DNA of 64,000 nucleotides from Anaerosoma tenue. Its GTDB lineage: Bacteria; Actinomycetota; Coriobacteriia; Anaerosomatales; Anaerosomataceae. The stretch lies in NCBI RefSeq assembly GCF_023161965.1, contig NZ_JALNTY010000002.1, positions 274,552 through 338,551 of the forward strand, written 5' to 3'. A program made the translations under genes and the position numbers. Positions 1-64,000 of this stretch are shown piece by piece. The notes below the pieces were generated by a model. That model searched no databases and had not been told where the DNA came from. It saw nothing but the letters and a program-made list of their open reading frames with translations. Each line of letters starts with the position of its first letter. The stretch's first letter is position 1.

Positions 1-1
1 G

Positions 2-208
2 CGGGCTGATGAGGCTGCATGGGCGTATGCGCGCCCTGCCGACGGCTACGACGTGCTTGCGGGACACGTGGCCTTCTTCCCCGGCCTGATGGACCGCTGC
101 CTCGTGGGCCACGAGGTCGCCTCTGCCCAGCCGGGCAGGTTCCACGGCGGCTGGGTCACCAGCGACGTGGTGGGTCCTTTCATCGGCGAAGCCGGAACAG
201 ACAGCTGA
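2..208 (+). CDS. DUF427 domain protein, C-terminal part only
   Basis: The reading frame is open at the left edge of the window, so only the last 68 residues are seen. They carry the pattern of the DUF427 family: an AAW-x-Y segment, then a VAFFPG strand and a closing GGWVTSDVVGPF segment with a Gly-rich end. The family is a small beta-rich fold of unknown biochemical function. The gene converges on the membrane-protein gene that ends at 231. Start, full length and any fusion partner cannot be judged. Confidence 0.75.
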   Translation, partial: RADEAAWAYARPADGYDVLAGHVAFFPGLMDRCLVGHEVASAQPGRFHGGWVTSDVVGPFIGEAGTDS

Positions 209-230
209 TAGCCGCTGCGGTCCGAGGACC

Positions 231-671
231 TCAGGCCGTACGGCGCTCCGAGCGCCGCCGGGCGAGCGTCACGCCGGCCTCCGCCGCCGCGATCGTGAGC
301 ACCAGCATCGCCGCGAAGTTGTAGCCGCCGAACGCATCGGCGAGGCCCCCGGTGTCTCCCGCGAGTTCGAAGAACCGCGCCTGCCCCGCAGCCAGCGTAA
401 GGGGCACGAACAGGCCGAACGCCACGTGAGGCAGACCGGACGGGACCGACGTCCCTGCCAGCAGCGAGATCACGAACGCCCCGATGACAGCGACGACGTC
501 GATCCCTATGAGCACCGTAAGCGCATCGCCTTGTTGGATCGAGGCGCCATCGGCGAACGACAGCGCCATGTCGTAGGCCGCCTCCCCCAGCGGACCGCCC
601 ACCGCCGCGAAGCCGAGGAAGACCGCCACGATCACCAGGATGAAGGGGACGATGGCCCCCAGCCTACGCAT
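231..671 (-). CDS. Small four-helix membrane protein, unknown function
   Basis: The 146-residue protein has about four hydrophobic segments: the N-terminus after MRRLGA, then around residues 50-75, 80-105 and 115-138. It ends in a basic tail (RRRSERR). No family is recognised. The ATG at 669-671 is chosen because it gives a standard membrane-protein N-terminus and overlaps the end of purE by 8 bases, which suggests translational coupling. An upstream in-frame extension would only be antisense to purE. Being last in a purine cluster does not by itself imply a role in purine synthesis. Confidence 0.7.
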   Translation of the reverse strand: MRRLGAIVPFILVIVAVFLGFAAVGGPLGEAAYDMALSFADGASIQQGDALTVLIGIDVVAVIGAFVISLLAGTSVPSGLPHVAFGLFVPLTLAAGQARFFELAGDTGGLADAFGGYNFAAMLVLTIAAAEAGVTLARRRSERRTA

Positions 672-1128
672 CGGCGAGCGCCGCCTTGTACGCCACGATC
701 CGATCGCGATACTCGGGTTCGGACACGCCAAGCACCTGGGTCGCAAGGATGGCGGCGTTCTTCGCCCCGTTGATGGCGACGCACGCCACCGGTACACCGG
801 TGGGCATCTGGACCATCGAGAGCAGCGAGTCGAGCCCGCCGAGGTCCGAAGTCTTCATCGGCACCGTGATGACCGGCAGCGGCGTGTAGGCAGCCACCAC
901 GCCGCCGAGATGCGCCGCCTTGCCGGCAGCCGCCACGATCACCCGCATGCCCCGATCGGCCGCACCAGCCGCCCAGTCGTGCACCTTGGCCGGCTGCCGA
1001 TGCGCGGACGCGATGAGGAGCTCGTACGGGACCCCGAACTCCTCGAGCTGCGAAGCGCATCCCTGCATCACGTCGAGGTCGCTCTTGGATCCCATGATGA
1101 TGCCCACAAGCGGCGTCTTCTCGGCCAT
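664..1128 (-). CDS. purE: N5-carboxyaminoimidazole ribonucleotide mutase
   Basis: A class I PurE of 154 residues, the usual size. It converts N5-CAIR to CAIR in de novo purine synthesis. The N-terminal GIIMGSKSD motif, the SAHR motif and the central AAAG-K-AHLGG-V segment are all visible. The ATG at 1126-1128 follows an AGGGAGG ribosome site. PurK is not in the window. The gene lies downstream of purA, purD and a HemW-like gene on the same strand, spaced closely enough for one transcript from purD onward. Confidence 0.95.
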   Translation of the reverse strand: MAEKTPLVGIIMGSKSDLDVMQGCASQLEEFGVPYELLIASAHRQPAKVHDWAAGAADRGMRVIVAAAGKAAHLGGVVAAYTPLPVITVPMKTSDLGGLDSLLSMVQMPTGVPVACVAINGAKNAAILATQVLGVSEPEYRDRIVAYKAALADA

Positions 1129-1145
1129 GTCTGCCTCCCTGTATC

Positions 1146-2465
1146 CTACTCGCACCCGTCCGGCGCACCACATCCGCCGGACCCGTCGCCGAACAACAGC
1201 TCGCGCTCGTCCGGTGCCAGCGCCTTGCGAGCGGCGTCTCGCAGGTCGTTCAGTTGTGCGAACATCGTACGCTGCATCACCACCGCCAGGTAGCGGCCCT
1301 TCTCGGTGAGCGTCAACTCCTCCGTGTCGTCGGTGGCGAAGCCGCCGAACACGCGGAAGAACAGCATCTCCAGCGGCAGTCCGCGCTCGACGCTCACACC
1401 GAAGTCTCGCTCGAACGCCTTCTTGTCCAGCCTGAGCCCGAAGAGCGACATGAGGAACCGATAGCGCATGCGGTTCTTCAGACTGCTCGAGGCGCTGCCT
1501 ACCGCCACGGGCATGGTGCCGCGCTCGATGGTCGCCGAGTAGTCGCGCAGCGAGAACGTGGTGAGGTAGATGTCACCGCGCAGGTAGCTGAACGCGCCGC
1601 TGCCGATGCCCACGTACTCCTCGTAGTCCACGATGTACTCGTCGATCATGCCGCCGCCGATCCGCGAGAACGTCCACGCGGTGGAGAGCTCGAAGGTGTC
1701 GGCGAGCTGGTCGACGAGCATCTTGTAAAACCGCGCCTCGCGGTCGTAGTCGACCATGCCCACGGTCCTCTTGAGGCTGGCCTCAACCGAACGCGACGCC
1801 ATGAGCGGGTAGAAGGTCGTCTGGTTGCAGCGGCTCGCCTTGACCATCTCCACGTCGCGCCGGAGGATCTCCTCGGTCTGGCTCGGGAAGTTGAAGATCA
1901 TATCCACGTTGAGCGAGTGGAAGAAGCCCTCCAGCGACTGCAGGCGCTCCAGTATCTCGGCGCCGGAGCCGTACTTGTCGTAGCGATCCATCTCCTTGAG
2001 CAGACCGTCATCGAAGCTCTGCACGCCCACACTCATCCGCTGCACACGGTCCTTAAGCGGATCGAGTATCTCCGGGATGAGGTGGTTGGGATTCGTCTCG
2101 GTCGAGACCTCGAGAGTGCCGAACAGCTCACGTGCCAGGTCGATCGTCTCGCAGAGCTCGTCCACAAGGATCGTGGGGGTGCCACCACCGATGTACAGCG
2201 AGTCGAACGCATAGCCGAGGTCAGCAACCATGCGCATCTGCTGGCGCAGGCTCTTGAAGTACTTCCGCGCCGGATCCTCGGAGAACGGGAAGCGGTTGAA
2301 GCTGCAGTACGGGCAGAGCCGCTCACAGAACGGCACGTGCGCATAGAGCAGGTACTGCTTGCCAGCCTCCGGGCCCGGGAGCGATGGGACCGGGCGGGGC
2401 GTCTTGGCGAAGTACCCGCCCTGGGTGACGCTGACCGCGCGGGACAGCAGGCGCTCGGCAAGCAT
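1146..2465 (-). CDS. HemW/coproporphyrinogen-oxidase-like radical SAM protein
   Basis: The 439-residue protein has the radical SAM cluster motif C-x3-C-x2-C (CERLCPYC) near residue 50, followed by GGGTPT and a TETNP motif, as in the HemN/HemW family. The fourth Cys of true HemN (CxxxCxxCxC) is missing, because CPYC is followed by SF. This fits HemW-type haem chaperones or other family members better than coproporphyrinogen dehydrogenase. The C-terminus carries three late cysteines (a GGCGAPDGC-like end) whose role is unclear. Its start codon overlaps the purD stop (TGATG), so the two are translationally coupled. The substrate is not determined. Confidence 0.8.
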   Translation of the reverse strand: MLAERLLSRAVSVTQGGYFAKTPRPVPSLPGPEAGKQYLLYAHVPFCERLCPYCSFNRFPFSEDPARKYFKSLRQQMRMVADLGYAFDSLYIGGGTPTILVDELCETIDLARELFGTLEVSTETNPNHLIPEILDPLKDRVQRMSVGVQSFDDGLLKEMDRYDKYGSGAEILERLQSLEGFFHSLNVDMIFNFPSQTEEILRRDVEMVKASRCNQTTFYPLMASRSVEASLKRTVGMVDYDREARFYKMLVDQLADTFELSTAWTFSRIGGGMIDEYIVDYEEYVGIGSGAFSYLRGDIYLTTFSLRDYSATIERGTMPVAVGSASSSLKNRMRYRFLMSLFGLRLDKKAFERDFGVSVERGLPLEMLFFRVFGGFATDDTEELTLTEKGRYLAVVMQRTMFAQLNDLRDAARKALAPDERELLFGDGSGGCGAPDGCE

Positions 2466-3745
2466 CAGGCCTCGCCCCGTGCGCGGATCGCCTTGAGGCC
2501 GATGTCCGTCCGGAAGTGCATGTCCTCGAAGGAGATCGCGTCGACGGCCCGGTAGGCCCGATCGCGCGCCTCGATGAACGTGGGCGCTACGGCGGTGACG
2601 TTGAGCACCCGGCCGCCCGAGGTGACCGGCCGGCCGCCCGCGTCCATCGCGGTGCCGGCATGGTACACCGTGACGCCCTCGATCTCCCCGGCCTCCTCGA
2701 GCCCGCGGATGGGCTTCCCTTTGGGGTAGGTGCCGGGGTAGCCGCCGGATGCGAGAACAACGGACAGCGCGACTTCGTCTCGCCAGGCGAGCTCGACCTC
2801 GGAGAGACGACCTTCGGTCACCGCCATCATCACGTCGAGGAGGTCGGTCTCGAGCAACGGCAGGATCACCTGCGTCTCGGGGTCCCCGAAGCGCACGTTG
2901 AACTCAAGCACCTTGGGGCCGTCGGCCGTGAGGATGAATCCGCCATAAAGCACGCCCTGGTAGACGACGCCCTCGCTCTTGAGTGCCGCCACGGTCTTCT
3001 CGAGGATCGACGTCATCGCGGCGTACGCGGCCTCGTCCACAACGGGAACGGGCGCGTAGACGCCCATACCGCCGGTGTTGGGCCCCTTGTCATCGTCGTA
3101 CGCACGCTTGTGGTCCTGCACCGGGATCATCGGCAGCACGGTGTCCCCGTCGGTGAATGCGAGAAGCGAGCACTCGGGCCCTTCGAGATACTCCTCGATC
3201 ACCACGAGGTCGCCCGCCGGGCCGAAGTGGCCGTCCAGCGACTGGCGCACCGCACCGAGTGCGTCGGAGACCGTCTCGGCCACCGTGACGCCCTTTCCCG
3301 CCGCGAGCCCGTCGGCCTTGACGACCACCGGCGCTCCGACCTCATCAAGGTACTCTTTCGCCTCTTCGTTCGTCTGCACGAGGCGATACCGTCCGGTGGG
3401 GATGCCGTGACGCTCCATCAGCTCCTTGGCATACGCCTTCGAGCCCTCCAGATGCGCACCGGCGGCTTTCGGGCCGAACACGGGCACTCCGTCGGCAGCA
3501 AGGATGTCGGCCGTGCCGACTACGAGTGGAGCTTCCGGGCCCACGATGACGAAGTCGATGGCGTTGCGCTCCACCCACTCGGCAACGTAGACCGGGTCGT
3601 CCTCCGGGATCGAGACGTTCGTACCGAGTGCGGCGGTGCCGCCGTTGCCCGGCGAACAGAAGATCTCAGGCGCGTGGTGTGACCGAGAGAGCGCGGTTAC
3701 GATCGCATGTTCGCGACCGCCACCGCCGAGAACGAGAACACGCAT
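2465..3745 (-). CDS. purD: Phosphoribosylamine-glycine ligase (GAR synthetase)
   Basis: The 426-residue ATP-grasp enzyme joins phosphoribosylamine and glycine in purine synthesis. It starts with the GGGGREHA motif and shows the KADGLAAGKGV ATP-grasp loop, GPECSLLAF, TGGMGVYAP and EFNVRFGDPETQ motifs. Its length is normal for the family. The ATG at 3743-3745 lies about eight bases after a GGGGG ribosome site. The next gene begins inside its stop codon. The 75-base gap to purA holds no recognisable signal. Confidence 0.97.
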   Translation of the reverse strand: MRVLVLGGGGREHAIVTALSRSHHAPEIFCSPGNGGTAALGTNVSIPEDDPVYVAEWVERNAIDFVIVGPEAPLVVGTADILAADGVPVFGPKAAGAHLEGSKAYAKELMERHGIPTGRYRLVQTNEEAKEYLDEVGAPVVVKADGLAAGKGVTVAETVSDALGAVRQSLDGHFGPAGDLVVIEEYLEGPECSLLAFTDGDTVLPMIPVQDHKRAYDDDKGPNTGGMGVYAPVPVVDEAAYAAMTSILEKTVAALKSEGVVYQGVLYGGFILTADGPKVLEFNVRFGDPETQVILPLLETDLLDVMMAVTEGRLSEVELAWRDEVALSVVLASGGYPGTYPKGKPIRGLEEAGEIEGVTVYHAGTAMDAGGRPVTSGGRVLNVTAVAPTFIEARDRAYRAVDAISFEDMHFRTDIGLKAIRARGEA

Positions 3746-3820
3746 GGCTACTACCCCCGAGCGATCAGGTTCGAATGGTGAACCCGATTGTAGCGGAAGA
3801 GAGAGCGCCGGCGAGCAGCT

Positions 3821-5110
3821 CTACGGCCGTGACGGCCATCGCCGCATGATCGTCTGCTCACGGCTCGGGCCCACGGCGATCATCGCCACCGGGACCTCGG
3901 CGAGATCCTCCAGGAACGTGATGTAGTCCTGCGCAGCCTTGGGCAGTTCCTCGAATGTGCGGCAGTGGGTGATGTCGGTCTTCCACCCGGGGAGCTCCTC
4001 GTAGATCGGGCGTGCGTGGTGGAAGACGGTCTGGTGCGCCGGTAGGTCGTTGTAGCGGCTTCCCTCGTACTCGTACGCCACACAGACCTTGATCCGGTCG
4101 AGGTGGGACAGCACGTCGAGCTTGGTGATCACCAGATCGGTAAGGCCGTTGATCTGCACGGCGAACCGTGCGATGAGGCCGTCGAACCAACCGGCCCTGC
4201 GCTCACGACCGGTGGTCGTGCCGTACTCGGCGCCGACCTCGATGAGCGAGCGGCCCACTTCATCCGAGAGTTCCGTGGGGAAGGGACCCGAGCCTACCCG
4301 GGTGATGTAGGCCTTGGCGATGCCGAGCACGCGATCGATGCGCTTGGGACCCACGCCCACGCCGGTGCATGCCCCGCCCGCCGTAGGCGAGCTCGATGTC
4401 ACGAAGGGGTACGTGCCGTGATCGAGGTCGAGGAGCGCGCCCTGCGCTCCCTCGAACAGCACCCACTGGTCGGCGTCGAGGGCGCGGTTGATGAGCGCGC
4501 TCGTCTCGGCGATGTGCGGCTTGATGCGCTCCGCGTACGCCAGGTACTCGTCGGCGATCTGGTCGACGGTGTACGTCGGCAGGCCGTAGACCTTCTCGAG
4601 GATGTCGTTCTTCTCATGGAGCGCCGCTTCGACCTTCTTGCGGAAGATGTGCTCGTCCACGAGGTCCTGCACGCGCAGGCCGAGACGTGAGGCCTTGTCC
4701 ATGTACGCCGGGCCGATCCCGCGTCGTGTGGTGCCGATCTCCTGGGAACCCAGCCGACGCTCACTGGCCCCGTCGAGATCGCGATGGTACGGCATGATGA
4801 GGTGCGCGTTGCAGCTGATCAGCAGCCGGTGGGTGGAGATCTCGTCCGCCTCGAGACGATCCATCTCCTCGAGCAGCACCTTCGGGTCGATCACGCAGCC
4901 GTTGCCGATCACCGGTGTGATATGCGGATACATCACGCCGCTCGGGATGAGATGCAGCTTCAGGGTCTTCCCGGCATGCATGACCGTATGTCCGGCGTTG
5001 TTGCCTCCCTGGAAGCGGACGACATAGTCGAAGTCGTCGGCGATCAGGTCGGTGATCTTACCTTTTCCCTCGTCGCCCCACTGGGCGCCGACCAGGACGA
5101 TACCCGCCAT
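3821..5110 (-). CDS. purA: Adenylosuccinate synthetase
   Basis: The 429-residue enzyme makes adenylosuccinate from IMP and Asp using GTP, the first AMP-specific step. It begins VLVGAQWGDEGKGK, the P-loop of the family. The HTV motif, GTTRRGIGPAY, FEGAQGALLD and LDVLS motifs follow. The ATG at 5108-5110 has a GAGGAG ribosome site. A longer in-frame reading would add about 30 basic residues not seen in the family. A short RRWPSRP tail follows the usual end of the protein. Confidence 0.97.
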   Translation of the reverse strand: MAGIVLVGAQWGDEGKGKITDLIADDFDYVVRFQGGNNAGHTVMHAGKTLKLHLIPSGVMYPHITPVIGNGCVIDPKVLLEEMDRLEADEISTHRLLISCNAHLIMPYHRDLDGASERRLGSQEIGTTRRGIGPAYMDKASRLGLRVQDLVDEHIFRKKVEAALHEKNDILEKVYGLPTYTVDQIADEYLAYAERIKPHIAETSALINRALDADQWVLFEGAQGALLDLDHGTYPFVTSSSPTAGGACTGVGVGPKRIDRVLGIAKAYITRVGSGPFPTELSDEVGRSLIEVGAEYGTTTGRERRAGWFDGLIARFAVQINGLTDLVITKLDVLSHLDRIKVCVAYEYEGSRYNDLPAHQTVFHHARPIYEELPGWKTDITHCRTFEELPKAAQDYITFLEDLAEVPVAMIAVGPSREQTIMRRWPSRP

Positions 5111-5251
5111 GCGATGAGCTCCTCGGTGTGTTCGGCCCCGCGGACCCTCGCCGCCGCTCCCGGGCCGGGCGCGCCGCCGAGCCAGGCGACGCACGCGCAC
5201 GCCCCGCAGCCGGGACGCGGTGGTTAGTATGATTGACCGAGGCGGTTCGCG

Positions 5252-5587
5252 CTAGTCGAGAGCGCGCCGCAGCAGGTCGTCGGCCTCGGCATTGCACGCC
5301 TGGCAGCCGGTGTAGGGATCCGTGAGCGGACCCCCGTGCGCCGAGCACGACGCGCGCACCTGTACCCGGGGGCGCCTCCGCAGCAGGCCGCGCGCGATGG
5401 AGATCTTGATCACAAGCCGTGCGCTCCCGTTGGCCTTCAGGATGCCGGGTACCGCGCACCCGGCACACACATCCGGTCGCCACTCGGCGGATCCGGGCTG
5501 TCTGGCGGCTCGACACTCCTGGAGCGCGGCGCCGCGCGCGAAGTCCTCGTAGTAGAGGGCGCACTCGGCGCCTGCGGGATTCTTCAC
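5252..5587 (-). CDS. Conserved Cys-rich small protein, unknown function
   Basis: The 111-residue protein has regularly placed cysteines: AEC near the start, an EC-R pair, a CAGC pair around residue 42, a CS near residue 81 and CQAC near the C-terminus. The segment order (NP-GAEC, YYEDF-RG, EWRP-VC-GC-VPGI) is familiar from an uncharacterised conserved family, and the Cys pairs suggest zinc or cluster binding. A GTG start at 5585-5587 is preferred because a GGAGG site lies five bases upstream; the ATG at 5597-5599 would add four residues but has no ribosome site. The gene is divergent from the lipoprotein gene at 5730. Confidence 0.65.
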   Translation of the reverse strand: MKNPAGAECALYYEDFARGAALQECRAARQPGSAEWRPDVCAGCAVPGILKANGSARLVIKISIARGLLRRRPRVQVRASCSAHGGPLTDPYTGCQACNAEADDLLRRALD

Positions 5588-5729
5588 GTGTACCTCCATG
5601 ACGATATCCGGGTGTAGCGGAACGTTTTGCACGGCCCGACCGTCATTGAGATAGTAACGCGCTACGGGGAATGTACGTCCATGCGGGGCCAGGCAGCATG
5701 CCGGACCGCGGACACAAGGAGGGATCCAC

Positions 5730-6410
5730 ATGCGCTCCCTACGCTGGATCAGCATCGCCGTCGTCATCGCGATGGCCCTGTCGCTGCCGATGCTCGCGGG
5801 GTGCTCGGATGATGCCGACACCGACACCACCCCGCCGGCCACGAACGGGGACTCCCCTGCCGATGACCAGGACGGCACGCCTGTCGATGATGGCTCTACG
5901 GAGCCCGATGAGGCGCCGGCTGACGACGGGGCGTCCGGAGAGGACAGCGGCAACGACGAAGCGGACACACCCGAGACGCTGACCGTGCGGTTGTACTGGG
6001 TCTCCGCAGGTGAGAACGCGCTCGGCATCGAGCGGACGCTGCCGTACACGAAGGCCATCGGCACAGCCGCGATCGAGGCCTTGCTCGACGGTCCCACCGA
6101 CGCAGAGCAGGGCACCTGGCCGGCGATCAGCAGTGCGATCCCCGAGGGGACCCAGCTCCTCGGGCTCACCATCGACGACGGGATCGCGAAGATCGACCTC
6201 TCCGAGGAGTTCGAGTCGGGTGGCGGAACGTTCGGCGTGACCGCGCGGCTCGCCCAGGTCGTGTACACGCTCGACCAGTTCCCCACGGTGGATGCTGTGG
6301 AGTTCTACATCGAGGGCACCAAGGTCACCGTGTTCTCGAGCGAGGGCGTCATGCTCTACGGCCCGCAGACGCTCGACGACTACGACCAGCTGCTCCCGAT
6401 CGACGCCTAG
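5730..6410 (+). CDS. GerMN-domain lipoprotein
   Basis: The 226-residue protein has a signal peptide ending in the lipobox LAGC at about residue 26. A 50-residue linker rich in Asp, Thr, Pro and Ala follows, then one GerMN (sporulation/spore germination) domain from about residue 80, with the typical ALLDGPT, TIDDGIAKIDLS and VVYTLDQFPTVD segments. GerMN domains also occur in non-spore-forming actinobacteria as envelope lipoproteins, so no sporulation role is implied. It converges on the transporter gene, with seven bases between stops. Confidence 0.85.
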   Translation: MRSLRWISIAVVIAMALSLPMLAGCSDDADTDTTPPATNGDSPADDQDGTPVDDGSTEPDEAPADDGASGEDSGNDEADTPETLTVRLYWVSAGENALGIERTLPYTKAIGTAAIEALLDGPTDAEQGTWPAISSAIPEGTQLLGLTIDDGIAKIDLSEEFESGGGTFGVTARLAQVVYTLDQFPTVDAVEFYIEGTKVTVFSSEGVMLYGPQTLDDYDQLLPIDA

Positions 6411-6417
6411 CCCCCCA

Positions 6418-7461
6418 TCAGGCGGCCGGAGCCTTCGCGTGCCCCGTACCAGCGGGTGCGGGCGAGGGCTCCGCGCCCGATGGTCCGAAGACACGGTCGG
6501 TCGCCTTCACGTACCACGCGGCCGACTGCACCTGGACTATGTAGGCGGTAGCCAGCACCAGCGCGGCCTCCGAGCCGAACGCGGTCATGGCGATGCCGAG
6601 GGCGATGGACAGGTTTCGCATCACGGTGCCGTACACGACGGCGATGGCGTCGCCCCGGCCGAGCAGTGCACGACCCACGACGGTGGAGAGCGCGAAGTTG
6701 ACCGCGTAGAAGACCGCGAGCGGCACCAGGATGCGCACCACGAGAGCGGGGTCGCTCACGATCATCCGGGCCTTGAGCGCGATAGCGATGAACACGATGG
6801 CGATCACGCCCACCGTCGAGAGTCCGGGGAAGACCGGCGCGATACGGGTCTTGTACCGCTGCGCGCCGAACCTTCGGGTGAGCACGCTGCGGGTGAGAAG
6901 GCCGGCGACGAGCGGTATGCCCACCACGAACACGACGGTACGCAGCACGCCCATGAAGTCCACCTCGACCACCGCTCCGGCCAGGCCGAGCAGGTAGACG
7001 GGCGCCAGGAGCGAGGCGGCGATGAGCCCGATGACCGTCATCTTCACGGCCGCAGCCACATTACCGCCGGCGAACCCCGTCCAGCTGATCGTCATGCCGC
7101 TCGTAGGGAACAGCCCCGCGAGGACCATGCCCACGAACAGCCCCGGTTCGTCCCGGAAGAACAGCGTTGCGAGCAGCCACGCCATGGCCGGCAGGGCGAC
7201 GAAGTCGAGAAGCATGGCAAGACCGATGGCTCGGCCGTCCTTGAGGTCGAGCGCCTCGCGGATGCGGAAGTTCACGAGCATCGGGTAGACCATGAGCATC
7301 GTCATGGGAAGCACAAGCGCCTGGAGCGCGCTGGCGTCGAAGAGGAGCCCCGCAGCAAGCCCAGCAAGCATCGAGACCGGGATCAGGATCACGAGGCGCT
7401 TGGAGAGCGACCCAAGGCTTCGGACGAACGGATGAAGCGGGGCCGTCGACACATCGGACAC
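6418..7461 (-). CDS. Bile acid:sodium symporter / ACR3-type arsenite carrier family
   Basis: The 347-residue protein has about ten membrane segments of the bile acid/Na+ symporter and ACR3 superfamily, including the FPTSGMTISW segment of helix 4. The Cys that ACR3 arsenite exporters keep in that helix is absent, so arsenite export is not established. A GTG start at 7459-7461 is chosen: GGAGG lies nine bases upstream, and the leader then contains a promoter and an operator-like palindrome. An upstream ATG at 7533 would place both inside the coding region. The soluble tail is Pro/Ala rich. Confidence 0.75.
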   Translation of the reverse strand: MSDVSTAPLHPFVRSLGSLSKRLVILIPVSMLAGLAAGLLFDASALQALVLPMTMLMVYPMLVNFRIREALDLKDGRAIGLAMLLDFVALPAMAWLLATLFFRDEPGLFVGMVLAGLFPTSGMTISWTGFAGGNVAAAVKMTVIGLIAASLLAPVYLLGLAGAVVEVDFMGVLRTVVFVVGIPLVAGLLTRSVLTRRFGAQRYKTRIAPVFPGLSTVGVIAIVFIAIALKARMIVSDPALVVRILVPLAVFYAVNFALSTVVGRALLGRGDAIAVVYGTVMRNLSIALGIAMTAFGSEAALVLATAYIVQVQSAAWYVKATDRVFGPSGAEPSPAPAGTGHAKAPAA

Positions 7462-7489
7462 GGATGAACACCTCCACAGCAGAGCCTTT

Positions 7490-7505
7490 ATACCCTGGGG
7501 GGTAT
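7490..7505 (-). promoter_or_regulatory. CsoR/CstR-type operator
   Basis: The perfect inverted repeat ATACCC-TGGG-GGGTAT resembles operators of CsoR-family repressors (copper, nickel or persulfide sensing), which keep a GC-rich core flanked by TAC/GTA arms. It lies 29 to 44 bases upstream of the carrier's GTG start and overlaps the -10 region. No CsoR-family gene is in the window, so the cognate regulator is inferred. Confidence 0.55.
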
Positions 7506-7533
7506 TCTTGTGCCGAGGGTGCGGTTGTGTCAA
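7504..7533 (-). promoter_or_regulatory. Promoter of the carrier gene
   Basis: On the minus strand a perfect TTGACA -35 (7528-7533) is followed after 18 bases by AAGAAT (7504-7509), a 4-of-6 match to the -10 consensus. The operator palindrome overlaps the -10 box, as expected for repression. Confidence 0.65.
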
Positions 7534-7655
7534 GTGCGGGGCACGATCGGGCTGATGGGCACTGGCCGGGAATCCGGCCGGCAGGATACCAGGACTCCAT
7601 AACGAAGACCTCTCAGGGGTGCGATCCGCGTCCTCACTCTGCGAGGGGATTCCTG

Positions 7656-10103
7656 ATGAAGTACAGCTCTCTTGGCCGTGCCGTGTGTCTCATGGTCGTC
7701 GCATCACTCATGGCGAGCGGCGCCGCATCCGTCCTGATGCCGATGGAGAGCGCGGCGGCAGTCGCCGCGCCGCATCGCGCCGGCACGCTCCGGGAGGCGA
7801 TCGGTGGCGACGCGGCCGAAGGCCCGGCGACACTGCCCGACCAGACGAGTCAGGCGCAGGTCCTCGCCGGCATTACAGCCGGCGAGGCCGACGCTGATGC
7901 GGTCGATGCGCAGGTTGCGGCCAGCGGGCTGTCGGCCCAGGGCGTCGCTCCCCTTGCGACCGATCTCATCGTCACTCGCATAATGGGCGCCAATCGCTTC
8001 GCAACAGTCGCGGAGGCCGTGGACCGCTCATTCTCCTCCGCGGAGGTCGCCGTCATCGTCAGCGGCGAACAGACCTACGATTGCGGGTTCGCCTCGGGGC
8101 TCGCCGGCGTGTTCGACGCGCCCGTCCTCGCCACGACGTCATCCCTGCTCCCCGCCGACACCCGCAACGCTCTCGTCGACCTGGGGGTCACCAAAGTCTT
8201 CCTGATCGGAGACACGTCGGTGATCGGCAGCCCGGTGCAGACGGCCATCGAGGACCTCGGCATCGCAACGGAGCGTATAGGCGGCGCCACAGCGACGGCG
8301 CGCGCGGCCAATGTGGCGCAACGGATGAAGGCCGAACTCGGCGCCGCGATGCCCGACTCGGTGATCGTGGTGGACGAGTGGAGGGGCGCGGTCCTGGCCG
8401 GCCCGATCTCGTGGGCCCGCCATATCCCCATACTGATCGTCGACAACGTGAGCGCCGGTGACTGTTCCGTGCCCCCCGAGACCGCATCGATGCTCGACTC
8501 TCTGGACGTGTCCGAGATACTCGTGCTGTGGTCCGGGCGGCTCTCGGAACTCGACGCGATCCACTCGGGACTGTCCGAGTGGGTGTTTCCCGCCGTCATC
8601 GCTCACGAGGATCCGGGTGTGTTGTCGGTGCGCTTTGCCGAGGCGTGCGCCTACCGTGGATGGATCGGCTCCTGGAGTCTTGCAGGGATCATCAACGGAG
8701 ACGCCACGGGCCCCTACGAAGCACTTGGAGCGGGTGCCGCACTCGGCGCCCAGGGGGCTCCTGCGCTGTTCACCCGGCCCGAACGCCTCTCCTACGTGGT
8801 CGACCGCTTCCTGTACGACTCAGCTGCACATCTCACCGACGTCTGGTTGTTCGGCGGGCTCACAGCGCTCGCGCCGACCATCGACGCCGCCGCCGCGGAT
8901 CAGTCGGAGCCCGTCCCCCCGCTCCCGCCCGGAGCACACGCGGTGCCGGGCAACCGGCTCGTACTCGTGATGTGCGAAGAGACGACAGACGTCGTCGACG
9001 CGGAGTACCGGTTCTGGCGCGCATCGTCGCAGTTCGGCACGTACGCACCGATGATCTCAAGCGACGATCCCTTCTGGTGGGACACCCCGCTCGCGAACGG
9101 TACGACGTACTGGTACAAGGTATCCGTGGTCGATGCTGCCCGAGGGATCGAGGGGCCGATGTCCCCGCCCCTGTCCGCGCAGCCGGTGCCTGCCACGCCG
9201 CAGCGCGTATCGGGCACGGATCGCTACCAGACCGCAATCGCCATCTCCCGGTACAACTTCACCGAGACCGGGAGCGCGGTCATCGCCACCGGAGCCGACT
9301 ACCCAGACGCACTCGCCGCCTCAGGGCTATGCGGACTCTACGACGCTCCGCTCCTTCTCACGCCAGCCAACAGCCTACCCCCCGGACTCCTCGGCGAACT
9401 GGAGCGTCTCGGGGTCTGGCGGGTCTTTCTGGCCGGTGGCACGAGCGTTATCTCAACATCGGTCGAGAACGCACTTCGCTCGGCGGGCTACTCGGTCACA
9501 CGCTTCGCCGGCAAGAACCGCTACGACACCGCAGCGCTGATCGCCCGCCATGTCCTGGCTCGGAACGGGTCGCCCGAGGTGTTCGTTGTGCGAGGAGACG
9601 ACTTCGCTGACGCGCTGGCCGTCTCACCCTGGGCGTACTGGTACCAGGTACCGGTTCTCCTTGTGCAGCCTGACGCGATACCCCCGGAGACCTCGAGCGT
9701 GTTCTGGGACCGCCACATCGAATTCGCGGTGGTGGCAGGAGGCCCGAACGCCATCTTGGACCGCGTGGCGGCACGACTGATGGTGGACGAGGGTATCCGG
9801 ATCTACGGATCGAACCGGTACACGACGGCCATCGCACTCGAGCAGATCCTCGGCGCGCCATACCGTCCGTACTTCGCGCTCGGCGTTGCCACAGGTACGA
9901 ATTTCGCCGATGCGCTTGGCGGCGGAGTGGCCTGCGGATCGTGGGCGTCACCGTTGATACTGACGAGCCCATCCGGGCTCGTGCCGGAAGCGAGGACGCT
10001 CGTGGACTCCACTGAGCCCACCGTGCAGTTGGTGGAGGTCTACGGCGGCGCCGTGGCTCTCCCCGAGAGTATCGTCACAGAGGTGCGTAACCTGCTCAGA
10101 TAG
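7656..10103 (+). CDS. Surface protein with two CWB2 repeat blocks
   Basis: The 815-residue secreted protein has a signal peptide (residues 1 to about 37). It contains cell-wall-binding repeat 2 (CWB2, Cwp-type) modules in two blocks. One block starts near residue 105 (R-x-MGANRFATVAEA). The other runs from about residue 515 to the end (VSGTDRYQTAIAIS, FAGKNRYDTAALIA, YGSNRYTTAIALE). A fibronectin III-like linker of about 100 residues lies between them. Three CWB2 modules normally form one wall-anchoring unit, so two anchoring units are likely, with no separate enzymatic domain visible. The ATG at 7656 has a GAGGGG site. Confidence 0.9.
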   Translation: MKYSSLGRAVCLMVVASLMASGAASVLMPMESAAAVAAPHRAGTLREAIGGDAAEGPATLPDQTSQAQVLAGITAGEADADAVDAQVAASGLSAQGVAPLATDLIVTRIMGANRFATVAEAVDRSFSSAEVAVIVSGEQTYDCGFASGLAGVFDAPVLATTSSLLPADTRNALVDLGVTKVFLIGDTSVIGSPVQTAIEDLGIATERIGGATATARAANVAQRMKAELGAAMPDSVIVVDEWRGAVLAGPISWARHIPILIVDNVSAGDCSVPPETASMLDSLDVSEILVLWSGRLSELDAIHSGLSEWVFPAVIAHEDPGVLSVRFAEACAYRGWIGSWSLAGIINGDATGPYEALGAGAALGAQGAPALFTRPERLSYVVDRFLYDSAAHLTDVWLFGGLTALAPTIDAAAADQSEPVPPLPPGAHAVPGNRLVLVMCEETTDVVDAEYRFWRASSQFGTYAPMISSDDPFWWDTPLANGTTYWYKVSVVDAARGIEGPMSPPLSAQPVPATPQRVSGTDRYQTAIAISRYNFTETGSAVIATGADYPDALAASGLCGLYDAPLLLTPANSLPPGLLGELERLGVWRVFLAGGTSVISTSVENALRSAGYSVTRFAGKNRYDTAALIARHVLARNGSPEVFVVRGDDFADALAVSPWAYWYQVPVLLVQPDAIPPETSSVFWDRHIEFAVVAGGPNAILDRVAARLMVDEGIRIYGSNRYTTAIALEQILGAPYRPYFALGVATGTNFADALGGGVACGSWASPLILTSPSGLVPEARTLVDSTEPTVQLVEVYGGAVALPESIVTEVRNLLR

Positions 10104-10108
10104 CGCGC

Positions 10109-11491
10109 TCAGAGCCTGGCCGCTACCGCCCTCGCCGCAACGAGTCCACTCGCGCCCGACTGCACGAGGCCTCTCGTCACGCCTGCGCCGTCGCCCACCG
10201 CGTAGAGTCCGGCGATACGTGTCTGCAGGTCGTTGTCGAGCTCCAGCCGCGACGAGTAGAACTTCACCTCGATCCCGTAGAGCAGCGTCCCGTCGGAGGC
10301 GACGCCTGGTGCGAGCGCGTCGAGCGACTCGATGAACTCGAGGATGTCGGTGAGGTGCCGGTACGGGAGGACGAACGACAGGTCCCCGGGTGTCGCGCTT
10401 CGAAGCGTGGGCTCGACGATGGACTGCGCCAGGCGCTTGGCCGTGGAACGTCGGCCAGCGCGCAGATCGCCCAGGCGCTGTACGAGGATCCCTTCGCCGA
10501 GCAGGTTCGCAAGACGGGCTATCGACGTCCCGTACGTGATGGGCTCCTGGAACGGGCGCGTGAAACTCTGGCTCACGAGGACCGCGAAGTTGGTGTTGCC
10601 GGTCCGCTTGTCCGCATACGAGTGACCGTTCACGGTGACGATATCGCCGTAGCTCTCCGTGGTCACTTCACCATAGGGGTTCATGCAGAACGTACGCACC
10701 TGGTCGCCGAAGCTACGCGAGTACTGGATGAGCTTGGCCTCATAGAGGTGGTCGGTCAGCGGCTCCATCACCGGAGCGGGCACCTCCACCCGCACGCCGA
10801 TGTCCACCGCGTTGTTGGCAAGCGGGATGCCGAGGGAGCGGGCCTGTCCGGCGAGCCAGTCGGCCCCGTCGCGGCCGGGGGCCGCTATCACCACGCCGGC
10901 GCGGATGCTCGTGCCGTCGGTGAGCTCGACCCCCTCCACACGATCATCGCTCGCGACGATGCGCGCCACCTCGGTGCTCGTGCGTATCTCCACGCCCACC
11001 TCGGCGAGATGATCGTGCATCGCCTGCAGCACGTCGGGTGATCGGTCGCTGCCGATGTGCCTGATCCGCATGGGGACGAGGCGCATCCCCGCGAGCGTCG
11101 CGTCGTGGACGAGCCTCTCGGCGGTCGAGGGATCGGGGCCGTGGACCTGCGGTGTAGCGCCGAAACGCAACCAGATGGCGTCGCTGTCGTCCACCAGCCG
11201 TTCGAGACTGTCCAGGCCCACGTACTCGCCCAGCCACCCGCCCACATCGGTGGAGAGGGTGAGCTTGCCGTCCGAGAATGCTCCTGCGCCTCCCCAGCCG
11301 GTCATGATCGCGCAAGTGGGGCAGTTCACGCACGAGGTCTCACGGGCGGGACACGAACGCTGTGCGATCGGCTTGCCCCGCTCGAGCAGGAGTATCCGCA
11401 GATCAGGGTGTGCGTGGATGATCTCGATCGCCGCGAAGATGCCGGCGGGTCCCGCCCCCACGATGATCACATCGTATCGGTCGTCGCCCAT
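10109..11491 (-). CDS. FAD-dependent dehydrogenase, COG2509-like
   Basis: The 460-residue protein opens with the FAD-binding GAGPAGIFAA motif (residues 12-21) and an E at the end of the second strand (LLLERGK). A Cys-rich segment follows (SCPARETSCVNCPTC, about residues 46-60), then the GWGGAGAFSDGKL motif typical of the uncharacterised COG2509 dehydrogenases. A second dinucleotide-contacting motif (YAVGDGAGVTRGLVQS) lies near the C-terminus. The substrate is unknown. The ATG at 11491 has a GGAGGGGG site. It ends five bases from the convergent CWB2 gene and follows dnaB by 28 bases. Confidence 0.85.
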   Translation of the reverse strand: MGDDRYDVIIVGAGPAGIFAAIEIIHAHPDLRILLLERGKPIAQRSCPARETSCVNCPTCAIMTGWGGAGAFSDGKLTLSTDVGGWLGEYVGLDSLERLVDDSDAIWLRFGATPQVHGPDPSTAERLVHDATLAGMRLVPMRIRHIGSDRSPDVLQAMHDHLAEVGVEIRTSTEVARIVASDDRVEGVELTDGTSIRAGVVIAAPGRDGADWLAGQARSLGIPLANNAVDIGVRVEVPAPVMEPLTDHLYEAKLIQYSRSFGDQVRTFCMNPYGEVTTESYGDIVTVNGHSYADKRTGNTNFAVLVSQSFTRPFQEPITYGTSIARLANLLGEGILVQRLGDLRAGRRSTAKRLAQSIVEPTLRSATPGDLSFVLPYRHLTDILEFIESLDALAPGVASDGTLLYGIEVKFYSSRLELDNDLQTRIAGLYAVGDGAGVTRGLVQSGASGLVAARAVAARL

Positions 11492-11519
11492 GACGATCCC
11501 CCTCCTACCGGTCCCGTCT

Positions 11520-12878
11520 CTACGGTGTGCGCGCGAGCGGCATGAAACGCGTGATGCGCTCGAGGTACGCCAGCCTACAGCTGTCCACGGGTCCGTTACG
11601 GTGCTTCGCCACGATGATCTCGGCCTCGCCCTTGCCCGGACGGTTGCCTTCGGCCTCCGCTGTGGGATCGGTGTTGCGGTCGATGAACATCACCACGTCG
11701 GCGTCCTGCTCGATGGCGCCCGATTCACGCAGGTCGGACAGCTGCGGCCGCTTGGACGTGCGCTGCTCCACCGCACGGGACAGCTGCGACAGCGCAAGGA
11801 TCGGGCAGTCGAGCTCCTTGGCGAGGATCTTGAGGCCGCGGGAGATCTCGGCTATCTCCACCTGACGGTTCTCTGAGCGTCTTCCATGCGGCTGCATCAG
11901 CTGCAGGTAGTCGAGCACGATCAGCTTCTGACCCTGGTCTCTCAGCAGGCGGCGCGCCTTCGCGCGCACTTCGAGTATGGAGATGGACGGCGTGTCGTCC
12001 ACCCACAACGGGATCGACCCGAGGCGCCCCATGGCCTGCATGAGCGCGGGCCAGTCCTCGTCGGCGAGATAACCCGTCCGCAGCTTCTGGGAGTCGACCC
12101 GCGCCTCGGCACAGAGGATCCTCTGCACGAGCTGGGAGGCGGACATCTCGAGGCTGAAGATCGCTGTGGACGCACCCGCTTTGGCGGCGTTCACGGCGAT
12201 GTTGAGCGCGAGTGCCGTCTTCCCCACCGAGGGGCGCGCGGCCAGGATGATCAGATCGCCCCGGTGCATGCCCGCAAGGATCTTGTCCAGGTCGGGGAAG
12301 CCGGTGGGCACGCCGGTGATATGCGACTTGTGATCGTAGAGGTGCTCGATCTCCTCGAAGCCCGTCTTCATCAGGTCGCCGAGCGGCTGGAACCGTGAAG
12401 TGACGCGCTTGTTCGTGACATCGAACACGGCCTTCTCGGCACGCTCTACCACTTCATCGATGTCGTCGGGGTTCTCGTACGACATCACCTGTATCGCTGT
12501 GCCGGCGCCGATCAGCTGGCGCAGGAGCGACGTGCGCTTGACGATGCGCGCGTAGTGCTCGGCATTGGCGGCCGACGGCACCGCACCGGCGAGGTCGAGC
12601 AGGTACGGCTTCCCGCCGGCTGCCTCCAGGTCTCCGTTCGACTCGAGACGCGCGGCCACGGTGATCTGGTCGACCGCTTCGCCGCGCTGGTGGAGGTCAC
12701 GGATCGCGCCGAATATGCGCTGATGCTGAGGCCTGTAGAAGTCCTCCGCCGAGACGAGCGCCAGGCAGTTCTCCACCGCATCGACGGAAAGGAACATGGC
12801 GCCGAGCACTGACTGCTCGGCCTCGTTGTTGTGCGGTGGGACCCGCTCTCGCAGAGCCTGCACAGCGTCGTCGGCCAT
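11520..12878 (-). CDS. dnaB: Replicative DNA helicase
   Basis: The 452-residue hexameric helicase unwinds DNA at the fork. It has the N-terminal DnaB domain (PPHNNEAEQSVLG, residues 14-26), a linker, and a RecA-like core with Walker A (ARPSVGKTALALN, about residue 215), Walker B (LIVLDYLQLM) and the SQLSR motif. There is no intein. It is last in the rpsF-ssb-rpsR-DUF2232-rplI-dnaB block, and an AAGGAG site precedes the ATG. Confidence 0.98.
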   Translation of the reverse strand: MADDAVQALRERVPPHNNEAEQSVLGAMFLSVDAVENCLALVSAEDFYRPQHQRIFGAIRDLHQRGEAVDQITVAARLESNGDLEAAGGKPYLLDLAGAVPSAANAEHYARIVKRTSLLRQLIGAGTAIQVMSYENPDDIDEVVERAEKAVFDVTNKRVTSRFQPLGDLMKTGFEEIEHLYDHKSHITGVPTGFPDLDKILAGMHRGDLIILAARPSVGKTALALNIAVNAAKAGASTAIFSLEMSASQLVQRILCAEARVDSQKLRTGYLADEDWPALMQAMGRLGSIPLWVDDTPSISILEVRAKARRLLRDQGQKLIVLDYLQLMQPHGRRSENRQVEIAEISRGLKILAKELDCPILALSQLSRAVEQRTSKRPQLSDLRESGAIEQDADVVMFIDRNTDPTAEAEGNRPGKGEAEIIVAKHRNGPVDSCRLAYLERITRFMPLARTP

Positions 12879-12941
12879 CGAGCACTCCTTATCGGGCGTA
12901 CGTGGCGCCGCCGGGCGGCGCCACCCTTGCCCGGCCTCGTA

Positions 12942-13541
12942 CTACTCTTCGACTGGTTCGCCCTCGGTGTCGTCTTCTGCAGCCTCGGCCTCCGCGACGG
13001 CGTCAGCCTCGGCTTCCGCCTCGGCCTCCATGGCCTCCGCCTCGGCGACGATCTCCTCGGCAGTAGGGGCCTCGGGCTCGGCTACCGGCACGCCACCCAG
13101 CGGCACGACGTTGAGAGTCACCTGTGCGGTGACATCGTCGTACAACCGCACGTCGATCACGTGCTCGCCGAGGGTCTTGATGTGGCCGTGGAGATCGAGC
13201 TTCCTGCGGTCGACATCCACGCCGATCTGCTCGATGAGCGCGTCGGCCACCATGCCTCCGGTGACAGAGCCGAACAGCTTACCGGTGTCGCCGGCTTTGG
13301 CTTCGATGACGATCGAGCTACCCTCGACCTTCGCCGCCAGGACCTCGGCCTCGGAACGCTTGGCTTCTTCGCGCTTCTTGATGTTGTGCACCCGGGCCTC
13401 GAGCTGCTTGAGGTTGCCGGGGGTGGCCTGTATGGCCATCTTGCGGGGCAGCAGGTAGTTCGTGGCAAAGCCACGTGCGACCTCTATCACGTCGCCTTCC
13501 TTACCCCTGCCCTTCACATCGGACAAAAGGATGACTTTCAT
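12942..13541 (-). CDS. rplI: Ribosomal protein bL9 with acidic tail
   Basis: Residues 1-150 are a standard bL9 (MKVILLSDVKGRGKEGDV start, YLLPRKMA). The family usually has about 150 residues, but this one has 199. The extra 45 to 50 residues are almost entirely Ala and Glu with a few Asp, a very acidic tail that is probably helical or disordered. The ATG at 13539-13541 is the family start. It lies between the DUF2232 gene and dnaB. Confidence 0.95.
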   Translation of the reverse strand: MKVILLSDVKGRGKEGDVIEVARGFATNYLLPRKMAIQATPGNLKQLEARVHNIKKREEAKRSEAEVLAAKVEGSSIVIEAKAGDTGKLFGSVTGGMVADALIEQIGVDVDRRKLDLHGHIKTLGEHVIDVRLYDDVTAQVTLNVVPLGGVPVAEPEAPTAEEIVAEAEAMEAEAEAEADAVAEAEAAEDDTEGEPVEE

Positions 13542-13605
13542 CGTCTCTCCTACTCGTTCCTCGCCGCTCCGCTGAAGCGGCGCGGTACAGTACTGCTTCG
13601 TTCGA

Positions 13606-14616
13606 CTACGTTCCCGCAGGACCGTCCTTCCGGTCCCCGGGGGTGGCTCCATCCCTCGGCAATCGCCGGAGGTTGAGCCAGATGTCCGCCAAGCCGGTCA
13701 GACTGACCGCCGGGAAGAGCATCTCGGTCACACCCAGGATCGCGAACCCAAGGAACCGGAACGACCGGGAAACGCCTGCCCGGCGATACAGTCCCGCGAA
13801 GACCGCGACCCCCTGCAGGAGGAACACCATCCTGGCGACCACCAACAGGTTCATGCCCGCTTGTTCGACCACGGGAGCGGTCTCGGCCACGAAACGCCCT
13901 ACCGCCAACGCGCCGACAGCGGCGATGGCAAGCAACGCCGTCTTCGGGTCGAGGTCGAGATCGGCCAGGGCCGGGAACCTTCTCACCCGCTGGTCGAACC
14001 GTGACGCCGATCCGGCGACGGCAGCGACCGCGAACAAGGCGGTCGCACCGCTCATCGTCACCAACAACGCAGGCCAGCCTTCCACGAACGCATCCACGAG
14101 CTCGTCCGCCATGCCGGCCAGGGCTGCCATCTCACGCGTGGCTGCCGTCACGTACTCCGTGGCGGAAAGACCTGCTCCTGATGCCAGTGATGCAACGGCT
14201 ATCAGCTCGACCGCAGAAAGCACCAGAGTCACGATGCCTACTACGCTCAGCGCACCCAGCCGCTTGAGCAACCCTACTGTCAAGATACCGCACACCAGCA
14301 GCGAGACCGTCACCCACGCGAAGTGGACGTACGGCACACGCGCCGTGACCGGTACACCCATGAGCGGGACGAACAGGATGTATGCGGACACCGACGACAA
14401 CGCCGTGGCGACCGCTCCACCCGCCACCGCACTCATGATGGCCACGGATCCGCGACCCCGCGCCCACAGCGCGGCGATCGCCGATGCCGCCACCGGAAGG
14501 CCTACGACCGGGTGGACGAGCACCACGAGCAGCGAGCCGGCGATCGCACCGATCACCGGAACGAGCGCGGCCCGACCGCCCTGGGCGGCCGAGGTGTCAT
14601 CTCCGGCCCTTGCCAT
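13606..14616 (-). CDS. DUF2232 (YybS-like) membrane protein
   Basis: The 336-residue protein has about eight membrane segments and the features of DUF2232/YybS proteins, which sit beside the S18/L9 genes in many Gram-positives and have no agreed function. The ATG at 14616 lies inside the last codons of rpsR (20-base overlap), which suggests coupling. The C-terminus is short, charged and cytoplasmic. Confidence 0.8.
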
Positions 14617-14860
14617 CGACCTTCCCGCTCACCACAGGCACCGCGTAAGGGATCAGTGCCATCTCGCGGGCGCGCTTGACGGCAGTGGCCACCTGGTGCT
14701 GGTGCTGCGCGCAGTTGCCCGAGACACGCCGCGGCTTGATCTTGCCGCGATCGGTGGTGTACTTGCGCAGCATGTTGATGTCCTTGTAGTCGATGTACTC
14801 GACCTTGTCCTTGCAGAACGCGCAGTAGCGCCGCTTCGGCTTACGTGCGTATTCGCTCAT
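14597..14860 (-). CDS. rpsR: Ribosomal protein bS18
   Basis: The 87-residue protein has the classic S18 core ([19 protein letters not shown], then [10 protein letters not shown]). Cys at YCAFC and GNC resemble the zinc-binding (C+) form. The ATG has a GGAAGGAGG site. It partners with S6 in the 30S platform. Confidence 0.97.
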
Positions 14861-14942
14861 CTACGTACCTCCTTCCGGGCCCCGATGGGGCGGTGTCCGA
14901 AAGCCGCGGCGGAGAGGGGTTCCGCCTGCGACCGGTCTGTGC

Positions 14943-15371
14943 TTAGAACGGGATCTCTTCTCCGAGGTCATCGGCCGCAGAGCCGCCGGACGACGCCGAA
15001 GCGCTGCCGGAGCCGCCCGATCCGCTGTAACCGGAACCACCGCGCGAATCGAGGAACTCGATGTCGTCTGCGATGACCTCGATGGCGCTGCGCTTGTCAC
15101 CCTGCTGGGTCTCCCACTCGCGCCACCGCAGCTTGCCGTCGATGCCGATCCGCATGCCCTTGGTGAGCATGCGGGACAGCGACTCTCCGCGCGCGCCGAA
15201 CATCGTGACGTCGATGTAGTTGGGCACGTCTTCCCATGCCCCGCTGTCCGAGTTCTTCCGACGATCGTTGAAGGCGATCCTCATGCTGAGGATGTTCAGC
15301 CCGCCAGCGGTCGCCCGGAGCTCCGGATCGCGCGTGAGATTGCCCGTCAATACCACTCTGTTGATACTCAT
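14943..15371 (-). CDS. ssb: Single-stranded DNA-binding protein
   Basis: The 142-residue SSB has an OB fold (MSINRVVLTGNLTRDPELR start), a Gly/Ser-rich linker from about residue 112, and the acidic tip DDLGEEIPF, the conserved tail that contacts replication and repair partners. The ATG at 15369-15371 matches the family start. An ATG or GTG three codons upstream is possible. It lies between rpsF and rpsR, its usual place. Confidence 0.96.
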   Translation of the reverse strand: MSINRVVLTGNLTRDPELRATAGGLNILSMRIAFNDRRKNSDSGAWEDVPNYIDVTMFGARGESLSRMLTKGMRIGIDGKLRWREWETQQGDKRSAIEVIADDIEFLDSRGGSGYSGSGGSGSASASSGGSAADDLGEEIPF

Positions 15372-15424
15372 TGATGCCACCTTACCTCGTGAATCCGACC
15401 GTTTCTGGCCGACCGGATGTACCG

Positions 15425-15718
15425 CTACGCCAGGTCGTCACGACGGACGACCATGAAGCGAAGCACCTGGTCGGTGATGTTCAGGACACGGTCGAGCTCG
15501 GCAACGGTGGCGGCTTCAGCGTGGAACAGGACGACCTGATAGTCGCCCTCTTCGGTGTGATCGATCTCGTGGGCAAGCCGGCGCTTGCCCCAGACTTCCT
15601 CGGAGTCGATCGTGCCGCCATCTGCGGTCAGGATAGCCCGGATCTTCTCCAGGACACCCTCCCGCGCCTCGTCATCGAGGGTGGGGCGCATGATAAGCAT
15701 GAGTTCGTAAGCCTTCAA
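15425..15718 (-). CDS. rpsF: Ribosomal protein bS6
   Basis: The 97-residue protein has the S6 fold signature (YELMLIMRP, then VWGKRRLAHEI). The start is TTG at 15716-15718, preceded by GGGAGGTG at ideal spacing. No ATG in this frame would preserve the first beta strand. First gene of the rpsF-ssb-rpsR block. Confidence 0.96.
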   Translation of the reverse strand: MKAYELMLIMRPTLDDEAREGVLEKIRAILTADGGTIDSEEVWGKRRLAHEIDHTEEGDYQVVLFHAEAATVAELDRVLNITDQVLRFMVVRRDDLA

Positions 15719-15792
15719 TGTTTCACCTCCCTTGGGCTTGTGCGGCCCCGGGACGTGAAGGCGATGCCCGGAGCAGGAAATGAAGCTCCCGG

Positions 15793-15821
15793 AGTGTAGC
15801 AGAGACCCGACCGTGTCACAA
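15793..15821 (-). promoter_or_regulatory. Promoter of the rpsF operon
   Basis: TTGTGA (15816-15821) is followed after 17 bases by TACACT (15793-15798) on the minus strand. The predicted start near 15786 leaves a leader of about 67 bases containing two small GC-rich hairpins and the rpsF ribosome site. Confidence 0.55.
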
Positions 15822-15863
15822 CACGTTACCCCCGGCCTCTGACACACACGGGCGTATCTCCCT

Positions 15864-16829
15864 TCATCGCACGCACGCCAACGCCTTCGAACGTGCGAGG
15901 AGTGCAACCCCCAGCGCGAGAGCGCAGCCGACGGCCGTAGACGCCGCTGACGGGATACCCGGAACGCTCGACATGTGCGTCGAGCCGGCCCCCGTGCTCC
16001 TTCTCGCGCGTGGCTGCCGCGTGACGCCCGCGGCGCCGGATGCAGTGCGCACGCCCCCGTCCTCGATCAGCCGGGCGCTGGGACCCACATGACCGGCCAC
16101 CACGGACCCGGTGTGCCCGGCGGTCGCATCGACCGGCTCACCGGCAGATGGAGCGATCGGGACAGACGACGAGGACCGAGAGGCGACATCCGTTCGGGCA
16201 CGGGCAGAGGCCTCCTGCACGCCCATGATGATCACAGCCGGGCCACCGGTCGACATGCCGGCGTGGACGGCCTCTACTGCGGGAGCGGACGAGGATGGCA
16301 CGTCGGGCACAGTGGCTCCTGAGACCTGCTCGCAGGACGCAGAGCCGCTGTCCGGAACCGCCGGAACCGGCAACATCGGAGCGGGGTCGCGGTATGCGTC
16401 ACCCTCGCGCAAACCCATGTGCAGGTGAGGCACGCTCATCGAATCGTCGCCAGTGGGCGCAAGGCGCCCGACCACCTCCCCGGCATGAACCGTATCACCC
16501 ACGGAGACGTGCAGTGCCTCGAGCGGGAGCAAGCTCACCCGTATCCCCTCGGCGATCTCGATGGTGACCGCACCGCATGTCCCGCCGCCATCGGCAGGCA
16601 CCGGACCGGCGAACAGGACGCGTCCCGCCGCCGGTGCGCGCACCGGCGAGGAGGCGGGCGCAGCGAGATCGACCCCGCGATGGACACCGCCGACACACGA
16701 CGCACCGAAGGGTGTGTCGATGGACGCACCGTCCACGGGCATGCACCACTCGGCACCGAATACGAGAGCGGAGCGCCCCAGCGATAGGAGGACGACGGCG
16801 CAAGCGATAAGGACGATGCGACGCTTCAT
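15864..16829 (-). CDS. M23 (LytM-type) peptidase with C-terminal membrane anchor
   Basis: The 321-residue protein has a signal sequence (residues 1 to about 26) and an M23 domain from about residue 30 to 150 with the zinc motifs H-x3-D (HRGVD) and HxH (HLHMG), as in peptidoglycan endopeptidases. A long Ser/Ala/Thr-rich linker follows, then a hydrophobic segment with a basic end that should anchor it to the membrane. A GGGGTGG site precedes the ATG at 16829. A LexA-type box lies 50 bases upstream, so damage-induced expression is likely. Wall cleavage is expected from the family but not shown. Confidence 0.85.
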   Translation of the reverse strand: MKRRIVLIACAVVLLSLGRSALVFGAEWCMPVDGASIDTPFGASCVGGVHRGVDLAAPASSPVRAPAAGRVLFAGPVPADGGGTCGAVTIEIAEGIRVSLLPLEALHVSVGDTVHAGEVVGRLAPTGDDSMSVPHLHMGLREGDAYRDPAPMLPVPAVPDSGSASCEQVSGATVPDVPSSSAPAVEAVHAGMSTGGPAVIIMGVQEASARARTDVASRSSSSVPIAPSAGEPVDATAGHTGSVVAGHVGPSARLIEDGGVRTASGAAGVTRQPRARRSTGAGSTHMSSVPGIPSAASTAVGCALALGVALLARSKALACVR

Positions 16830-16878
16830 GATCCACCCCTTCCAGACGGCCGGCCGAAGAGGGGGTGGCAGGCATGAA

Positions 16879-16892
16879 CGAACACTTGTTCG
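16879..16892. promoter_or_regulatory. LexA-type SOS box
   Basis: CGAACACTTGTTCG is a perfect palindrome that fits the Gram-positive/actinobacterial LexA consensus CGAAC-N4-GTTCG. It abuts a possible -10 (GATACT, minus strand, 16894-16899) and lies 50 bases upstream of the M23 peptidase start, where bound LexA would block transcription. Confidence 0.65.
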
Positions 16893-17004
16893 TAGTATCA
16901 CCGAGTAGCGGCTGGAGGGAAGTACGCTGGTGACGAGCGGCTGCACGGGCCGATGGGCGGCGACACTCGTCGCACGGACGGACGACGCATCGCACCGGAC
17001 GCAC

Positions 17005-17029
17005 GAAAGGGCCCGCCGGGGGCCCCTTC
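17005..17029 (-). terminator. Terminator hairpin after tRNA-Gly
   Basis: The inverted arms GAAAGGGCCC and GGGCCCCTTC (one mismatch) flank a five-base loop, 11 bases beyond the tRNA 3' end on the minus strand. A short T run (TTTC) follows. Confidence 0.6.
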
Positions 17030-17040
17030 GGTCTGTGCGC

Positions 17041-17115
17041 TGGAGCGGGTGACGGGACTCGAACCCGCGACACTCGGCTTGGGAAGCCGATGCTCTACCA
17101 CTGAGCTACACCCGC
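17041..17115 (-). tRNA. tRNA-Gly(CCC)
   Basis: The 75-base gene folds into a full cloverleaf: acceptor GCGGGTG/CACCCGC, D stem GCTC/GAGC, anticodon stem TCGGC/GCCGA with loop TTCCCAA (anticodon CCC), T stem GCGGG/CCCGT with TTCGAGT. The discriminator is T and the 3' CCA is encoded. Confidence 0.97.
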
Positions 17116-17198
17116 GATGCCTGCGTATTGTAAGGCACCGCTCGAACGAGCGGCAAATCTCGTCCGAAGGCTACGCCGCTACCCGTAGGACAGGGAGG

Positions 17199-17864
17199 TC
17201 ACTCGCCGGTGAGCGCCTTCTTCAGCGCCCGTTCGTGCGCGACCTTTGTGAACGCGATGACCACGTCGCCGGGCTGCATCTCCGTCTGACCGTGAACCGG
17301 GATCGTGTCGTCGCCGCGGAGAAGCGCCACGATCAGACAGTCGGCCGGCAGGTTCAACTCGGCCACCTGCTTGCCGCACACCACGCACCGGTCGACCGGA
17401 AGTTCGATCTCCACGATCGCCATGTCGCCCTTGCGAAGCGCCATGAGCGTGCGCATGTCCCCGATGGTGGCCTCTTCCTCGATCAGGCGGGAGATGATCG
17501 TGGTTGAGGATATGGCCTCGATGCCGAGCGCGTGGAAGATGTGCTCGTTCTTGGGGTTGTTGACCCGTGCGACGGCGCGCGGCACGCCGAAGGCGATCTT
17601 GGCAAGCTGGCAGGCCACGAGGTTGTCGTCATCGTCACCGGTGGCGGCCACGAACACGTCGGCACGGGTAACGCCGGCGTCCTCTTGATACACGGAGTCG
17701 CACCCGTCACCGAGCACGATGAGCGGATCTCCCGGGAGCTCGGCCGCGAGCTTGCGGGCAACGTCCTCACGCTTCTCGATCACGGCCACGGCGTGGCCGT
17801 GATCGAGGAGTTGGCGGGCGAGGTACGACGCCACCTTGCCGCCGCCGTTGATCACCACGTACAT
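17199..17864 (-). CDS. TrkA-like RCK potassium-uptake regulator (second of pair)
   Basis: The 221-residue protein has an N-terminal Rossmann RCK_N domain (INGGGKVASYLA, acidic VIEKRE at strand 2 end) and a C-terminal RCK_C domain from about residue 140. A CVVCGK segment in the linker is unusual and could bind metal. Such proteins gate Trk/Ktr K+ transporters in response to nucleotides. No membrane subunit is in the window. It starts four bases after the preceding trkA-like gene. Confidence 0.88.
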   Translation of the reverse strand: MYVVINGGGKVASYLARQLLDHGHAVAVIEKREDVARKLAAELPGDPLIVLGDGCDSVYQEDAGVTRADVFVAATGDDDDNLVACQLAKIAFGVPRAVARVNNPKNEHIFHALGIEAISSTTIISRLIEEEATIGDMRTLMALRKGDMAIVEIELPVDRCVVCGKQVAELNLPADCLIVALLRGDDTIPVHGQTEMQPGDVVIAFTKVAHERALKKALTGE

Positions 17865-17867
17865 GGC

Positions 17868-18509
17868 CTACCCCTTCATGAACCGTTCGACTTTGGGGAA
17901 GTACTCGTCCTTCACCGCCGCGAACAGGATGTCTCCCTCGTGCAGCACGGTGTCGTCATCAGGTACGTGGGCGGCCCGCCCCCGCATGATCGCGAATATC
18001 CTGAATCGGCGATCGACCTCCAGGTCCGAGACCCGATGGCCCTCGACGGCCTCCCCCGCCTGGAACTCGATGACCTCGATGTCCTCGACCGAGTTCAGGT
18101 GGTGTCCGTGCCCGGACTTGATCTTCTCCACGAGCGACTCGGCCACCAGCGTGGTGCCGCAGACATAGTCCAGGTCGAGCTGCTGGTACGTGCGCTCACG
18201 TACGGGGTTGTAGAGTCGCGCGACGACGTGTCGCACGCCGAAGATCTTCCGTGCCACCTCGCACGCCATGAGGTTGGTGTTGTCGAGGTCGGTGGTAGCG
18301 GCGAACGCGTCCGCCTCACGGACGCCCGCTTCCTCGAGGATGTCTTCATCGAACCCGAGGCCCCGTATGGTGACCCCGTTGAAGGAGCCGCCCAGTCGCT
18401 TGAAGGCTGTCTCGTCGCGGTCGATGACCACGACGTTGTGGCCCTCGACCGAGAGCATCGTTGCGAGTTGGGAGCCAACGCGCCCGCATCCGACGACGAT
18501 GATGTTCAT
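17868..18509 (-). CDS. TrkA-like RCK potassium-uptake regulator (first of pair)
   Basis: The 213-residue protein has RCK_N (VVGCGRVGSQLA, VIDRDE) and RCK_C domains. The ATG at 18507-18509 begins directly with the Rossmann strand. It forms an operon with the next gene (three bases apart). Two single-RCK proteins in tandem are common partners for one TrkH/TrkG-like transporter located elsewhere. Confidence 0.9.
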   Translation of the reverse strand: MNIIVVGCGRVGSQLATMLSVEGHNVVVIDRDETAFKRLGGSFNGVTIRGLGFDEDILEEAGVREADAFAATTDLDNTNLMACEVARKIFGVRHVVARLYNPVRERTYQQLDLDYVCGTTLVAESLVEKIKSGHGHHLNSVEDIEVIEFQAGEAVEGHRVSDLEVDRRFRIFAIMRGRAAHVPDDDTVLHEGDILFAAVKDEYFPKVERFMKG

Positions 18510-18670
18510 GGCCGAGCCGTCCCCCGATCCGCGTCGTGGGTGACCTGTCGCCGGCTGCGGCGACAACCGCTGACGCTACTCCTGGCATACCCTACCGTCA
18601 ATACGCCCGACACGCACCATCGAGCCGTCCCGCTGGGGCGCAGCGGCCCCGTCCGATCGCCCGGGACGCA

Positions 18671-18698
18671 GGACGGGCGCCCCGGAAGGCGCCCGTCC
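18671..18698 (-). terminator. Terminator-like hairpin
   Basis: GGACGGGCGCC and GGCGCCCGTCC form an 11-pair stem around a six-base loop. It lies just beyond the end of the zinc-ribbon gene that stops at 18722. No clear T run follows on either strand. Confidence 0.5.
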
Positions 18699-18721
18699 GA
18701 CAACACCGCGCACAGCGGTGG

Positions 18722-18868
18722 TTACTTGCCGATCTTGAAGATCTTGGTCCCACACTCGGGGCAGATGCCCTGGGTGGCCGGACGCCCGTTCTTCATGGTG
18801 ATCTCCTTGGCGTCCTTGATCTCACGCTTGGCCTTGCACTTGACGCAGTAGCCTTCCTTAGCCGCCAT
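18722..18868 (-). CDS. 48-residue zinc-ribbon protein (DUF5679-like)
   Basis: The short protein has two CxxC knuckles, YCVKCK near residue 8 and CPECG near residue 36, with Lys-rich flanks, as in DUF5679. Such proteins are thought to bind nucleic acid or zinc, without a proven role. The ATG at 18866-18868 has an AGGAGGTAGGGC site. A longer upstream reading has no coding character. Confidence 0.85.
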   Translation of the reverse strand: MAAKEGYCVKCKAKREIKDAKEITMKNGRPATQGICPECGTKIFKIGK

Positions 18869-18948
18869 GTGCCCTACCTCCTCGATCTGTCGATGACGTA
18901 CCCCGGTGGGGTGCCGTTTAGCCGTGGGAGCTCGCTGCTCCGAGGCCA

Positions 18949-19623
18949 CTATACACCGTACGTACCCTCTGTGAAGCGGGATCGGCGCCCAAATGCCCAT
19001 AAGGCCGTCGCACACAGACCGATCAGGCCGCCCCACACGACCGCCGACCAGCCCCAGAACGGGAGTGGAAAGACTCGTATGAGCAGGGCGTCTTGGGGGA
19101 ATACCCATGTGCCTTCAGCGAAGAACAGCTCGTGGAACCGCGTGAACAGCACGCCGAAGTCGGTAGCGCCTACGAGTGCCGCGAGGAGCACGGCGGTCGC
19201 CAGCGCCATCGCGGCCAGCGTAGCGGCCCTACGCACGGAGCGCCGGCCCGGCGTCGTGCGCAAGCGCATCACCACCCACACGGCCAGCGTCACCACCAGC
19301 ACGAGCGTGATCGTACGCGCAGGGACGATCACGTCCCGGACGTCCACGAGGTGCGCCACCGCCGCTTCATCGAACGCCGGTCTTCCCTCCACCGACGCAG
19401 GCAACCCGGGCGCATCGCCGTCCGTCACGAACCGCCGCACCGCCTCGGCCATGTCCTCGGTCCCGCGCTCGCTCAGGCCGGTGCGAGCCGACGAGCCGAC
19501 CAGGCCGGTCATGGTGCGCACGTACAGAGGAGTGGTGAGAACGCTCACCGTGACGCCCAGGACCGCGAGCGCCACGGCCGCTGCCGCGATCACGGGCTCG
19601 AGACGCGTGAGGAGCGCCTTCAC
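18949..19623 (-). CDS. TIGR01906/DUF1461 integral membrane protein
   Basis: The 224-residue protein has five likely membrane segments and the diagnostic motif FHELFFAEGTW followed by FPQDALLIRVFP. The family is widespread in Firmicutes and actinobacteria with no known function. It follows the GGDEF gene by three bases and probably shares its transcript. Confidence 0.88.
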   Translation of the reverse strand: MKALLTRLEPVIAAAAVALAVLGVTVSVLTTPLYVRTMTGLVGSSARTGLSERGTEDMAEAVRRFVTDGDAPGLPASVEGRPAFDEAAVAHLVDVRDVIVPARTITLVLVVTLAVWVVMRLRTTPGRRSVRRAATLAAMALATAVLLAALVGATDFGVLFTRFHELFFAEGTWVFPQDALLIRVFPLPFWGWSAVVWGGLIGLCATALWAFGRRSRFTEGTYGV

Positions 19624-19626
19624 CTG

Positions 19627-20877
19627 CTAGCCCTCCAGGGTGGCGGCGAGCGCCGCGCCGGTGGCGGAGGTCTTCACCGTGTTCCCCCCTGCCAGCACGG
19701 CGAGTGACAGCATGCTGTCCGCGGCGTCCAGGAGCGCCTCGGGGGTGTCACCGTCGGCCGGTGCGAACACAGCCCCCACACTCACCGTCACGCTTACGCC
19801 GCCCACGCGGGTCGACTCGACCGCCTGCCTGAACGTCTCGGCCACCGCAAGGACGCGGTCAGCCAGAGGCGTTTGGTCATCGAGACCGCGGGCCACCTCC
19901 GGTACGATCAGCGCGAGCTCCTCGCCGCCCACGCGACAGGCCGTGTTGACCTCCCAGCCCCCGCCGCCGGTGTCCGCACTGGCAACGTCTCTCAGCCTGC
20001 GTGCCACTGTGGCGAGGATCTCGTCACCGATATCGATCCCGAAGGTCCGGTTCACGTCACCCAGCCTGTCCACGTCGGCGACGATCAACCCGAGCTGGCG
20101 GTTGTTCCGTCGCGCTCTCTCGCACTCGGTGGCAAGCACTCGCTGGAAGTAGTGGCGATTGTGAAGCCCTGTGAAATCGTCGATGAACGAGCTCTCGCGC
20201 AGCTCCGCCTCACGCAACCTGATCGACTTCATCATCAGCATGCCCACCAGCGCCGCGCCGGAGAAGAGCGTGATCTGCCACAGATAGCGCACCACGACGT
20301 ACGTGCCGTTGGCCTCGAGCCCGGAGGCGATGAAGGGGAGCTCCACGTGGGGCAGCCAGCCGAAGTACTCGCCGGTGAGCACTGAGCCGTACATCAGCGC
20401 TGCGCTCGCCACGAGCATCCACACGTGGGAGCGCCTTGGCAGGATGAACGCGCCTTCGAGGATGAACACCAGGTACATGGCGGAGAACCACGAGTACACG
20501 CCGCCGCTGTAGTGGATGAGCACGGTGGCTACGAGCATATCGAACAGCAACTGCGCCTGGTTCAGGAAGGCGACGTTGGCGACCTTGCGCACCGTGGCCT
20601 GATAGAAACCGTTGTACATGAGGACGAAGATCAGCCCGATCGCCGGTATCGTCATGTTGGCGATCAGCACTTCGAGATCGGTGGAGGTGGCGTACACGCT
20701 CGCGCCGACCACCGAGAAGCCCGCAAGCACCGCGACGATGGCCCAGCGCACCCGGATGACCAACTGTACGCGCTCCATGTTGGCGCGGAGCGCCTCGATA
20801 TCGTATTGCGTAGGCTGCTCTCGCCACGACACGACCGCACTGCGCGCCAGCATCCTGGCGAACCTGCTCTGCTTCAC
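19627..20877 (-). CDS. Membrane GGDEF-domain protein (diguanylate cyclase-like)
   Basis: The 416-residue protein has about six membrane segments (residues 45-215) and a C-terminal GGDEF domain that starts at DDFTGLHNRHYF. The signature reads GGEEL instead of GGDEF/GGEEF. The substitution is conservative, so cyclase activity is possible but uncertain. The GTG at 20875-20877 is listed; the ATG at 20853 is an alternative. The much longer open frame upstream is antisense to the haem-handling genes and is not coding. No c-di-GMP effector is in the window. Confidence 0.82.
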   Translation of the reverse strand: MKQSRFARMLARSAVVSWREQPTQYDIEALRANMERVQLVIRVRWAIVAVLAGFSVVGASVYATSTDLEVLIANMTIPAIGLIFVLMYNGFYQATVRKVANVAFLNQAQLLFDMLVATVLIHYSGGVYSWFSAMYLVFILEGAFILPRRSHVWMLVASAALMYGSVLTGEYFGWLPHVELPFIASGLEANGTYVVVRYLWQITLFSGAALVGMLMMKSIRLREAELRESSFIDDFTGLHNRHYFQRVLATECERARRNNRQLGLIVADVDRLGDVNRTFGIDIGDEILATVARRLRDVASADTGGGGWEVNTACRVGGEELALIVPEVARGLDDQTPLADRVLAVAETFRQAVESTRVGGVSVTVSVGAVFAPADGDTPEALLDAADSMLSLAVLAGGNTVKTSATGAALAATLEG

Positions 20878-21000
20878 GTCCGTCCTCCGTGAGAGGGGAG
20901 AACCGCCTGACAGGTGCCGAGTGTAGCACGCACCGGTTCGCCCTCCGCGCGCTCGCCGATATACTGTGGCGGTGGTCGACACCCTCTGCCGGGAGCCGCC

Positions 21001-21969
21001 GTGGTCATGCCCCAAACGATACTCGACGCACTCGATGCCTCCATCGGTACCCTTGCCTCGCTCGGGTCTGTCATCGCTCCCGCGATCGCCGTCGCCGCGG
21101 TGGCCGTGGTCGTGACCGCTCTCGGCGTCCGGCGCGCGCGTCCGCTCAGGATCGCGATGGGGGCGCTGGTCGTCGCACTCGCCCTCGGCGAGGTCCTGCT
21201 TGTCTGGTTCCACCTTCGTCTGTGGCAGCTGGCCGAGGTGATCGACCCGGTCACCGGGGCAACGGCCGGAACTTTCGCCGTCCCGCTGTGGATCGAGTCG
21301 GAGAAGTTGTACGTGTGGGCCCTCATTCTCGCGGTGATCGCGCTTGTGGCCCGGCGCAAGGGCGATGAACTGCGCCCGTTGCTCGGTACTGCGGCCGCCG
21401 CGCTGGCTATCGGCGCACTCGTATGGGGCCGACCGTTCGCCGACCCCCTTCCCGACTTCCTCGGCAGTTATCGCGCATACCTTGTCGCGTGGACGTCCGG
21501 TGACACGGGGATGGCGATGGGGCTCGCGCAGGGGTTGGCGGCATCGCGTCAGTACTACTACAACACGTGGTACATGTGGGCGCACCCGCCACTGCTCTTC
21601 CTGAGCTACGGTGCGTTCGTCGCGTCCTTCTTCGGCAGCATCCTGATGCTTGTCCACCGGCGCTCGTCGTACGAGCAGGTCGCGTACCGATGGGCCCGGC
21701 TCGGCTACCTCCCGCTGACGCTCGGCATGGTGGTGGGGATCCCGTGGGCGATCATCGCGTGGCAGGGTGAGTCGTGGTGGTGGTCGGGCAAGGTGAACAT
21801 GTCGATCATGATGTGGCTGCTGTATACCGCGTACCTCCATGCCCGGCTGTACCTGCGCCGTCCGGGGATGTGGCGCGTGGTGGCTGCTCTCGCGGTGCTC
21901 TCGTTCGTTGCGCTCGTGCTCACGTATGTGACCACGTATGTGATCCCCGGCGCGCACTCGGTGGTGTGA
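21001..21969 (+). CDS. CcsA/CcmC-like haem-handling membrane protein
   Basis: The 322-residue protein has about eight membrane segments and the layout of the CcmC/CcmF/CcsA family that delivers haem to apocytochromes. A His sits in TWYMWAHPPLLFL, and a Trp-rich loop (ESWWWSGKVN) stands where the WWD motif (WGTWWVWDAR in CcmC) is expected. The Asp of that motif is missing. A His near the end (PGAHSV) could be a second ligand. GTG at 21001 has a GGGAG site five bases upstream; ATG at 21007 is an alternative. It pairs with the next gene, four bases downstream. The window has several c-type cytochromes that would need such a factor. Confidence 0.65.
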   Translation: MVMPQTILDALDASIGTLASLGSVIAPAIAVAAVAVVVTALGVRRARPLRIAMGALVVALALGEVLLVWFHLRLWQLAEVIDPVTGATAGTFAVPLWIESEKLYVWALILAVIALVARRKGDELRPLLGTAAAALAIGALVWGRPFADPLPDFLGSYRAYLVAWTSGDTGMAMGLAQGLAASRQYYYNTWYMWAHPPLLFLSYGAFVASFFGSILMLVHRRSSYEQVAYRWARLGYLPLTLGMVVGIPWAIIAWQGESWWWSGKVNMSIMMWLLYTAYLHARLYLRRPGMWRVVAALAVLSFVALVLTYVTTYVIPGAHSVV

Positions 21970-21973
21970 GGAG

Positions 21974-22618
21974 ATGTCTGTGGAGCGGAGCGCGCAGTCG
22001 AACGGGGCCAGGACATCGTGGGACTTCGCCCTGATCGCCATCACGGTGGCCCTGATGGGGGCGCTGGGCGTCCAGTCGCTCGTGGGGACGCTGTACACGT
22101 GGTGGGCGTACGCCAATGTGACCGGATGGGAGCGGAGCGGACAACCGCAGTTCATCGCCACGATGAACGCGGTCGCCGCGCCGCTCGTAGTGGCGCTCGT
22201 GGTGGTCATGGGACTGTGCGTGCCGAAACGGCTGCTGTCGCGGCGGACCCTGGTGGTCGTCTCAGCCGGGATGGTCGCCGCGGGTGGGCTCGCCGCGCTC
22301 ATCACACGATCCGTCACGACCGGACTCACGGTCTACCTGTGCGCGGCTGCGGCCATCCAGGTGGTGGTGGTCGTCCTCACCCTCGCCGGGACGCAGGGGC
22401 TGCGCTACCTCTCGGAGAACCGGATCGCCAAGGCAGGCTCGGGGCTGCTGCACCTCGGGTTCATCGTGGCGGCGCTCGTGATCGTCGCGCTGCAGCGCTC
22501 GGCGGCGATGCTTCCCGCGTCGCTCCTGGCCGCCGCGCTTCTCACCATCGGCTCGGGGCTGGCGTTCTACGCGCGATCGTCATCGCGGGCGGCGATCGAT
22601 GAGGAGACTGCCGGCTAG
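21974..22618 (+). CDS. Five- to six-helix membrane protein, partner of the CcsA-like gene
   Basis: The 214-residue protein is nearly all hydrophobic helices. The first is followed by TLYTWWAYANVTGW, an aromatic-rich loop that might face haem. No family is recognised. Its position four bases after the CcsA-like gene suggests the two form one complex, perhaps a split cytochrome c assembly protein. That is inference. Its stop overlaps that of the convergent M28 gene. Confidence 0.65.
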   Translation: MSVERSAQSNGARTSWDFALIAITVALMGALGVQSLVGTLYTWWAYANVTGWERSGQPQFIATMNAVAAPLVVALVVVMGLCVPKRLLSRRTLVVVSAGMVAAGGLAALITRSVTTGLTVYLCAAAAIQVVVVVLTLAGTQGLRYLSENRIAKAGSGLLHLGFIVAALVIVALQRSAAMLPASLLAAALLTIGSGLAFYARSSSRAAIDEETAG

Positions 22619-24447
22619 AGGTCGCGCACGAGCGCGGTCACGAACCGCACGGCCTGCTCGACCGTGGGCTCGGAGACCGCATCGATCGTGTCGGTGTGCC
22701 AGTGCCAGTTGGGGAGCCGTCCGTTGATGTCGAACGCCATCACGCTCATGGCGCGGTACCCGCGCGACAAGGCGACCGACGCGTCGCTCACCGTGCCGGT
22801 GCGCTCACGACCCTTCACGAGCATGTCGTTCTCGCGCGCAGTCCGCTTGGCCTGGGTCACGAGACGCCGGTCGGCCCGGTGCGTCGTTGCTCCGCCCTCC
22901 CGCGAGACGAACGAAAGACCGCCCGCACCCACGGTGTCGATGTTGATGAACATCGCGTCACGCAGATCCTCCCCGTACGCGTCGAGCAGCGTCCGCATCC
23001 CCCAGCCGCCGGCCTCCTTGGCCCCGGTGGCGACGAACCAGATCTCCTTCTCGGCAAGCGCGCGGTCGACACCGTCGGTCACCCGGCGGCGGATACGCGC
23101 CGCGATGGCCGAGGGGTCCGCATAGTCACCCGCATCGCTCTCGCCGGCGGCTCCCGCCTTGAAACCGAACTCGTCATCGTCGTCGAGGTTGTCCCAGGAG
23201 CCGATCTCCTTGCCCGCACGACGGACATCGAACCCTCGCCCGATGCCCAGCCAGTCGCGAAGGCCCCTGCCCTCATCCTCGTCGTCATCGCGCTCACGTC
23301 GTGAACGCGAGCGTCCACGTCGGCCGGATGGCTCCTCCTCGTACTCCTCTGGCTCCGGGACCTCGGCCACGGGTTCGGGCATCGCCTCATCCTCGAATCC
23401 CATGTCCATGCTCACCTGGCCCGGTACGGCCTCCTCGAGGTCCCACCCGGCTTCGGCGTCATCGAGGCCCAGACCCTCGTCCTCACGGTAGACGGATGTC
23501 TCGCCGCGGGGCTGCACGGATGTCCCGATACCGGTCGGCTCAACCTGCGCGGGTATGCCGATGTCAGTCGTCCGGAAATCGTCCATGCCGAGGTCGTCGA
23601 TCTCGATCGGCAACTGTTCATCGCGAGTGGCCGGAGCGACCGGGCGGTACTCGAGGACGACGTCCTCGTCGAGCTCACCGGCCTCCTCGACGGCCTCCTG
23701 TCCGCGGCGCACCGGGGCGCGCCGCTGCGACTCCTCCACCTCGGGAACAGTGGCGGCCATGACCGCCAACATCGCAGCCACGCCGGAGGCATTGTCGTTG
23801 GCGCCGTCGGTGGCGTGCGAGAGCAGTTCCTTCTGAAGCGCGGCCGCCACCGGCACCAGCATCACGATGGCGCCAACAACCGCCACGTAGCCCGACCACG
23901 GCTTCCACGAAGCGGCGAACGGCAGCGCGGTCAGCGCGATCCAGATGGTCACGCCTACCGGGACCCACCGCGTGAGCACAGCGACGGTACCGAGATGACG
24001 CACGAATCCGGGGCTCGTGAGGAACGAGGGGCGGGCCGTGTCGTAATGCGCCACGATCACGACGCGCCGCAGGCGCTCGTTGCGTCGCGCCCGTGGCACG
24101 TGCCTGCCGATGAGGTTCTGGCTGGGACCGCTTCCCAGGTAGCGGGAGATGACCGGCTTGCCGGACGCATCAAGCCACACGAGCGCCGCCACGAGCGCGG
24201 CGAGCGCCAGCGCGGGAAGACTCCACCACACCGCAAGCACCGAAGCGCCGATCAGCAACAGGCCGTGCACTATCGTGGCCCGGCCGTCAGAGCGCGGGCA
24301 ATCGAACTCCTGGCGCTCCACATCGACCCCATACGAGCGCATCGTGTCTTCGATGTGGTCCGCGGCACGCGACTCGGCATCGGTGGTAGCCGGTCGTGGG
24401 CCGATGGTGTCCGCGAGTTCGCGTATCTGCTCCATGACGAGCGACAT
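22615..24447 (-). CDS. Membrane M28-family peptidase with long acidic insert
   Basis: The 610-residue protein has an M28 aminopeptidase fold split by an insert. Likely metal ligands are H134 (VAHYDT), D218 (GANDNASG), E478, D504 (NIDTVG) and H584 (WHTDT). Two or more membrane helices lie at about residues 70-105 and 165-205. Residues 235 to about 425 are acidic, low in complexity and likely disordered, with an SGRRGRSRSRRERDDDED-like switch of charge. The usual catalytic Glu before the metal-binding Glu is Lys (K477, in GAKEAG), so activity is uncertain. ATG at 24447 has a GGAGGTG site. Confidence 0.8.
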   Translation of the reverse strand: MSLVMEQIRELADTIGPRPATTDAESRAADHIEDTMRSYGVDVERQEFDCPRSDGRATIVHGLLLIGASVLAVWWSLPALALAALVAALVWLDASGKPVISRYLGSGPSQNLIGRHVPRARRNERLRRVVIVAHYDTARPSFLTSPGFVRHLGTVAVLTRWVPVGVTIWIALTALPFAASWKPWSGYVAVVGAIVMLVPVAAALQKELLSHATDGANDNASGVAAMLAVMAATVPEVEESQRRAPVRRGQEAVEEAGELDEDVVLEYRPVAPATRDEQLPIEIDDLGMDDFRTTDIGIPAQVEPTGIGTSVQPRGETSVYREDEGLGLDDAEAGWDLEEAVPGQVSMDMGFEDEAMPEPVAEVPEPEEYEEEPSGRRGRSRSRRERDDDEDEGRGLRDWLGIGRGFDVRRAGKEIGSWDNLDDDDEFGFKAGAAGESDAGDYADPSAIAARIRRRVTDGVDRALAEKEIWFVATGAKEAGGWGMRTLLDAYGEDLRDAMFINIDTVGAGGLSFVSREGGATTHRADRRLVTQAKRTARENDMLVKGRERTGTVSDASVALSRGYRAMSVMAFDINGRLPNWHWHTDTIDAVSEPTVEQAVRFVTALVRDL

Positions 24448-24546
24448 GCGCACCTCCAGGCGGGTCTCGTTCCCGGGCGGCCGCGGCCCGGGGCCATCGC
24501 TGCCATGATAGCGCAGGCTGGTCACGGACGGCGCGCAAGCGGATGG

Positions 24547-24876
24547 CTACATGCCCATCCCGGGCATCCCTTCGCTGTGGCAGTCGAAGCACTCGCTCAT
24601 CCGGTACGACGCATGCGATTCGACCACCGCGGGGTCGTCGCTGTGGCAGACGCAACCCGGGATCTCCACCGCCAGCGGGTCCGACCCGCCGGCGGGCGCG
24701 CTATCGGCCGCGTCCGCGGTCCCCGCCTGCGGATCGGAGGTGCCCACAGGCGTCGCCTGAGACGACGCCTGTGGGGTCACCGGTTTGCCGAAGGCGAACA
24801 TCGCGGCCACCAGCACTGCGGCTGCAAGCACCACTACGCCGATGATGACCCCGGTGCGCTTCAGCGTCTCGTTCAT
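24547..24876 (-). CDS. Small membrane-anchored c-type cytochrome
   Basis: The 109-residue protein has an N-terminal membrane anchor (residues 9-31), a Ser/Pro/Ala-rich spacer, and a haem domain in the last 40 residues with one canonical CxxCH (CFDCH) and one spaced-out CVCH (CxCH). A Met-rich end (GMPGMGM) could donate an axial ligand. It follows hcp by two bases, so it is probably in the nitrosative-stress operon, perhaps as electron donor. That role is inferred. Confidence 0.75.
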   Translation of the reverse strand: MNETLKRTGVIIGVVVLAAAVLVAAMFAFGKPVTPQASSQATPVGTSDPQAGTADAADSAPAGGSDPLAVEIPGCVCHSDDPAVVESHASYRMSECFDCHSEGMPGMGM

Positions 24877-24878
24877 GC

Positions 24879-26522
24879 CTATGCCGCGCTCTCGCCGAGG
24901 ATGGCCTCAAGATCGGCACCCGCCGACTCGCCGATCGGCTTGATGTCGAAGTTGTCCACCAGCACCTGCAGCACCGCGGGGGTGATGAACGCCGGCAGTG
25001 TGGGGCCAAGGCGGATGTCCTTGATACCGAGATGCAGCAGCGTGAGCAGGATCGCGACCGCCTTCTGCTCGTACCAGGACAGGATCATCGAGAGCGGCAA
25101 CTCGTTCACGCCCACCCCGAACGCCTCGGCAAGCGCGACAGCGATCTTGATGGCCGAGTACGCGTCGTTGCACTGGCCCACATCGAGCAAGCGGGGGATG
25201 CCGCCGATCTCGCCGAGCTGGTGGTCGAAGAAACGGAACTTGCCGCATGCGAGCGTGAGCACCACGGTATCGGCAGGCGCCTCGTCCACGAAGTCGGTGT
25301 AGTAGCTGCGGCCGGGCTTGGCTCCGTCGCACCCGCCCACGAGGAAGAAGTGGCGGATGTCGCCGTTCTTCACGGCCTCGATGACCGTGGGAGCGACCGA
25401 GAGCACCGCGTTGCGGCCAAAGCCCACCATCACAGAACCGCCGTCCACCTCATCGGTGAAGCCGGGCAGCTCAAGCGCGCGGTCGATGACTGCCTTGAAG
25501 TCGCCGTTCTCCACGTGCACGGCGCTCGGGTGCGCCACCCGGCCGGTGGTGAAGATGTTGTCCGCATAGGTGTCGCGCGGGTTCTGGATGCAGTTGGTGG
25601 TCATCAGGATGGCGCCCGGGAACTCGTCGAACTCCTTGCGCTGGTTCTGCCACGCGGTGCCGTAGTGACCGTAAAAGTGGCTGTGCTTCTTGAGCTCCGG
25701 ATAACCGTGCGCCGGCAACATCTCGCCGTGCGTGTAGATGTCGATGCCGAGGCCCTCGGTCTGCTCGAGCAGCTCCTGGAGGTCCTTGAGGTCGTGACCG
25801 GAGACCAGGATCGCCTTGTTGGGCCGGTGGCCGAGCGGCACGCTCGTGGGCACCGGGTGACCGTACGCGCCGGTGTTGGCAGCGTCCAGCAGCTCCATGA
25901 CGCGCAGGTTGACCTCGCCGGTCTTGAGCGCAAGACCGACCCAGTCGTCAAGGTAGAGGTCCTTGTCCGAGAGCGCCGCGAGCAGTTCATGCTCGAACGC
26001 GTAGATCGATGGATCGGTGTGGCCGAGCACGCGGGCGTGATCCGCATACGCCGCGATGCCCTTGAGGCCGTACACGGCGGTCTGCTGCAGCGCCTGGATG
26101 TTCTCGTCGCGGTCGTGGTCTGAGAAGATGCCCACAGCCTCGCCCTGCGCGACGAGCGCGGCAAGATCGCCGGCCGGCTCGAACGCCACGGACGGGTCGT
26201 CAGCCGGCACGACCCCGCCCGCGGCCTCGACGTTCGCACGGAGCGCCGACTTCACCTCAGCGCCACGGCGGATCAGGCCCGCAAGGTGCTCGGCGTCGAA
26301 GTCCACATTGGTGACCGTCGTGAACAACCCGCCGGTGACGTACTCATCGGCCACGTCGTCGGTGACGCCGACCTTGGCTCCGGCGACCGCGATGGCCGCG
26401 ATGCCCTTCAGCTGGTGCAGCAGGAGGTCCTGCAACGCCGCTACCTCGGGCGTCTTGCCGCAGACCCCGACGGTGGTGCACCCCACGCCCTTGCTTGCCT
26501 GTTCGCACTGATTGCAGAACAC
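24879..26522 (-). CDS. hcp: Hybrid cluster protein (hydroxylamine reductase / NO reductase)
   Basis: The 547-residue protein binds a [4Fe-4S] cluster through C-x2-C-x8-C-x5-C at its N-terminus, and the Fe-S-O hybrid cluster through Cys in TTNCIQN, GGCDGA, LACGKF and VGQCND and the E-x-K pair in SWYEQKA. Hcp reduces NO and hydroxylamine under anaerobic nitrosative stress. The GTG at 26520-26522 gives MFCNQCEQ, the family start, with an AAGGAAG site; a GTG nine bases upstream is possible. It lies behind a repeat-rich 240-base gap and belongs with the ferredoxin and ygbA-like genes upstream. Confidence 0.97.
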   Translation of the reverse strand: MFCNQCEQASKGVGCTTVGVCGKTPEVAALQDLLLHQLKGIAAIAVAGAKVGVTDDVADEYVTGGLFTTVTNVDFDAEHLAGLIRRGAEVKSALRANVEAAGGVVPADDPSVAFEPAGDLAALVAQGEAVGIFSDHDRDENIQALQQTAVYGLKGIAAYADHARVLGHTDPSIYAFEHELLAALSDKDLYLDDWVGLALKTGEVNLRVMELLDAANTGAYGHPVPTSVPLGHRPNKAILVSGHDLKDLQELLEQTEGLGIDIYTHGEMLPAHGYPELKKHSHFYGHYGTAWQNQRKEFDEFPGAILMTTNCIQNPRDTYADNIFTTGRVAHPSAVHVENGDFKAVIDRALELPGFTDEVDGGSVMVGFGRNAVLSVAPTVIEAVKNGDIRHFFLVGGCDGAKPGRSYYTDFVDEAPADTVVLTLACGKFRFFDHQLGEIGGIPRLLDVGQCNDAYSAIKIAVALAEAFGVGVNELPLSMILSWYEQKAVAILLTLLHLGIKDIRLGPTLPAFITPAVLQVLVDNFDIKPIGESAGADLEAILGESAA

Positions 26523-26545
26523 GTGCCTCACTTCCTTTCATCAAG

Positions 26546-26568
26546 GCGACCGACCCCACGGGTCCGCC
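26546..26568 (-). repeat. Inverted copy of the 28/29-bp repeat unit
   Basis: This segment matches the reverse complement of the second repeat copy (about 26678-26699) at all but two or so positions. It lies next to the ribosome site of hcp. With the direct repeats it forms arms of a very large imperfect palindrome around the 26581-26633 hairpin. Confidence 0.75.
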
Positions 26569-26580
26569 GCGAGTTCCGCA

Positions 26581-26633
26581 GGCGGGGGAGGCGCCGAGAA
26601 CGCGGAGCGTTCGAGGTGCCGAGGGCCCCCGCC
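26581..26633 (-). other. Long stem-loop between ferredoxin and hcp genes
   Basis: GGCGGGGG (26581-26588) pairs with CCCCCGCC (26626-26633); GGCGCC (26590-26595) with GGTGCC (26615-26620, one G-T); GAACGC (26598-26603) with GCGTTC (26607-26612), around a three-base loop. About 20 pairs form on either strand. There is no T run, so it is not a plain intrinsic terminator. It may protect, attenuate or process the hcp transcript. Confidence 0.75.
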
Positions 26634-26646
26634 GAGGACTGTCTGA

Positions 26647-26750
26647 GCGCCGGACCTGTGGGGTCTGGCGCCGCGCGCCGGACCTGTGGGGTCGGTCGCT
26701 GTTGCGCCGGACCTGTGGGGTCTGGGGCCGCGCGCCGGACCCGTGGGCCT
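26647..26750. repeat. Four tandem copies of a 28/29-bp unit
   Basis: The core GCGCCGGACCTGTGGGGTC starts at 26647, 26675 and 26704, and a diverged copy starts at 26732, so the period is 28 to 29 bases. Each core holds its own inverted repeat, CCGGACC-TGTGG-GGTC(T/C)GG. The copies fill the gap between the ferredoxin stop and the hcp hairpin. Confidence 0.9.
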
Positions 26751-26763
26751 GGCGCCGTGATGC

Positions 26764-27150
26764 TCAGCCGTGGATGAGCGCCGGCAGACAGCGGGTGCAG
26801 ACCCACTCGCTCCGGCCCTGCTGCCGCACCGGGAGCAGCGGCGCGTGATCCTCGTCGACCCCGCACTTGAAGCAGACCTGCGGTATGTAGGTCTTCTGCT
26901 TCTCGGCGATGATCGGCTCGGCGGCCTCATGGTCGAACGGCACGGCCTCACGCGTCTCAAGCGTGAGCGCTCCCGTGGGACATACGCCGAGGCAGAAGCC
27001 TGCGCCGTCGCACAACTCCTCGCGGACCACCTTCGCCTTGCCGTCGACCATCACGATCGCGCCTTCGGCGCATGGGCTCACACACAGCCCGCAGCCGGTG
27101 CAGAGATCCTCGTCGATCCTCACTATCTGTCTGGTGACTGTCGTTACCAC
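26764..27150 (-). CDS. Two-cluster ferredoxin of the Hcp-associated type
   Basis: The 128-residue protein has one classical cluster motif (CTGCGLCVSPC) and a second of the form CDGAGFCLGVCPTGA, which is common in ferredoxins linked to Hcp. A C-terminal zinc-knuckle pair (CFKCG and CTRC) is unusual for a ferredoxin and may make it bind a partner. The start is GTG at 27148-27150 with an AGAGGA site. It lies between the ygbA-like gene and hcp and probably feeds electrons to Hcp. Confidence 0.85.
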   Translation of the reverse strand: MVTTVTRQIVRIDEDLCTGCGLCVSPCAEGAIVMVDGKAKVVREELCDGAGFCLGVCPTGALTLETREAVPFDHEAAEPIIAEKQKTYIPQVCFKCGVDEDHAPLLPVRQQGRSEWVCTRCLPALIHG

Positions 27151-27174
27151 CGCGGTTCCTCTCGTCTCGCGCCG

Positions 27175-27636
27175 CTACCGTGCGGCGTCGTCGGTGTTCC
27201 CGGCCGACCGCGCCTCATGATCGGCGCGTCGTGCCATCTCCCGCTTCCATTTCCTCGCCTCGAGCGCGTGCTTGATGCCCGGGATCGCGTACCCGTGCCA
27301 CATCGAGCGCGGCCCCGCGTACGTCATCATCTGCCGCTGCCACTCCGACTCGTCCGGCTTGTAGCAGTGCGTGTCACAGTGCGCGCAGAACGGCTTGGGG
27401 TCCCGGGGGCAGTACGCCCGGCGCTTCTCGGCGTAGCGGATATGCGCCGCACACTCCTCGCACAGCCTCGGGACACGTCGACCGTATACGCCAAGGCGGC
27501 TCGCATCGCTTTCGAGTGGAGGACGCTCGCGATCCTTGTGCTTGGCTGCGCAGTAGATGGCCGCCAGGCCCGCTACGATGCGGGTATCGGAGCGGACCTT
27601 CTTGTCGCGCATGCGCTCTGCGAACCTGTCTGTCAT
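27175..27636 (-). CDS. Nitrous oxide-stimulated promoter (YgbA) family protein
   Basis: The 153-residue protein has the YgbA_NO pattern: an IYCAAKH segment, LCEECAAHIRYAEKR, then YCPRDPKPFCAHCDTHCYKP and a YAGPRSMW motif. About seven conserved Cys could bind metal. In other bacteria the family is under NsrR or HcpR control and helps recovery from nitrosative stress, but its biochemistry is unclear. It is the first gene of the minus-strand operon and lies 70 bases from the shared palindrome. Confidence 0.82.
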   Translation of the reverse strand: MTDRFAERMRDKKVRSDTRIVAGLAAIYCAAKHKDRERPPLESDASRLGVYGRRVPRLCEECAAHIRYAEKRRAYCPRDPKPFCAHCDTHCYKPDESEWQRQMMTYAGPRSMWHGYAIPGIKHALEARKWKREMARRADHEARSAGNTDDAAR

Positions 27637-27705
27637 GCGGTGCTGCTCCTGCCGGGACCACGGTCATTGCGTAAGAGACGGTACCGATGATGTACCCGCC
27701 AGTCC

Positions 27706-27719
27706 TTGACGCGCGTCAA
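27706..27719. promoter_or_regulatory. HcpR/FNR-type operator
   Basis: TTGACGCGCGTCAA is a perfect palindrome of the type TTGAC-N4-GTCAA bound by CRP/FNR-family HcpR regulators. It lies between the divergent ygbA-like operon and the CRP/FNR-family gene, 39 bases before the latter's start. Confidence 0.75.
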
Positions 27720-27757
27720 ATCTCCAACGAACGTGGTTGCGTCGGGAAGGAGACCCC

Positions 27758-28465
27758 GTGTCCGCTGAAGCAAGAGACGACGTGCGTGCCGCGCTCAGGG
27801 CGTGTCGCCTGTGGCGCACCGCAAGCGAAGATGCTATCGACCGGCTCGCCTCCCGGGCGAAGGTTGAGACGGTGCCCCGTGGCGCCGCGCTCGCGGCGGA
27901 GGGCGATCCGGCGGATACGTTCGGTGTTGTCGTGACCGGGCGCGCCCGCGTCTACCACCTGCAGGCCGATGGCCGGTCCATCACCTACGAGACGGTGGAG
28001 ACCGGCGACCCGCTCGCCGCCGTGGCGGCGCTCGCCGGCGGACGATACCCGGCCAACATCGATGCCGCCACCCCGGTCACGGTGGCGTGGCTCCCCCGGG
28101 AGGCGCTGTTCGATCTGATGGCCACCGACGCCGATGTCAGCAGGGTCATCATCAGCGACCTCGCCGGCAGGGTGGTGAACCTGACGGCCGTGGTCCAGAC
28201 ACTCGCGCTGGACGTGCCGGGGAGGCTGGCGCGCTACCTCTTCCAGCGGTCGCTCGCTGCCGGAGAGGCAACGACCGAGGGTCTGCGTGTACCGCTGGGG
28301 ATGCCCAAGGCGGAACTTGCCGCGTCACTCGGCACCGTGCCTGAAACGCTGTCCCGCGCGCTCGGACGGCTTCGTGACGACGGTGTGCTCGAGGTACGCG
28401 GGAACGAGGTGCTGGTCTTCGACGTGGGGGCGCTCGCGCGCATGGGTTCCGGCTACGGAGAGTAG
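27758..28465 (+). CDS. CRP/FNR-family regulator, HcpR-like
   Basis: The 235-residue protein has an N-terminal cyclic-nucleotide-like beta barrel (residues 20-135), a dimer helix and a C-terminal HTH (GMPKAELAASLGTVPETLSRALGRL). There is no N-terminal Cys set as in FNR, so it does not carry an FNR-type oxygen cluster. Position, operator type and the adjacent hcp operon suggest it is HcpR, an NO-responsive (haem-type) activator; the ligand is not shown. GTG at 27758 has an AGGAG site; an upstream ATG is less likely. Confidence 0.8.
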   Translation: MSAEARDDVRAALRACRLWRTASEDAIDRLASRAKVETVPRGAALAAEGDPADTFGVVVTGRARVYHLQADGRSITYETVETGDPLAAVAALAGGRYPANIDAATPVTVAWLPREALFDLMATDADVSRVIISDLAGRVVNLTAVVQTLALDVPGRLARYLFQRSLAAGEATTEGLRVPLGMPKAELAASLGTVPETLSRALGRLRDDGVLEVRGNEVLVFDVGALARMGSGYGE

Positions 28466-28472
28466 GCTGGCG

Positions 28473-29453
28473 CTATCCGTCCGCCGCCGCGTCCCGCAAC
28501 TCTTCCACCCGGTCACCCGCGCCACGCGCCCGTGAGCGCGCTTCGAAGTACCGCTGCACGGCTTCTTCCGTGATCGACTCGTACGCGTCGGCTATCGGGT
28601 CCCGCACCGAGCCGGGAAGCGCCTTCGCCATCGCCACGACCTCCGTGTCGCGCTTGTTGTACGCGTCGAGCTGCTTGTTCGACTCCTCGATCTTCTCGTC
28701 AAGCCAGAGTTGATCGATCTTCTTGGAGAGGCTCACGAGTTCGAGTTTCGCGTCCACGTATCCGGTGAAGGCCGAGTAGTCGGCCTCGGGGAATTCCGCC
28801 GTGGCGCTGGTCAGCAGAGACCTGGCCTCGTTCAGCCGTTCCTCGGCTTTGACGGACGCGGCGCTCGATGCGCGGACGCCCGCCTCAGTATGCTTGTTGA
28901 ACTCGGCAGCGGCCTCGGCCACCAACTCCTCTGCCGCCTTGAGCTCCTCCAGAGCGCGATCGGCGAACGGGATGGCCCGTGCCGCTTTGACGTTGGCCTC
29001 GAGGATCACCGGCGCCTCTGCCATCATCTCCTCACGCGCGTCCGCGCTCTCCAGGAGCGCCTCGGCCATGGGGACGTCTTCTTCGGGCAGATCGGGGAGC
29101 GATGCCTCGATCATCTCCCGGGCTTCGACCAAACGCTCCGTGACGGAGCCTGCGAGCTCGACGGCCTCGGCGGACTGCGTCGCGATCTCCGACGTGATGT
29201 CGGCCTGCACGGCGGCGTCCACCACCAGGACGTCCTCTTCGACCACGTCGAGCAGACGCCCCGCCGATTCGACACCGTTGCGCGCCGTGCGAACACGTTC
29301 GTTCGCTTCCACCCAACGGAATCCGAAGAAGATGATCGCGAGGAACGCCGCGATGACGCCTACGACAAGGAGTCCGCGGGCCCACCGCCGCCCTCGCTGC
29401 GTCGACGCCGTCTCATCGGTCTTGGGTTCGATCTCTTCAGCCGCCGAGGTCAT
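28473..29453 (-). CDS. Membrane-anchored coiled-coil protein, unknown function
   Basis: The 326-residue protein has a charged N-terminus, one membrane helix (residues about 27-48), and an extracellular part that is almost all Glu/Ala/Leu-rich helix, predicted coiled coil. No enzyme motif or family is recognised. It converges on the regulator at 27758 with seven bases between stops. It may be a structural or sensory spacer; nothing in the context favours a function. Confidence 0.75.
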   Translation of the reverse strand: MTSAAEEIEPKTDETASTQRGRRWARGLLVVGVIAAFLAIIFFGFRWVEANERVRTARNGVESAGRLLDVVEEDVLVVDAAVQADITSEIATQSAEAVELAGSVTERLVEAREMIEASLPDLPEEDVPMAEALLESADAREEMMAEAPVILEANVKAARAIPFADRALEELKAAEELVAEAAAEFNKHTEAGVRASSAASVKAEERLNEARSLLTSATAEFPEADYSAFTGYVDAKLELVSLSKKIDQLWLDEKIEESNKQLDAYNKRDTEVVAMAKALPGSVRDPIADAYESITEEAVQRYFEARSRARGAGDRVEELRDAAADG

Positions 29454-29587
29454 GCCGCCTCCGTCCGTCGGAACTGTTGTAGCGCGACGGTGCGATCCGG
29501 GCAACCTGGGAGCGGGGTCTCACCGGGTCGGCCTGCCCGCATCGGCGGCATCACGATACGGTGGCCACCTCGTGGCATGTCGCTTGC

Positions 29588-29593
29588 TAGAAT
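29588..29593 (+). promoter_or_regulatory. -10 element of the 6C RNA
   Basis: TAGAAT is five of six to the -10 consensus and places the start near 29600, at the 5' side of the small RNA. No convincing -35 is seen. Confidence 0.5.
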
Positions 29594-29599
29594 CGATTC

Positions 29600-29696
29600 G
29601 GGACCGTGCGACCCGCCCACTCCTCCCCCCTCAGGGGCGGGGTATCGCCGCCCGAACAAACGAGGTGCGCTCCCCCCGCGCACCTCGTTTCCTTTT
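29600..29696 (+). ncRNA. 6C RNA
   Basis: Two hairpins have six or more cytosines in their loops, the definition of the actinobacterial 6C RNA. The first stem, CCCGCCC (29612-29618) with GGGCGGG (29635-29641), has a CCCCCC run in its loop. The second, AAACGAGGTGCGC (29658-29670) with GCGCACCTCGTTT (29678-29690), has the loop TCCCCCC and a CCTTTT tail, so it doubles as an intrinsic terminator. It lies upstream of the WYL regulators. The other bases of the 29454-29772 gap hold a second TAGAAT at 29735-29740, perhaps the WYL promoter. Confidence 0.82.
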
Positions 29697-29772
29697 CCGT
29701 GGACCGTGCATCCTGCCCGGAGCGAACCACTCGGGTAGAATCGGGGTGTCCGCATACCGTCTGGGGGTCGTG

Positions 29773-30747
29773 GTGTCTGAAGCGGTAGAACGACTGGTCA
29801 ACCTCGCGCTGTATCTCGCATCCAGCCGCTCCGCGCGGAGCGCGCACGAGTGCCGCGCTGCCGGCCTCGGCTACCCTGAAGACCAGGACGACACGACGTT
29901 CAACCGCATGTTCGAGCGTGACAAGGACGCCCTGCGCTCGGCAGGACTGGTCATCGACGTGGTAGAGGCCGACAACTCCGATGCGTACCGGATAGACGCC
30001 GACGCCACCTTCGCCCGGCTCATCGAGCTCGACTCGGGCGAGCGCGCATCGCTCAAGGCCGTGGCGACGGCGTTCATCGAGGATCCGGGATTCCCGTTCG
30101 GTCATGAGTTGCGCTCCGCGATGGCCAAGCTCGGGACCACCGGAGAGGGCGGCCCCCTGGCCACCGCAGAACTCGCTCACGCCGCCTCGGCGTCGCAGGG
30201 ACTCGATGCGAGGGCGTTCGCGGAGGCGGTGCAGGCCAGGAAACGCGTGGCCTTCACCTACACCAACGCCGCCGGTGAGGAGAAGCGCCGGGAGGTGGAC
30301 CCGTACGGCGTCTTCTTCCGGGAGGGGTCATGGTATCTCGTGGGCCGCGACCACACGGTCGACGAGGTCCGCACGTTCTCCATCGCGAGAGCGCGGGAGA
30401 TCGACGTGAACCCCGCCCGGCCGCGGACGCCGGATTTCGAGCGCCCCGAGGATTTCGACGTCCGCCGGGCCGAACTCCTCCCGTTCCAGTTCGGCCCCCG
30501 GACGTTCACCGCCAGGATCCGGTTCATCCCGGACATGGCATGGCGGGCCGACCGCCTCGCTCGCGGAAGGGGTGAGCTACAGACGCTTCCTGACGGCTCG
30601 ATCATCTGGACCATAGAGGCGGCGGACGTGGACCGGCTGGCATCGTGGATCGTGGATCACGGACCGGGTGTCCTGGCCGTGGAGCCGCCGGATCTCGTCA
30701 GCCGTATCCTGGGCGGCCTCAGAGCGGTGGTGGACGTCCATGGCTAG
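29773..30747 (+). CDS. WYL-domain regulator, PafB-like
   Basis: The 324-residue protein has an N-terminal HTH (residues 1-70), a WYL domain (residues 155-235, with the EGSWYLVGRD motif) and a WCX C-terminal domain. The GTG at 29773 has a GGGGG site. Its stop overlaps the start of a second WYL gene by eight bases. In actinobacteria such tandem WYL proteins are PafB and PafC, which drive the LexA-independent DNA damage response; orthology is likely but unproven. Confidence 0.8.
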   Translation: MSEAVERLVNLALYLASSRSARSAHECRAAGLGYPEDQDDTTFNRMFERDKDALRSAGLVIDVVEADNSDAYRIDADATFARLIELDSGERASLKAVATAFIEDPGFPFGHELRSAMAKLGTTGEGGPLATAELAHAASASQGLDARAFAEAVQARKRVAFTYTNAAGEEKRREVDPYGVFFREGSWYLVGRDHTVDEVRTFSIARAREIDVNPARPRTPDFERPEDFDVRRAELLPFQFGPRTFTARIRFIPDMAWRADRLARGRGELQTLPDGSIIWTIEAADVDRLASWIVDHGPGVLAVEPPDLVSRILGGLRAVVDVHG

Positions 30748-31681
30748 ACGCCTCGACTCGGCCACGCGCGCACGAAGGCTGCTCGCCCTGCTGCCCATGC
30801 TCAAGCAAGGGGAGACGATACGTCTCGCGGAACTCGCCTCGGCGGTAGGGTGCGAGCCGGCCGAGGTCGCGGCCGACCTCGCAACGCTCTCGATGTGCGG
30901 TGTGCCTCCGTTCACGCCGTACGACATGATCGATCTGGCGATAGACGGCGACACCGTGACCGTCTACGCCGATGCGCCCGGGATGGACCGGCCGCTGCGC
31001 CTGACACTCGGCGAGGCCCGGGCACTCGGCGCTGCGCTCGACGCCGCCGGTCACGAGCCCGACTCGTCGCTGCGCGAGAAGCTGCGCCTGCTGGCATCGA
31101 AGGATCCGTCCCTCGCCGACCTCGAGCACACCGTACGGGCCAGCGCGGGCCCGGGAGGGCTGGCGCAGACGTATTCCCTGCTCGCCGCCGCCGCCGACCG
31201 GCATGAGAAGGTGCACATCGACTACTACACCGGGTCCACCGGGCGGGTCTCCGAGCGCACGGTGCAGCCGTGGGCGCTCGTGAACCGGCTGGGTGTCTGG
31301 TATCTCGTCGCATTCTGTGAGGCTGTGGCCGAGGAGCGCGTGTTCCGGCTCGACCGCATCTTCCATGTGAAACCGCTTGGAGAGACGTTCGAACCACCTG
31401 ATCTGGTGCCCGTGGACGTCACCCCGGGAGCGGACGGACTGCCCACCGCCACGGTACGCTTCGCGCCCGGCGTCCCCGCACCCGATACCGATGCGTGGCC
31501 GGGCTCGACGGCCAAGACCTGCGACGACGGCAGCACGCTCGTCACGGTGCCCTACCAGACGTCGGCGTGGATCGTCCGCCGCGTGATGGCGTATCTGGGA
31601 GACGTCCAGGTGATCGATCCGCCGGACCTCCGGGCGGCCGTCCGGCAGGCCGCGGAGGACGCGCTGCACACGATCACGTGA
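30740..31681 (+). CDS. WYL-domain regulator, PafC-like
   Basis: The 313-residue protein has an HTH start (ARRLLALLPMLKQGE), a WYL domain (NRLGVWYLVAFCE, residues 180-220) and a WCX end. It is the partner of the preceding gene, and the two probably act as a heterodimer that senses damaged or single-stranded DNA, as in PafBC. Confidence 0.8.
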   Translation: MARRLDSATRARRLLALLPMLKQGETIRLAELASAVGCEPAEVAADLATLSMCGVPPFTPYDMIDLAIDGDTVTVYADAPGMDRPLRLTLGEARALGAALDAAGHEPDSSLREKLRLLASKDPSLADLEHTVRASAGPGGLAQTYSLLAAAADRHEKVHIDYYTGSTGRVSERTVQPWALVNRLGVWYLVAFCEAVAEERVFRLDRIFHVKPLGETFEPPDLVPVDVTPGADGLPTATVRFAPGVPAPDTDAWPGSTAKTCDDGSTLVTVPYQTSAWIVRRVMAYLGDVQVIDPPDLRAAVRQAAEDALHTIT

Positions 31682-31720
31682 GCTGATTGACTCCCCCGGG
31701 TCAGGGCCGGCACGGGCCGG

Positions 31721-34636
31721 CTAACCCCGGTCATCCCCGAACCGGTCGCGTATCACGCGACCGAGGTCATCGACCGGCAGCCGCTCGATGTCGCGGACCG
31801 GGAGCGCGTCGAGGAACCGCCTCGCGTACGGCTTGGAGCCTGTCAGGCGCGCATCAGCGAGCACCAGGCAACCCCGGTCGGACGCTGACCGGATGAGGCG
31901 GCCCGCCGCCTGCTTCAGCTCGAGGACGGCCTCGGGGAGGTAGTAGTGCTCCCACCACGCCGGGTCGCGCTCCTTCCGCTCTTCGAGGACCGGGTCGTTC
32001 ACGGCCCCGAACGGAAGACGCGGGACGATGACGCAGCGGAGCGTGTCCCCTTTGGCGTCGAACCCTTCCCAGAACGATTTCGTGGCGAACAACGAGACGC
32101 GCTCGTCGGCTATGAACTCCTCGGCCACGCGCTTGCGGGAGATGTTGCGCTCCTGGATGAGCACGCGCAGCCCCTCGCGTGAGAGCGGAAGAGCGACCCG
32201 CCGGTGCAGTTCCTGCATGTCGCGCCGGTTGGTGAACAGCGTGAGCACCGAGCCGCCCATCGCCACGTGGATGTCGTAGAGCGCGGTCGCCAGCGCGGCG
32301 ATGTAGCGCTGGTACCCCGGATCCGACTGCCCGCAGGGATCGGGAAGGCCTGTGGGCACGAAGACCGCCATCTGCCGCTCGAAGTCGTAACTGCTGTCGA
32401 GCCTGAGCGTGCGCACCGTTTCATGTGCGAGACGGTCCAGGCCGACCGCGCGCTCGAAGTGCGAGAAGTCCGCGCCTGCGGCGATGGTGGCCGACGTGTA
32501 CACGACCGAGTAGATGCGCGGGTAGAACTGCTCGGCAAGAGCGGAGCCCACATCGAGCAGCAGGGCATCCAACCGCTCGGAGGACGCATCCCGACGACGG
32601 TCGACCGTGGCTGCGTACACGTAGCTGTCGTCGGTCCCGTCGAGCACCGCGAGGAGCCCTTCCTTCTGCGCGGCCACTCCTGAGATCCGGCCCGCGAGGT
32701 CGGCCCGCTGCTCGGCGAACTCCTCGCCCTCGGACTCCAGCGACGTGACGAGCGAGCGGCCGAGCTCGACGATGCGCTCGAGCCGACGAGCAAGAGACCG
32801 GCCGACGCCTGCGGCGGTCCCCCACGCACCGCTCTGACGGAGCGCGGCGTTCAGGCGGATCTCGGCGGTCTCGTAGGTGCTCGCTCTCTCGGCGCCGAGG
32901 TCCTTCACGAAGTCGAAGAACGAGTCGGCGATGGTGGACGCCTCGACGGAGACCTCGCGCATCTCGTCGATGGCCATGAGGGCGGATGCCTGGTCGTCGC
33001 TCCCGGCAAGGACCACCTTCGCTCTCACAGCGTCCAGAAGACCGCCCCTGCCCTTGGCATGGAGGCCTGCGAGCAGTCCCCGCAACTCCAGATGGCCCGC
33101 GCCGAGTGAGAGCTGGTCGCGCGCCTCGGCCTCGGCGGCATGGGCCTCATCGACGATCCAGTGGCGGATCGGGGGCAGGATCCCGCCATCGGCCATCAGG
33201 TCGCGGAAGAGCAGCGCGTGGTTGGTGACGACGATGTGTGCGCTTGTCGCTCTGCGTCTCGCGCCGTGCAGGTAGCATTGGTTGGGGTAGTAACGGCACC
33301 GCTTCTTGGTGCAGTCGGCGAACGATGCGATCGCTTCGTGCCGCAAACGCGGCGGCCAGTGGAGGTTCACGCCCTCCTTGTCGCCCCAGGTGGTCTGGGC
33401 GACCCAGCTCACGAGCATCGCCAGCGCCGCCGCGGTCTCCTGATCGGGAGGCGCATCGAGGAGCCGCTGCAGCTTCCGGAGGCAGATGTAGTGCTCGTAC
33501 CCCTTGAGCGCCGTGTATCGCAGCCCGCAGTCGAGCGCCTCGGCCAAACGGGGAAGCTCCCGGTGCATGAGCTGATCCATGAGCGTGTTGGTCTTTGTGG
33601 CGACGCCGACGGCGATCCCGTTGGTGAGGGCGAAGCGCGCCGCCGGGACGAGATAGGCGACCGATTTGCCGACACCCGTGCCCGCCTCGATCGCAGCCGA
33701 ACCGCCGCTGGCGAACGCATCGAGGACCGCCTCGGCCATGCTGGTCTGCTCGTTGCGCGACTCGTATGTCTCATACATGCGCTCGACCGACCCGCCCGGG
33801 GCGAACTCAGCCAGCACGTCGGCGGCAGAGGGCCGCTCGAGCGTCACTTCGGCCGCATCAGCAAGCGGCTCGGCCCGCTCGATCCGCAACCGTGCGGTGC
33901 GCAGACGCCGCAGGTCGAAGGCGGGAGCGCTGCTGCCCGCGGCGAGATGCGAGAAGAGCGGAGCCGCACCCCAGCCCGGGACCGCCGACGCCAACCTCGC
34001 CACCTCGTGCACCACCTCGGACGGCATGTCGCCGAGCGCGGTGAGCGCGATGCGCCAGACACCGAAGAGCGTCTCCGCGTCGTCGGGCGCGCGGTGGCCG
34101 CGGCCGGCGTCGAGGGAGAACGCGCGGGCGAGATCGGACAACCGGTGCGAACGCAGACGCGGGAGCGCGATGCGCACGACCTCGAGAGAGTCGATCCAGG
34201 GACCGGCAAGACGGCACCCGCCGGACGACGCGTGCTCGAGGAACGCCCTGTCGAAGGGCGCGTTATGTGCCACCACCGCCCGGTCGCCCACGAAGCGGGC
34301 GAGGTGGGCCCCCGCCTCGGCCATACAGGGCGCGTCGGCGAGCATCGCGTCATCGATGCCGGTGAGCTGGGTGGTCTCGAGAGGGACCGCGCCCCGTGGC
34401 CTGACGAGGGAGCTCCAGCGGTCGAGGATCTCCGGGCCTCGTGCAAGGACCGCCGCGACCTCGATCACCTCATGGGATGCGGGATCGAACCCGGTGGTCT
34501 CCACATCTACGAAGGCGACTTCGTCCTCGAACCCGAATACGGCGGTGCGCGAACGCTCCGCAAGCGTCGCATACGCTGCAGCGATATCGGGGTCCGTTCC
34601 CGGCTGGAGGAACGGGATCAGCGGTTCTGTGGCCAT
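31721..34636 (-). CDS. Exonuclease-DinG helicase fusion
   Basis: The 971-residue protein joins an N-terminal DnaQ-type 3'-5' exonuclease (DVETTGFDP near residue 45, HNAPFDRAF) to a DinG/XPD-like superfamily 2 helicase. Walker A is AGTGVGKS near residue 319, four clustered Cys for an iron-sulfur domain lie near 440-455 (CTKKRCRYYPNQC), and the DEAH motif is VDEAH near 495. Such fusions resolve DNA structures and R-loops during repair. It converges with the PafC-like gene. Confidence 0.88.
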   Translation of the reverse strand: MATEPLIPFLQPGTDPDIAAAYATLAERSRTAVFGFEDEVAFVDVETTGFDPASHEVIEVAAVLARGPEILDRWSSLVRPRGAVPLETTQLTGIDDAMLADAPCMAEAGAHLARFVGDRAVVAHNAPFDRAFLEHASSGGCRLAGPWIDSLEVVRIALPRLRSHRLSDLARAFSLDAGRGHRAPDDAETLFGVWRIALTALGDMPSEVVHEVARLASAVPGWGAAPLFSHLAAGSSAPAFDLRRLRTARLRIERAEPLADAAEVTLERPSAADVLAEFAPGGSVERMYETYESRNEQTSMAEAVLDAFASGGSAAIEAGTGVGKSVAYLVPAARFALTNGIAVGVATKTNTLMDQLMHRELPRLAEALDCGLRYTALKGYEHYICLRKLQRLLDAPPDQETAAALAMLVSWVAQTTWGDKEGVNLHWPPRLRHEAIASFADCTKKRCRYYPNQCYLHGARRRATSAHIVVTNHALLFRDLMADGGILPPIRHWIVDEAHAAEAEARDQLSLGAGHLELRGLLAGLHAKGRGGLLDAVRAKVVLAGSDDQASALMAIDEMREVSVEASTIADSFFDFVKDLGAERASTYETAEIRLNAALRQSGAWGTAAGVGRSLARRLERIVELGRSLVTSLESEGEEFAEQRADLAGRISGVAAQKEGLLAVLDGTDDSYVYAATVDRRRDASSERLDALLLDVGSALAEQFYPRIYSVVYTSATIAAGADFSHFERAVGLDRLAHETVRTLRLDSSYDFERQMAVFVPTGLPDPCGQSDPGYQRYIAALATALYDIHVAMGGSVLTLFTNRRDMQELHRRVALPLSREGLRVLIQERNISRKRVAEEFIADERVSLFATKSFWEGFDAKGDTLRCVIVPRLPFGAVNDPVLEERKERDPAWWEHYYLPEAVLELKQAAGRLIRSASDRGCLVLADARLTGSKPYARRFLDALPVRDIERLPVDDLGRVIRDRFGDDRG

Positions 34637-34706
34637 GCGTGGAAGCGTAGCACGCGGGCCTGACTCCTACCGCCTGGCGCCAGGCCGCAGGACGGCCTGC
34701 GAACGA

Positions 34707-34734
34707 CGACGGCGCCCCCTCGGGGACGCCGTCG
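34707..34734 (-). terminator. Terminator hairpin after the NTF2-like gene
   Basis: CGACGGCG with CGCCGTCG and CCCC with GGGG form a 12-pair stem around a short loop, downstream of the gene ending at 34760. The T run is weak (GTCGTTCG). A smaller perfect hairpin lies at 34681-34699 (CAGGCCG/CGGCCTG). Confidence 0.5.
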
Positions 34735-34759
34735 CTTGGTCTACTGCGCGGTACTCTGC

Positions 34760-35317
34760 CTAGTTGCCCATACCAGGGAGCGTCCGTGACTTGACGAGCC
34801 ACTCCTCGCCGTCCTTCACGAAGGTCCACAGGTACTGGAAGTCGCCGCCGGGCATGGTGGCGGTGGCCGTCACCTGGCTCTGATCGCCTTCCTCTGCCAC
34901 GGAGTCGATCGCGAAGCCTGTGATGCCATAGCCGTTCAGCTGCTCCGAGAAGGCCTCGAGCGAGCCGTAGTCCTGCTGCTTGGCTACGGGAAGCAGCGAA
35001 TACGCGCCTTCGAAGTCACCCTCGACCACCGCGTCGAAATACGCGGTGACGTGCTGTTCCGGGGTCGTGCCCGCGGCGACCCTGGTGGCCGTCGCCGGAT
35101 CGAACTCGGCCTCCTCGGCGGACCCGGTCATGCCGCTTGGCATGCTTGCCGCCGCCTCACCCGACACGGCAGTGCCGGTGGCTCCGCTATCCGCCGAGGT
35201 CGAACCGCTACCCGAAAGCACCAGGTAGACCACGATCGCCGCCAGGAGCACGACCACCACGACCAGGAGGATCATGACGGTCCGGTTGGGCGCCGTCGTG
35301 CTGGGAGTCTCTTCCAT
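34760..35317 (-). CDS. Membrane-anchored protein with NTF2/DUF4878-like domain
   Basis: The 185-residue protein has one membrane helix (residues 15-37), a Ser/Gly/Ala-rich spacer and a C-terminal domain (residues 85-185) with TPEQHVTAYFDAVVEGDFEGAYSLL, characteristic of NTF2-like lipoprotein or DUF4878 families. No catalytic residues are recognised. The ATG at 35315-35317 is preferred over the adjacent one because the AGGA site is better spaced. Confidence 0.72.
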   Translation of the reverse strand: MEETPSTTAPNRTVMILLVVVVVLLAAIVVYLVLSGSGSTSADSGATGTAVSGEAAASMPSGMTGSAEEAEFDPATATRVAAGTTPEQHVTAYFDAVVEGDFEGAYSLLPVAKQQDYGSLEAFSEQLNGYGITGFAIDSVAEEGDQSQVTATATMPGGDFQYLWTFVKDGEEWLVKSRTLPGMGN

Positions 35318-35475
35318 CATCGTCCTTCCACACGCTTGTCTGTACTGCGCTTGAGCGCCCGGACAGCATACGCCCTGTGCGAAGGCCGTACAATCCGGCA
35401 CCCGGCTACGAGCGAACCGCGTGCCGATATGGGCGACCGGGCGCGCCTGCCGGACGGACGAGCCCGGCTATCAGG

Positions 35476-36225
35476 CTACTCTGCGCTCCGGGCCTCCGTG
35501 CCGACGGCATCCCACACCGACTCGACAAGCGCATCGAACCCGGGTAGCGGCGCCTCCTCGAGGCGACCCTCATCGGCAGCGGCCGTCTGCTCGGGAACAA
35601 GCGGCAATCGCGCGAGGAGCCTGGCGCCCCCTTGCACCAGGCGCTCCTCGCCGCTGGCGCCGAAGAGATCGATGCGCTGACCGCAGTGGGGGCAGTCCAG
35701 ATAGGCCATGTTCTCCACGAAGCCGAGCAGCGGCACGTCCACCTGGGCCGCCATGTCCTGAGACTTCCGCGCCACGGTGGTCACGAGATCCTGCGGCGTG
35801 GACACGGCCACGATGGCGTCTGGCTTGATCGATTGCAGGACGGTGAGCGCGGCGTCGGAGGTGCCAGGGGGCATGTCGATCACCATGACCTCCGTATCCT
35901 CCCAGTCGGTGTCGTCGTGGAGCTGGTCGATGGCCCTTGAGATGAGCGGCCCCCGCCAGATCACCGCCTTGTCATCGGCTGGCAGCAGCAGGCTCATCGA
36001 GACCACGGCGATCCCTGTGGCGCTCCGGCCCACGGCCATGCTGCCGTTCTGGTTCGTGCGAGGCCCTTTGGGTACTCCGAGCACATGCGGAATGGACGCC
36101 CCGGTGATGTCGGCGTCGAGCACCCCGACGGCCAGACCCCTACGACGCAATCCGATCGCAAGCCCTGCCGCCACGAACGACTTGCCGACCCCACCCTTGC
36201 CGCTCATCACCGCGATGCGCTTCAT
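35476..36225 (-). CDS. Mrp/NBP35-type P-loop iron-sulfur carrier
   Basis: The 249-residue protein has the deviant Walker A SGKGGVGKS (residues 8-16), DADITGASIP, and the C-terminal CPHCG pair that bridges a [4Fe-4S] cluster in the Mrp dimer. Mrp proteins carry and deliver clusters to apoproteins. It lacks the N-terminal DUF59 domain seen in some family members. Several cluster proteins in the window (Hcp, ferredoxin, DinG, AddB, RlmN) would be clients. Confidence 0.92.
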   Translation of the reverse strand: MKRIAVMSGKGGVGKSFVAAGLAIGLRRRGLAVGVLDADITGASIPHVLGVPKGPRTNQNGSMAVGRSATGIAVVSMSLLLPADDKAVIWRGPLISRAIDQLHDDTDWEDTEVMVIDMPPGTSDAALTVLQSIKPDAIVAVSTPQDLVTTVARKSQDMAAQVDVPLLGFVENMAYLDCPHCGQRIDLFGASGEERLVQGGARLLARLPLVPEQTAAADEGRLEEAPLPGFDALVESVWDAVGTEARSAE

Positions 36226-36442
36226 CCTGGGGGCACTTCCCTTCTCGTACCGCGGCGGACCCGGGTGAGGGACTCACAGCCGGGCCGCCTGCTATTAGTA
36301 GACACTAACTCGCGCGCTACCCATGCTATGTCCCGGCTTTCGCCTGCGTCAACCCGTGAGGTGGCGCCGATGGACACCGCGGGTCCCGTGTCGCATGCTC
36401 GGCTACAATCAAAGGAGACGGCCGCTCCAACGAAAGACGCGC

Positions 36443-38539
36443 ATGGACGCCCCGAACCGCAGACCCGTGAAAGACGCTGTGTCACGTGCGGGCATGCGTC
36501 TGTCCACCCGCGTGCAGGTGATCATGGCGCTCTCCACCGCCGTGGTCTTCACGGTGATCGCCACGATCGTAGGGCTTGGCGTCACGCAGTACTCGCGCTC
36601 ACTCGCCGCCGACGAGGCCAAGCGCCAACTCGACATGATCAGCGTGCAGTTCGATCTCGAGGCGAGCCGGCTCGACGCCCTGATCGCCGGCTTCTGTGAG
36701 TATGGCGCCGCCACGGGCGATGACACCCACGACGCTGCGTTGTCCCTCGAGCGATGGCTTGCCACGGAGTCGCCCGCCGACGTGATGGTGTGCGTCGGCG
36801 AGAACGGTGACGTGAGCGCCTCCCGGGGCAACGCGGACGACACCGCTGCGCTGCTCTCCCTGCTGTCGTCGTACCCCGGCGGCGTTCGCGGCCCTGTGCT
36901 GCTTCCCTCGGGCCCGGCCGTGGTGGCCGTGCGCGCGGGGGGTCTCGGCACCGGGACGACCGCGATAGCGCGTCCACTCTCCGAGTCGCTGGTGACCGTT
37001 GACAAGCACACGACCGAGCTTCTCCCGCCGACACCCGACAACGCCGACGGGAGCGATCCGCGCGGGATCCCACTGCCTACCGGCTATCTCACCGCTACGG
37101 CCGATACGCGGGACGGGCTCTTCATCACCCACGCCACGCTCACCGGGGTCGATGGCCAGCCCGCAGTGACCGTGGTCATCGAGCGTCCGGATCCGGGCCT
37201 CGGCCAGGGGCGGCTCTGGCTCGTGCTCGTGGTCCCGATCGCACTCGGTCTTGTCACTGTGGGCCTGGGGTATCTGCTCGGCATGGCCGTGGGGAGAAGC
37301 GTCACGCGTCCCCTCCACCGGTTCGTGACGTACCTGCAGGAGCAGGGCTATATGGCGCTCCAGGGACTCCGCACGGACGACGGACTGATCGTCGAGCCGG
37401 GCCTGCCGGGCGACTTCGCCGAGCTGGGAGGCGTCATCCACGACCTGATGACCCAGCTCCGCATCAACCAGGCGGAACTGATGGAGGCGAACGACCAAGC
37501 GCTGGCCGCCGAGCGCGCGTTCCGCACCGTGGTCGAGGAATCCCCCGAGGTGAAGATCCTCGTCCGCGGAGGCGTGGTGGAGATAGCGAACCCCGCAGCG
37601 GCCCACTTCTTCGGCCTTCGCCTTGGTGACCTGCTGCGCGCGGAACCCGACGGGCTCTTCGCCGGTGTGGAGTTCTTTGATGAGGAGGGCGGGCGGGTCG
37701 GCCTGCTTGACATCGCCCGTGAGAACAGCGGCCAGGCCTCGGTCGTGCGATGTGTGACGGGTGACGATCGCGCCGAGCGCTGGATGGAGATCAGCGTGGC
37801 CTTCATCGACCCCGATGCCCATGACTACGTCATCTCGGCTCGTGATATCACCGAGCAGCGCCGGCTCGAGGCCTTGCGAGAAGAAGTGCTGTCGCTGGCC
37901 TCTCACGACCTCCGTAGCCCCCTCACCGTGGTGCGGGGCTACCTCGACATCCTCGACACGCCCATCCCGGACACCCAGCGCCAGAAGGCGGTGGGCGGCG
38001 CCCGCCGCGCCACCGAACGGCTCGAGAGCCTTCTGAACGACCTGCTTTATGCCACACGGGCCGATCGGGTGCTCGCGCCGCAGGTCCTGCGGCCGGTGGA
38101 CCTGAGCGCACTCGCACACTCAGTGGCCGCCTCGCTCCAGATCGGAGCCCTCCAGACCATCAAGGTGTCTGCTGCCGAACCGATGGTGGTCCTGGGTGAC
38201 AGCGACCGCCTGGAGCAGGCGATCACGAACCTCGTAGGCAACGCCATCAAGCACGGACCTGCCGAGGGGGTGATCTCGGTCGGGGTCGCGTCGGTCGACG
38301 GACATGCGCGCGTCACCGTGTCGGATGAGGGGCCGGGGATTCCGGAGGAGCAGCGCGAATCGTTATTCGACCGTGGTGTGCGCGGGTCGAGCGACGCGCC
38401 GGGCAGCGGGCTCGGGCTGTACATCGTCCGGGTCGTGGCCGAGGCCCACAACGGTCAGGCATTCGTGGAGCCGGATGACGGCGGGACGCGTTTCGTCATC
38501 GACCTTCCGCTCATCGCGGAGAACGAGGGTCCGTCCTAG
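36443..38539 (+). CDS. Hybrid membrane sensor histidine kinase (CHASE4-PAS-HisKA)
   Basis: The 698-residue kinase has a membrane helix (residues 23-47), an extracellular CHASE4-like domain (residues 48-255), a second helix (256-280), a short juxtamembrane coil, a PAS domain (about 350-470), and the kinase core with H488 (SHDLRSPL), the N box (NAIKHG, about 597), DEGPGIP and the GSGLGLYIV G-boxes. No response regulator is adjacent. A TACAAT -10-like box lies about 35 bases before the ATG. Its signal is unknown. Confidence 0.9.
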   Translation: MDAPNRRPVKDAVSRAGMRLSTRVQVIMALSTAVVFTVIATIVGLGVTQYSRSLAADEAKRQLDMISVQFDLEASRLDALIAGFCEYGAATGDDTHDAALSLERWLATESPADVMVCVGENGDVSASRGNADDTAALLSLLSSYPGGVRGPVLLPSGPAVVAVRAGGLGTGTTAIARPLSESLVTVDKHTTELLPPTPDNADGSDPRGIPLPTGYLTATADTRDGLFITHATLTGVDGQPAVTVVIERPDPGLGQGRLWLVLVVPIALGLVTVGLGYLLGMAVGRSVTRPLHRFVTYLQEQGYMALQGLRTDDGLIVEPGLPGDFAELGGVIHDLMTQLRINQAELMEANDQALAAERAFRTVVEESPEVKILVRGGVVEIANPAAAHFFGLRLGDLLRAEPDGLFAGVEFFDEEGGRVGLLDIARENSGQASVVRCVTGDDRAERWMEISVAFIDPDAHDYVISARDITEQRRLEALREEVLSLASHDLRSPLTVVRGYLDILDTPIPDTQRQKAVGGARRATERLESLLNDLLYATRADRVLAPQVLRPVDLSALAHSVAASLQIGALQTIKVSAAEPMVVLGDSDRLEQAITNLVGNAIKHGPAEGVISVGVASVDGHARVTVSDEGPGIPEEQRESLFDRGVRGSSDAPGSGLGLYIVRVVAEAHNGQAFVEPDDGGTRFVIDLPLIAENEGPS

Positions 38540-39465
38540 GCGAGCGCGAGAGAAACAAGCCGGTCGCACAGTTGCGGGAACTCGATGCCCGCCGCGCGCG
38601 CCGCATCCGGGAGAAGGCTCGTCCGCGTCATTCCGGGGATGGTGTTCACCTCCAGGAGGTACACCTCCCCCTCGTCGGTGACGATGGTGTCCGACCGGGA
38701 CATCCCGCGGCAGCGAAGCGCACGGTGCGCCTCCACCGCGACCCTCTGGCACTCTCTCCGGGCCCCTTCTGCGACCCGTGCAGGAATGATGTGCCTGCTC
38801 ATGCCCGGGATGTACTTGGATTCGTAGTCGTAGAACTCGTGCTCCGGGACGATCTCGAGGGTGGGAAGCGGCTCGAGGTCCTCGTTGCCGAGGACGCCGA
38901 CCGTGACTTCCGCTCCCGCGACGAACTGCTCGATGAGCACCGTGTGGTCGTGCCGGAGAGCCTCCTCGATGGCCGGACCGAGCTCGTTGCGATCATGGAC
39001 GATCGACATGCCCACCGAGGAGCCTTCGCTCACCGGCTTCACCACGACCTTGTCGCCAAGCCGCGCGCTGATGGCGTCCAGAGCGACATCGTCCCCCGCG
39101 CGCACCGTCTCCCACGCAGGAGTCTTGATACCCGCAGAAACGAAGACCTGCTTCGAGACCACCTTGTCCATGGCGAGCGCGCTCGCAAGGACACCCGATC
39201 CCACATACGGAAGCTCGAGCAACTCGAGCAGCCCTTGCACGGTCCCGTCTTCACCGAAGCGACCGTGCAGACAAATGAACGCCACATCGAAGCCACCCGT
39301 TCGCACGGTCTCTATGAAGCCGATATCCGCGGTATCCACACGTGTCACGGCATGGCCTGCCGATTCGAGCGCCACCGCCACCTGGTCGCCCGTGTTGAGC
39401 GACACCTCCCGCTCGGCCGAACGGCCTCCCAGGAGCACCGCTATGCGAAGACGCCCTTCGTTCAT
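38536..39465 (-). CDS. ddl: D-alanine-D-alanine ligase
   Basis: The 309-residue ATP-grasp ligase makes D-Ala-D-Ala for peptidoglycan. Visible motifs: GGRSAEREVSL, CLHGRFGEDG, the SEGSSVGMS loop, EVNTIPGMT. The ATG at 39463-39465 overlaps the stop of the upstream gene (ATGA). The stop overlaps that of the convergent histidine kinase gene. Confidence 0.96.
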   Translation of the reverse strand: MNEGRLRIAVLLGGRSAEREVSLNTGDQVAVALESAGHAVTRVDTADIGFIETVRTGGFDVAFICLHGRFGEDGTVQGLLELLELPYVGSGVLASALAMDKVVSKQVFVSAGIKTPAWETVRAGDDVALDAISARLGDKVVVKPVSEGSSVGMSIVHDRNELGPAIEEALRHDHTVLIEQFVAGAEVTVGVLGNEDLEPLPTLEIVPEHEFYDYESKYIPGMSRHIIPARVAEGARRECQRVAVEAHRALRCRGMSRSDTIVTDEGEVYLLEVNTIPGMTRTSLLPDAARAAGIEFPQLCDRLVSLALA

Positions 39466-39917
39466 CCGAGTGCTCCGCTCATCGTCATGACATCGAGACC
39501 GTACAGCGTGGCGATCCAGATGGCCACCCCGAAGAACGCGGCAAGCGAGCCACGCACCATCGCCGAAGCCAGGATACCGCGCCGTTTGTGCGCAGGGCGT
39601 CGCGCCCGGGCCGCCAGCCACACCACGAGCGACAACACCGGTCCAGCGGCCACGAGCCCCACCGCGGACCACATGAGCGGTTCATACGCCGGAAGAAAGC
39701 GTGCGGGCGACTGTGGTGTCGCGCCCGAAAGCAGGTAGCCGGAGACCGCTGACAGCAGGAGCCAGCAACCGAGGTAGGCGGCGAACGGAACCCAGGTGAG
39801 ACCGCCGTCGACCGCCTCGGCGAGGGCCGCGTCGGCACCACCGATGGCGATCGCGGCTTCATCCGCCGATGCTGACCGGTCGCCCTCGGGCATCATGCGT
39901 TCATCTGCTTCCGGCAC
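39462..39917 (-). CDS. Three-helix membrane protein upstream of ddl
   Basis: The 151-residue protein has a charged N-terminus and about three membrane segments (residues 30-55, 70-95, 115-140). No family is recognised. A GTG at 39915-39917 with a GGGGAG site eight bases upstream is preferred. It is coupled to ddl by an ATGA overlap, so a role in envelope synthesis is plausible. Confidence 0.68.
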   Translation of the reverse strand: MPEADERMMPEGDRSASADEAAIAIGGADAALAEAVDGGLTWVPFAAYLGCWLLLSAVSGYLLSGATPQSPARFLPAYEPLMWSAVGLVAAGPVLSLVVWLAARARRPAHKRRGILASAMVRGSLAAFFGVAIWIATLYGLDVMTMSGALG

Positions 39918-40104
39918 CCGTGTGACTCCCCTCGACCGTCTCTCGCGCAAGTCTAGTCGAGGGCCGTATGTCAGACAACGTGTGTGAACGATGCGCCCGA
40001 TGTGAAGCTTTCGTGGATTCGGCCCCCGGCAGACACGCACGCACACGGCGGGGCGTACTATGGGAACGCCGCAGATCGTCCTCGCAAGAGAAAGGACAGA
40101 GGAC

Positions 40105-41370
40105 ATGCATGACGAGACCAGCACGACACCTCCGGTGGGAACCACCGATACGACACCCGTGGTCGCCAGCGAACCTGCCCGGGACCCGGAACCGTCCCAG
40201 GCGATGCCGCCTGGCGCCCCAGGCGCCGGCTCCCATCGTTCATCACATGCCGCCATCGTGGCGTTCGCGATCGTCGGAGCACTTCTCGTGGGGGCTGCGG
40301 CTGGCTTCGTGGGCGGGTACGCCGCCGTGCGCCTCGCCCCGGATGAGCCGCGGGGCACGGATGCGATGTTGCCCGGGACGCCGGCGGCGGCGGACGTCGT
40401 GGCCGTTGCCGCGTCCACCTCGCTTCCGTCAGTGGTGAACATCGACATAATGGGCGGGCAGTCGAGCGAGGAAGAGCTGCCGTTCGACCATCCGAGCGTC
40501 CCGGTCCAGGGCGAGGGCTCGGGTGTCGCGTACCGGGAAGCGCCTGACGGCGGCACCTACATCATCACCAACAACCATGTCGTGGACGGCGCCGCCACCA
40601 TAGTGGTCACCGACTCGGCGGGTGATCGCCATGAAGCCGAACTCGTGGGCGGCGACGCCGACAGCGACATCGCGGTCGTACGTGTGGATGCCGAGATCCC
40701 GACCATCGCCATCGGCGACAGCGACGGACTCGTGGTGGGCCAGCTTGCGATAGCGATCGGCTCCCCGTACGGCCTCGAGCATTCGGTCACCGCGGGAGTG
40801 ATATCCGCCCTGCACCGGCCACTCACCGACTTCGGCGGTGTGGACGGCGAGTATCCCTACATCGACGCGATCCAGACCGATGCCGCCATCAACCCCGGGA
40901 ACTCGGGTGGAGCGCTGGTGGATCGCGAGGGCCGACTGATCGGCATCCCCTCGGCCATCTACAGCGGAAGCGGCTCATCCGACGGTGTAGGCCTCGCGAT
41001 CCCGGTGGACCGCGCGACGAACGCCGCCGACGAGCTGATCGACAAAGGCTATGTGGAGACACCGTTCCTCGGCGTCGTGGGGCAGACCGTGACCAGCGAC
41101 TTGGTGGCGAGCGAAGGCCTTCAGGTGGAGGAAGGCGCGTACATCGTGGAGATCACGCCGGGCACCGAGGCCGAGAAGGCAGGCGTGCAGCCTGGAGACG
41201 TTATCGTGTCGGTGGACGACGACCGTATCCGCACGATGGACGATCTCGTGCTTGCGGTCCGTCGCCGCTCCGTGGGCGACGACGTCACGCTCTCGATCCG
41301 GCGTGACGGTGAGGAGACGACGCTCACCATGCGGATAGGCGTCAAGCCGGAGGGTCTCAGCACGAACTAG
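40105..41370 (+). CDS. HtrA/DegP-type serine protease with PDZ domain
   Basis: The 421-residue protein has a Pro/Thr-rich cytoplasmic start, one membrane helix (about 48-70), a trypsin-like domain with H158 (TNNHVV), D188 (DADSDIAVV) and S267 (GNSGGAL), and one PDZ domain (residues 330-415). It degrades or refolds damaged envelope proteins. The ATG has AAGGAC as ribosome site. Confidence 0.95.
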   Translation: MHDETSTTPPVGTTDTTPVVASEPARDPEPSQAMPPGAPGAGSHRSSHAAIVAFAIVGALLVGAAAGFVGGYAAVRLAPDEPRGTDAMLPGTPAAADVVAVAASTSLPSVVNIDIMGGQSSEEELPFDHPSVPVQGEGSGVAYREAPDGGTYIITNNHVVDGAATIVVTDSAGDRHEAELVGGDADSDIAVVRVDAEIPTIAIGDSDGLVVGQLAIAIGSPYGLEHSVTAGVISALHRPLTDFGGVDGEYPYIDAIQTDAAINPGNSGGALVDREGRLIGIPSAIYSGSGSSDGVGLAIPVDRATNAADELIDKGYVETPFLGVVGQTVTSDLVASEGLQVEEGAYIVEITPGTEAEKAGVQPGDVIVSVDDDRIRTMDDLVLAVRRRSVGDDVTLSIRRDGEETTLTMRIGVKPEGLSTN

Positions 41371-41412
41371 CCGGCCGCCGGTGCTACCGGAGGATCACGA
41401 GAGACCGCACAA

Positions 41413-41440
41413 GAAAGGCGCCCCCGCGGGGGCGCCTTTC
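41413..41440. terminator. Bidirectional terminator
   Basis: GAAAGGCGCCCCC-GC-GGGGGCGCCTTTC is a perfect 28-base palindrome with A/T-rich ends, between the convergent HtrA and cytochrome genes. Each strand ends in a run of T. Confidence 0.9.
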
Positions 41441-41457
41441 GTTCCGTGCGGACCGCA

Positions 41458-42822
41458 TCACTGCTTCGCGCGACTCCGCGTGATGAGATAGATCGCGATA
41501 CCGAGCACGAGCACGCCCGCGCCGATGAGCAGGAGCTCGACCGTGCCAAGACCTGTGTCGGCCTCGACCGGCTCTTCATCCGCCTCCGGCTCCTCGACGT
41601 CCTCGTCGGCCTCGGCCGCCTCGGCTGAGCTGTACACGACCTCGGTCACCTCGGCCATCGTGGTGGTAGGCACGTCGACGCCAGCCTTGTCCGCGATCTC
41701 CTCCGAGCACGACCGGTAGTACAGCGCCGCCTTCACGGTCACCGGGCCGGACGCCATCGGGAAGCTGTACTCGTTTGAGGTGGACTCCTGCGGCGGGATG
41801 CGGTCGTCGCTGTAGATGGCCACCGCGTCCCACATCTCTGCGGGATGGTTGCCGTCCGCGTCCTCCATGATGGTGCCGAACTCCCTGCGCTCGCTCAACA
41901 GCTCGGCGCCGTTCTCGTCGGTCGCCGTGACCTCCAGCCACATCTGGCGCACCTCGGTGAGACCCGTGGGCAGGTAGTGACCGGCTCCTGAGTTCGTGAT
42001 CGTGGTCATCACGGGCACCTCGCCGCTCTCCACGACCTCCGGCACCTCGAGCTCGAGAGTGGCCGCGGCCTTCAGGCGCTCCTCGGCCAGCACCGCGTCA
42101 CCGAGCGCGACATTCCCGCCGGCGAACGTCATCGTGTAGATGTGCTCCCGTTCCGGGCCGGTGGACGCCGCCTTGCCGGGATTCGGCTTGGTGACGCCGG
42201 GGCCGGGGGTCATGTGGCAGTCCTGACACACGACGCCCTCGGCCGCGTAGGGACCCTCGCTCCACTCGGTGTACGTTGCCTCCAGGTGCACACCGTTCGT
42301 GGGATGGTTGACGTTGTGGCACGAACCGCAGAACTCGGCCGTCTCGTGGAACTGCGAATACGCGGCCGCGTGAGGAGCCTGCGGATCCTTGAGCTGCGCA
42401 ACGCGGACGTCCTCCTCACTGACGATCTGCGAGGCGTTGCCGACAGGATCGGTGGTGCCGGTCACGTGATGGCAGAACGTACAGGTCACGCCCTCCATAC
42501 CGACATCCGAGACGCCCGAGTGGTCGAGCCCCTCGGCCTCCCCGGCCATCACCGCGATGGGTGAATGGCACTGCAGGCAGAACGGGGTCACCTCACCATC
42601 GGTGGCCTCGTCAGCCTCGGCGAGTTTGCTCAGGTAGATGGGATCGGTCAGGGCCTGCTGGTGCATCGATGGCTGCCATTGGCCGACGAGCTCCGAGTGG
42701 CATCCACACCCGGTCGAAGCCGGGAAGTTCGAGCTCGGCATCGACGGCAGGGCGCTCGCGGCGGCCGGAAGCGCCACGAGGATCACCACCAGTACGGCTG
42801 CCAGGCGTGTGGTCCGTGACAT
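41458..42822 (-). CDS. Multiheme c-type cytochrome, membrane anchored (copy 2)
   Basis: The 454-residue protein has a signal sequence (1-25), haem motifs GCGCH (CxCH form), CLQCH, CTFCH, CGSCH and CQDCH, a beta-rich domain (residues 240-365), an acidic spacer and a C-terminal membrane helix. The layout resembles the cytochrome c554/NrfH-type electron-transfer family. Four motifs are canonical CxxCH; the first is not. ATG at 42820-42822 has GAGGAG five bases upstream. It follows its paralogue directly. Confidence 0.85.
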   Translation of the reverse strand: MSRTTRLAAVLVVILVALPAAASALPSMPSSNFPASTGCGCHSELVGQWQPSMHQQALTDPIYLSKLAEADEATDGEVTPFCLQCHSPIAVMAGEAEGLDHSGVSDVGMEGVTCTFCHHVTGTTDPVGNASQIVSEEDVRVAQLKDPQAPHAAAYSQFHETAEFCGSCHNVNHPTNGVHLEATYTEWSEGPYAAEGVVCQDCHMTPGPGVTKPNPGKAASTGPEREHIYTMTFAGGNVALGDAVLAEERLKAAATLELEVPEVVESGEVPVMTTITNSGAGHYLPTGLTEVRQMWLEVTATDENGAELLSERREFGTIMEDADGNHPAEMWDAVAIYSDDRIPPQESTSNEYSFPMASGPVTVKAALYYRSCSEEIADKAGVDVPTTTMAEVTEVVYSSAEAAEADEDVEEPEADEEPVEADTGLGTVELLLIGAGVLVLGIAIYLITRSRAKQ

Positions 42823-42879
42823 CACCGCTCCTCTCTCGAACGCCCGTGATCGTCGCGAGCGCTCAGCGTGACACGCCTG

Positions 42880-44235
42880 CTACGACGTGCCCTTCTTGTC
42901 CATGACGACCTTCATCACCACGAGCGCCGCAGCCATGAGCCCGAAGATGGCGACTGCTGACAGCAGGCCGATACCGCCACCGGTATCGTCCTGCATCGCC
43001 CGGAACTCGGTGTCGGTCATGCCCACGGCCTCAGCCGAAGGGTAGACCACGCTCACGGCCTCGGCCATCGTGGTCGTGGGTATCTCGACGCCTGACTTCT
43101 TCGCGATCTCCTCCGAGCACGACCGGTAGTACAGCGCCGCCTTCACGGTCACCGGGCCGGACGCCATCGGGAAGCTGTACTCGTTTGAGGTGGACTCCTG
43201 CGGCGGGATGCGGTCGTCGCTCTGGAATGCGACGGCGTCCCAGAGGTACACGGGGTAGTTGCCTTCGGCATCCCTGAGGACGCTGCCGAACTCCCTGCGC
43301 TCTCTCAGCAGCTCGGCGCCGTTCTCGTCGGTGGCCGTGACCTCGAGCCACATCTGGCGCACCTCGGTGAGACCCGTGGGCAGGTAGTGACCGGCCCCTG
43401 AGTTCGTGATCGTGGTCATCACGGGCACCTCGCCGCTCTCCACGACCTCCGGCACCTCGAGCTCGAGAGTGGCCGCCGCCTTCAGGCGCTCCTCAGCACG
43501 CACGGCGTCGCCGAGACCCACGTTGCCGCCGGCGAAGGTCATCATGTACACGTGATCGCGGGTGGGGCCGCCGCCGCCAGCCGTACCCTCGCGGGGCTTG
43601 GTAACGCCGGGGCCGGGAGTCATATGGCAGTCCTGACACACGATACCCGCTGCAGCGTACGGGCTGTCCTTCCACTCGGTGTATGTGGCCTCAAGATGCA
43701 TGCCGTTACCGGGATGGTTCACGTTGTGGCAGTTGCCGCAGAACTCCGCTGTCTCGTGAAACTGAGAGTATTCGGCGGGATGTGGCGCCTCCGGGTCCTG
43801 GATGTTGGCCAGCTTGACCCCGTCACCGGAGACCGCTGTGGAGGTGTCGCCGATCACGTCACCCTCGGTGCCGGTCACCTGATGGCAGAAGTCGCACGTG
43901 ACGCCCTCCATGCCCACGTCGGAGACCTTGGAGTGATCCAGGCTCACCAGTTCCCCTGCCATCACCGCTATCGGAGAGTGGCACGCGTTGCAGAACGGTC
44001 CAAGAGCCCCGCCCGTGGCCTCCTCGCCCAGTTCAAGTTCGTAGAGGTAGATCGGGTCGGTGAGCGCCTTCGCATGCATCGAGACACCCCACTGCTCCCT
44101 GAACGCCGCGTGACACCCGCAGCCGTCCGACGCCTCGAAGAGCGTGCTCGGCATCGATGGCAGCGCCAGCGCCGCCGACGGAACCACTGTGAGCGCGATG
44201 GCCAAGGCAAGCACTACGATCATCCTGTGTTTCAC
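42880..44235 (-). CDS. Multiheme c-type cytochrome, membrane anchored (copy 1)
   Basis: The 451-residue paralogue of the next gene has a signal sequence, GCGCH (CxCH), CNACH, CDFCH, CGNCH and CQDCH motifs, the same beta domain and a terminal membrane helix. Parts of the DNA are identical to copy 2. GTG at 44233-44235 with a GAGGGGG site starts the protein; the longer frame is antisense to rubrerythrin. The substrate or partner is unknown; extracellular electron transfer or nitrogen-oxide reduction are possible. Confidence 0.85.
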   Translation of the reverse strand: MKHRMIVVLALAIALTVVPSAALALPSMPSTLFEASDGCGCHAAFREQWGVSMHAKALTDPIYLYELELGEEATGGALGPFCNACHSPIAVMAGELVSLDHSKVSDVGMEGVTCDFCHQVTGTEGDVIGDTSTAVSGDGVKLANIQDPEAPHPAEYSQFHETAEFCGNCHNVNHPGNGMHLEATYTEWKDSPYAAAGIVCQDCHMTPGPGVTKPREGTAGGGGPTRDHVYMMTFAGGNVGLGDAVRAEERLKAAATLELEVPEVVESGEVPVMTTITNSGAGHYLPTGLTEVRQMWLEVTATDENGAELLRERREFGSVLRDAEGNYPVYLWDAVAFQSDDRIPPQESTSNEYSFPMASGPVTVKAALYYRSCSEEIAKKSGVEIPTTTMAEAVSVVYPSAEAVGMTDTEFRAMQDDTGGGIGLLSAVAIFGLMAAALVVMKVVMDKKGTS

Positions 44236-44427
44236 CTCGTGCCCCCTCTCATCCCCCGCGGGCCTGAATGGCCGCATGTCCAAGACAAACGTACCGCAGG
44301 ACGCCGCTGATTCGGATGCGCACCCGCTGAGCGGCACAGAACGCACGATGGAAGGCGGGATCTCTCCGGGTACTACACGTATGATGGTACCCGTGGACAC
44401 CGACCGACCCCCTGGAGGGAGTGCGAG

Positions 44428-44928
44428 ATGGAGAGCTACCGATGCAAGGGATGCGGATACTTCCACATCGGCCCGGCGCCCGAGCAGTGCCCGGTGTGCG
44501 GGGCGCCGCGTTCGTTCTTCGTGGAATACGAGGGGCCTGGCGACCTCGGCGGGTCGAAGACGCTCGAGAACCTCAAGGCGGCGTTCGCCGGTGAATCGCA
44601 GGCCAACCGACGCTATACGCTGTTCATGCGGATCGCCGAGCTCGAGGGACTCGATGCCGCCCGGGAGGCGTTCGAGCGCGCTCTGACCGAGGAAACGGCG
44701 CACGCCCTGGGACACCTGGCGTACATGGGAGCGTATGGTTCCACCAGGGAGAACCTCTCCGTCGCCGCGGAGGGCGAGGATCAGGAGACCACCGAGATGT
44801 ACCCGGGGTTCGCCGAGACAGCCGAGGAGGAGGGCTATCCGCAGATCGCCCAGTACTTCAGGGCTCTGGGCGGCTACGAGCGGCAGCATCGCGACGCGTT
44901 CCGGAAGGTGCTCGACGACCTTGGGTGA
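44428..44928 (+). CDS. Rubrerythrin, rubredoxin domain first
   Basis: The 166-residue protein has an N-terminal rubredoxin-like zinc/iron site (CKGCGY and CPVCG) and then the ferritin-like diiron four-helix bundle (AGESQANRRY, EETAH, EGYPQIAQYF-x-Y-E-x2-H). This reversed order is known from anaerobes, where it reduces peroxide or oxygen. ATG follows GGAGGGAG. It lies divergent from the cytochromes and seven bases upstream of the RlmN-like gene. Confidence 0.93.
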   Translation: MESYRCKGCGYFHIGPAPEQCPVCGAPRSFFVEYEGPGDLGGSKTLENLKAAFAGESQANRRYTLFMRIAELEGLDAAREAFERALTEETAHALGHLAYMGAYGSTRENLSVAAEGEDQETTEMYPGFAETAEEEGYPQIAQYFRALGGYERQHRDAFRKVLDDLG

Positions 44929-44935
44929 GCCGACC

Positions 44936-45967
44936 ATGCGCAACGTTGCGTCGCTCGACGCAGCCGGGATCGAGACGCTGATCGCCGACCTGGGCGAACC
45001 GGGTTACCGGGCGCGGCAACTCACGTCGTGGCTCTACGGTCGAACGGCGCCCTCGTTCGATGCGATGACCGATCTCCCCGCTCGACTTCGTGCCCGCCTC
45101 GCAGATGAGTGGACGCTCACGCTTCCGAGTGCGACCGACATCAGACACTCGTCGGACGGCACACGCAAGTACCTGTGGCAACTCGCCGACGGTGTACTCG
45201 TGGAAAGCGTGGGCATACCGTCTGACGGCAGGCTGACGGTCTGCTTCAGTACGCAGGCCGGCTGTGTGATGGGGTGCACGTTCTGCGCGACCGGCAGGGG
45301 CGGGTTCGTCCGCAACCTCCTCCCGGGAGAGATCGTCTGGCAGGTGGCGCTCGTGGGCAGCGACTTCGGTCATCGAGTGACGAATGCGGTCGCCATGGGG
45401 CAGGGGGAGCCGTTCAACAACTACGAGGCGACACTTGGGGCACTCCGGCTGATGAACCTGCCCGATGGCCTCGGCATCGGCGCCCGACATCTCACCGTCT
45501 CCACCTGCGGCGTGGTTCCGGGGATCGATAGGTTCGCACGTGAGCAGGAGCAGTTCACCCTGGCGGTCTCACTGCACTCCGCCGTGCAGGAGACGCGTGA
45601 CGGGATCATGCCGGGCGCGCGACGCTGGCCGCTACCGCGATTGCGCCAGGCGCTCATCCACTATGGTGATTCAACCGGACGACGTCCGACATTGGAGTTC
45701 GCCGTCATCGCGGGACGCAACGATTCTCCACAGGAGATCTCCGCGCTCATCGCATTCGCCCGCGGGTGGATGTGTCACATCAACCTCATACCGGTGAATC
45801 CGGTCGAGGGCAGCGGCGCGGAGCGGCCCGACCCGGCACGCGTGGCCGAGATCGCGGGGCTTCTCCAGGCTGCTGGTATCGAGACCTCAGTCCGGATCGA
45901 GCGGGGCACCGATATAGAGGCCGCCTGCGGTCAGCTCACGCAGAAGCATCGCGCGCAGGACGACTGA
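44936..45967 (+). CDS. RlmN-like radical SAM methyltransferase
   Basis: The 343-residue protein methylates A2503 of 23S rRNA and A37 of tRNAs. It has the C-x3-C-x2-C cluster motif (CVMGCTFC), the substrate-side AMGQGEP motif and the mechanistic Cys near the end (IEAACGQL). ATG has a GGTGAG site. It ends inside the convergent addA-like gene (32-base overlap). The C-terminus looks complete. A gene symbol is not given because it may differ from canonical rlmN in specificity. Confidence 0.85.
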   Translation: MRNVASLDAAGIETLIADLGEPGYRARQLTSWLYGRTAPSFDAMTDLPARLRARLADEWTLTLPSATDIRHSSDGTRKYLWQLADGVLVESVGIPSDGRLTVCFSTQAGCVMGCTFCATGRGGFVRNLLPGEIVWQVALVGSDFGHRVTNAVAMGQGEPFNNYEATLGALRLMNLPDGLGIGARHLTVSTCGVVPGIDRFAREQEQFTLAVSLHSAVQETRDGIMPGARRWPLPRLRQALIHYGDSTGRRPTLEFAVIAGRNDSPQEISALIAFARGWMCHINLIPVNPVEGSGAERPDPARVAEIAGLLQAAGIETSVRIERGTDIEAACGQLTQKHRAQDD

Positions 45968-48900
45968 CCGGGCAGAGCCCGCCGAAACCAGGGCACGCAT
46001 CGCACAGACCTGACCGGTACGCGGTGAGCGGTTCGTAGCGCGCCGCTGCGATGCCTGCCACAAGGTCCTCTATGCCCCTGCGCAACTCCTCCTCGTCACC
46101 GGACGAGAACCCGAACGTGATCGTGCGACCCCGGTCGAGCTCGGCGAACACGACCTCTCCCTCCGAAACGCCTGCGTGCAGCGCCGCCAGGGAGTAGCAC
46201 GCGGCCTGGAGACGATACCTTTCGCGCGCCTCGCCCTCGGCAAGCTCCGAACCTCCGGTCTTGTAGTCGACCACCAGCGCGTGCCTGCCGCCCCACGCGA
46301 CGAGGTCCATCGCCCCTACGAGCTCGGTACATGACAGCGGCACGAGGAACGGCGCCTCCCGGAGGACACGTCGGGCGTCCCGGACGCGGGCCGCCAAAGG
46401 GGATCCAAGGAACGCTCGCGCCGCAGAGTCGACGGCGCGTATGGACGCGTCGTCGAGCTGCGCCGCGGCTCCGGCGCGATCGACGAGCCGTGCGAGATCA
46501 TGCTCGTCGCCCGCGTTCTGCAAGACGGCGTGCAGCGCGCTCCCGACATCGAGGGCGGCGGTGGCCCCGGGCCGCGGAGGAGGTTCGAGCCGAACGACAC
46601 GCGTGAGGTAGTAGTGGTATGGACATCTCTCATACGCCGACAGGGACGTGTACGAGACCGGTGGGACCGGGGCGCAGGCTGGTGGAACACTCGCACCCCT
46701 TGCGGGCTTCACCGGATCTGTCGTCGCGTCTGCCTGATGCGTTCCGAGCGGACCTTCGGCGCCACGGGTGTCTGCCCGGGCCCCGCCGGCGGGCGAGGCG
46801 GGGCGCGTTTCGCGGTCGGTCGCGGACTCCTCCGGCCGCACGACCTCGACATCGATGACCGCACCGTCGCCGAGCGGTACCTCAGCGGACCGCAGGGTCC
46901 CGCCCTCGGCCATTCCGAAGACCCCGCGCAGGATGCCCGAGATGGAGTCTCCTGCTGCCCTGTCCGAGCGGGTACGGCACACGATCGAGAGCCCCTCGCG
47001 AGCGCGTGTGCATGCGACGTAGAACAGGCGCACTCGCTCAGCATCCCGAACCTCAGCGAGTGCGGAGGTGACCTTCTCCCATGCGAGCGTCGGTCGCCTG
47101 CCTGAGTCTCCGGGCGCCGACATCCCGAGCAGGTAGCTGCCGTCGACGCGAGCCGTGCAGATGGGCGGGGCCCCCGCGTCGCCCGAGAGCGAGCTCACGA
47201 TCACGACCGGGAACTCCAATCCCTTGGCCGCGTGGATGCTCATGATGCGGACGGCTCCACTCTCGTCGTCGAGCGTGGCCTCCTGCTCGCCCGTGGAGTA
47301 CTCCTCACGCTGATCGAGATAGCGCAGGAACGCCCCCAGGCCCCCCGAAGATGACGACTCGAACTCGTCGGCCATCTGGACGAGCTTCATCATGTTCGCC
47401 CACCGTCGAGCGCCGCTCCTCCCCTCTCCGAACAGCAGGAGGTCGAACTCGAGGTCCAGCAGCGGCTCCAGCACCGTTTCGCACAACGGCCTCACGCCCT
47501 GCATCCTACGGGCTTTCTCGATCGCCGCGATCGTGCGGGACAGGGCGATCCTCTCAGTCGCCGGAAGATCGTCGAGCACGGCCGGCAGCGCGTCCCAAAG
47601 GCGACCACCCTCTCGTGAGCCCTCCATCCGGTGGACGCCCTGTAGGGCATGCGACCGTATCGCGCACAACGAAGCGGGCCGCAAGCGCGTCATGGGTCCG
47701 GCAAGCACCACGAGCAGCGCCTGGTCGTCACGTACGTTGTCGATCACCTTCAGCAGGGCCCGCGCCTGCATCACCTCAGGACGTTCGAACCATGTACCGC
47801 CTGCCGCAAGCACGGCGGGTATGCCCCGTGCAGTCAACTCCGACTCGACCGCGGCAGCCCTGCCCCGGCTCAAGGCCCCCATCAAGACCGCGATATCGCC
47901 GCTCGGAATGCCGGCGGCCCTATAGCCGCTGACGCGATCAGCCACCGCGACGGCCTCTGCGGGGATCGGGTCGAGCGGGCCGTCGGCCGTGTCGACATAG
48001 GTGACCGTGAAGCGACCGATGCCCTCAGGCCAGGGATCGCGGGCCACCGCGTCCGGCGGTGGCCGAAGGACCATATAGCTCTGGCCGAGAAGCGCCGGGC
48101 GCCGGAACAACTCGTTCAGTCCGTGCAGTAGCGGCGGGGCTATCCGGTAGTTGATGTCGAGCTCCACCCGCTCGGACACGCGCTCCGCGCGGGCGCGGAA
48201 GACCGCCACGTCCGCGTGGCGGAACGAGTATATCGATTGATTCTCGTCCCCCACCGTGCAGAGGTTCTCATCGGAGACACCGTCGATCACCTTCAACTGC
48301 AAGGCGTTGGTGTCCTGGAACTCGTCCACCATGAGCATGACGAAACGGGATCTGTAGACGGCCGCGATATCCGGGCGGGTCTCGAGAAGGTGCGCCGTCA
48401 TCGTCTGGAGATCCTCGAAATCCAGCACGCCGAGGCTGCGCTTCTCGAGCGCGTACGCCGCAGAGTAACGCTTCAGCAAGGTCAGCAGCGCTTGCTCGTG
48501 ACCGGCCACCTCGATCTGCGCGGTCGCCATGAGTATGGTCTCCAGCAGGTCCTTTGCGGCGTCTACGAGTTCCTCGTGACCGTCGATCGTCCGTGCGTGC
48601 CTGAAAGATATCCGCTCGATCTCCGGGCCGAGTGCGGCCTCCGATGTCCTCGGGCCGGCCACCCATGCCAAAAGCGCTCCGGAGAGGCTCCGGGCGGCTG
48701 CGGCATTGGACTCGGTCGTCTTCGTCTGCCTGATCGACGCGAATCCATCGGCAAGACGCTGCGCGCGTGATGCGCACTCCTCCAGCACCGTTCGGGCCTC
48801 ACGCGCGTGCATGGTGAGCAGGTCATCAGCGCCCAGCCCTGCGGCTGCGATGTCGGACCTGAGCGACTGGAGTGCCTGGAACACCACGGGGTACGAATAC

Positions 48901-49355
48901 GCCTCAACGAGATCGGCGGCGTCGGACTCCACTGACATCACGGAGCCGAGAGTCTCATCGAGCACCCTGCTCATCATCATCGATGCCTCGGCCTGATCCA
49001 GCACTCCGAACCGCGGATCGATACCGGCATCGAGGGCGTGGCTCCTGAGGATACGGGAGCACATGCCATGTATCGTGGATATCCACGCATCCGAGATCGC
49101 TCGGGCCTCGGCAGCGCACCCAGCGTCGACAAGCCCCCGTCTCACTCGCTCGCTGAGCTCGCCTGCAGCCTTCTCCGTGAACGTCACCGTAAGGACCGAG
49201 TCGGGCCGCGCGGGCGTGTACGGATGCTCGCCGAGAACCGCCGCGATGAATCGGGCGGTGAGCACCCTCGTCTTGCCGGACCCGGCTCCGGCCGCGATGA
49301 ACAGATCACCTGGACCGGCCTGGACCGCGCGTGCCTGACGGTTATCGAGATCCAC
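45936..49355 (-). CDS. AddA-like UvrD helicase-nuclease subunit
   Basis: The 1139-residue protein has a UvrD-like superfamily 1 helicase (Walker A AAGAGSGKT, about residues 19-28; Walker B MVDEFQDTN) and a C-terminal PD-(D/E)XK nuclease (VVDYKTG near residue 1030). One Cys (ERCPYHYY) and a C-x2-C-x6-C end (LCDACPGFGGLCP) suggest an iron-sulfur staple that classical AddA lacks. It probably processes double-strand ends with the AddB-like subunit. GTG at 49353-49355 overlaps the addB end. Confidence 0.88.
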   Translation of the reverse strand: MDLDNRQARAVQAGPGDLFIAAGAGSGKTRVLTARFIAAVLGEHPYTPARPDSVLTVTFTEKAAGELSERVRRGLVDAGCAAEARAISDAWISTIHGMCSRILRSHALDAGIDPRFGVLDQAEASMMMSRVLDETLGSVMSVESDAADLVEAYSYPVVFQALQSLRSDIAAAGLGADDLLTMHAREARTVLEECASRAQRLADGFASIRQTKTTESNAAAARSLSGALLAWVAGPRTSEAALGPEIERISFRHARTIDGHEELVDAAKDLLETILMATAQIEVAGHEQALLTLLKRYSAAYALEKRSLGVLDFEDLQTMTAHLLETRPDIAAVYRSRFVMLMVDEFQDTNALQLKVIDGVSDENLCTVGDENQSIYSFRHADVAVFRARAERVSERVELDINYRIAPPLLHGLNELFRRPALLGQSYMVLRPPPDAVARDPWPEGIGRFTVTYVDTADGPLDPIPAEAVAVADRVSGYRAAGIPSGDIAVLMGALSRGRAAAVESELTARGIPAVLAAGGTWFERPEVMQARALLKVIDNVRDDQALLVVLAGPMTRLRPASLCAIRSHALQGVHRMEGSREGGRLWDALPAVLDDLPATERIALSRTIAAIEKARRMQGVRPLCETVLEPLLDLEFDLLLFGEGRSGARRWANMMKLVQMADEFESSSSGGLGAFLRYLDQREEYSTGEQEATLDDESGAVRIMSIHAAKGLEFPVVIVSSLSGDAGAPPICTARVDGSYLLGMSAPGDSGRRPTLAWEKVTSALAEVRDAERVRLFYVACTRAREGLSIVCRTRSDRAAGDSISGILRGVFGMAEGGTLRSAEVPLGDGAVIDVEVVRPEESATDRETRPASPAGGARADTRGAEGPLGTHQADATTDPVKPARGASVPPACAPVPPVSYTSLSAYERCPYHYYLTRVVRLEPPPRPGATAALDVGSALHAVLQNAGDEHDLARLVDRAGAAAQLDDASIRAVDSAARAFLGSPLAARVRDARRVLREAPFLVPLSCTELVGAMDLVAWGGRHALVVDYKTGGSELAEGEARERYRLQAACYSLAALHAGVSEGEVVFAELDRGRTITFGFSSGDEEELRRGIEDLVAGIAAARYEPLTAYRSGLCDACPGFGGLCPVSRPARDASA

Positions 49356-52239
49356 CGCCACCTCGTTTCCAGCCGGGACAGAAGGCTCGGGCTCCACAGA
49401 AGGGAGCGCAGCGACCGCTGGCGGGATCCGCCGGGATCGAGCACGACCGTATGCCCTCCACTGCCTGCCGGGCCTTTTCAATCGTCTGAGACACGAGGTT
49501 ATCGACGGCGGTCGCGTCCAGAATGTCCGTCTTCACGAACGGTGGACCCGCAATGGTCGCGGTGACGAACCCGCGCGGAGCCGTACCCGCGATGGACCGA
49601 TAGACCGCTCCCGCAATGGAACGTCCAAGACGCCGAGAGGCGACGGCCGCGTACAGCGGCAACTGCACGAGTCCTTCGCCAAGAAGCCTCCCTGCGCCGT
49701 GTTCGGGGCCGATGCCCCCTCGCTTGTAGTCGGTCACGACCAGGTGGCTGTCGTTCAGGTCGATGCGGTCGATGCGCCCCCTCAGGCTGAAACCATCGAA
49801 CGACTCAGGCTCATCATCCTCGACCACACCGAAGCTCCACTCGCGATGGGTTGGAGCCATCCCGGGCAGCAACGTCACGTCCGCCTCGAGAAGCCGGGCA
49901 GTGCGACGTACAGTACGCTGCAGCTCAGCAGCTTCGGCGGCGGTCTTCGGGCCGATCTGGTCCAGTAGTCCGGCAGAGACCGAGGCGTGGATCTCGAGTG
50001 CAACGGGCATGGCGTCGACCGAGAGTCGAGGTTGCCCCGTCATCTCGATGAACCTGTCATATGTCTCGGACAAGATCGCGTGTGCGAGCCCGCCTGAGGT
50101 GGACGCGTCTATCTCTGCATCGAGCTCCTCAGGTCTTATGACGCGTTCTACGAACCAGCGGTACGGGCACTGGAGGTAGGTCTCGATGTCCGTCACCGAG
50201 AACACCTCACGTCCGGAGAGCTCCTCTCGCAGAGCCTCGTCAAGCACAGAACCCTCTTCTCCGGGGCGCGCATCGGGTACCGCGACAGCGGTGGACCCTC
50301 CAGCCAGGAGCGCACGGCGAGCCGCACGCCTGCCCGTGAAAGGCGACGAGTCCTCTGCCGCAGCCTCGTCCAGCCCGAGAACGCGCGTCGGAACGAGACT
50401 GTGGCCCTCGCCGTCGGTGGTTCCGTCCCGGTAGAGATCGAGAACCTCATCGATGAAGAGGGATGCTTGCACGGGGCGCCCGGCGGCATCGTGCGACTGC
50501 CTACTGAGGACGAGGCGCTCCGACGCACGCGTCACGACCTGGTAGAAGAGAAGCCGCTCTTGATGCGTATCCCGCCCGGATGACGTGTCGATCCCTGCGC
50601 TCGCAAGGATCTCGGCAGCGCCTAGGGCGCCGAACGACGCGTCGCCCCCCGGTCGGGGGAACTCAGCGGCTGTCAAGCCTCCAAGGATGACGCACCTGAA
50701 CCGGCGGCCACGGATCCGCTCCGCGGCAGCGACCTGGACGTGCGAGTCGGCACCTGTGCTGCTGATCGATACCGGGCTTCCCCGGAGTGCCCGGGCAAGT
50801 GCCGCCGCAAGGCCGTTCCGCCCTGTCGCGGTCCGCAGACCCGCGACCGCGTCGCCCAGGACGCGCGCCGCGGCGCAGTCCAGAATACCGTCCACCATCA
50901 GCGCGAACCCGCGAGGGTGCGCCCTGCCCAGCATCCCCATAGCCATCGCGTGCCATCGCTGCTCCGAACCCTCCTCGGTCAGACTCCTGCAGGCGTCGCT
51001 GACCTCCCTGATGAAGCGGGCCGCTTCCCCGACCGCACGCTCAGTCAGTACGCGTCCAGCCTCGTCCTCCCTGATGCGGCTCGATCTGGCGTACGCATCC
51101 AGTCCATCCAGCACAGCGGCCGGCGCAGGGCTGTACGGAGAGCGCATGAGGTCCATCCACGTGACGCGGTCGGCTACCGAGGAACCTACCTGCAGCAGCG
51201 CGAGCACCGCCTTGCCGAAGCCGGTGCGTTCGAATGGCACCTGGACGTCCCATTCCGCCGCTATCGCTGCTTCGGCCAACGCAAGGCGCAACATCCTGAT
51301 ATGTGGTGCCGGATCACGGAACACCACGGCTATGCTTTCGAGCGGTATACCTGCCGCTCGGGCGTCCTGGATCTCGCGGACCATCCGGGAGGCTTCGGCC
51401 ATCTCCCCCCAGGCCTCCGAGACGATCACGGCGCCGCGGGCCTCGACTGGCGATGGGAGAACGCCACCGTATGACCGCTCTATCGCTATTAGTTCTGCAG
51501 GCTCGCTCCTTGCCCGCTCAGAGACGACATGCTGGACCGTTGCCGTTCCGGACAAGCGTGACACGAGCCCAGCGGCGGCCTCTGTGGCTGGCACCGCCGG
51601 ATCATAGGTGAGCGAGACCGCTACATCGCACCGCCCGGATGCAGCCACCAGGAACGCCTCTTGTGCAACCGTGAGGTCGGTGAATCTGTTGACTGCGATC
51701 ATGTCGGGCAACCCGACATCCGCCAGATGCTTCGTGAGGGATGAGTGGGCTTGTCCGCGCTCGATGAGCCCCGCAGTCTCCAGTGATTCGAAGTATGCGA
51801 GGACAGATGCAAGGATGTGCGAGCCGGGATGCGTAGGGTCGTCACCGCCACCGTGCTGCGTGGCGTTCCCTGCGGCCGCGCGCTGGATGACGCCCTCGAC
51901 CAGATGCATGAACCCGGCACCGTCGTAGGGGTACCCCTGCGGGACCGGGCGGACCGTCCTGACAGATTCTTCCATTAGTACCGCCCGTTGCACCGGTGCT
52001 ACCAGGCGCCTGCCATCGCCGGCGGAGCGCCACAGTGAGTCAAGATACCCAGTGAACGTCGTGACCGATAAGCCCAGCGCACACTCGCGCGCCAACTCAT
52101 GCATCGCGCGGGAAGCATCGGCCGGAGACGGGAGCAGTAGCACCACCCGGCGACCTGCAGCCACGGCGGCACGGACACGCGAATGGATCGCGCCCGTCTT
52201 ACCCGCGTTCGCGGATCCTGTCACAAGATGCAGCGCCAT
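49342..52239 (-). CDS. AddB-like helicase-nuclease subunit
   Basis: The 965-residue protein starts with a Walker-like loop (TGSANAGKT, residues 7-15) and follows the AddB layout, with a PD-(D/E)XK nuclease (VVTDYKRGG near residue 835) flanked by an iron-sulfur set (QCPYRWF upstream and C-x3-C-x5-C at the end). It pairs with the overlapping downstream AddA-like gene for end resection in recombination. ATG has GGAGGGG. Confidence 0.85.
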   Translation of the reverse strand: MALHLVTGSANAGKTGAIHSRVRAAVAAGRRVVLLLPSPADASRAMHELARECALGLSVTTFTGYLDSLWRSAGDGRRLVAPVQRAVLMEESVRTVRPVPQGYPYDGAGFMHLVEGVIQRAAAGNATQHGGGDDPTHPGSHILASVLAYFESLETAGLIERGQAHSSLTKHLADVGLPDMIAVNRFTDLTVAQEAFLVAASGRCDVAVSLTYDPAVPATEAAAGLVSRLSGTATVQHVVSERARSEPAELIAIERSYGGVLPSPVEARGAVIVSEAWGEMAEASRMVREIQDARAAGIPLESIAVVFRDPAPHIRMLRLALAEAAIAAEWDVQVPFERTGFGKAVLALLQVGSSVADRVTWMDLMRSPYSPAPAAVLDGLDAYARSSRIREDEAGRVLTERAVGEAARFIREVSDACRSLTEEGSEQRWHAMAMGMLGRAHPRGFALMVDGILDCAAARVLGDAVAGLRTATGRNGLAAALARALRGSPVSISSTGADSHVQVAAAERIRGRRFRCVILGGLTAAEFPRPGGDASFGALGAAEILASAGIDTSSGRDTHQERLLFYQVVTRASERLVLSRQSHDAAGRPVQASLFIDEVLDLYRDGTTDGEGHSLVPTRVLGLDEAAAEDSSPFTGRRAARRALLAGGSTAVAVPDARPGEEGSVLDEALREELSGREVFSVTDIETYLQCPYRWFVERVIRPEELDAEIDASTSGGLAHAILSETYDRFIEMTGQPRLSVDAMPVALEIHASVSAGLLDQIGPKTAAEAAELQRTVRRTARLLEADVTLLPGMAPTHREWSFGVVEDDEPESFDGFSLRGRIDRIDLNDSHLVVTDYKRGGIGPEHGAGRLLGEGLVQLPLYAAVASRRLGRSIAGAVYRSIAGTAPRGFVTATIAGPPFVKTDILDATAVDNLVSQTIEKARQAVEGIRSCSIPADPASGRCAPFCGARAFCPGWKRGGGGSR

Positions 52240-52285
52240 ATCTTCCCCTCCGCTCCGGAGAGAAGGTTACAACGGCGCGCTGACA

Positions 52286-52588
52286 TCAGGACGACATCAC
52301 GGTGCGCGAGTAGCGCTGCACTCCATCCCTGATCTCTTGGACCTTCCGCCACGCGACCTCTTCGTCGCGACCGAGATAGTGGTCCATGCGAGAGCCGACG
52401 TTCTCCACGGCGGACTCTGCCCGCTCCGCCACGATCCTGGCGGTCTCGGCGAGGCGGCTCGCCTCTTCCGCGAGCCGTCGGCGGGTCTCGTCACCGCGTG
52501 CCGGCGCGAACATCAGGCCCGCCAGGATGCCTGCAGCGGCTCCGACGAAGATGCCTATGACAAAATATGTCAGTCTATCGGGTCTCAC
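52286..52588 (-). CDS. YtxH-domain small membrane protein
   Basis: The 100-residue protein has an N-terminal membrane helix (residues 8-28) ending in the YtxH motif GLMFAPARGDETRRRL, then an amphipathic helix. Role unknown; the family is linked to envelope stress. GTG at 52588 starts directly after the parB stop with a GGAGG site upstream, so it is last in the parAB transcript. Confidence 0.85.
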   Translation of the reverse strand: MRPDRLTYFVIGIFVGAAAGILAGLMFAPARGDETRRRLAEEASRLAETARIVAERAESAVENVGSRMDHYLGRDEEVAWRKVQEIRDGVQRYSRTVMSS

Positions 52589-53458
52589 TCACACACCTCC
52601 CTCTCGTGTAGTGGTCTCGCCTTCCGTGAGCAGCCGCATGATCCTCTCGAGGTCGCCCTCGTCGTGGAAGTCGATCTCTATCTTGCCCTTCTTCGCAGTC
52701 TGCCGCACGCGAACGTTCGTTGAAAGGAGTCGTCTCAGTTTGCGCGCGACGATCTTGTACGACTTCGGCGTCACCGGCCTGGGTGCGGAGATGCTCGCTC
52801 CAGCCGCGAGCAGTTTCGCAAGGCTCTCGGCTTCTCGGACTGACAGTCCCTCGTCCACGCACTTGCGTGCGAGGGTATGACGTCTGTCGTCGTCCGGTAT
52901 CGACAAAATCGCGCGGGCGTGGCCAGCACTGAGCCGCCCTTGGTACAACTGCTCCTGGATGTCCTCGGGCAGGTCGAGCAACCTGAGTGTGTTCGTCACC
53001 GCCGATCGGGACTTCGAGACGCGATCAGCCAGCTCCGCCTGGGTCATACCGTACTCTGCGATGAGGCGACGATAGCCTCGCGCCTCTTCAACCGGGTTGA
53101 GGTCAGAGCGCTGCAGATTCTCGATAAGGGCGAGGGCCAGAGCCTCGGTGTCACTGATCGCCATGACCCGGACAGGGACCCGCTCGAGTCCCGCCGCCTG
53201 TGCAGCCCTCCAGCGTCGCTCACCTGCGATTATCTGGTATCCAGCTCCGTGAGCGCGCACCAGTATGGGCTGTAGAACCCCAACCTTCTTGATGGAGTCC
53301 GCGAGTTCGTTGATCTGGTCCTCATTGATATCGGTGCGTGGTTGCTCCGGATTGGGCAGCACCTCGCTGATTGAGAGTTCCAGGACCTCTCCGCCGACCT
53401 CCTGGCCGGCCCCTGGGATCAAGGCGGACAGTCCCTTCCCTAGACCGCGCTTAGACAC
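52589..53458 (-). CDS. parB: Chromosome-partitioning protein ParB/Spo0J
   Basis: The 289-residue CTPase and DNA-binding protein loads on parS and spreads. It begins KRGLGKGLSALI, has the CTP motif GERRWRAA, the ENLQRSDLNPVEEA segment and an HTH near residue 150. GTG at 53456-53458 overlaps the parA stop by eight bases. Two parS sites lie 1.6 kb away. Confidence 0.97.
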   Translation of the reverse strand: MSKRGLGKGLSALIPGAGQEVGGEVLELSISEVLPNPEQPRTDINEDQINELADSIKKVGVLQPILVRAHGAGYQIIAGERRWRAAQAAGLERVPVRVMAISDTEALALALIENLQRSDLNPVEEARGYRRLIAEYGMTQAELADRVSKSRSAVTNTLRLLDLPEDIQEQLYQGRLSAGHARAILSIPDDDRRHTLARKCVDEGLSVREAESLAKLLAAGASISAPRPVTPKSYKIVARKLRRLLSTNVRVRQTAKKGKIEIDFHDEGDLERIMRLLTEGETTTREGGV

Positions 53459-54251
53459 GGGAGATCACTTCCTTCGCCAGTAGCTGGTAGGCCTCGGTGC
53501 CACGACCACTCGGGTCGTACAGGGTGACGGGCTGTCCGAAGCTCGGGGCTTCAGACAGACGTACGCTCCGCGGGATCAGAGTGTCGAAGACGCGATCACC
53601 GAAGAAGTCTCGGACCTCATCGACGACCTGCTGTGATAGGCGGGTCCTGCGGTCGTACATCGTCATGACCACACCGAATATCTCCAGTGCGGGATTCAGC
53701 TGGGTTTTGACCAGACGTACCGTTTCGAGAAGTTTCGTCAGGCCTTCCAGGGCATAGTACTCACACTGCACCGGTATGAGCACTCCATCAGCGGCGGTCA
53801 GAGCGTTGATGGTGAGCAACCCCAGTGAGGGGGGGCAGTCGACTATCACGAAGTCGAAGTCGCCCATTACTGGATTCAGAACCTGCTTCAGCTTCGTCTC
53901 ACGGCTGAACGCGGACACCAACTCGATCTCAGCGCCGGCCAGTTGGATCGTCGAGGGGACCACGAACACCCCTTCGACCTCCACCGGCTCGATGAGGCGC
54001 TCGAGCTCGATATCCCCGAGCAAAGCGTCGTAGACGCACTGTTCGCGCTGATTCTTGTCCAGGCCGTAGCCAGAAGTCGCGTTCCCTTGTGGATCGAGGT
54101 CCACCAGAAGGATCTTCTGCCCTTCGGTCGCAAGGGTGGCCGCCAGATTCACCGCCGTAGTGCTCTTGCCCACTCCGCCCTTCTGATTGACCACCGCCAG
54201 CACCATGGCGCTACGAACGGCGCTGCCCGGCCTATCCGTCCCTGAGTCCAA
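53451..54251 (-). CDS. parA: Chromosome-partitioning ATPase ParA/Soj
   Basis: The 266-residue protein has the deviant Walker motif NQKGGVGKST, VDLDPQGNATSG and CPPSLG. It segregates origins with ParB. Start is uncertain: TTG at 54249-54251 has a GGGAGGAGG site, while the ATG at 54281 would fall exactly at the predicted transcript start and be leaderless. TTG is listed as it has the better ribosome site. Confidence 0.94.
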   Translation of the reverse strand: MDSGTDRPGSAVRSAMVLAVVNQKGGVGKSTTAVNLAATLATEGQKILLVDLDPQGNATSGYGLDKNQREQCVYDALLGDIELERLIEPVEVEGVFVVPSTIQLAGAEIELVSAFSRETKLKQVLNPVMGDFDFVIVDCPPSLGLLTINALTAADGVLIPVQCEYYALEGLTKLLETVRLVKTQLNPALEIFGVVMTMYDRRTRLSQQVVDEVRDFFGDRVFDTLIPRSVRLSEAPSFGQPVTLYDPSGRGTEAYQLLAKEVISRV

Positions 54252-54287
54252 TACGGACCCTCCTCCCGCGTTCACCGTCATGACGCC

Positions 54288-54293
54288 AGTATA
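54288..54293 (-). promoter_or_regulatory. -10 element of the parAB operon
   Basis: TATACT on the minus strand predicts a transcript start at about 54281. The -35 region is poor. Confidence 0.45.
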
Positions 54294-54320
54294 GTCACGC
54301 CCACATCAACCAGGAATACC

Positions 54321-55058
54321 CTAACCGCCAAACGGCCGACGCTGAGCCAGACCCGATCTTCGTGGCAGCCTGATGCTCGGCTCTTCAACCTTTTCGTAAA
54401 CGCACAACGTACGCTTCTCGCCACCTCCAGGCAGTGCGTACTCCATCATCCCCGTGGCCGACATTCCGAGAACTCCTGCCGCATGCTCAGCATGAGCGAT
54501 CTCATCCACTGATGGGTTCCCCTTCATGGCGACCAACCGGCCACCGACGCGCAATAGAGGTGAGGAGAGCTCGAGCAGCGACGGCAGCGCGCTCACCGCG
54601 CGCGCCACCACGGTGTCAAAGCGGCCGCGAGCAACTTGTGCGTACTCCTCCGCCCTCATTGACACCACTTCGGCCTTCACAGGGATCTCCTGCGCCCACT
54701 GCTCCAAGAGCGCAGCCTTCTTCTTAGTGGCCTCGCACAGTACCATGCTCACGCCGCCAATGGCCCAGGGAATCCCCGGATAGCCAGCCCCTGTGCCCAT
54801 ATCGAGTGCCGCGCCAAGCGCCTTTTCGACCATTCCGAGCGGGAGAAGGGAGTCGATGATGTGCAGCCTGACGAAGTCCTCTGGCTCGATCACGGCAGTC
54901 AAGTTGATCGTGTTGTTTGCAAGGAGCACGCTGTTGCCGTGCCGAGTAAGCGCTTCGACCTGGAGGTCGCTTACGCCGATGCCAGCCGCCACGAGCATCG
55001 AGCGCACCCGGTGGATCGTAAGCGGTGCTGTGTCGTTAGAGTGTTTCACGTGGAACAT
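54321..55058 (-). CDS. rsmG: 16S rRNA G527 N7-methyltransferase (GidB)
   Basis: The 245-residue class I methyltransferase has the SAM motif DMGTGAGYPGIP and the NLTAV segment typical of RsmG. Its first codons (MFHVKHS) are read from a parS-like sequence. ATG has an AAGGAG site seven bases upstream. It lies between the parAB and jag operons, as in many origin regions. Confidence 0.94.
   Translation of the reverse strand: MFHVKHSNDTAPLTIHRVRSMLVAAGIGVSDLQVEALTRHGNSVLLANNTINLTAVIEPEDFVRLHIIDSLLPLGMVEKALGAALDMGTGAGYPGIPWAIGGVSMVLCEATKKKAALLEQWAQEIPVKAEVVSMRAEEYAQVARGRFDTVVARAVSALPSLLELSSPLLRVGGRLVAMKGNPSVDEIAHAEHAAGVLGMSATGMMEYALPGGGEKRTLCVYEKVEEPSIRLPRRSGLAQRRPFGG
55042..55057. promoter_or_regulatory. 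parS-like site (one mismatch)
   Basis: TGTTTCACGTGGAACA differs at one base from the parS consensus TGTTTCACGTGAAACA. It overlaps the first codons of rsmG. Confidence 0.85.
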
Positions 55059-55115
55059 ACTCCAACTCCTTCACGTCGATGGCAAGTGCGGGCCACCGCT
55101 CATGGACGATGATGA

Positions 55116-55131
55116 TGTTTCACGTGAAACA
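55116..55131. promoter_or_regulatory. parS site (perfect)
   Basis: TGTTTCACGTGAAACA matches the ParB-binding parS consensus at all 16 positions, 58 bases from the first site. It nucleates the ParB complex next to oriC. Confidence 0.95.
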
Positions 55132-55294
55132 CTCGAACGGACTCACTGCGCAAACGCACGGCCGACACTGTGGGTTTCATCGGCCACGTGACTCGCCCTC
55201 ACGAATCGTGTACTTGTGTCACTGCCCGGGCCGCGCTCAGTGTGGAGACAAGCAGCACCCGCACGATGTGGATCAGCCTGGCGCTTCAACAACA

Positions 55295-55324
55295 GACAGG
55301 GCGCCTCCTTGGAGGCGCCCTGTC
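55295..55324 (-). terminator. Terminator after jag
   Basis: GACAGGGCGCCTCC and GGAGGCGCCCTGTC form a 14-pair stem with almost no loop, followed on the minus strand by TGTTGTTG. It ends the rpmH-rnpA-yidD-yidC-jag transcript. The remaining bases of the 55059-55348 gap hold only parS. Confidence 0.75.
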
Positions 55325-55348
55325 ATCTTCGGATTGAGCCTTATCGCT

Positions 55349-56077
55349 CTAGCGCGGGTGGACCACGACCATCCGACGCGGTTCCATCCCTTCGCTCTCG
55401 GTGTGGACCCTGCGGTCCTCTCGGAGGGCCATGTGTATGACTCGGCGCTCGAAACTGCTCATCGGGCGGAGTTGAACGGCACGCCGCTGTCGAACCGCGC
55501 GATCCGCGGCGCCCCGTGCTATCTCCTCAAGCTTCACGCGTCTACGGTGACGATACCCTGAGACATCGACCACCAGCGGATACCGCGTGTCGAGACGACG
55601 GTTGGTGATGGTTGAAACGATAACCTGCAGGGCATCGAGCGTCCGCCCATGTCGGCCGATCAACACCGCCATGTCGTCACCGGTGATGTCGAGGATGATC
55701 TCGCCTTCATCACCCTCGTACTCGTCGATCGAACCTTCTATTCCCAGCGCCCGGAGGATCTCCTTGATCGCTTCAGCGCCGGCATCGGCGATCGCATCGA
55801 GCTCGTCATCGGTCAGTTCTACATCTTCACTGGATGCGTCATCAACATCCGACTCATCGTCATCGGTGTCATCGTCGATATCGTCGCCAGAGTCAACCGC
55901 CCCTGGCTTGAGCCACACGCGGACCCGTGCCGGCCGGCCACTCGACCCGAAGAGCCCTCGGCCAGGCTCAGCCAGAACCTCATACTCAACGGCGTCCTGC
56001 TGGACACCCATCTCCTCAAGAGCCGAATCGATCGCGTCCTCGACGGACGGTCCCTCAATAGTCACCTCGTCTATCAT
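55349..56077 (-). CDS. jag: Jag/KhpB RNA-binding protein
   Basis: The 242-residue protein has a Jag_N domain (residues 1-50), an acidic low-complexity linker (75-105), a KH domain (GDDMAVLIGRHGRTLDALQ) and a C-terminal R3H motif (SFERRVIHMAL). It binds RNA near sites of envelope synthesis. ATG overlaps the yidC stop (ATGA) and has GGGAGG. Confidence 0.93.
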   Translation of the reverse strand: MIDEVTIEGPSVEDAIDSALEEMGVQQDAVEYEVLAEPGRGLFGSSGRPARVRVWLKPGAVDSGDDIDDDTDDDESDVDDASSEDVELTDDELDAIADAGAEAIKEILRALGIEGSIDEYEGDEGEIILDITGDDMAVLIGRHGRTLDALQVIVSTITNRRLDTRYPLVVDVSGYRHRRRVKLEEIARGAADRAVRQRRAVQLRPMSSFERRVIHMALREDRRVHTESEGMEPRRMVVVHPR

Positions 56078-56805
56078 GCGTCTACCTCCCGCGCCTTGTA
56101 GACCTTGGTCTGTACGATCTGCTGGATCACCCCGAGGAGGCCCTGGGTGACCCAGTAGAGGACGACACCAGCCGACACGCTCCATCCGAAGAACAGCATC
56201 ATGGCAGCCATCACGTAGCCCATCTGGCGCTGTTGCGACTGTGCGCCGGGCTGCATCAACTGCGGTACCAGCGTGCTGGCACCGAAGAGAACGACGAAGA
56301 TCACGTAGGGAAGCGCCGCAACCAGCCCATTCAGGCTATACACCTGGCTTGCTGAGAGGGTGATATCTGGAAGTATTATCCAGAACCGTGACACCGCCTC
56401 CGCGGCCGCCTGCCCCTGTTCCGCCGCAACGCTCGCGATGTGCTGGGGGAACAGGCCCACCGTATCGCCCGTCGTTCCTAGCATGCGGAACAACGCGAAG
56501 AAGATCGGCATCTGCAGGAGCATCGGCAGACACCCTCCGAACGGGTTCACTTTGTTCTCCTGATAGAACTTAAGGGTCTCCTCTTGGAGCTTCTCCTTGT
56601 CGTTCTTGTACTTCTCCTGCAGCTCCTTGATCTTCGGTTGGATCCTCTGCAGTTCATACATCGAGCGTGTCTGTTTTATGGTAAGTGGCAGCAAGAGGAC
56701 GCGTATCGCCACCGTGAGGAGAATGATGGCGAAACCGTAATCATGTACCACTCCGTACAACACCTGCAGGATCTCGAACAACAGTTTCTCGATAGGTGCG
56801 AGCAC
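56074..56805 (-). CDS. yidC: Membrane protein insertase YidC
   Basis: The 243-residue protein has five membrane segments of the YidC/Oxa1 core: FAIILLTVAIRVLLLPL, then the coiled loop KYKNDKEKLQEE and NPFGGCLPMLLQMP with the conserved Arg in VAIRV. The large periplasmic domain of Gram-negative YidC is absent, as expected for Gram-positives. The GTG at 56803-56805 is tentative; GGAGG lies ten bases upstream. Confidence 0.92.
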   Translation of the reverse strand: MLAPIEKLLFEILQVLYGVVHDYGFAIILLTVAIRVLLLPLTIKQTRSMYELQRIQPKIKELQEKYKNDKEKLQEETLKFYQENKVNPFGGCLPMLLQMPIFFALFRMLGTTGDTVGLFPQHIASVAAEQGQAAAEAVSRFWIILPDITLSASQVYSLNGLVAALPYVIFVVLFGASTLVPQLMQPGAQSQQRQMGYVMAAMMLFFGWSVSAGVVLYWVTQGLLGVIQQIVQTKVYKAREVDA

Positions 56806-56914
56806 GAAACGCCAACCTCCTCGGGCTTGGCTGCTGGTCTGCGAGGAATCGTATCCACTCCCGGTTCCTCCGGGGGGTATCTGCAATCACCACACTATAT
56901 ACCACGCGCGCGCG

Positions 56915-57136
56915 TCACGGCACCGGGTCGTGGCCTCCGGGGCTCCATGGATGACAGCGGCTGATCCTCTTGATGGCAAGCCAGCCTCCATGCGCAAGGC
57001 CGTGACGCTCTATAGCTGTCACAGCGTATGCGGAGCACGTGGGCGTGAAGCGACATGTGGGCGGCAATAAAGGGGAGACCACGAGCCGATAGCTCTTGAT
57101 AAGCAGTATCGTCATGACCGCCAGGGGGTTCTTCAC
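56915..57136 (-). CDS. yidD: Membrane protein insertion efficiency factor YidD
   Basis: The 73-residue protein has an amphipathic start ([14 protein letters not shown]) and the family motif [11 protein letters not shown], then a SRCHP segment. GTG overlaps the rnpA stop (GTGA). Confidence 0.95.
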
Positions 57137-57468
57137 TCCGAGACCACCCCGGCCCTCTTCAGGCTCTCCACAAGCCCTCGATCGAGTTCGTCTGCCGACA
57201 CATGCCCCGTGGACGGCCGCGCAACCAGCGCCACATCCCACGCGCTCCATGGGCCGCCACACCGGCGGACCGCCTCACGCATCACACGCTTGCAGCGATT
57301 CCGCTCGACCGCCCCGCCGAGACGCCTCCCGGCAACGAAAAGCACGCGGCCGCTCTGGCCGCGTGCTTCCGGTGTAGGCTTGACGATCAACGCTATCGCT
57401 CCGCTGGACGCCCTGCGTCCCTGCCTGAAGAGTATGTCGATCTCGCGAGGGCTCTTGATCGTCTCCAT
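57133..57468 (-). CDS. rnpA: Ribonuclease P protein component
   Basis: The 111-residue protein has the RNR signature ([14 protein letters not shown]) and a basic fold that binds the P RNA for tRNA 5' maturation. ATG at 57466-57468 has GAGGTC upstream. rnpB is not in the window. Confidence 0.95.
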
Positions 57469-57500
57469 GGGGCCGACCTCTCGGCCCGTGCCCGCGTCGT

Positions 57501-57644
57501 CTACGCGGCGCTCGGGCAGAGGACCTTCCGACCCTTGCGACGACGTGCCGCGATGATCGCCCGACCGGCGCGGGTCGACATGCGCTTGCGGAAGCCGTGG
57601 GTCTTCGCACGCTTCCGGTTGTTCGGCTGATATGTACGCTTCAC
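57501..57644 (-). CDS. rpmH: Ribosomal protein bL34
   Basis: The 47-residue protein starts [17 protein letters not shown], the L34 signature. GTG at 57642-57644 follows GGAGGGAC. First gene of the rpmH-rnpA-yidD-yidC-jag operon. Confidence 0.97.
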
Positions 57645-57697
57645 TGCTGGTCCCTCCGTTCGGCGCTCCGGGCCCTGGCCCGGGCACAAGCTTGGCG

Positions 57698-57727
57698 ATT
57701 ATAGCGACGTGCCGATGCGGGTGTCAA
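57698..57727 (-). promoter_or_regulatory. Consensus promoter of the rpmH operon
   Basis: Perfect TTGACA (57722-57727) and perfect TATAAT (57698-57703) on the minus strand, 18 bases apart, with a start near 57691. Confidence 0.85.
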
Positions 57728-57812
57728 TCCGGGTGCCGCCACGAGCGTGTTCCAACTCTCGCCGCACCTGCATCGCTATTCCACGAGCCCCGCCGAAAAT
57801 TCCTCCTGAATC

Positions 57813-58219
57813 TGTGGATAATGTGGAAAACCCAGGACGTGAGCGTGCCCGGCCTGTGGATAACCACTCACGCCTCATTGTGAGGAGCACCGGCCCTTTG
57901 CTAGAATCAGCGTCGTTCCACGGAAACGCCATCGGCGACATGATCCTTGAAAAACCCCTGGTAAGAAGCGGTATGGCGCGGAGTCGCCTCTTGGACTCCG
58001 ATTCCACTGTCCCCGGTTATCCACAGTCATGTCAACCCTTCTTCGGTCCTTCTTCCACATCCGGCTGCCCGAGCTCTACAGCGAATCAGTTCCCCACAGG
58101 GCCCGGCAGCGCGGAAAGCCCCGGAGAGGCGTCGGACCACCGTAACCTGCATGTTCGATGGATGTTCGGTGTGTGTTGGTGGAAACGTTCTCCACATATG
58201 TGGAAAGCATTGTGGATAA
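57813..58219. other. oriC part 1: DnaA-box cluster
   Basis: Four perfect TTATCCACA boxes lie in the 57645-58373 gap: 57813-57821, 57855-57863 and 58211-58219 (read as TGTGGATAA) and 58017-58025 (as TTATCCACA). Weaker boxes lie at 58188-58196 and 58199-58207. The rest of the gap holds the rpmH promoter and no credible gene. The strand of genes switches here. This marks the origin region. Confidence 0.88.
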
Positions 58220-58373
58220 CTAAGGAAGCCGCTGTTCAATGAATGTCACATCTTCTGCCTCAACATGTAAACGAGGCTTCCGGATACGCCTTCTACCTGG
58301 GGTTTCTCAGATCGGTCCGAATCGCGTCGTTGTGGACTATCGTGTGGAACGCTCGATATAGCGAGGGGGTTTG

Positions 58374-59222
58374 GTGGAGTCTTCTTACGATGAGGCCGCT
58401 GTCTCGACACCGGCGACATATAGCGATCCACCCTCTGCCCCTACGGCGCACAGCGATGGGGCAAGCGGTGTCGATGCTGCCACACCCAACCCTGCGCTCA
58501 TCGCGGTCTACGACAACCTGACGTCGTCGCCCCGTGTCGAAAGGGTGCGGGGAACCACCCCCCGGGAGTTGATCGATGACCTCTCCACCCGCACCTACCA
58601 GATCTCGCATGAGGCTGGCGGGGAAGTGCCGTACATGGTCATCCGGGAGATAGTCGAGAACTTCATACATGCGGGTTTCGACGAGGTCGTCGTCAGCGTC
58701 CTCGATGGCGGTAACACGCTGCGCTTCGCCGACCAGGGACCGGGGATCCGTGACAAGGAGCGTGTGTTCCTTCCGGGTTTCACCACCGCCACCGATCACA
58801 TGAAGCGTGTCATCAAAGGGGTCGGTTCCGGTCTTCCTGTCGCTCGCGAGTGCCTCACTTTCTCTGCGGGAACCATCGAGATCGACGACAACCTGGGGGC
58901 GGGAACCGTCGTGACCTTGTGCATGTCCCCTAAGAGCCCACGCACCGACGCACCGACGCCCCGGGATGACCGGGTCACCCCACTGCCGATGACAGACATC
59001 CCCGACCTGTCCCTCCGCCACAAGAAGGTCATGTCGTTGATCATGGAGGTAGGGGCTCTTGGCCCGTCGGTCGTTTCTCGCGAACTTGGCGTGGGTCTAT
59101 CGACGGCATATCGGGACCTTGAACACCTTGCCGCTCTCGGCCTGGTGGAGGCCGACGTGACAGGCAAGCGCGCACTGACCGATGCAGGTATCCAGTGCCT
59201 CGACGCACTGTTTGGAAGGTAG
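58374..59222 (+). CDS. GHKL-type ATPase fused to winged-helix domain
   Basis: The 282-residue protein has a disordered start (1-65), a histidine-kinase-like GHKL ATP-binding domain of the RsbW/SpoIIAB kind (N box REIVENFIHAGF, DQGPGI, then GVGSGLPVA; residues 70-180), and a C-terminal winged helix (HKKVMSLIMEVGA, about 205-280). It lacks the phosphoacceptor His domain, so it is not a sensor kinase. No named family is recognised. GTG at 58374 has a GAGGGGG site. It ends 14 bases before dnaA, so the two are probably cotranscribed. A role in initiation control is inferred. Confidence 0.8.
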   Translation: MESSYDEAAVSTPATYSDPPSAPTAHSDGASGVDAATPNPALIAVYDNLTSSPRVERVRGTTPRELIDDLSTRTYQISHEAGGEVPYMVIREIVENFIHAGFDEVVVSVLDGGNTLRFADQGPGIRDKERVFLPGFTTATDHMKRVIKGVGSGLPVARECLTFSAGTIEIDDNLGAGTVVTLCMSPKSPRTDAPTPRDDRVTPLPMTDIPDLSLRHKKVMSLIMEVGALGPSVVSRELGVGLSTAYRDLEHLAALGLVEADVTGKRALTDAGIQCLDALFGR

Positions 59223-59236
59223 GGGGAGATACGTAG

Positions 59237-60610
59237 ATGTTGGATGTCCAGCAGGTATGGCAGGAGACGCTTGATGTCGTGCGGGGTGAGCTCAACACAC
59301 CGACGTTCAAGACATGGTTCGAGCAGACTGCGCCGCTCGGGATCATCGAGCACGAGATGCTCATCGGTGTTCAGAACGACTTCGCCCGAGACTGGCTGGA
59401 GTCGCGATACTCCGGCCTTCTCGCTTCCGCTCTGACGCAAGTGACCGGATCACCGATGGTCGTGCGCTTCAGCGTCCCCGGGGACACCAAGAGCGGCGCA
59501 CAGTCGGCCACGGCAGTCGAGGTGGTGGTACCGGAGCCGGCAGCTCCATCCCCTGAGAGACAGCGGGGCCCTGCTCCCGAGTTGGAGCCGAACTGCACGT
59601 TCGACTCGTTCGTGGTCGGCCCCTCGAACCAATTCTCGTACCATGTCGCTCTTGCAGTCGCCGAGGCCCCCGGAACCGCGTACAACCCTCTCTTCATCTA
59701 CGGCGGGGCCGGGCTCGGCAAGACGCACCTCCTGCAGGCCATCGGAGCGTATGTGCGCACGAGCTACCCCCACCTACGCGTCAAGTACGTCACGAGCGAG
59801 CAGTTCACCAACGACTTCATCAAGTCGATCGGTGACCGCGACAAGAACAGGACAGAGGGTTTCAGGCGAGCATACCGTGAGAACGACGTCCTCTTGATCG
59901 ACGACATCCAGTTCATCCAGGGCAAGGAGACGACCCAGACCGAGTTCTTCCATACATTCAACACTCTCCGGGAAGCCGGCAAACAGATCGTCATGACTTC
60001 GGACAGACCACCCTCCGAGATCGGCAACATCGAGGAGCGCCTCCGTACGAGGTTCGGCTGGGGTCTGATCGCGGATATCCAACCACCCGATCTTGAGACA
60101 CGTATCGCCATCCTTAGGAGAAAGGCCGAGATGGCACGTGTGAACGCTCCTGATGACGTCCTGGCGTTCATCGCCGAACGACTCTCGAGCAACATCCGGG
60201 AGCTTGAGGGGGCTCTGGTCCGGGTCGCCGCTTACAGCTCGGTCTCACAGCGTCCGATCGACCTCGACCTGGCTCAAAGCGTCCTAAAGGACACCTTCCC
60301 TGAGCATTCAGTCAAACCTATCTCGATATCCACCATCCAACAGGAGGTCTGTAGGTTCTATCAGATATCCCGGGCCGACCTTGTTGGAGACAAGCGCTCC
60401 CAAGCGATCGCGTTCCCTCGGCAGGTGGCGATGTACTTGTCGCGAGAACTCACAGATCACTCTCTGCCGAAGATCGGTGGCGAGTTTGGCGGGCGTGACC
60501 ACACGACTGTCATGTATGCGAACTCCAAGATCCAGCGCCTCATCAACGAACAGCGGGATGTCTACAACCAGATCCAGACACTCACCAACCTCATCAGGCA
60601 GAAGAACTGA
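59237..60610 (+). CDS. dnaA: Chromosomal replication initiator DnaA
   Basis: The 457-residue AAA+ initiator has domain I (residues 1-80), a linker (80-115), Walker A GGAGLGKTHLL (about 156), Walker B LLIDDIQF, sensor motifs, and the domain IV signature (GGRDHTTVMYA) that reads DnaA boxes. ATG has an AGGGGGAG site. It has no own clear promoter and sits between two box clusters. Confidence 0.98.
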   Translation: MLDVQQVWQETLDVVRGELNTPTFKTWFEQTAPLGIIEHEMLIGVQNDFARDWLESRYSGLLASALTQVTGSPMVVRFSVPGDTKSGAQSATAVEVVVPEPAAPSPERQRGPAPELEPNCTFDSFVVGPSNQFSYHVALAVAEAPGTAYNPLFIYGGAGLGKTHLLQAIGAYVRTSYPHLRVKYVTSEQFTNDFIKSIGDRDKNRTEGFRRAYRENDVLLIDDIQFIQGKETTQTEFFHTFNTLREAGKQIVMTSDRPPSEIGNIEERLRTRFGWGLIADIQPPDLETRIAILRRKAEMARVNAPDDVLAFIAERLSSNIRELEGALVRVAAYSSVSQRPIDLDLAQSVLKDTFPEHSVKPISISTIQQEVCRFYQISRADLVGDKRSQAIAFPRQVAMYLSRELTDHSLPKIGGEFGGRDHTTVMYANSKIQRLINEQRDVYNQIQTLTNLIRQKN

Positions 60611-60614
60611 TACA

Positions 60615-60830
60615 CGTGGATAACCTGTCTACGGGTGTGTGGAATCACGGCGGTTCATGTGGATATATAGCAGGGTGTGTGGATATGTGGATGAACAGGC
60701 ACATTTCCCACACAAGCGCTCCACAAGCGAAGTAGTACCGGTACGCAGCGGGAATAGGGTGTTTCCACATCATCCACAGGCCCTATTACTACTGCTACTG
60801 TGATTGATAGATAAGAAACATTAGAAGAAA
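60615..60830. other. oriC part 2: DnaA boxes and DnaA-trio unwinding element
   Basis: The dnaA-dnaN gap holds near-consensus boxes at 60615-60623, 60658-60666, 60678-60686, 60686-60694, 60761-60769 and 60770-60778. Then comes GGCCC (60779-60783), then triplets CTA TTA CTA CTG CTA CTG (60783-60800), and an AT-rich stretch. Box, GC patch and triplets match the Bacillus-type basal unwinding system, whose triplets bind DnaA on one strand. Confidence 0.8.
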
Positions 60831-60839
60831 GGGTTCGAT

Positions 60840-61940
60840 ATGAAGATCTCGATCGCACGGGGCGAACTGCTCGACGCACTGTCGACCGTGTCCCGGGGTC
60901 TCTCCTCGAGAACCACACTCCCTATCCTCTCAGGGATACATGTGTCGACCCATGGTGAAGACGCCCTGTTCCAGGCTACTGATCTGGAAGTCTCGGTGAA
61001 GACTTCATGTAAAGCCCGTGTTGAGGATGCCGGGCAGACCGTCCTTCCCGGGAAGCTGCTGACGGACATCGTCCGGAGCCTGCCTGAGGCTGCGATCACG
61101 ATCGCTTCTGATGTCTCAGGCACAGCGAACATCACGTGTGGGCAGTCGTCCTTCACCATGAAAACGCTACCCCCTGACGACTACCCGAAATTCCCTGAGG
61201 TCACCCCTAATGAAAGGGTCTCGCTACCCACGGAGGAGTTCAGCCACGTTGTCCACCAGGTCTCACGTTCAGTGAGCAGGGATGAGACACGACCGATCCT
61301 TACAGGGATCCTTGTGGTGGTAGAAGACGGGACCTTGAGGATGGTCGCCACCGACTCGTATCGGCTCTGCATCAAGGAAGCCGCGGTGAGTGGGGTGTCG
61401 GGTGGGATCGAACTCGTCGTTCCCGGAAAAGCGATGGAGGATGTGGCTAAACTGGTGGGTTCGGCTGAAGCCGTGTCCATCGGTGTCTCTGAGAATCAGG
61501 TCGTATTCACGTTCGGGAACACCACGTTCATTTCAAGGCGCATAGAAGGGACGTTCCCGAACTACCGGCAACTACTGCCGAAGGAGCTCGTCACCAGAGC
61601 TGTCGTCGATAGAACGGAGTTCCTTGAGGCGGTGAAGCGCGTTTCGCTCATGGCACAACACAACTCACCGATCCGTATACGGGTGAACGCGGGAAACCAC
61701 ACCCTCACGCTCTCCGCTGCGTCTCAAGACATCGGTGAGGCAAGTGAGGACATCCAGGTGACTCCCGAGGGTGAGGATATCGAGATAGCCTTCAGCCACG
61801 CATATCTTCTCGACGGTGTCGCTGTGGCCGAAGGGGACACCATCGCGCTTGAGACCACCAGCCCGCTGAAGCCGGGAGTGATCAAGTCGGCGGACAAGGA
61901 TGATTTCACCTACCTGCTTATGCCGGTCCGTATCGGATAG
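60840..61940 (+). CDS. dnaN: DNA polymerase III sliding clamp
   Basis: The 366-residue beta clamp has the three-domain clamp fold (start MKISIARGELLDAL, DDYPKFPE linker) and the C-terminal LLMPVRIG end. ATG has an AGAAAGG site. The leader overlaps the origin unwinding element. Confidence 0.97.
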   Translation: MKISIARGELLDALSTVSRGLSSRTTLPILSGIHVSTHGEDALFQATDLEVSVKTSCKARVEDAGQTVLPGKLLTDIVRSLPEAAITIASDVSGTANITCGQSSFTMKTLPPDDYPKFPEVTPNERVSLPTEEFSHVVHQVSRSVSRDETRPILTGILVVVEDGTLRMVATDSYRLCIKEAAVSGVSGGIELVVPGKAMEDVAKLVGSAEAVSIGVSENQVVFTFGNTTFISRRIEGTFPNYRQLLPKELVTRAVVDRTEFLEAVKRVSLMAQHNSPIRIRVNAGNHTLTLSAASQDIGEASEDIQVTPEGEDIEIAFSHAYLLDGVAVAEGDTIALETTSPLKPGVIKSADKDDFTYLLMPVRIG

Positions 61941-61955
61941 ACGCCACGGCCACAC

Positions 61956-63056
61956 GTGCACATCACACGAATCGCACTACGCGACTATCGGAACCTGGAG
62001 TCCTTCGAGCTCTCTCCAGAGAGGGCACTCACCGTGTTGGTTGGACCGAACGGTGCAGGGAAGACGAACACGATCGAAGCGATACAGATACTGTGCACAG
62101 GTTCGTCGTTCCGAAACCCTGTCTGGGAGGACTTGGTCCGGTGGGGGAGTGATATCACGAACGCGAACATGGTGGTGGAGGGTGAATCCCCACCCCTCGC
62201 GGTGAATCTACGCATCGGCAGATCCGGATCCCGGATATGGAAAGTCAACGACGTCACGAAACGACGCTTGTCGGACGCCACCCGATTCGTCCCTGTCGTA
62301 GCCTTCACCCCGGACGACCTATCGATGGTGAAAGGGTCCGCAGAACAGCGTCGAGCGAGCATCGATGCGCTCGGTGAACAGTTGTCGGTGGTCTACGGTT
62401 CACTGCGAAGAGACTACGCCCGGGTCGTGCGTCAACGGAACAGACTACTGCGTGATGGGACGACACCCGAGGTCCTGAGACCGTGGAGCGCACAACTCGT
62501 GGCCCTTGGAGCGCGTCTCCACACCCACCGCAGGAGGCTCCTTAGACGAGTGGCGGATAGCATGCGCCCGGCGTACGCGCGCCTTTCGGGGGGCGAGGAG
62601 CTTGAAGTACGGATGGAGGACCGGTGTGGGGTAGGGGTTTCTGTGGTCGATACGGATATCGATCACGAGACCGTTGCCGGATGCATGGACGAGCAGATAC
62701 GCACCCGGTCAACACAGGAGATCGACCGGAGAGTCAGTCTCGTCGGCCCGCACCGGGATGATGTCGTCTTCACCATCGAAGGACGGGACGCGCGGTCGTT
62801 CGCGAGCCAGGGTCAGCAACGGACCCTCGCCCTCGCGTGGAAGCTCGCCGAGGTCGAGGTTGTGCGCTCGGTGTTGTCGAAGACCCCGGTCCTGCTCCTT
62901 GATGACGTCATGTCCGAGCTTGACCAGGACCGGAGGGCCGCGCTCACGGCGGTCATGCAGCAGGACATCCAGACCTTCGTGACAACGACCAACACCGGAT
63001 ACTTCGACCCGGCGCTGCTCAGATCCGCCGCTGTCGTGGACATGGGGGAGCGCTGA
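61956..63056 (+). CDS. recF: DNA replication and repair protein RecF
   Basis: The 366-residue SMC-like ATPase has Walker A (GPNGAGKTN, about residues 31-39), the signature SQGQQRTLALAWKLAE and Walker B (LLLDDVMSELD). Start is GTG, with no strong ribosome site. It loads RecA at gaps. The stop overlaps the next start (TGATG). Confidence 0.95.
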   Translation: MHITRIALRDYRNLESFELSPERALTVLVGPNGAGKTNTIEAIQILCTGSSFRNPVWEDLVRWGSDITNANMVVEGESPPLAVNLRIGRSGSRIWKVNDVTKRRLSDATRFVPVVAFTPDDLSMVKGSAEQRRASIDALGEQLSVVYGSLRRDYARVVRQRNRLLRDGTTPEVLRPWSAQLVALGARLHTHRRRLLRRVADSMRPAYARLSGGEELEVRMEDRCGVGVSVVDTDIDHETVAGCMDEQIRTRSTQEIDRRVSLVGPHRDDVVFTIEGRDARSFASQGQQRTLALAWKLAEVEVVRSVLSKTPVLLLDDVMSELDQDRRAALTAVMQQDIQTFVTTTNTGYFDPALLRSAAVVDMGER

Positions 63057-63622
63057 TGGCCCGCGCGAAGAAGACCCAACGTCTGGGAGATGTGGTCGAC
63101 ACCACTCTCAAGCGGATCGACGTTTCGGGCAGGCGCCATGGAGCACGGGTGGTGGGTGTGTGGTCTCAGGTGGTGGGTCCAGAGATCGCCGGACACACAC
63201 AAGGGTTCGCGCTGCGGGACGACCGGCAGATGGTGGTGTTCGTCGACAGCCCGTCGTGGGCCAACGAACTCTCCCTCATGGCTGGTGATCTCGTGTTCAG
63301 GCTCAATGAACACCTCGGTGAAGATACAGTGAAGACGCTTCGTTTCACTGTGTCACGAAGGGTCGCGGAGGAGCGGTCATGGGAGGCGACGCTGTCTTCC
63401 AGCCAGGAGGAGTACCTGCCCGACGAGGTGACGCCTGAGCGCCTGAGCGAGGTGGAGCGGATGCAGGTCGAACACGTGGCGTCGGTCGTCACGGACCCCG
63501 AGTTGCGAGAACTCGCGGAGAGGGTCATGACGAAGGATCTGGAGCTCAAGAAAGGGGCCAGGAAGGCCGCCTCAGGGAAGGGTTCTGCAGACAACGACAC
63601 AAGCACTCCACACGAGGGTTAG
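63056..63622 (+). CDS. DUF721 (DciA-like) protein
   Basis: The 188-residue protein has the DUF721 core (residues 15-105, [17 protein letters not shown], then [11 protein letters not shown]). The family includes DciA, the helicase operator used by bacteria without DnaC. Here DnaB has no DnaC or DnaI partner nearby, so a DnaB-loading role is plausible. The C-terminal third is charged and probably disordered. Confidence 0.85.
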
Positions 63623-63728
63623 AACCACCACTTGTGGTACACTTGAGCAGGGCGAACGACTACATATCGTGGTCGCGGCTATCCCCTCGTCCCGGCATCC
63701 AGGATACGCGTCAGACAGAGGAGTGAGA

Positions 63729-64000
63729 GTGCCCAAAAGCACATACTCAGGCAAAGACATCCAGGTCCTCGAAGGCCTTGAGGCGGTCCGTAAGCGACCG
63801 GGCATGTACATCGGGTCCACGGGCCCGAAGGGACTCCACCACCTGGTCTATGAGCTCGTTGACAACTCCGTTGACGAGGCGTTGGCAGGCTACTGCACGA
63901 CCGTCGATATCGTGATCCACACCGACAACTCGGTCTCGGTCACCGACAACGGCCGAGGCATCCCGGTCGACAACGTGCCGAAGTATCGGAAGTCGGGCGT
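63729..64000 (+). CDS. gyrB: DNA gyrase subunit B, N-terminal part
   Basis: The first 90 residues show the GyrB ATPase start ([16 protein letters not shown], then [10 protein letters not shown] and TDNGRGIPV). Start GTG at 63729 has a GAGGAG site five bases upstream. The gene runs off the window. Confidence 0.96.

Follow-up and report, generated by a model that had tools for sequence, protein, structure and literature searches.

A conserved GHKL-ATPase/winged-helix gene lies beside dnaA between the halves of a predicted bipartite oriC in Coriobacteriia and may regulate replication initiation

In B. subtilis and C. difficile the replication origin is bipartite, with DnaA-box clusters situated in the rpmH-dnaA and dnaA-dnaN gaps, the latter also containing a DnaA-trio next to a box, and with dnaA alone between the two halves. 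The DnaA-trio was defined as 3'-GAT-5' repeats adjoining a DnaA box (PMC6669920), and unwinding in the dnaA-dnaN gap of C. difficile was shown in vitro (PMC7561715). Little is settled about initiation control beyond E. coli and B. subtilis, and no Hda, YabA, SirA or DiaA homologues have been identified in mycobacteria (PMC5720831). An overlooked gene of the dnaA region, encoding DciA (Rv0004), turned out to encode a replication protein (PMC5720831), which is a precedent for the gene described here.

The studied origin region of Anaerosoma tenue, a member of class Coriobacteriia, was located in a 64 kb stretch of DNA (the window) in the order rnpA and rpmH (L34; 57501..57689) on the minus strand, a gap of roughly 680 nt, an ORF of 283 aa (58371-59222, plus strand), dnaA (59237-60610, plus strand; TIGR00362, E 1.3e-164), a gap of 229 nt and dnaN (60840..61940, plus strand). 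The divergent rpmH flanks the origin on its other side. In contrast to B. subtilis and C. difficile, a second gene, referred to here as ghkl, precedes dnaA. The two-gene unit proposed in the first-pass annotation was recovered: only 14 nt (59223-59236, plus strand), carrying a GGGGGAG-type ribosome site of dnaA, separate the genes. The ghkl ORF begins with TTG at 58371, whereas the alternative GTG at 58374, which follows GAGGGGG, is the likelier start, preferred because of the comparison with relatives. A promoter-like site of the unit, TTGTGA-18-TAGAAT (57878..57907, plus strand), was assigned by consensus match only, and TAGAATC was found at the same place in relatives. No RNA was detected by Rfam at the gathering level. 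A dciA-like gene, assigned by eye from its position and sequence, was noticed separately at 63056-63622 between recF and gyrB; DciA belongs to a different family from the ghkl protein.

DnaA boxes were searched for in the whole window as TTWTCCACA with at most one mismatch, which resulted in 21 boxes compared with 5.65 expected and with a maximum of 12 in 100 shuffles. Eight of them were in the rpmH-side gap (57813..58219; at 57813, 57822, 57855, 58017, 58051, 58188, 58199 and 58211) and seven in the dnaA-dnaN gap (60615..60778), each of the latter with one mismatch, so that the two clusters enclose ghkl and dnaA as had been claimed from the first reading. The remaining six boxes, outside both gaps, were at about chance level. 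All four perfect TTATCCACA boxes were in the rpmH-side gap (0.05 expected for the window), and across the order the TTWTNCACA boxes of this half had a mean of 3.4 per gap against 0.03 expected. Three of the boxes form the triple NNTTCCACA-2-TGTGGAAAG-3-TGTGGATAA (58188..58219), an arrangement kept in nearly all members of the order and in several other classes. The form TTTTCCACA-2-TGTGGAAAG-3-TGTGGATAA was observed with near-fixed spacing across orders and classes (loci L038-L057, L107, L109, L111, L218 and L223).

A DnaA-trio array, absent from the first-pass annotation and found in the follow-up, was located in the dnaA-dnaN gap 4 nt after the box TCATCCACA. It reads CTA TTA CTA CTG CTA CTG (60783-60800, plus strand), the opposite strand being 3'-GAT AAT GAT GAC GAT GAC-5'. 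The pattern of trio beside box occurred in none of 5000 shuffles of this gap, and similar box and trio arrays were present on the same strand of the dnaA-dnaN gap in several relatives (including L038, L039, L043, L048, L052, L054, L055, L087 and L206-L208). The array of C. difficile, CACCTACTACTATTACTACTATGA, is closely similar (PMC7561715). With box clusters on both sides and the trio array, a hallmark of unwinding sites, the region therefore looks like a real bipartite oriC, which is well supported by the sequence, and the dnaA-dnaN half is most likely the site of the predicted unwinding.

Only a single copy of ghkl was found in its own genome, where the next match reached 29 bits. In class Coriobacteriia a homologue was detected in 269 of 298 genomes (E <= 1e-6). 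Among the 120 class genomes with both genes listed, ghkl immediately preceded dnaA in the same orientation in 111, adjoined it across the point where a circular record begins in 5, was on a different contig in 2, and was divergent but adjacent in 2 belonging to one genus. For the assessable genomes of the class this gave 116 of 118 upstream and codirectional, with the other two divergent yet adjacent. Homologues outside the class were obtained by scanning named genomes and by a profile search at the level of the phylum. They were found in deep lineages of Actinomycetota, Candidatus Hakubella among them, in Sysuimicrobiota (CSP1-3, ANGP1), and in a further phylum, where 26 of 249 genomes had one and two records bear the titles Clostridia and Bacillota. 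Among stretches of sufficient length to judge, the adjacency to dnaA was 20/20 in this second phylum and applied to all 18 informative stretches of other families. When the surroundings of distinct homologues were read, 170 of 175 directly adjoined dnaA and the other five were cut by the sequence end, the examined loci being no random sample. The conservation next to dnaA in Coriobacteriia, named beforehand as a check, was thereby confirmed and extends far beyond the class, with ghkl keeping its dnaA-side position in three phyla or more. One actinobacterial genus with genomes of 6-10 Mb (f43 of the phylum search) gave only weak kinase-level matches; the ghkl family is therefore not universal in that phylum.

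Concerning losses and REARRANGEMENTS, 25 genomes of the class were listed without ghkl. Of these, 14 were also without dnaA in the assembly, 2 had dnaA at a contig edge, and 9, from several lineages, had an intact rpmH-gap-dnaA-dnaN order from which ghkl was cleanly absent (L078-L081, L083, L084, L086, L245 and L246). The gene is near-universal in the class and not indispensable: with at least nine clean losses, it is therefore not needed everywhere. In 13 loci ghkl and dnaA were inverted together, as one block, with respect to rpmH and dnaN (L060, L066, L070, L091, L120, L133, L139, L142, L143, L148, L154, L163 and L164). Among the inverted blocks checked, the dnaN-ghkl side carried most of the box matches, and the interval from dnaA to rpmH had none. 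A reversal of ghkl alone, producing a divergent ghkl-dnaA pair, was observed in L063, L064 and L146 (two Curtanaerobium entries and a close relative). The description of the gene as locked inside the origin is consequently slightly overstated, given its reversed orientation in one small group and the clean losses from at least nine genomes.

The rpmH-side gap contains also a repeated non-DnaA motif, approximately RAAAACnSCWGnTCA (57949-57968, 58223-58242 and 58281-58300, plus strand). The motif was present in gap 1 of L038-L057 and of many other loci from several lineages, and one copy was usually situated shortly past the last box of the triple-box cluster. A matrix was trained on loci of the order, and expected numbers were taken from simple within-segment shuffles. 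It found 48 sites in the training order, where 0.7 would be expected; the observed and expected numbers were 21 and 2.2 for other orders of the class, 9 and 0.7 for other lineages, and 14 and 0.9 for the second phylum. In all these counts the orthologous sites of related genomes are not independent. The motif was absent from the dnaA-dnaN gap (1 site against 0.3 expected). In the loci that had lost ghkl 15 sites were found against 0.6 expected, and the motif was kept in 7 of the 9. This retention marks it as an origin feature and gives no evidence for a binding site of the ghkl protein. As a target of the winged helix the motif was rejected: it persists where ghkl is lost, occurs also in other phyla and is not enriched to any comparable degree in the dnaA-dnaN gap. 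The analysis revealed no DNA site tracking the presence of ghkl.

The GHKL and winged-helix architecture read from the sequence in the first-pass annotation was corroborated by profiles and by structure prediction. The GHKL ATP-binding domain (aa 88-185; 58632..58925, plus strand) matched HATPase_c in the window protein with E 5e-11 and contains an N-box (E93/N97/H100/A101), D121xGxG125 and G150xGxG154. The winged helix-turn-helix (aa 213-281; 59007..59213, plus strand) has the recognition helix STAYRDL and the wing K266-R267. In the window protein alone the winged-helix match of IclR/TrmB type, covering roughly aa 215-262, was sub-threshold, but 35 of 37 homologues matched HTH_IclR (E <= 0.1). 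The AlphaFold2 model comprised two well-formed domains with a mean pLDDT of 85, GHKL at aa 42-185 and the winged helix at aa 213-281, and a low-confidence N-terminus. The winged-helix fold had a pLDDT of 91, and its structural matches were MarR-type regulators, Csa3 and the centromere-binding protein AspA. In 101 sequences from all groups N97, H100, D121, G123, G125, G150, G152, G154 and G178 were invariant, and the catalytic-type E93 was kept in 98%. The corresponding values for R248, K266 and R267 of the winged helix were 90%, 89% and 94%. For the recognition helix, STAYRDL or a closely related form was seen in the order and in certain further families, with different sequences in the others.

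The median identities over 119 non-redundant loci were 0.41 for the ghkl protein, 0.35 for DnaA and 0.38 for DnaN, by which measure the ghkl protein is conserved to much the same degree as DnaA and DnaN. In the mirror-tree comparison the ghkl distances followed those of DnaN (r 0.76). The correlation was greater with dnaN than with dnaA, so vertical descent is shown and no specific contact with DnaA. The ghkl gene tree recovered most taxonomic groups, and the pattern suggests an old, mostly vertically inherited core gene.

On these sequence-based grounds we give slightly better than even credence to the ghkl protein being a nucleotide-binding, DNA-binding regulator of replication initiation which works at its own locus. 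It probably helps to set the timing of the replication start. From the observed place between the oriC halves, the unit with dnaA, the conservation, and the intact ATP-site and basic winged-helix residues, we infer all the biochemical steps. The GHKL domain would bind ATP and, because the catalytic-type Glu is kept, may hydrolyse it. The ATP state would alter how the protein is shaped or dimerises and thereby the seating of the winged helix on the rpmH-side origin gap, which in turn may affect dnaA transcription and/or the assembly of DnaA on the DnaA-box cluster, and cotranscription would match the level of the ghkl protein to that of DnaA. The points in favour are the adjacency to dnaA, the single copy, the conservation, the kept residues, the winged-helix fold, the persistence of ghkl and dnaA together through block inversion, and the lack of YabA above cut-off. 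YabA (PF06156) had no match in the ghkl protein and none above cut-off in its own and 20 related genomes, whereas it was detected in the B. subtilis and L. lactis controls. Against this regulator role are the retention of the suspected motif in 7 of the 9 loss loci and the at least nine genomes without ghkl.

A different partner-based function, in which the GHKL domain would bind or phosphorylate DnaA or another origin- or sigma-type partner in the manner of RsbW/SpoIIAB and the winged helix would be a mere tether to the origin, is considered unlikely. The proteins share the N-box Glu, Asn and His and similar GFT/STA and GxGxGLP regions, and anti-sigma F structures matched aa 84-180 of the ghkl protein with E 0.003. 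Moreover, the nearest non-orthologous profile matches in one phylum include HATPase_c_2 (RsbW/SpoIIAB-type) proteins of 143-172 aa, which have the ExxxNxxIHA N-box and the GFSTA...GMGLP features in common with the ghkl family. Small RsbW-type HATPase_c_2 proteins with an N-box and lid resembling those of the dnaA-linked family were seen in the second phylum (L248-L252; G832, G761, G687, G907 and G805). Such proteins are a possible source of the GHKL domain of the ghkl family. However, the Pfam match of the family is HATPase_c (37/37 members) and not HATPase_c_2 (2/37, best E 0.006), and with rnpA, rpmH, dnaA and dnaN as the conserved neighbours the ghkl-dnaA unit leaves no space in which a STAS or sigma gene could fit. 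No partner came to light. RsbW/SpoIIAB proteins are about 145 aa in length, lack a DNA-binding domain and have sigma/STAS partners, whereas the ghkl protein has a winged helix and lies beside dnaA. The identity of the 283-aa protein as an RsbW/SpoIIAB anti-sigma factor was rejected on the Pfam result, the winged helix and the neighbours. The earlier label RsbW-like thus stands as to the small HATPase_c_2 ORFs among the best non-orthologous matches and fails as to the Pfam family and the protein's own DNA-binding domain.

Other known architectures were compared as well. A MutL/gyrase-type GHL ATPase was rejected, as the ATPase domain is followed by a winged helix and not by a transducer domain; MutL structures matched about aa 82-142, and the MutL/gyrase-type catalytic Glu corresponds to E93. 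The best whole-chain structural match was DIP2311 of Corynebacterium diphtheriae (PDB 3lmm; E 1.4e-6, 272 columns), at a modest TM-score of 0.46 and an rmsd of 9.9; the alignment would fit a GHKL-like fold with a winged helix behind it. DIP2311 is COG2865-type, a family carrying an N-terminal AlbA_2 domain, and we know of no tie of its family to dnaA. No Pfam match to AlbA_2 was found in the ghkl protein, in which aa 1-40 are of low confidence and without structure. Csa3, the second-best fold match of the winged helix, and other sensor-wHTH regulators have a comparable build, a small-molecule-binding domain joined to a MarR-like winged helix; in Csa3, however, the sensor is CARF and the function CRISPR regulation, with GHKL in its place in the ghkl protein. 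PADLOC gave only winged-helix matches (CARF/Csa3/CasR models).

A purely local transcription factor, repressing its own ghkl-dnaA operon without a direct role in orisome assembly, would agree with the MarR/IclR/TrmB-type winged helix, the recurrent promoter-like site and long leader upstream, and the 14-nt spacing to dnaA. Autorepression itself does not explain the invariant ATP site, and in one small group ghkl is flipped and still adjoins dnaA; we regard this explanation as somewhat less probable again than a partner regulator. Still more doubtful is a housekeeping regulator with distant targets, linked to dnaA only by a shared need for steady expression near the origin. Origin synteny is often conserved from dosage alone, which favours this explanation and counts against a role in initiation, but the linkage has survived block inversion and spans at least three phyla, and the conservation is on a par with that of DnaA and DnaN. 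That the ORF is degenerate or misread, or that it encodes a common type of orphan histidine kinase, is hardly credible: the modest HATPase_c and sub-threshold HTH scores of the window protein alone are outweighed by the ATP-site residues kept in 101 sequences and by the AlphaFold2 model, and an orthodox sensor kinase was rejected because neither a HisKA match nor a conserved, phosphoacceptor-like His outside the N-box was found in the family.

The regulator of initiation proposed above shares its process with the DnaA regulators YabA, Hda, SirA, DiaA/HobA and Soj, whose folds are, to our knowledge, unrelated to that of the ghkl protein. No paper describing the gene was found in the open-access literature. 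More tentatively, and with rather less than even confidence, ghkl could be the first described member of an ancient class of initiation regulators encoded at the origin itself, ATP-gated, DNA-binding and cotranscribed with dnaA between the origin halves, through which the nucleotide or cell-cycle state would set initiation in several phyla, possibly replacing the DnaA regulators of E. coli and B. subtilis. Because its dnaA-side place is held in at least three phyla and its conservation is at the level of DnaA and DnaN, ghkl is a strong candidate for a missing factor of initiation control. Cultured carriers, e.g. Eggerthella, Slackia and Collinsella, make its role testable, and the clean losses are natural knockouts which offer a ready comparison.
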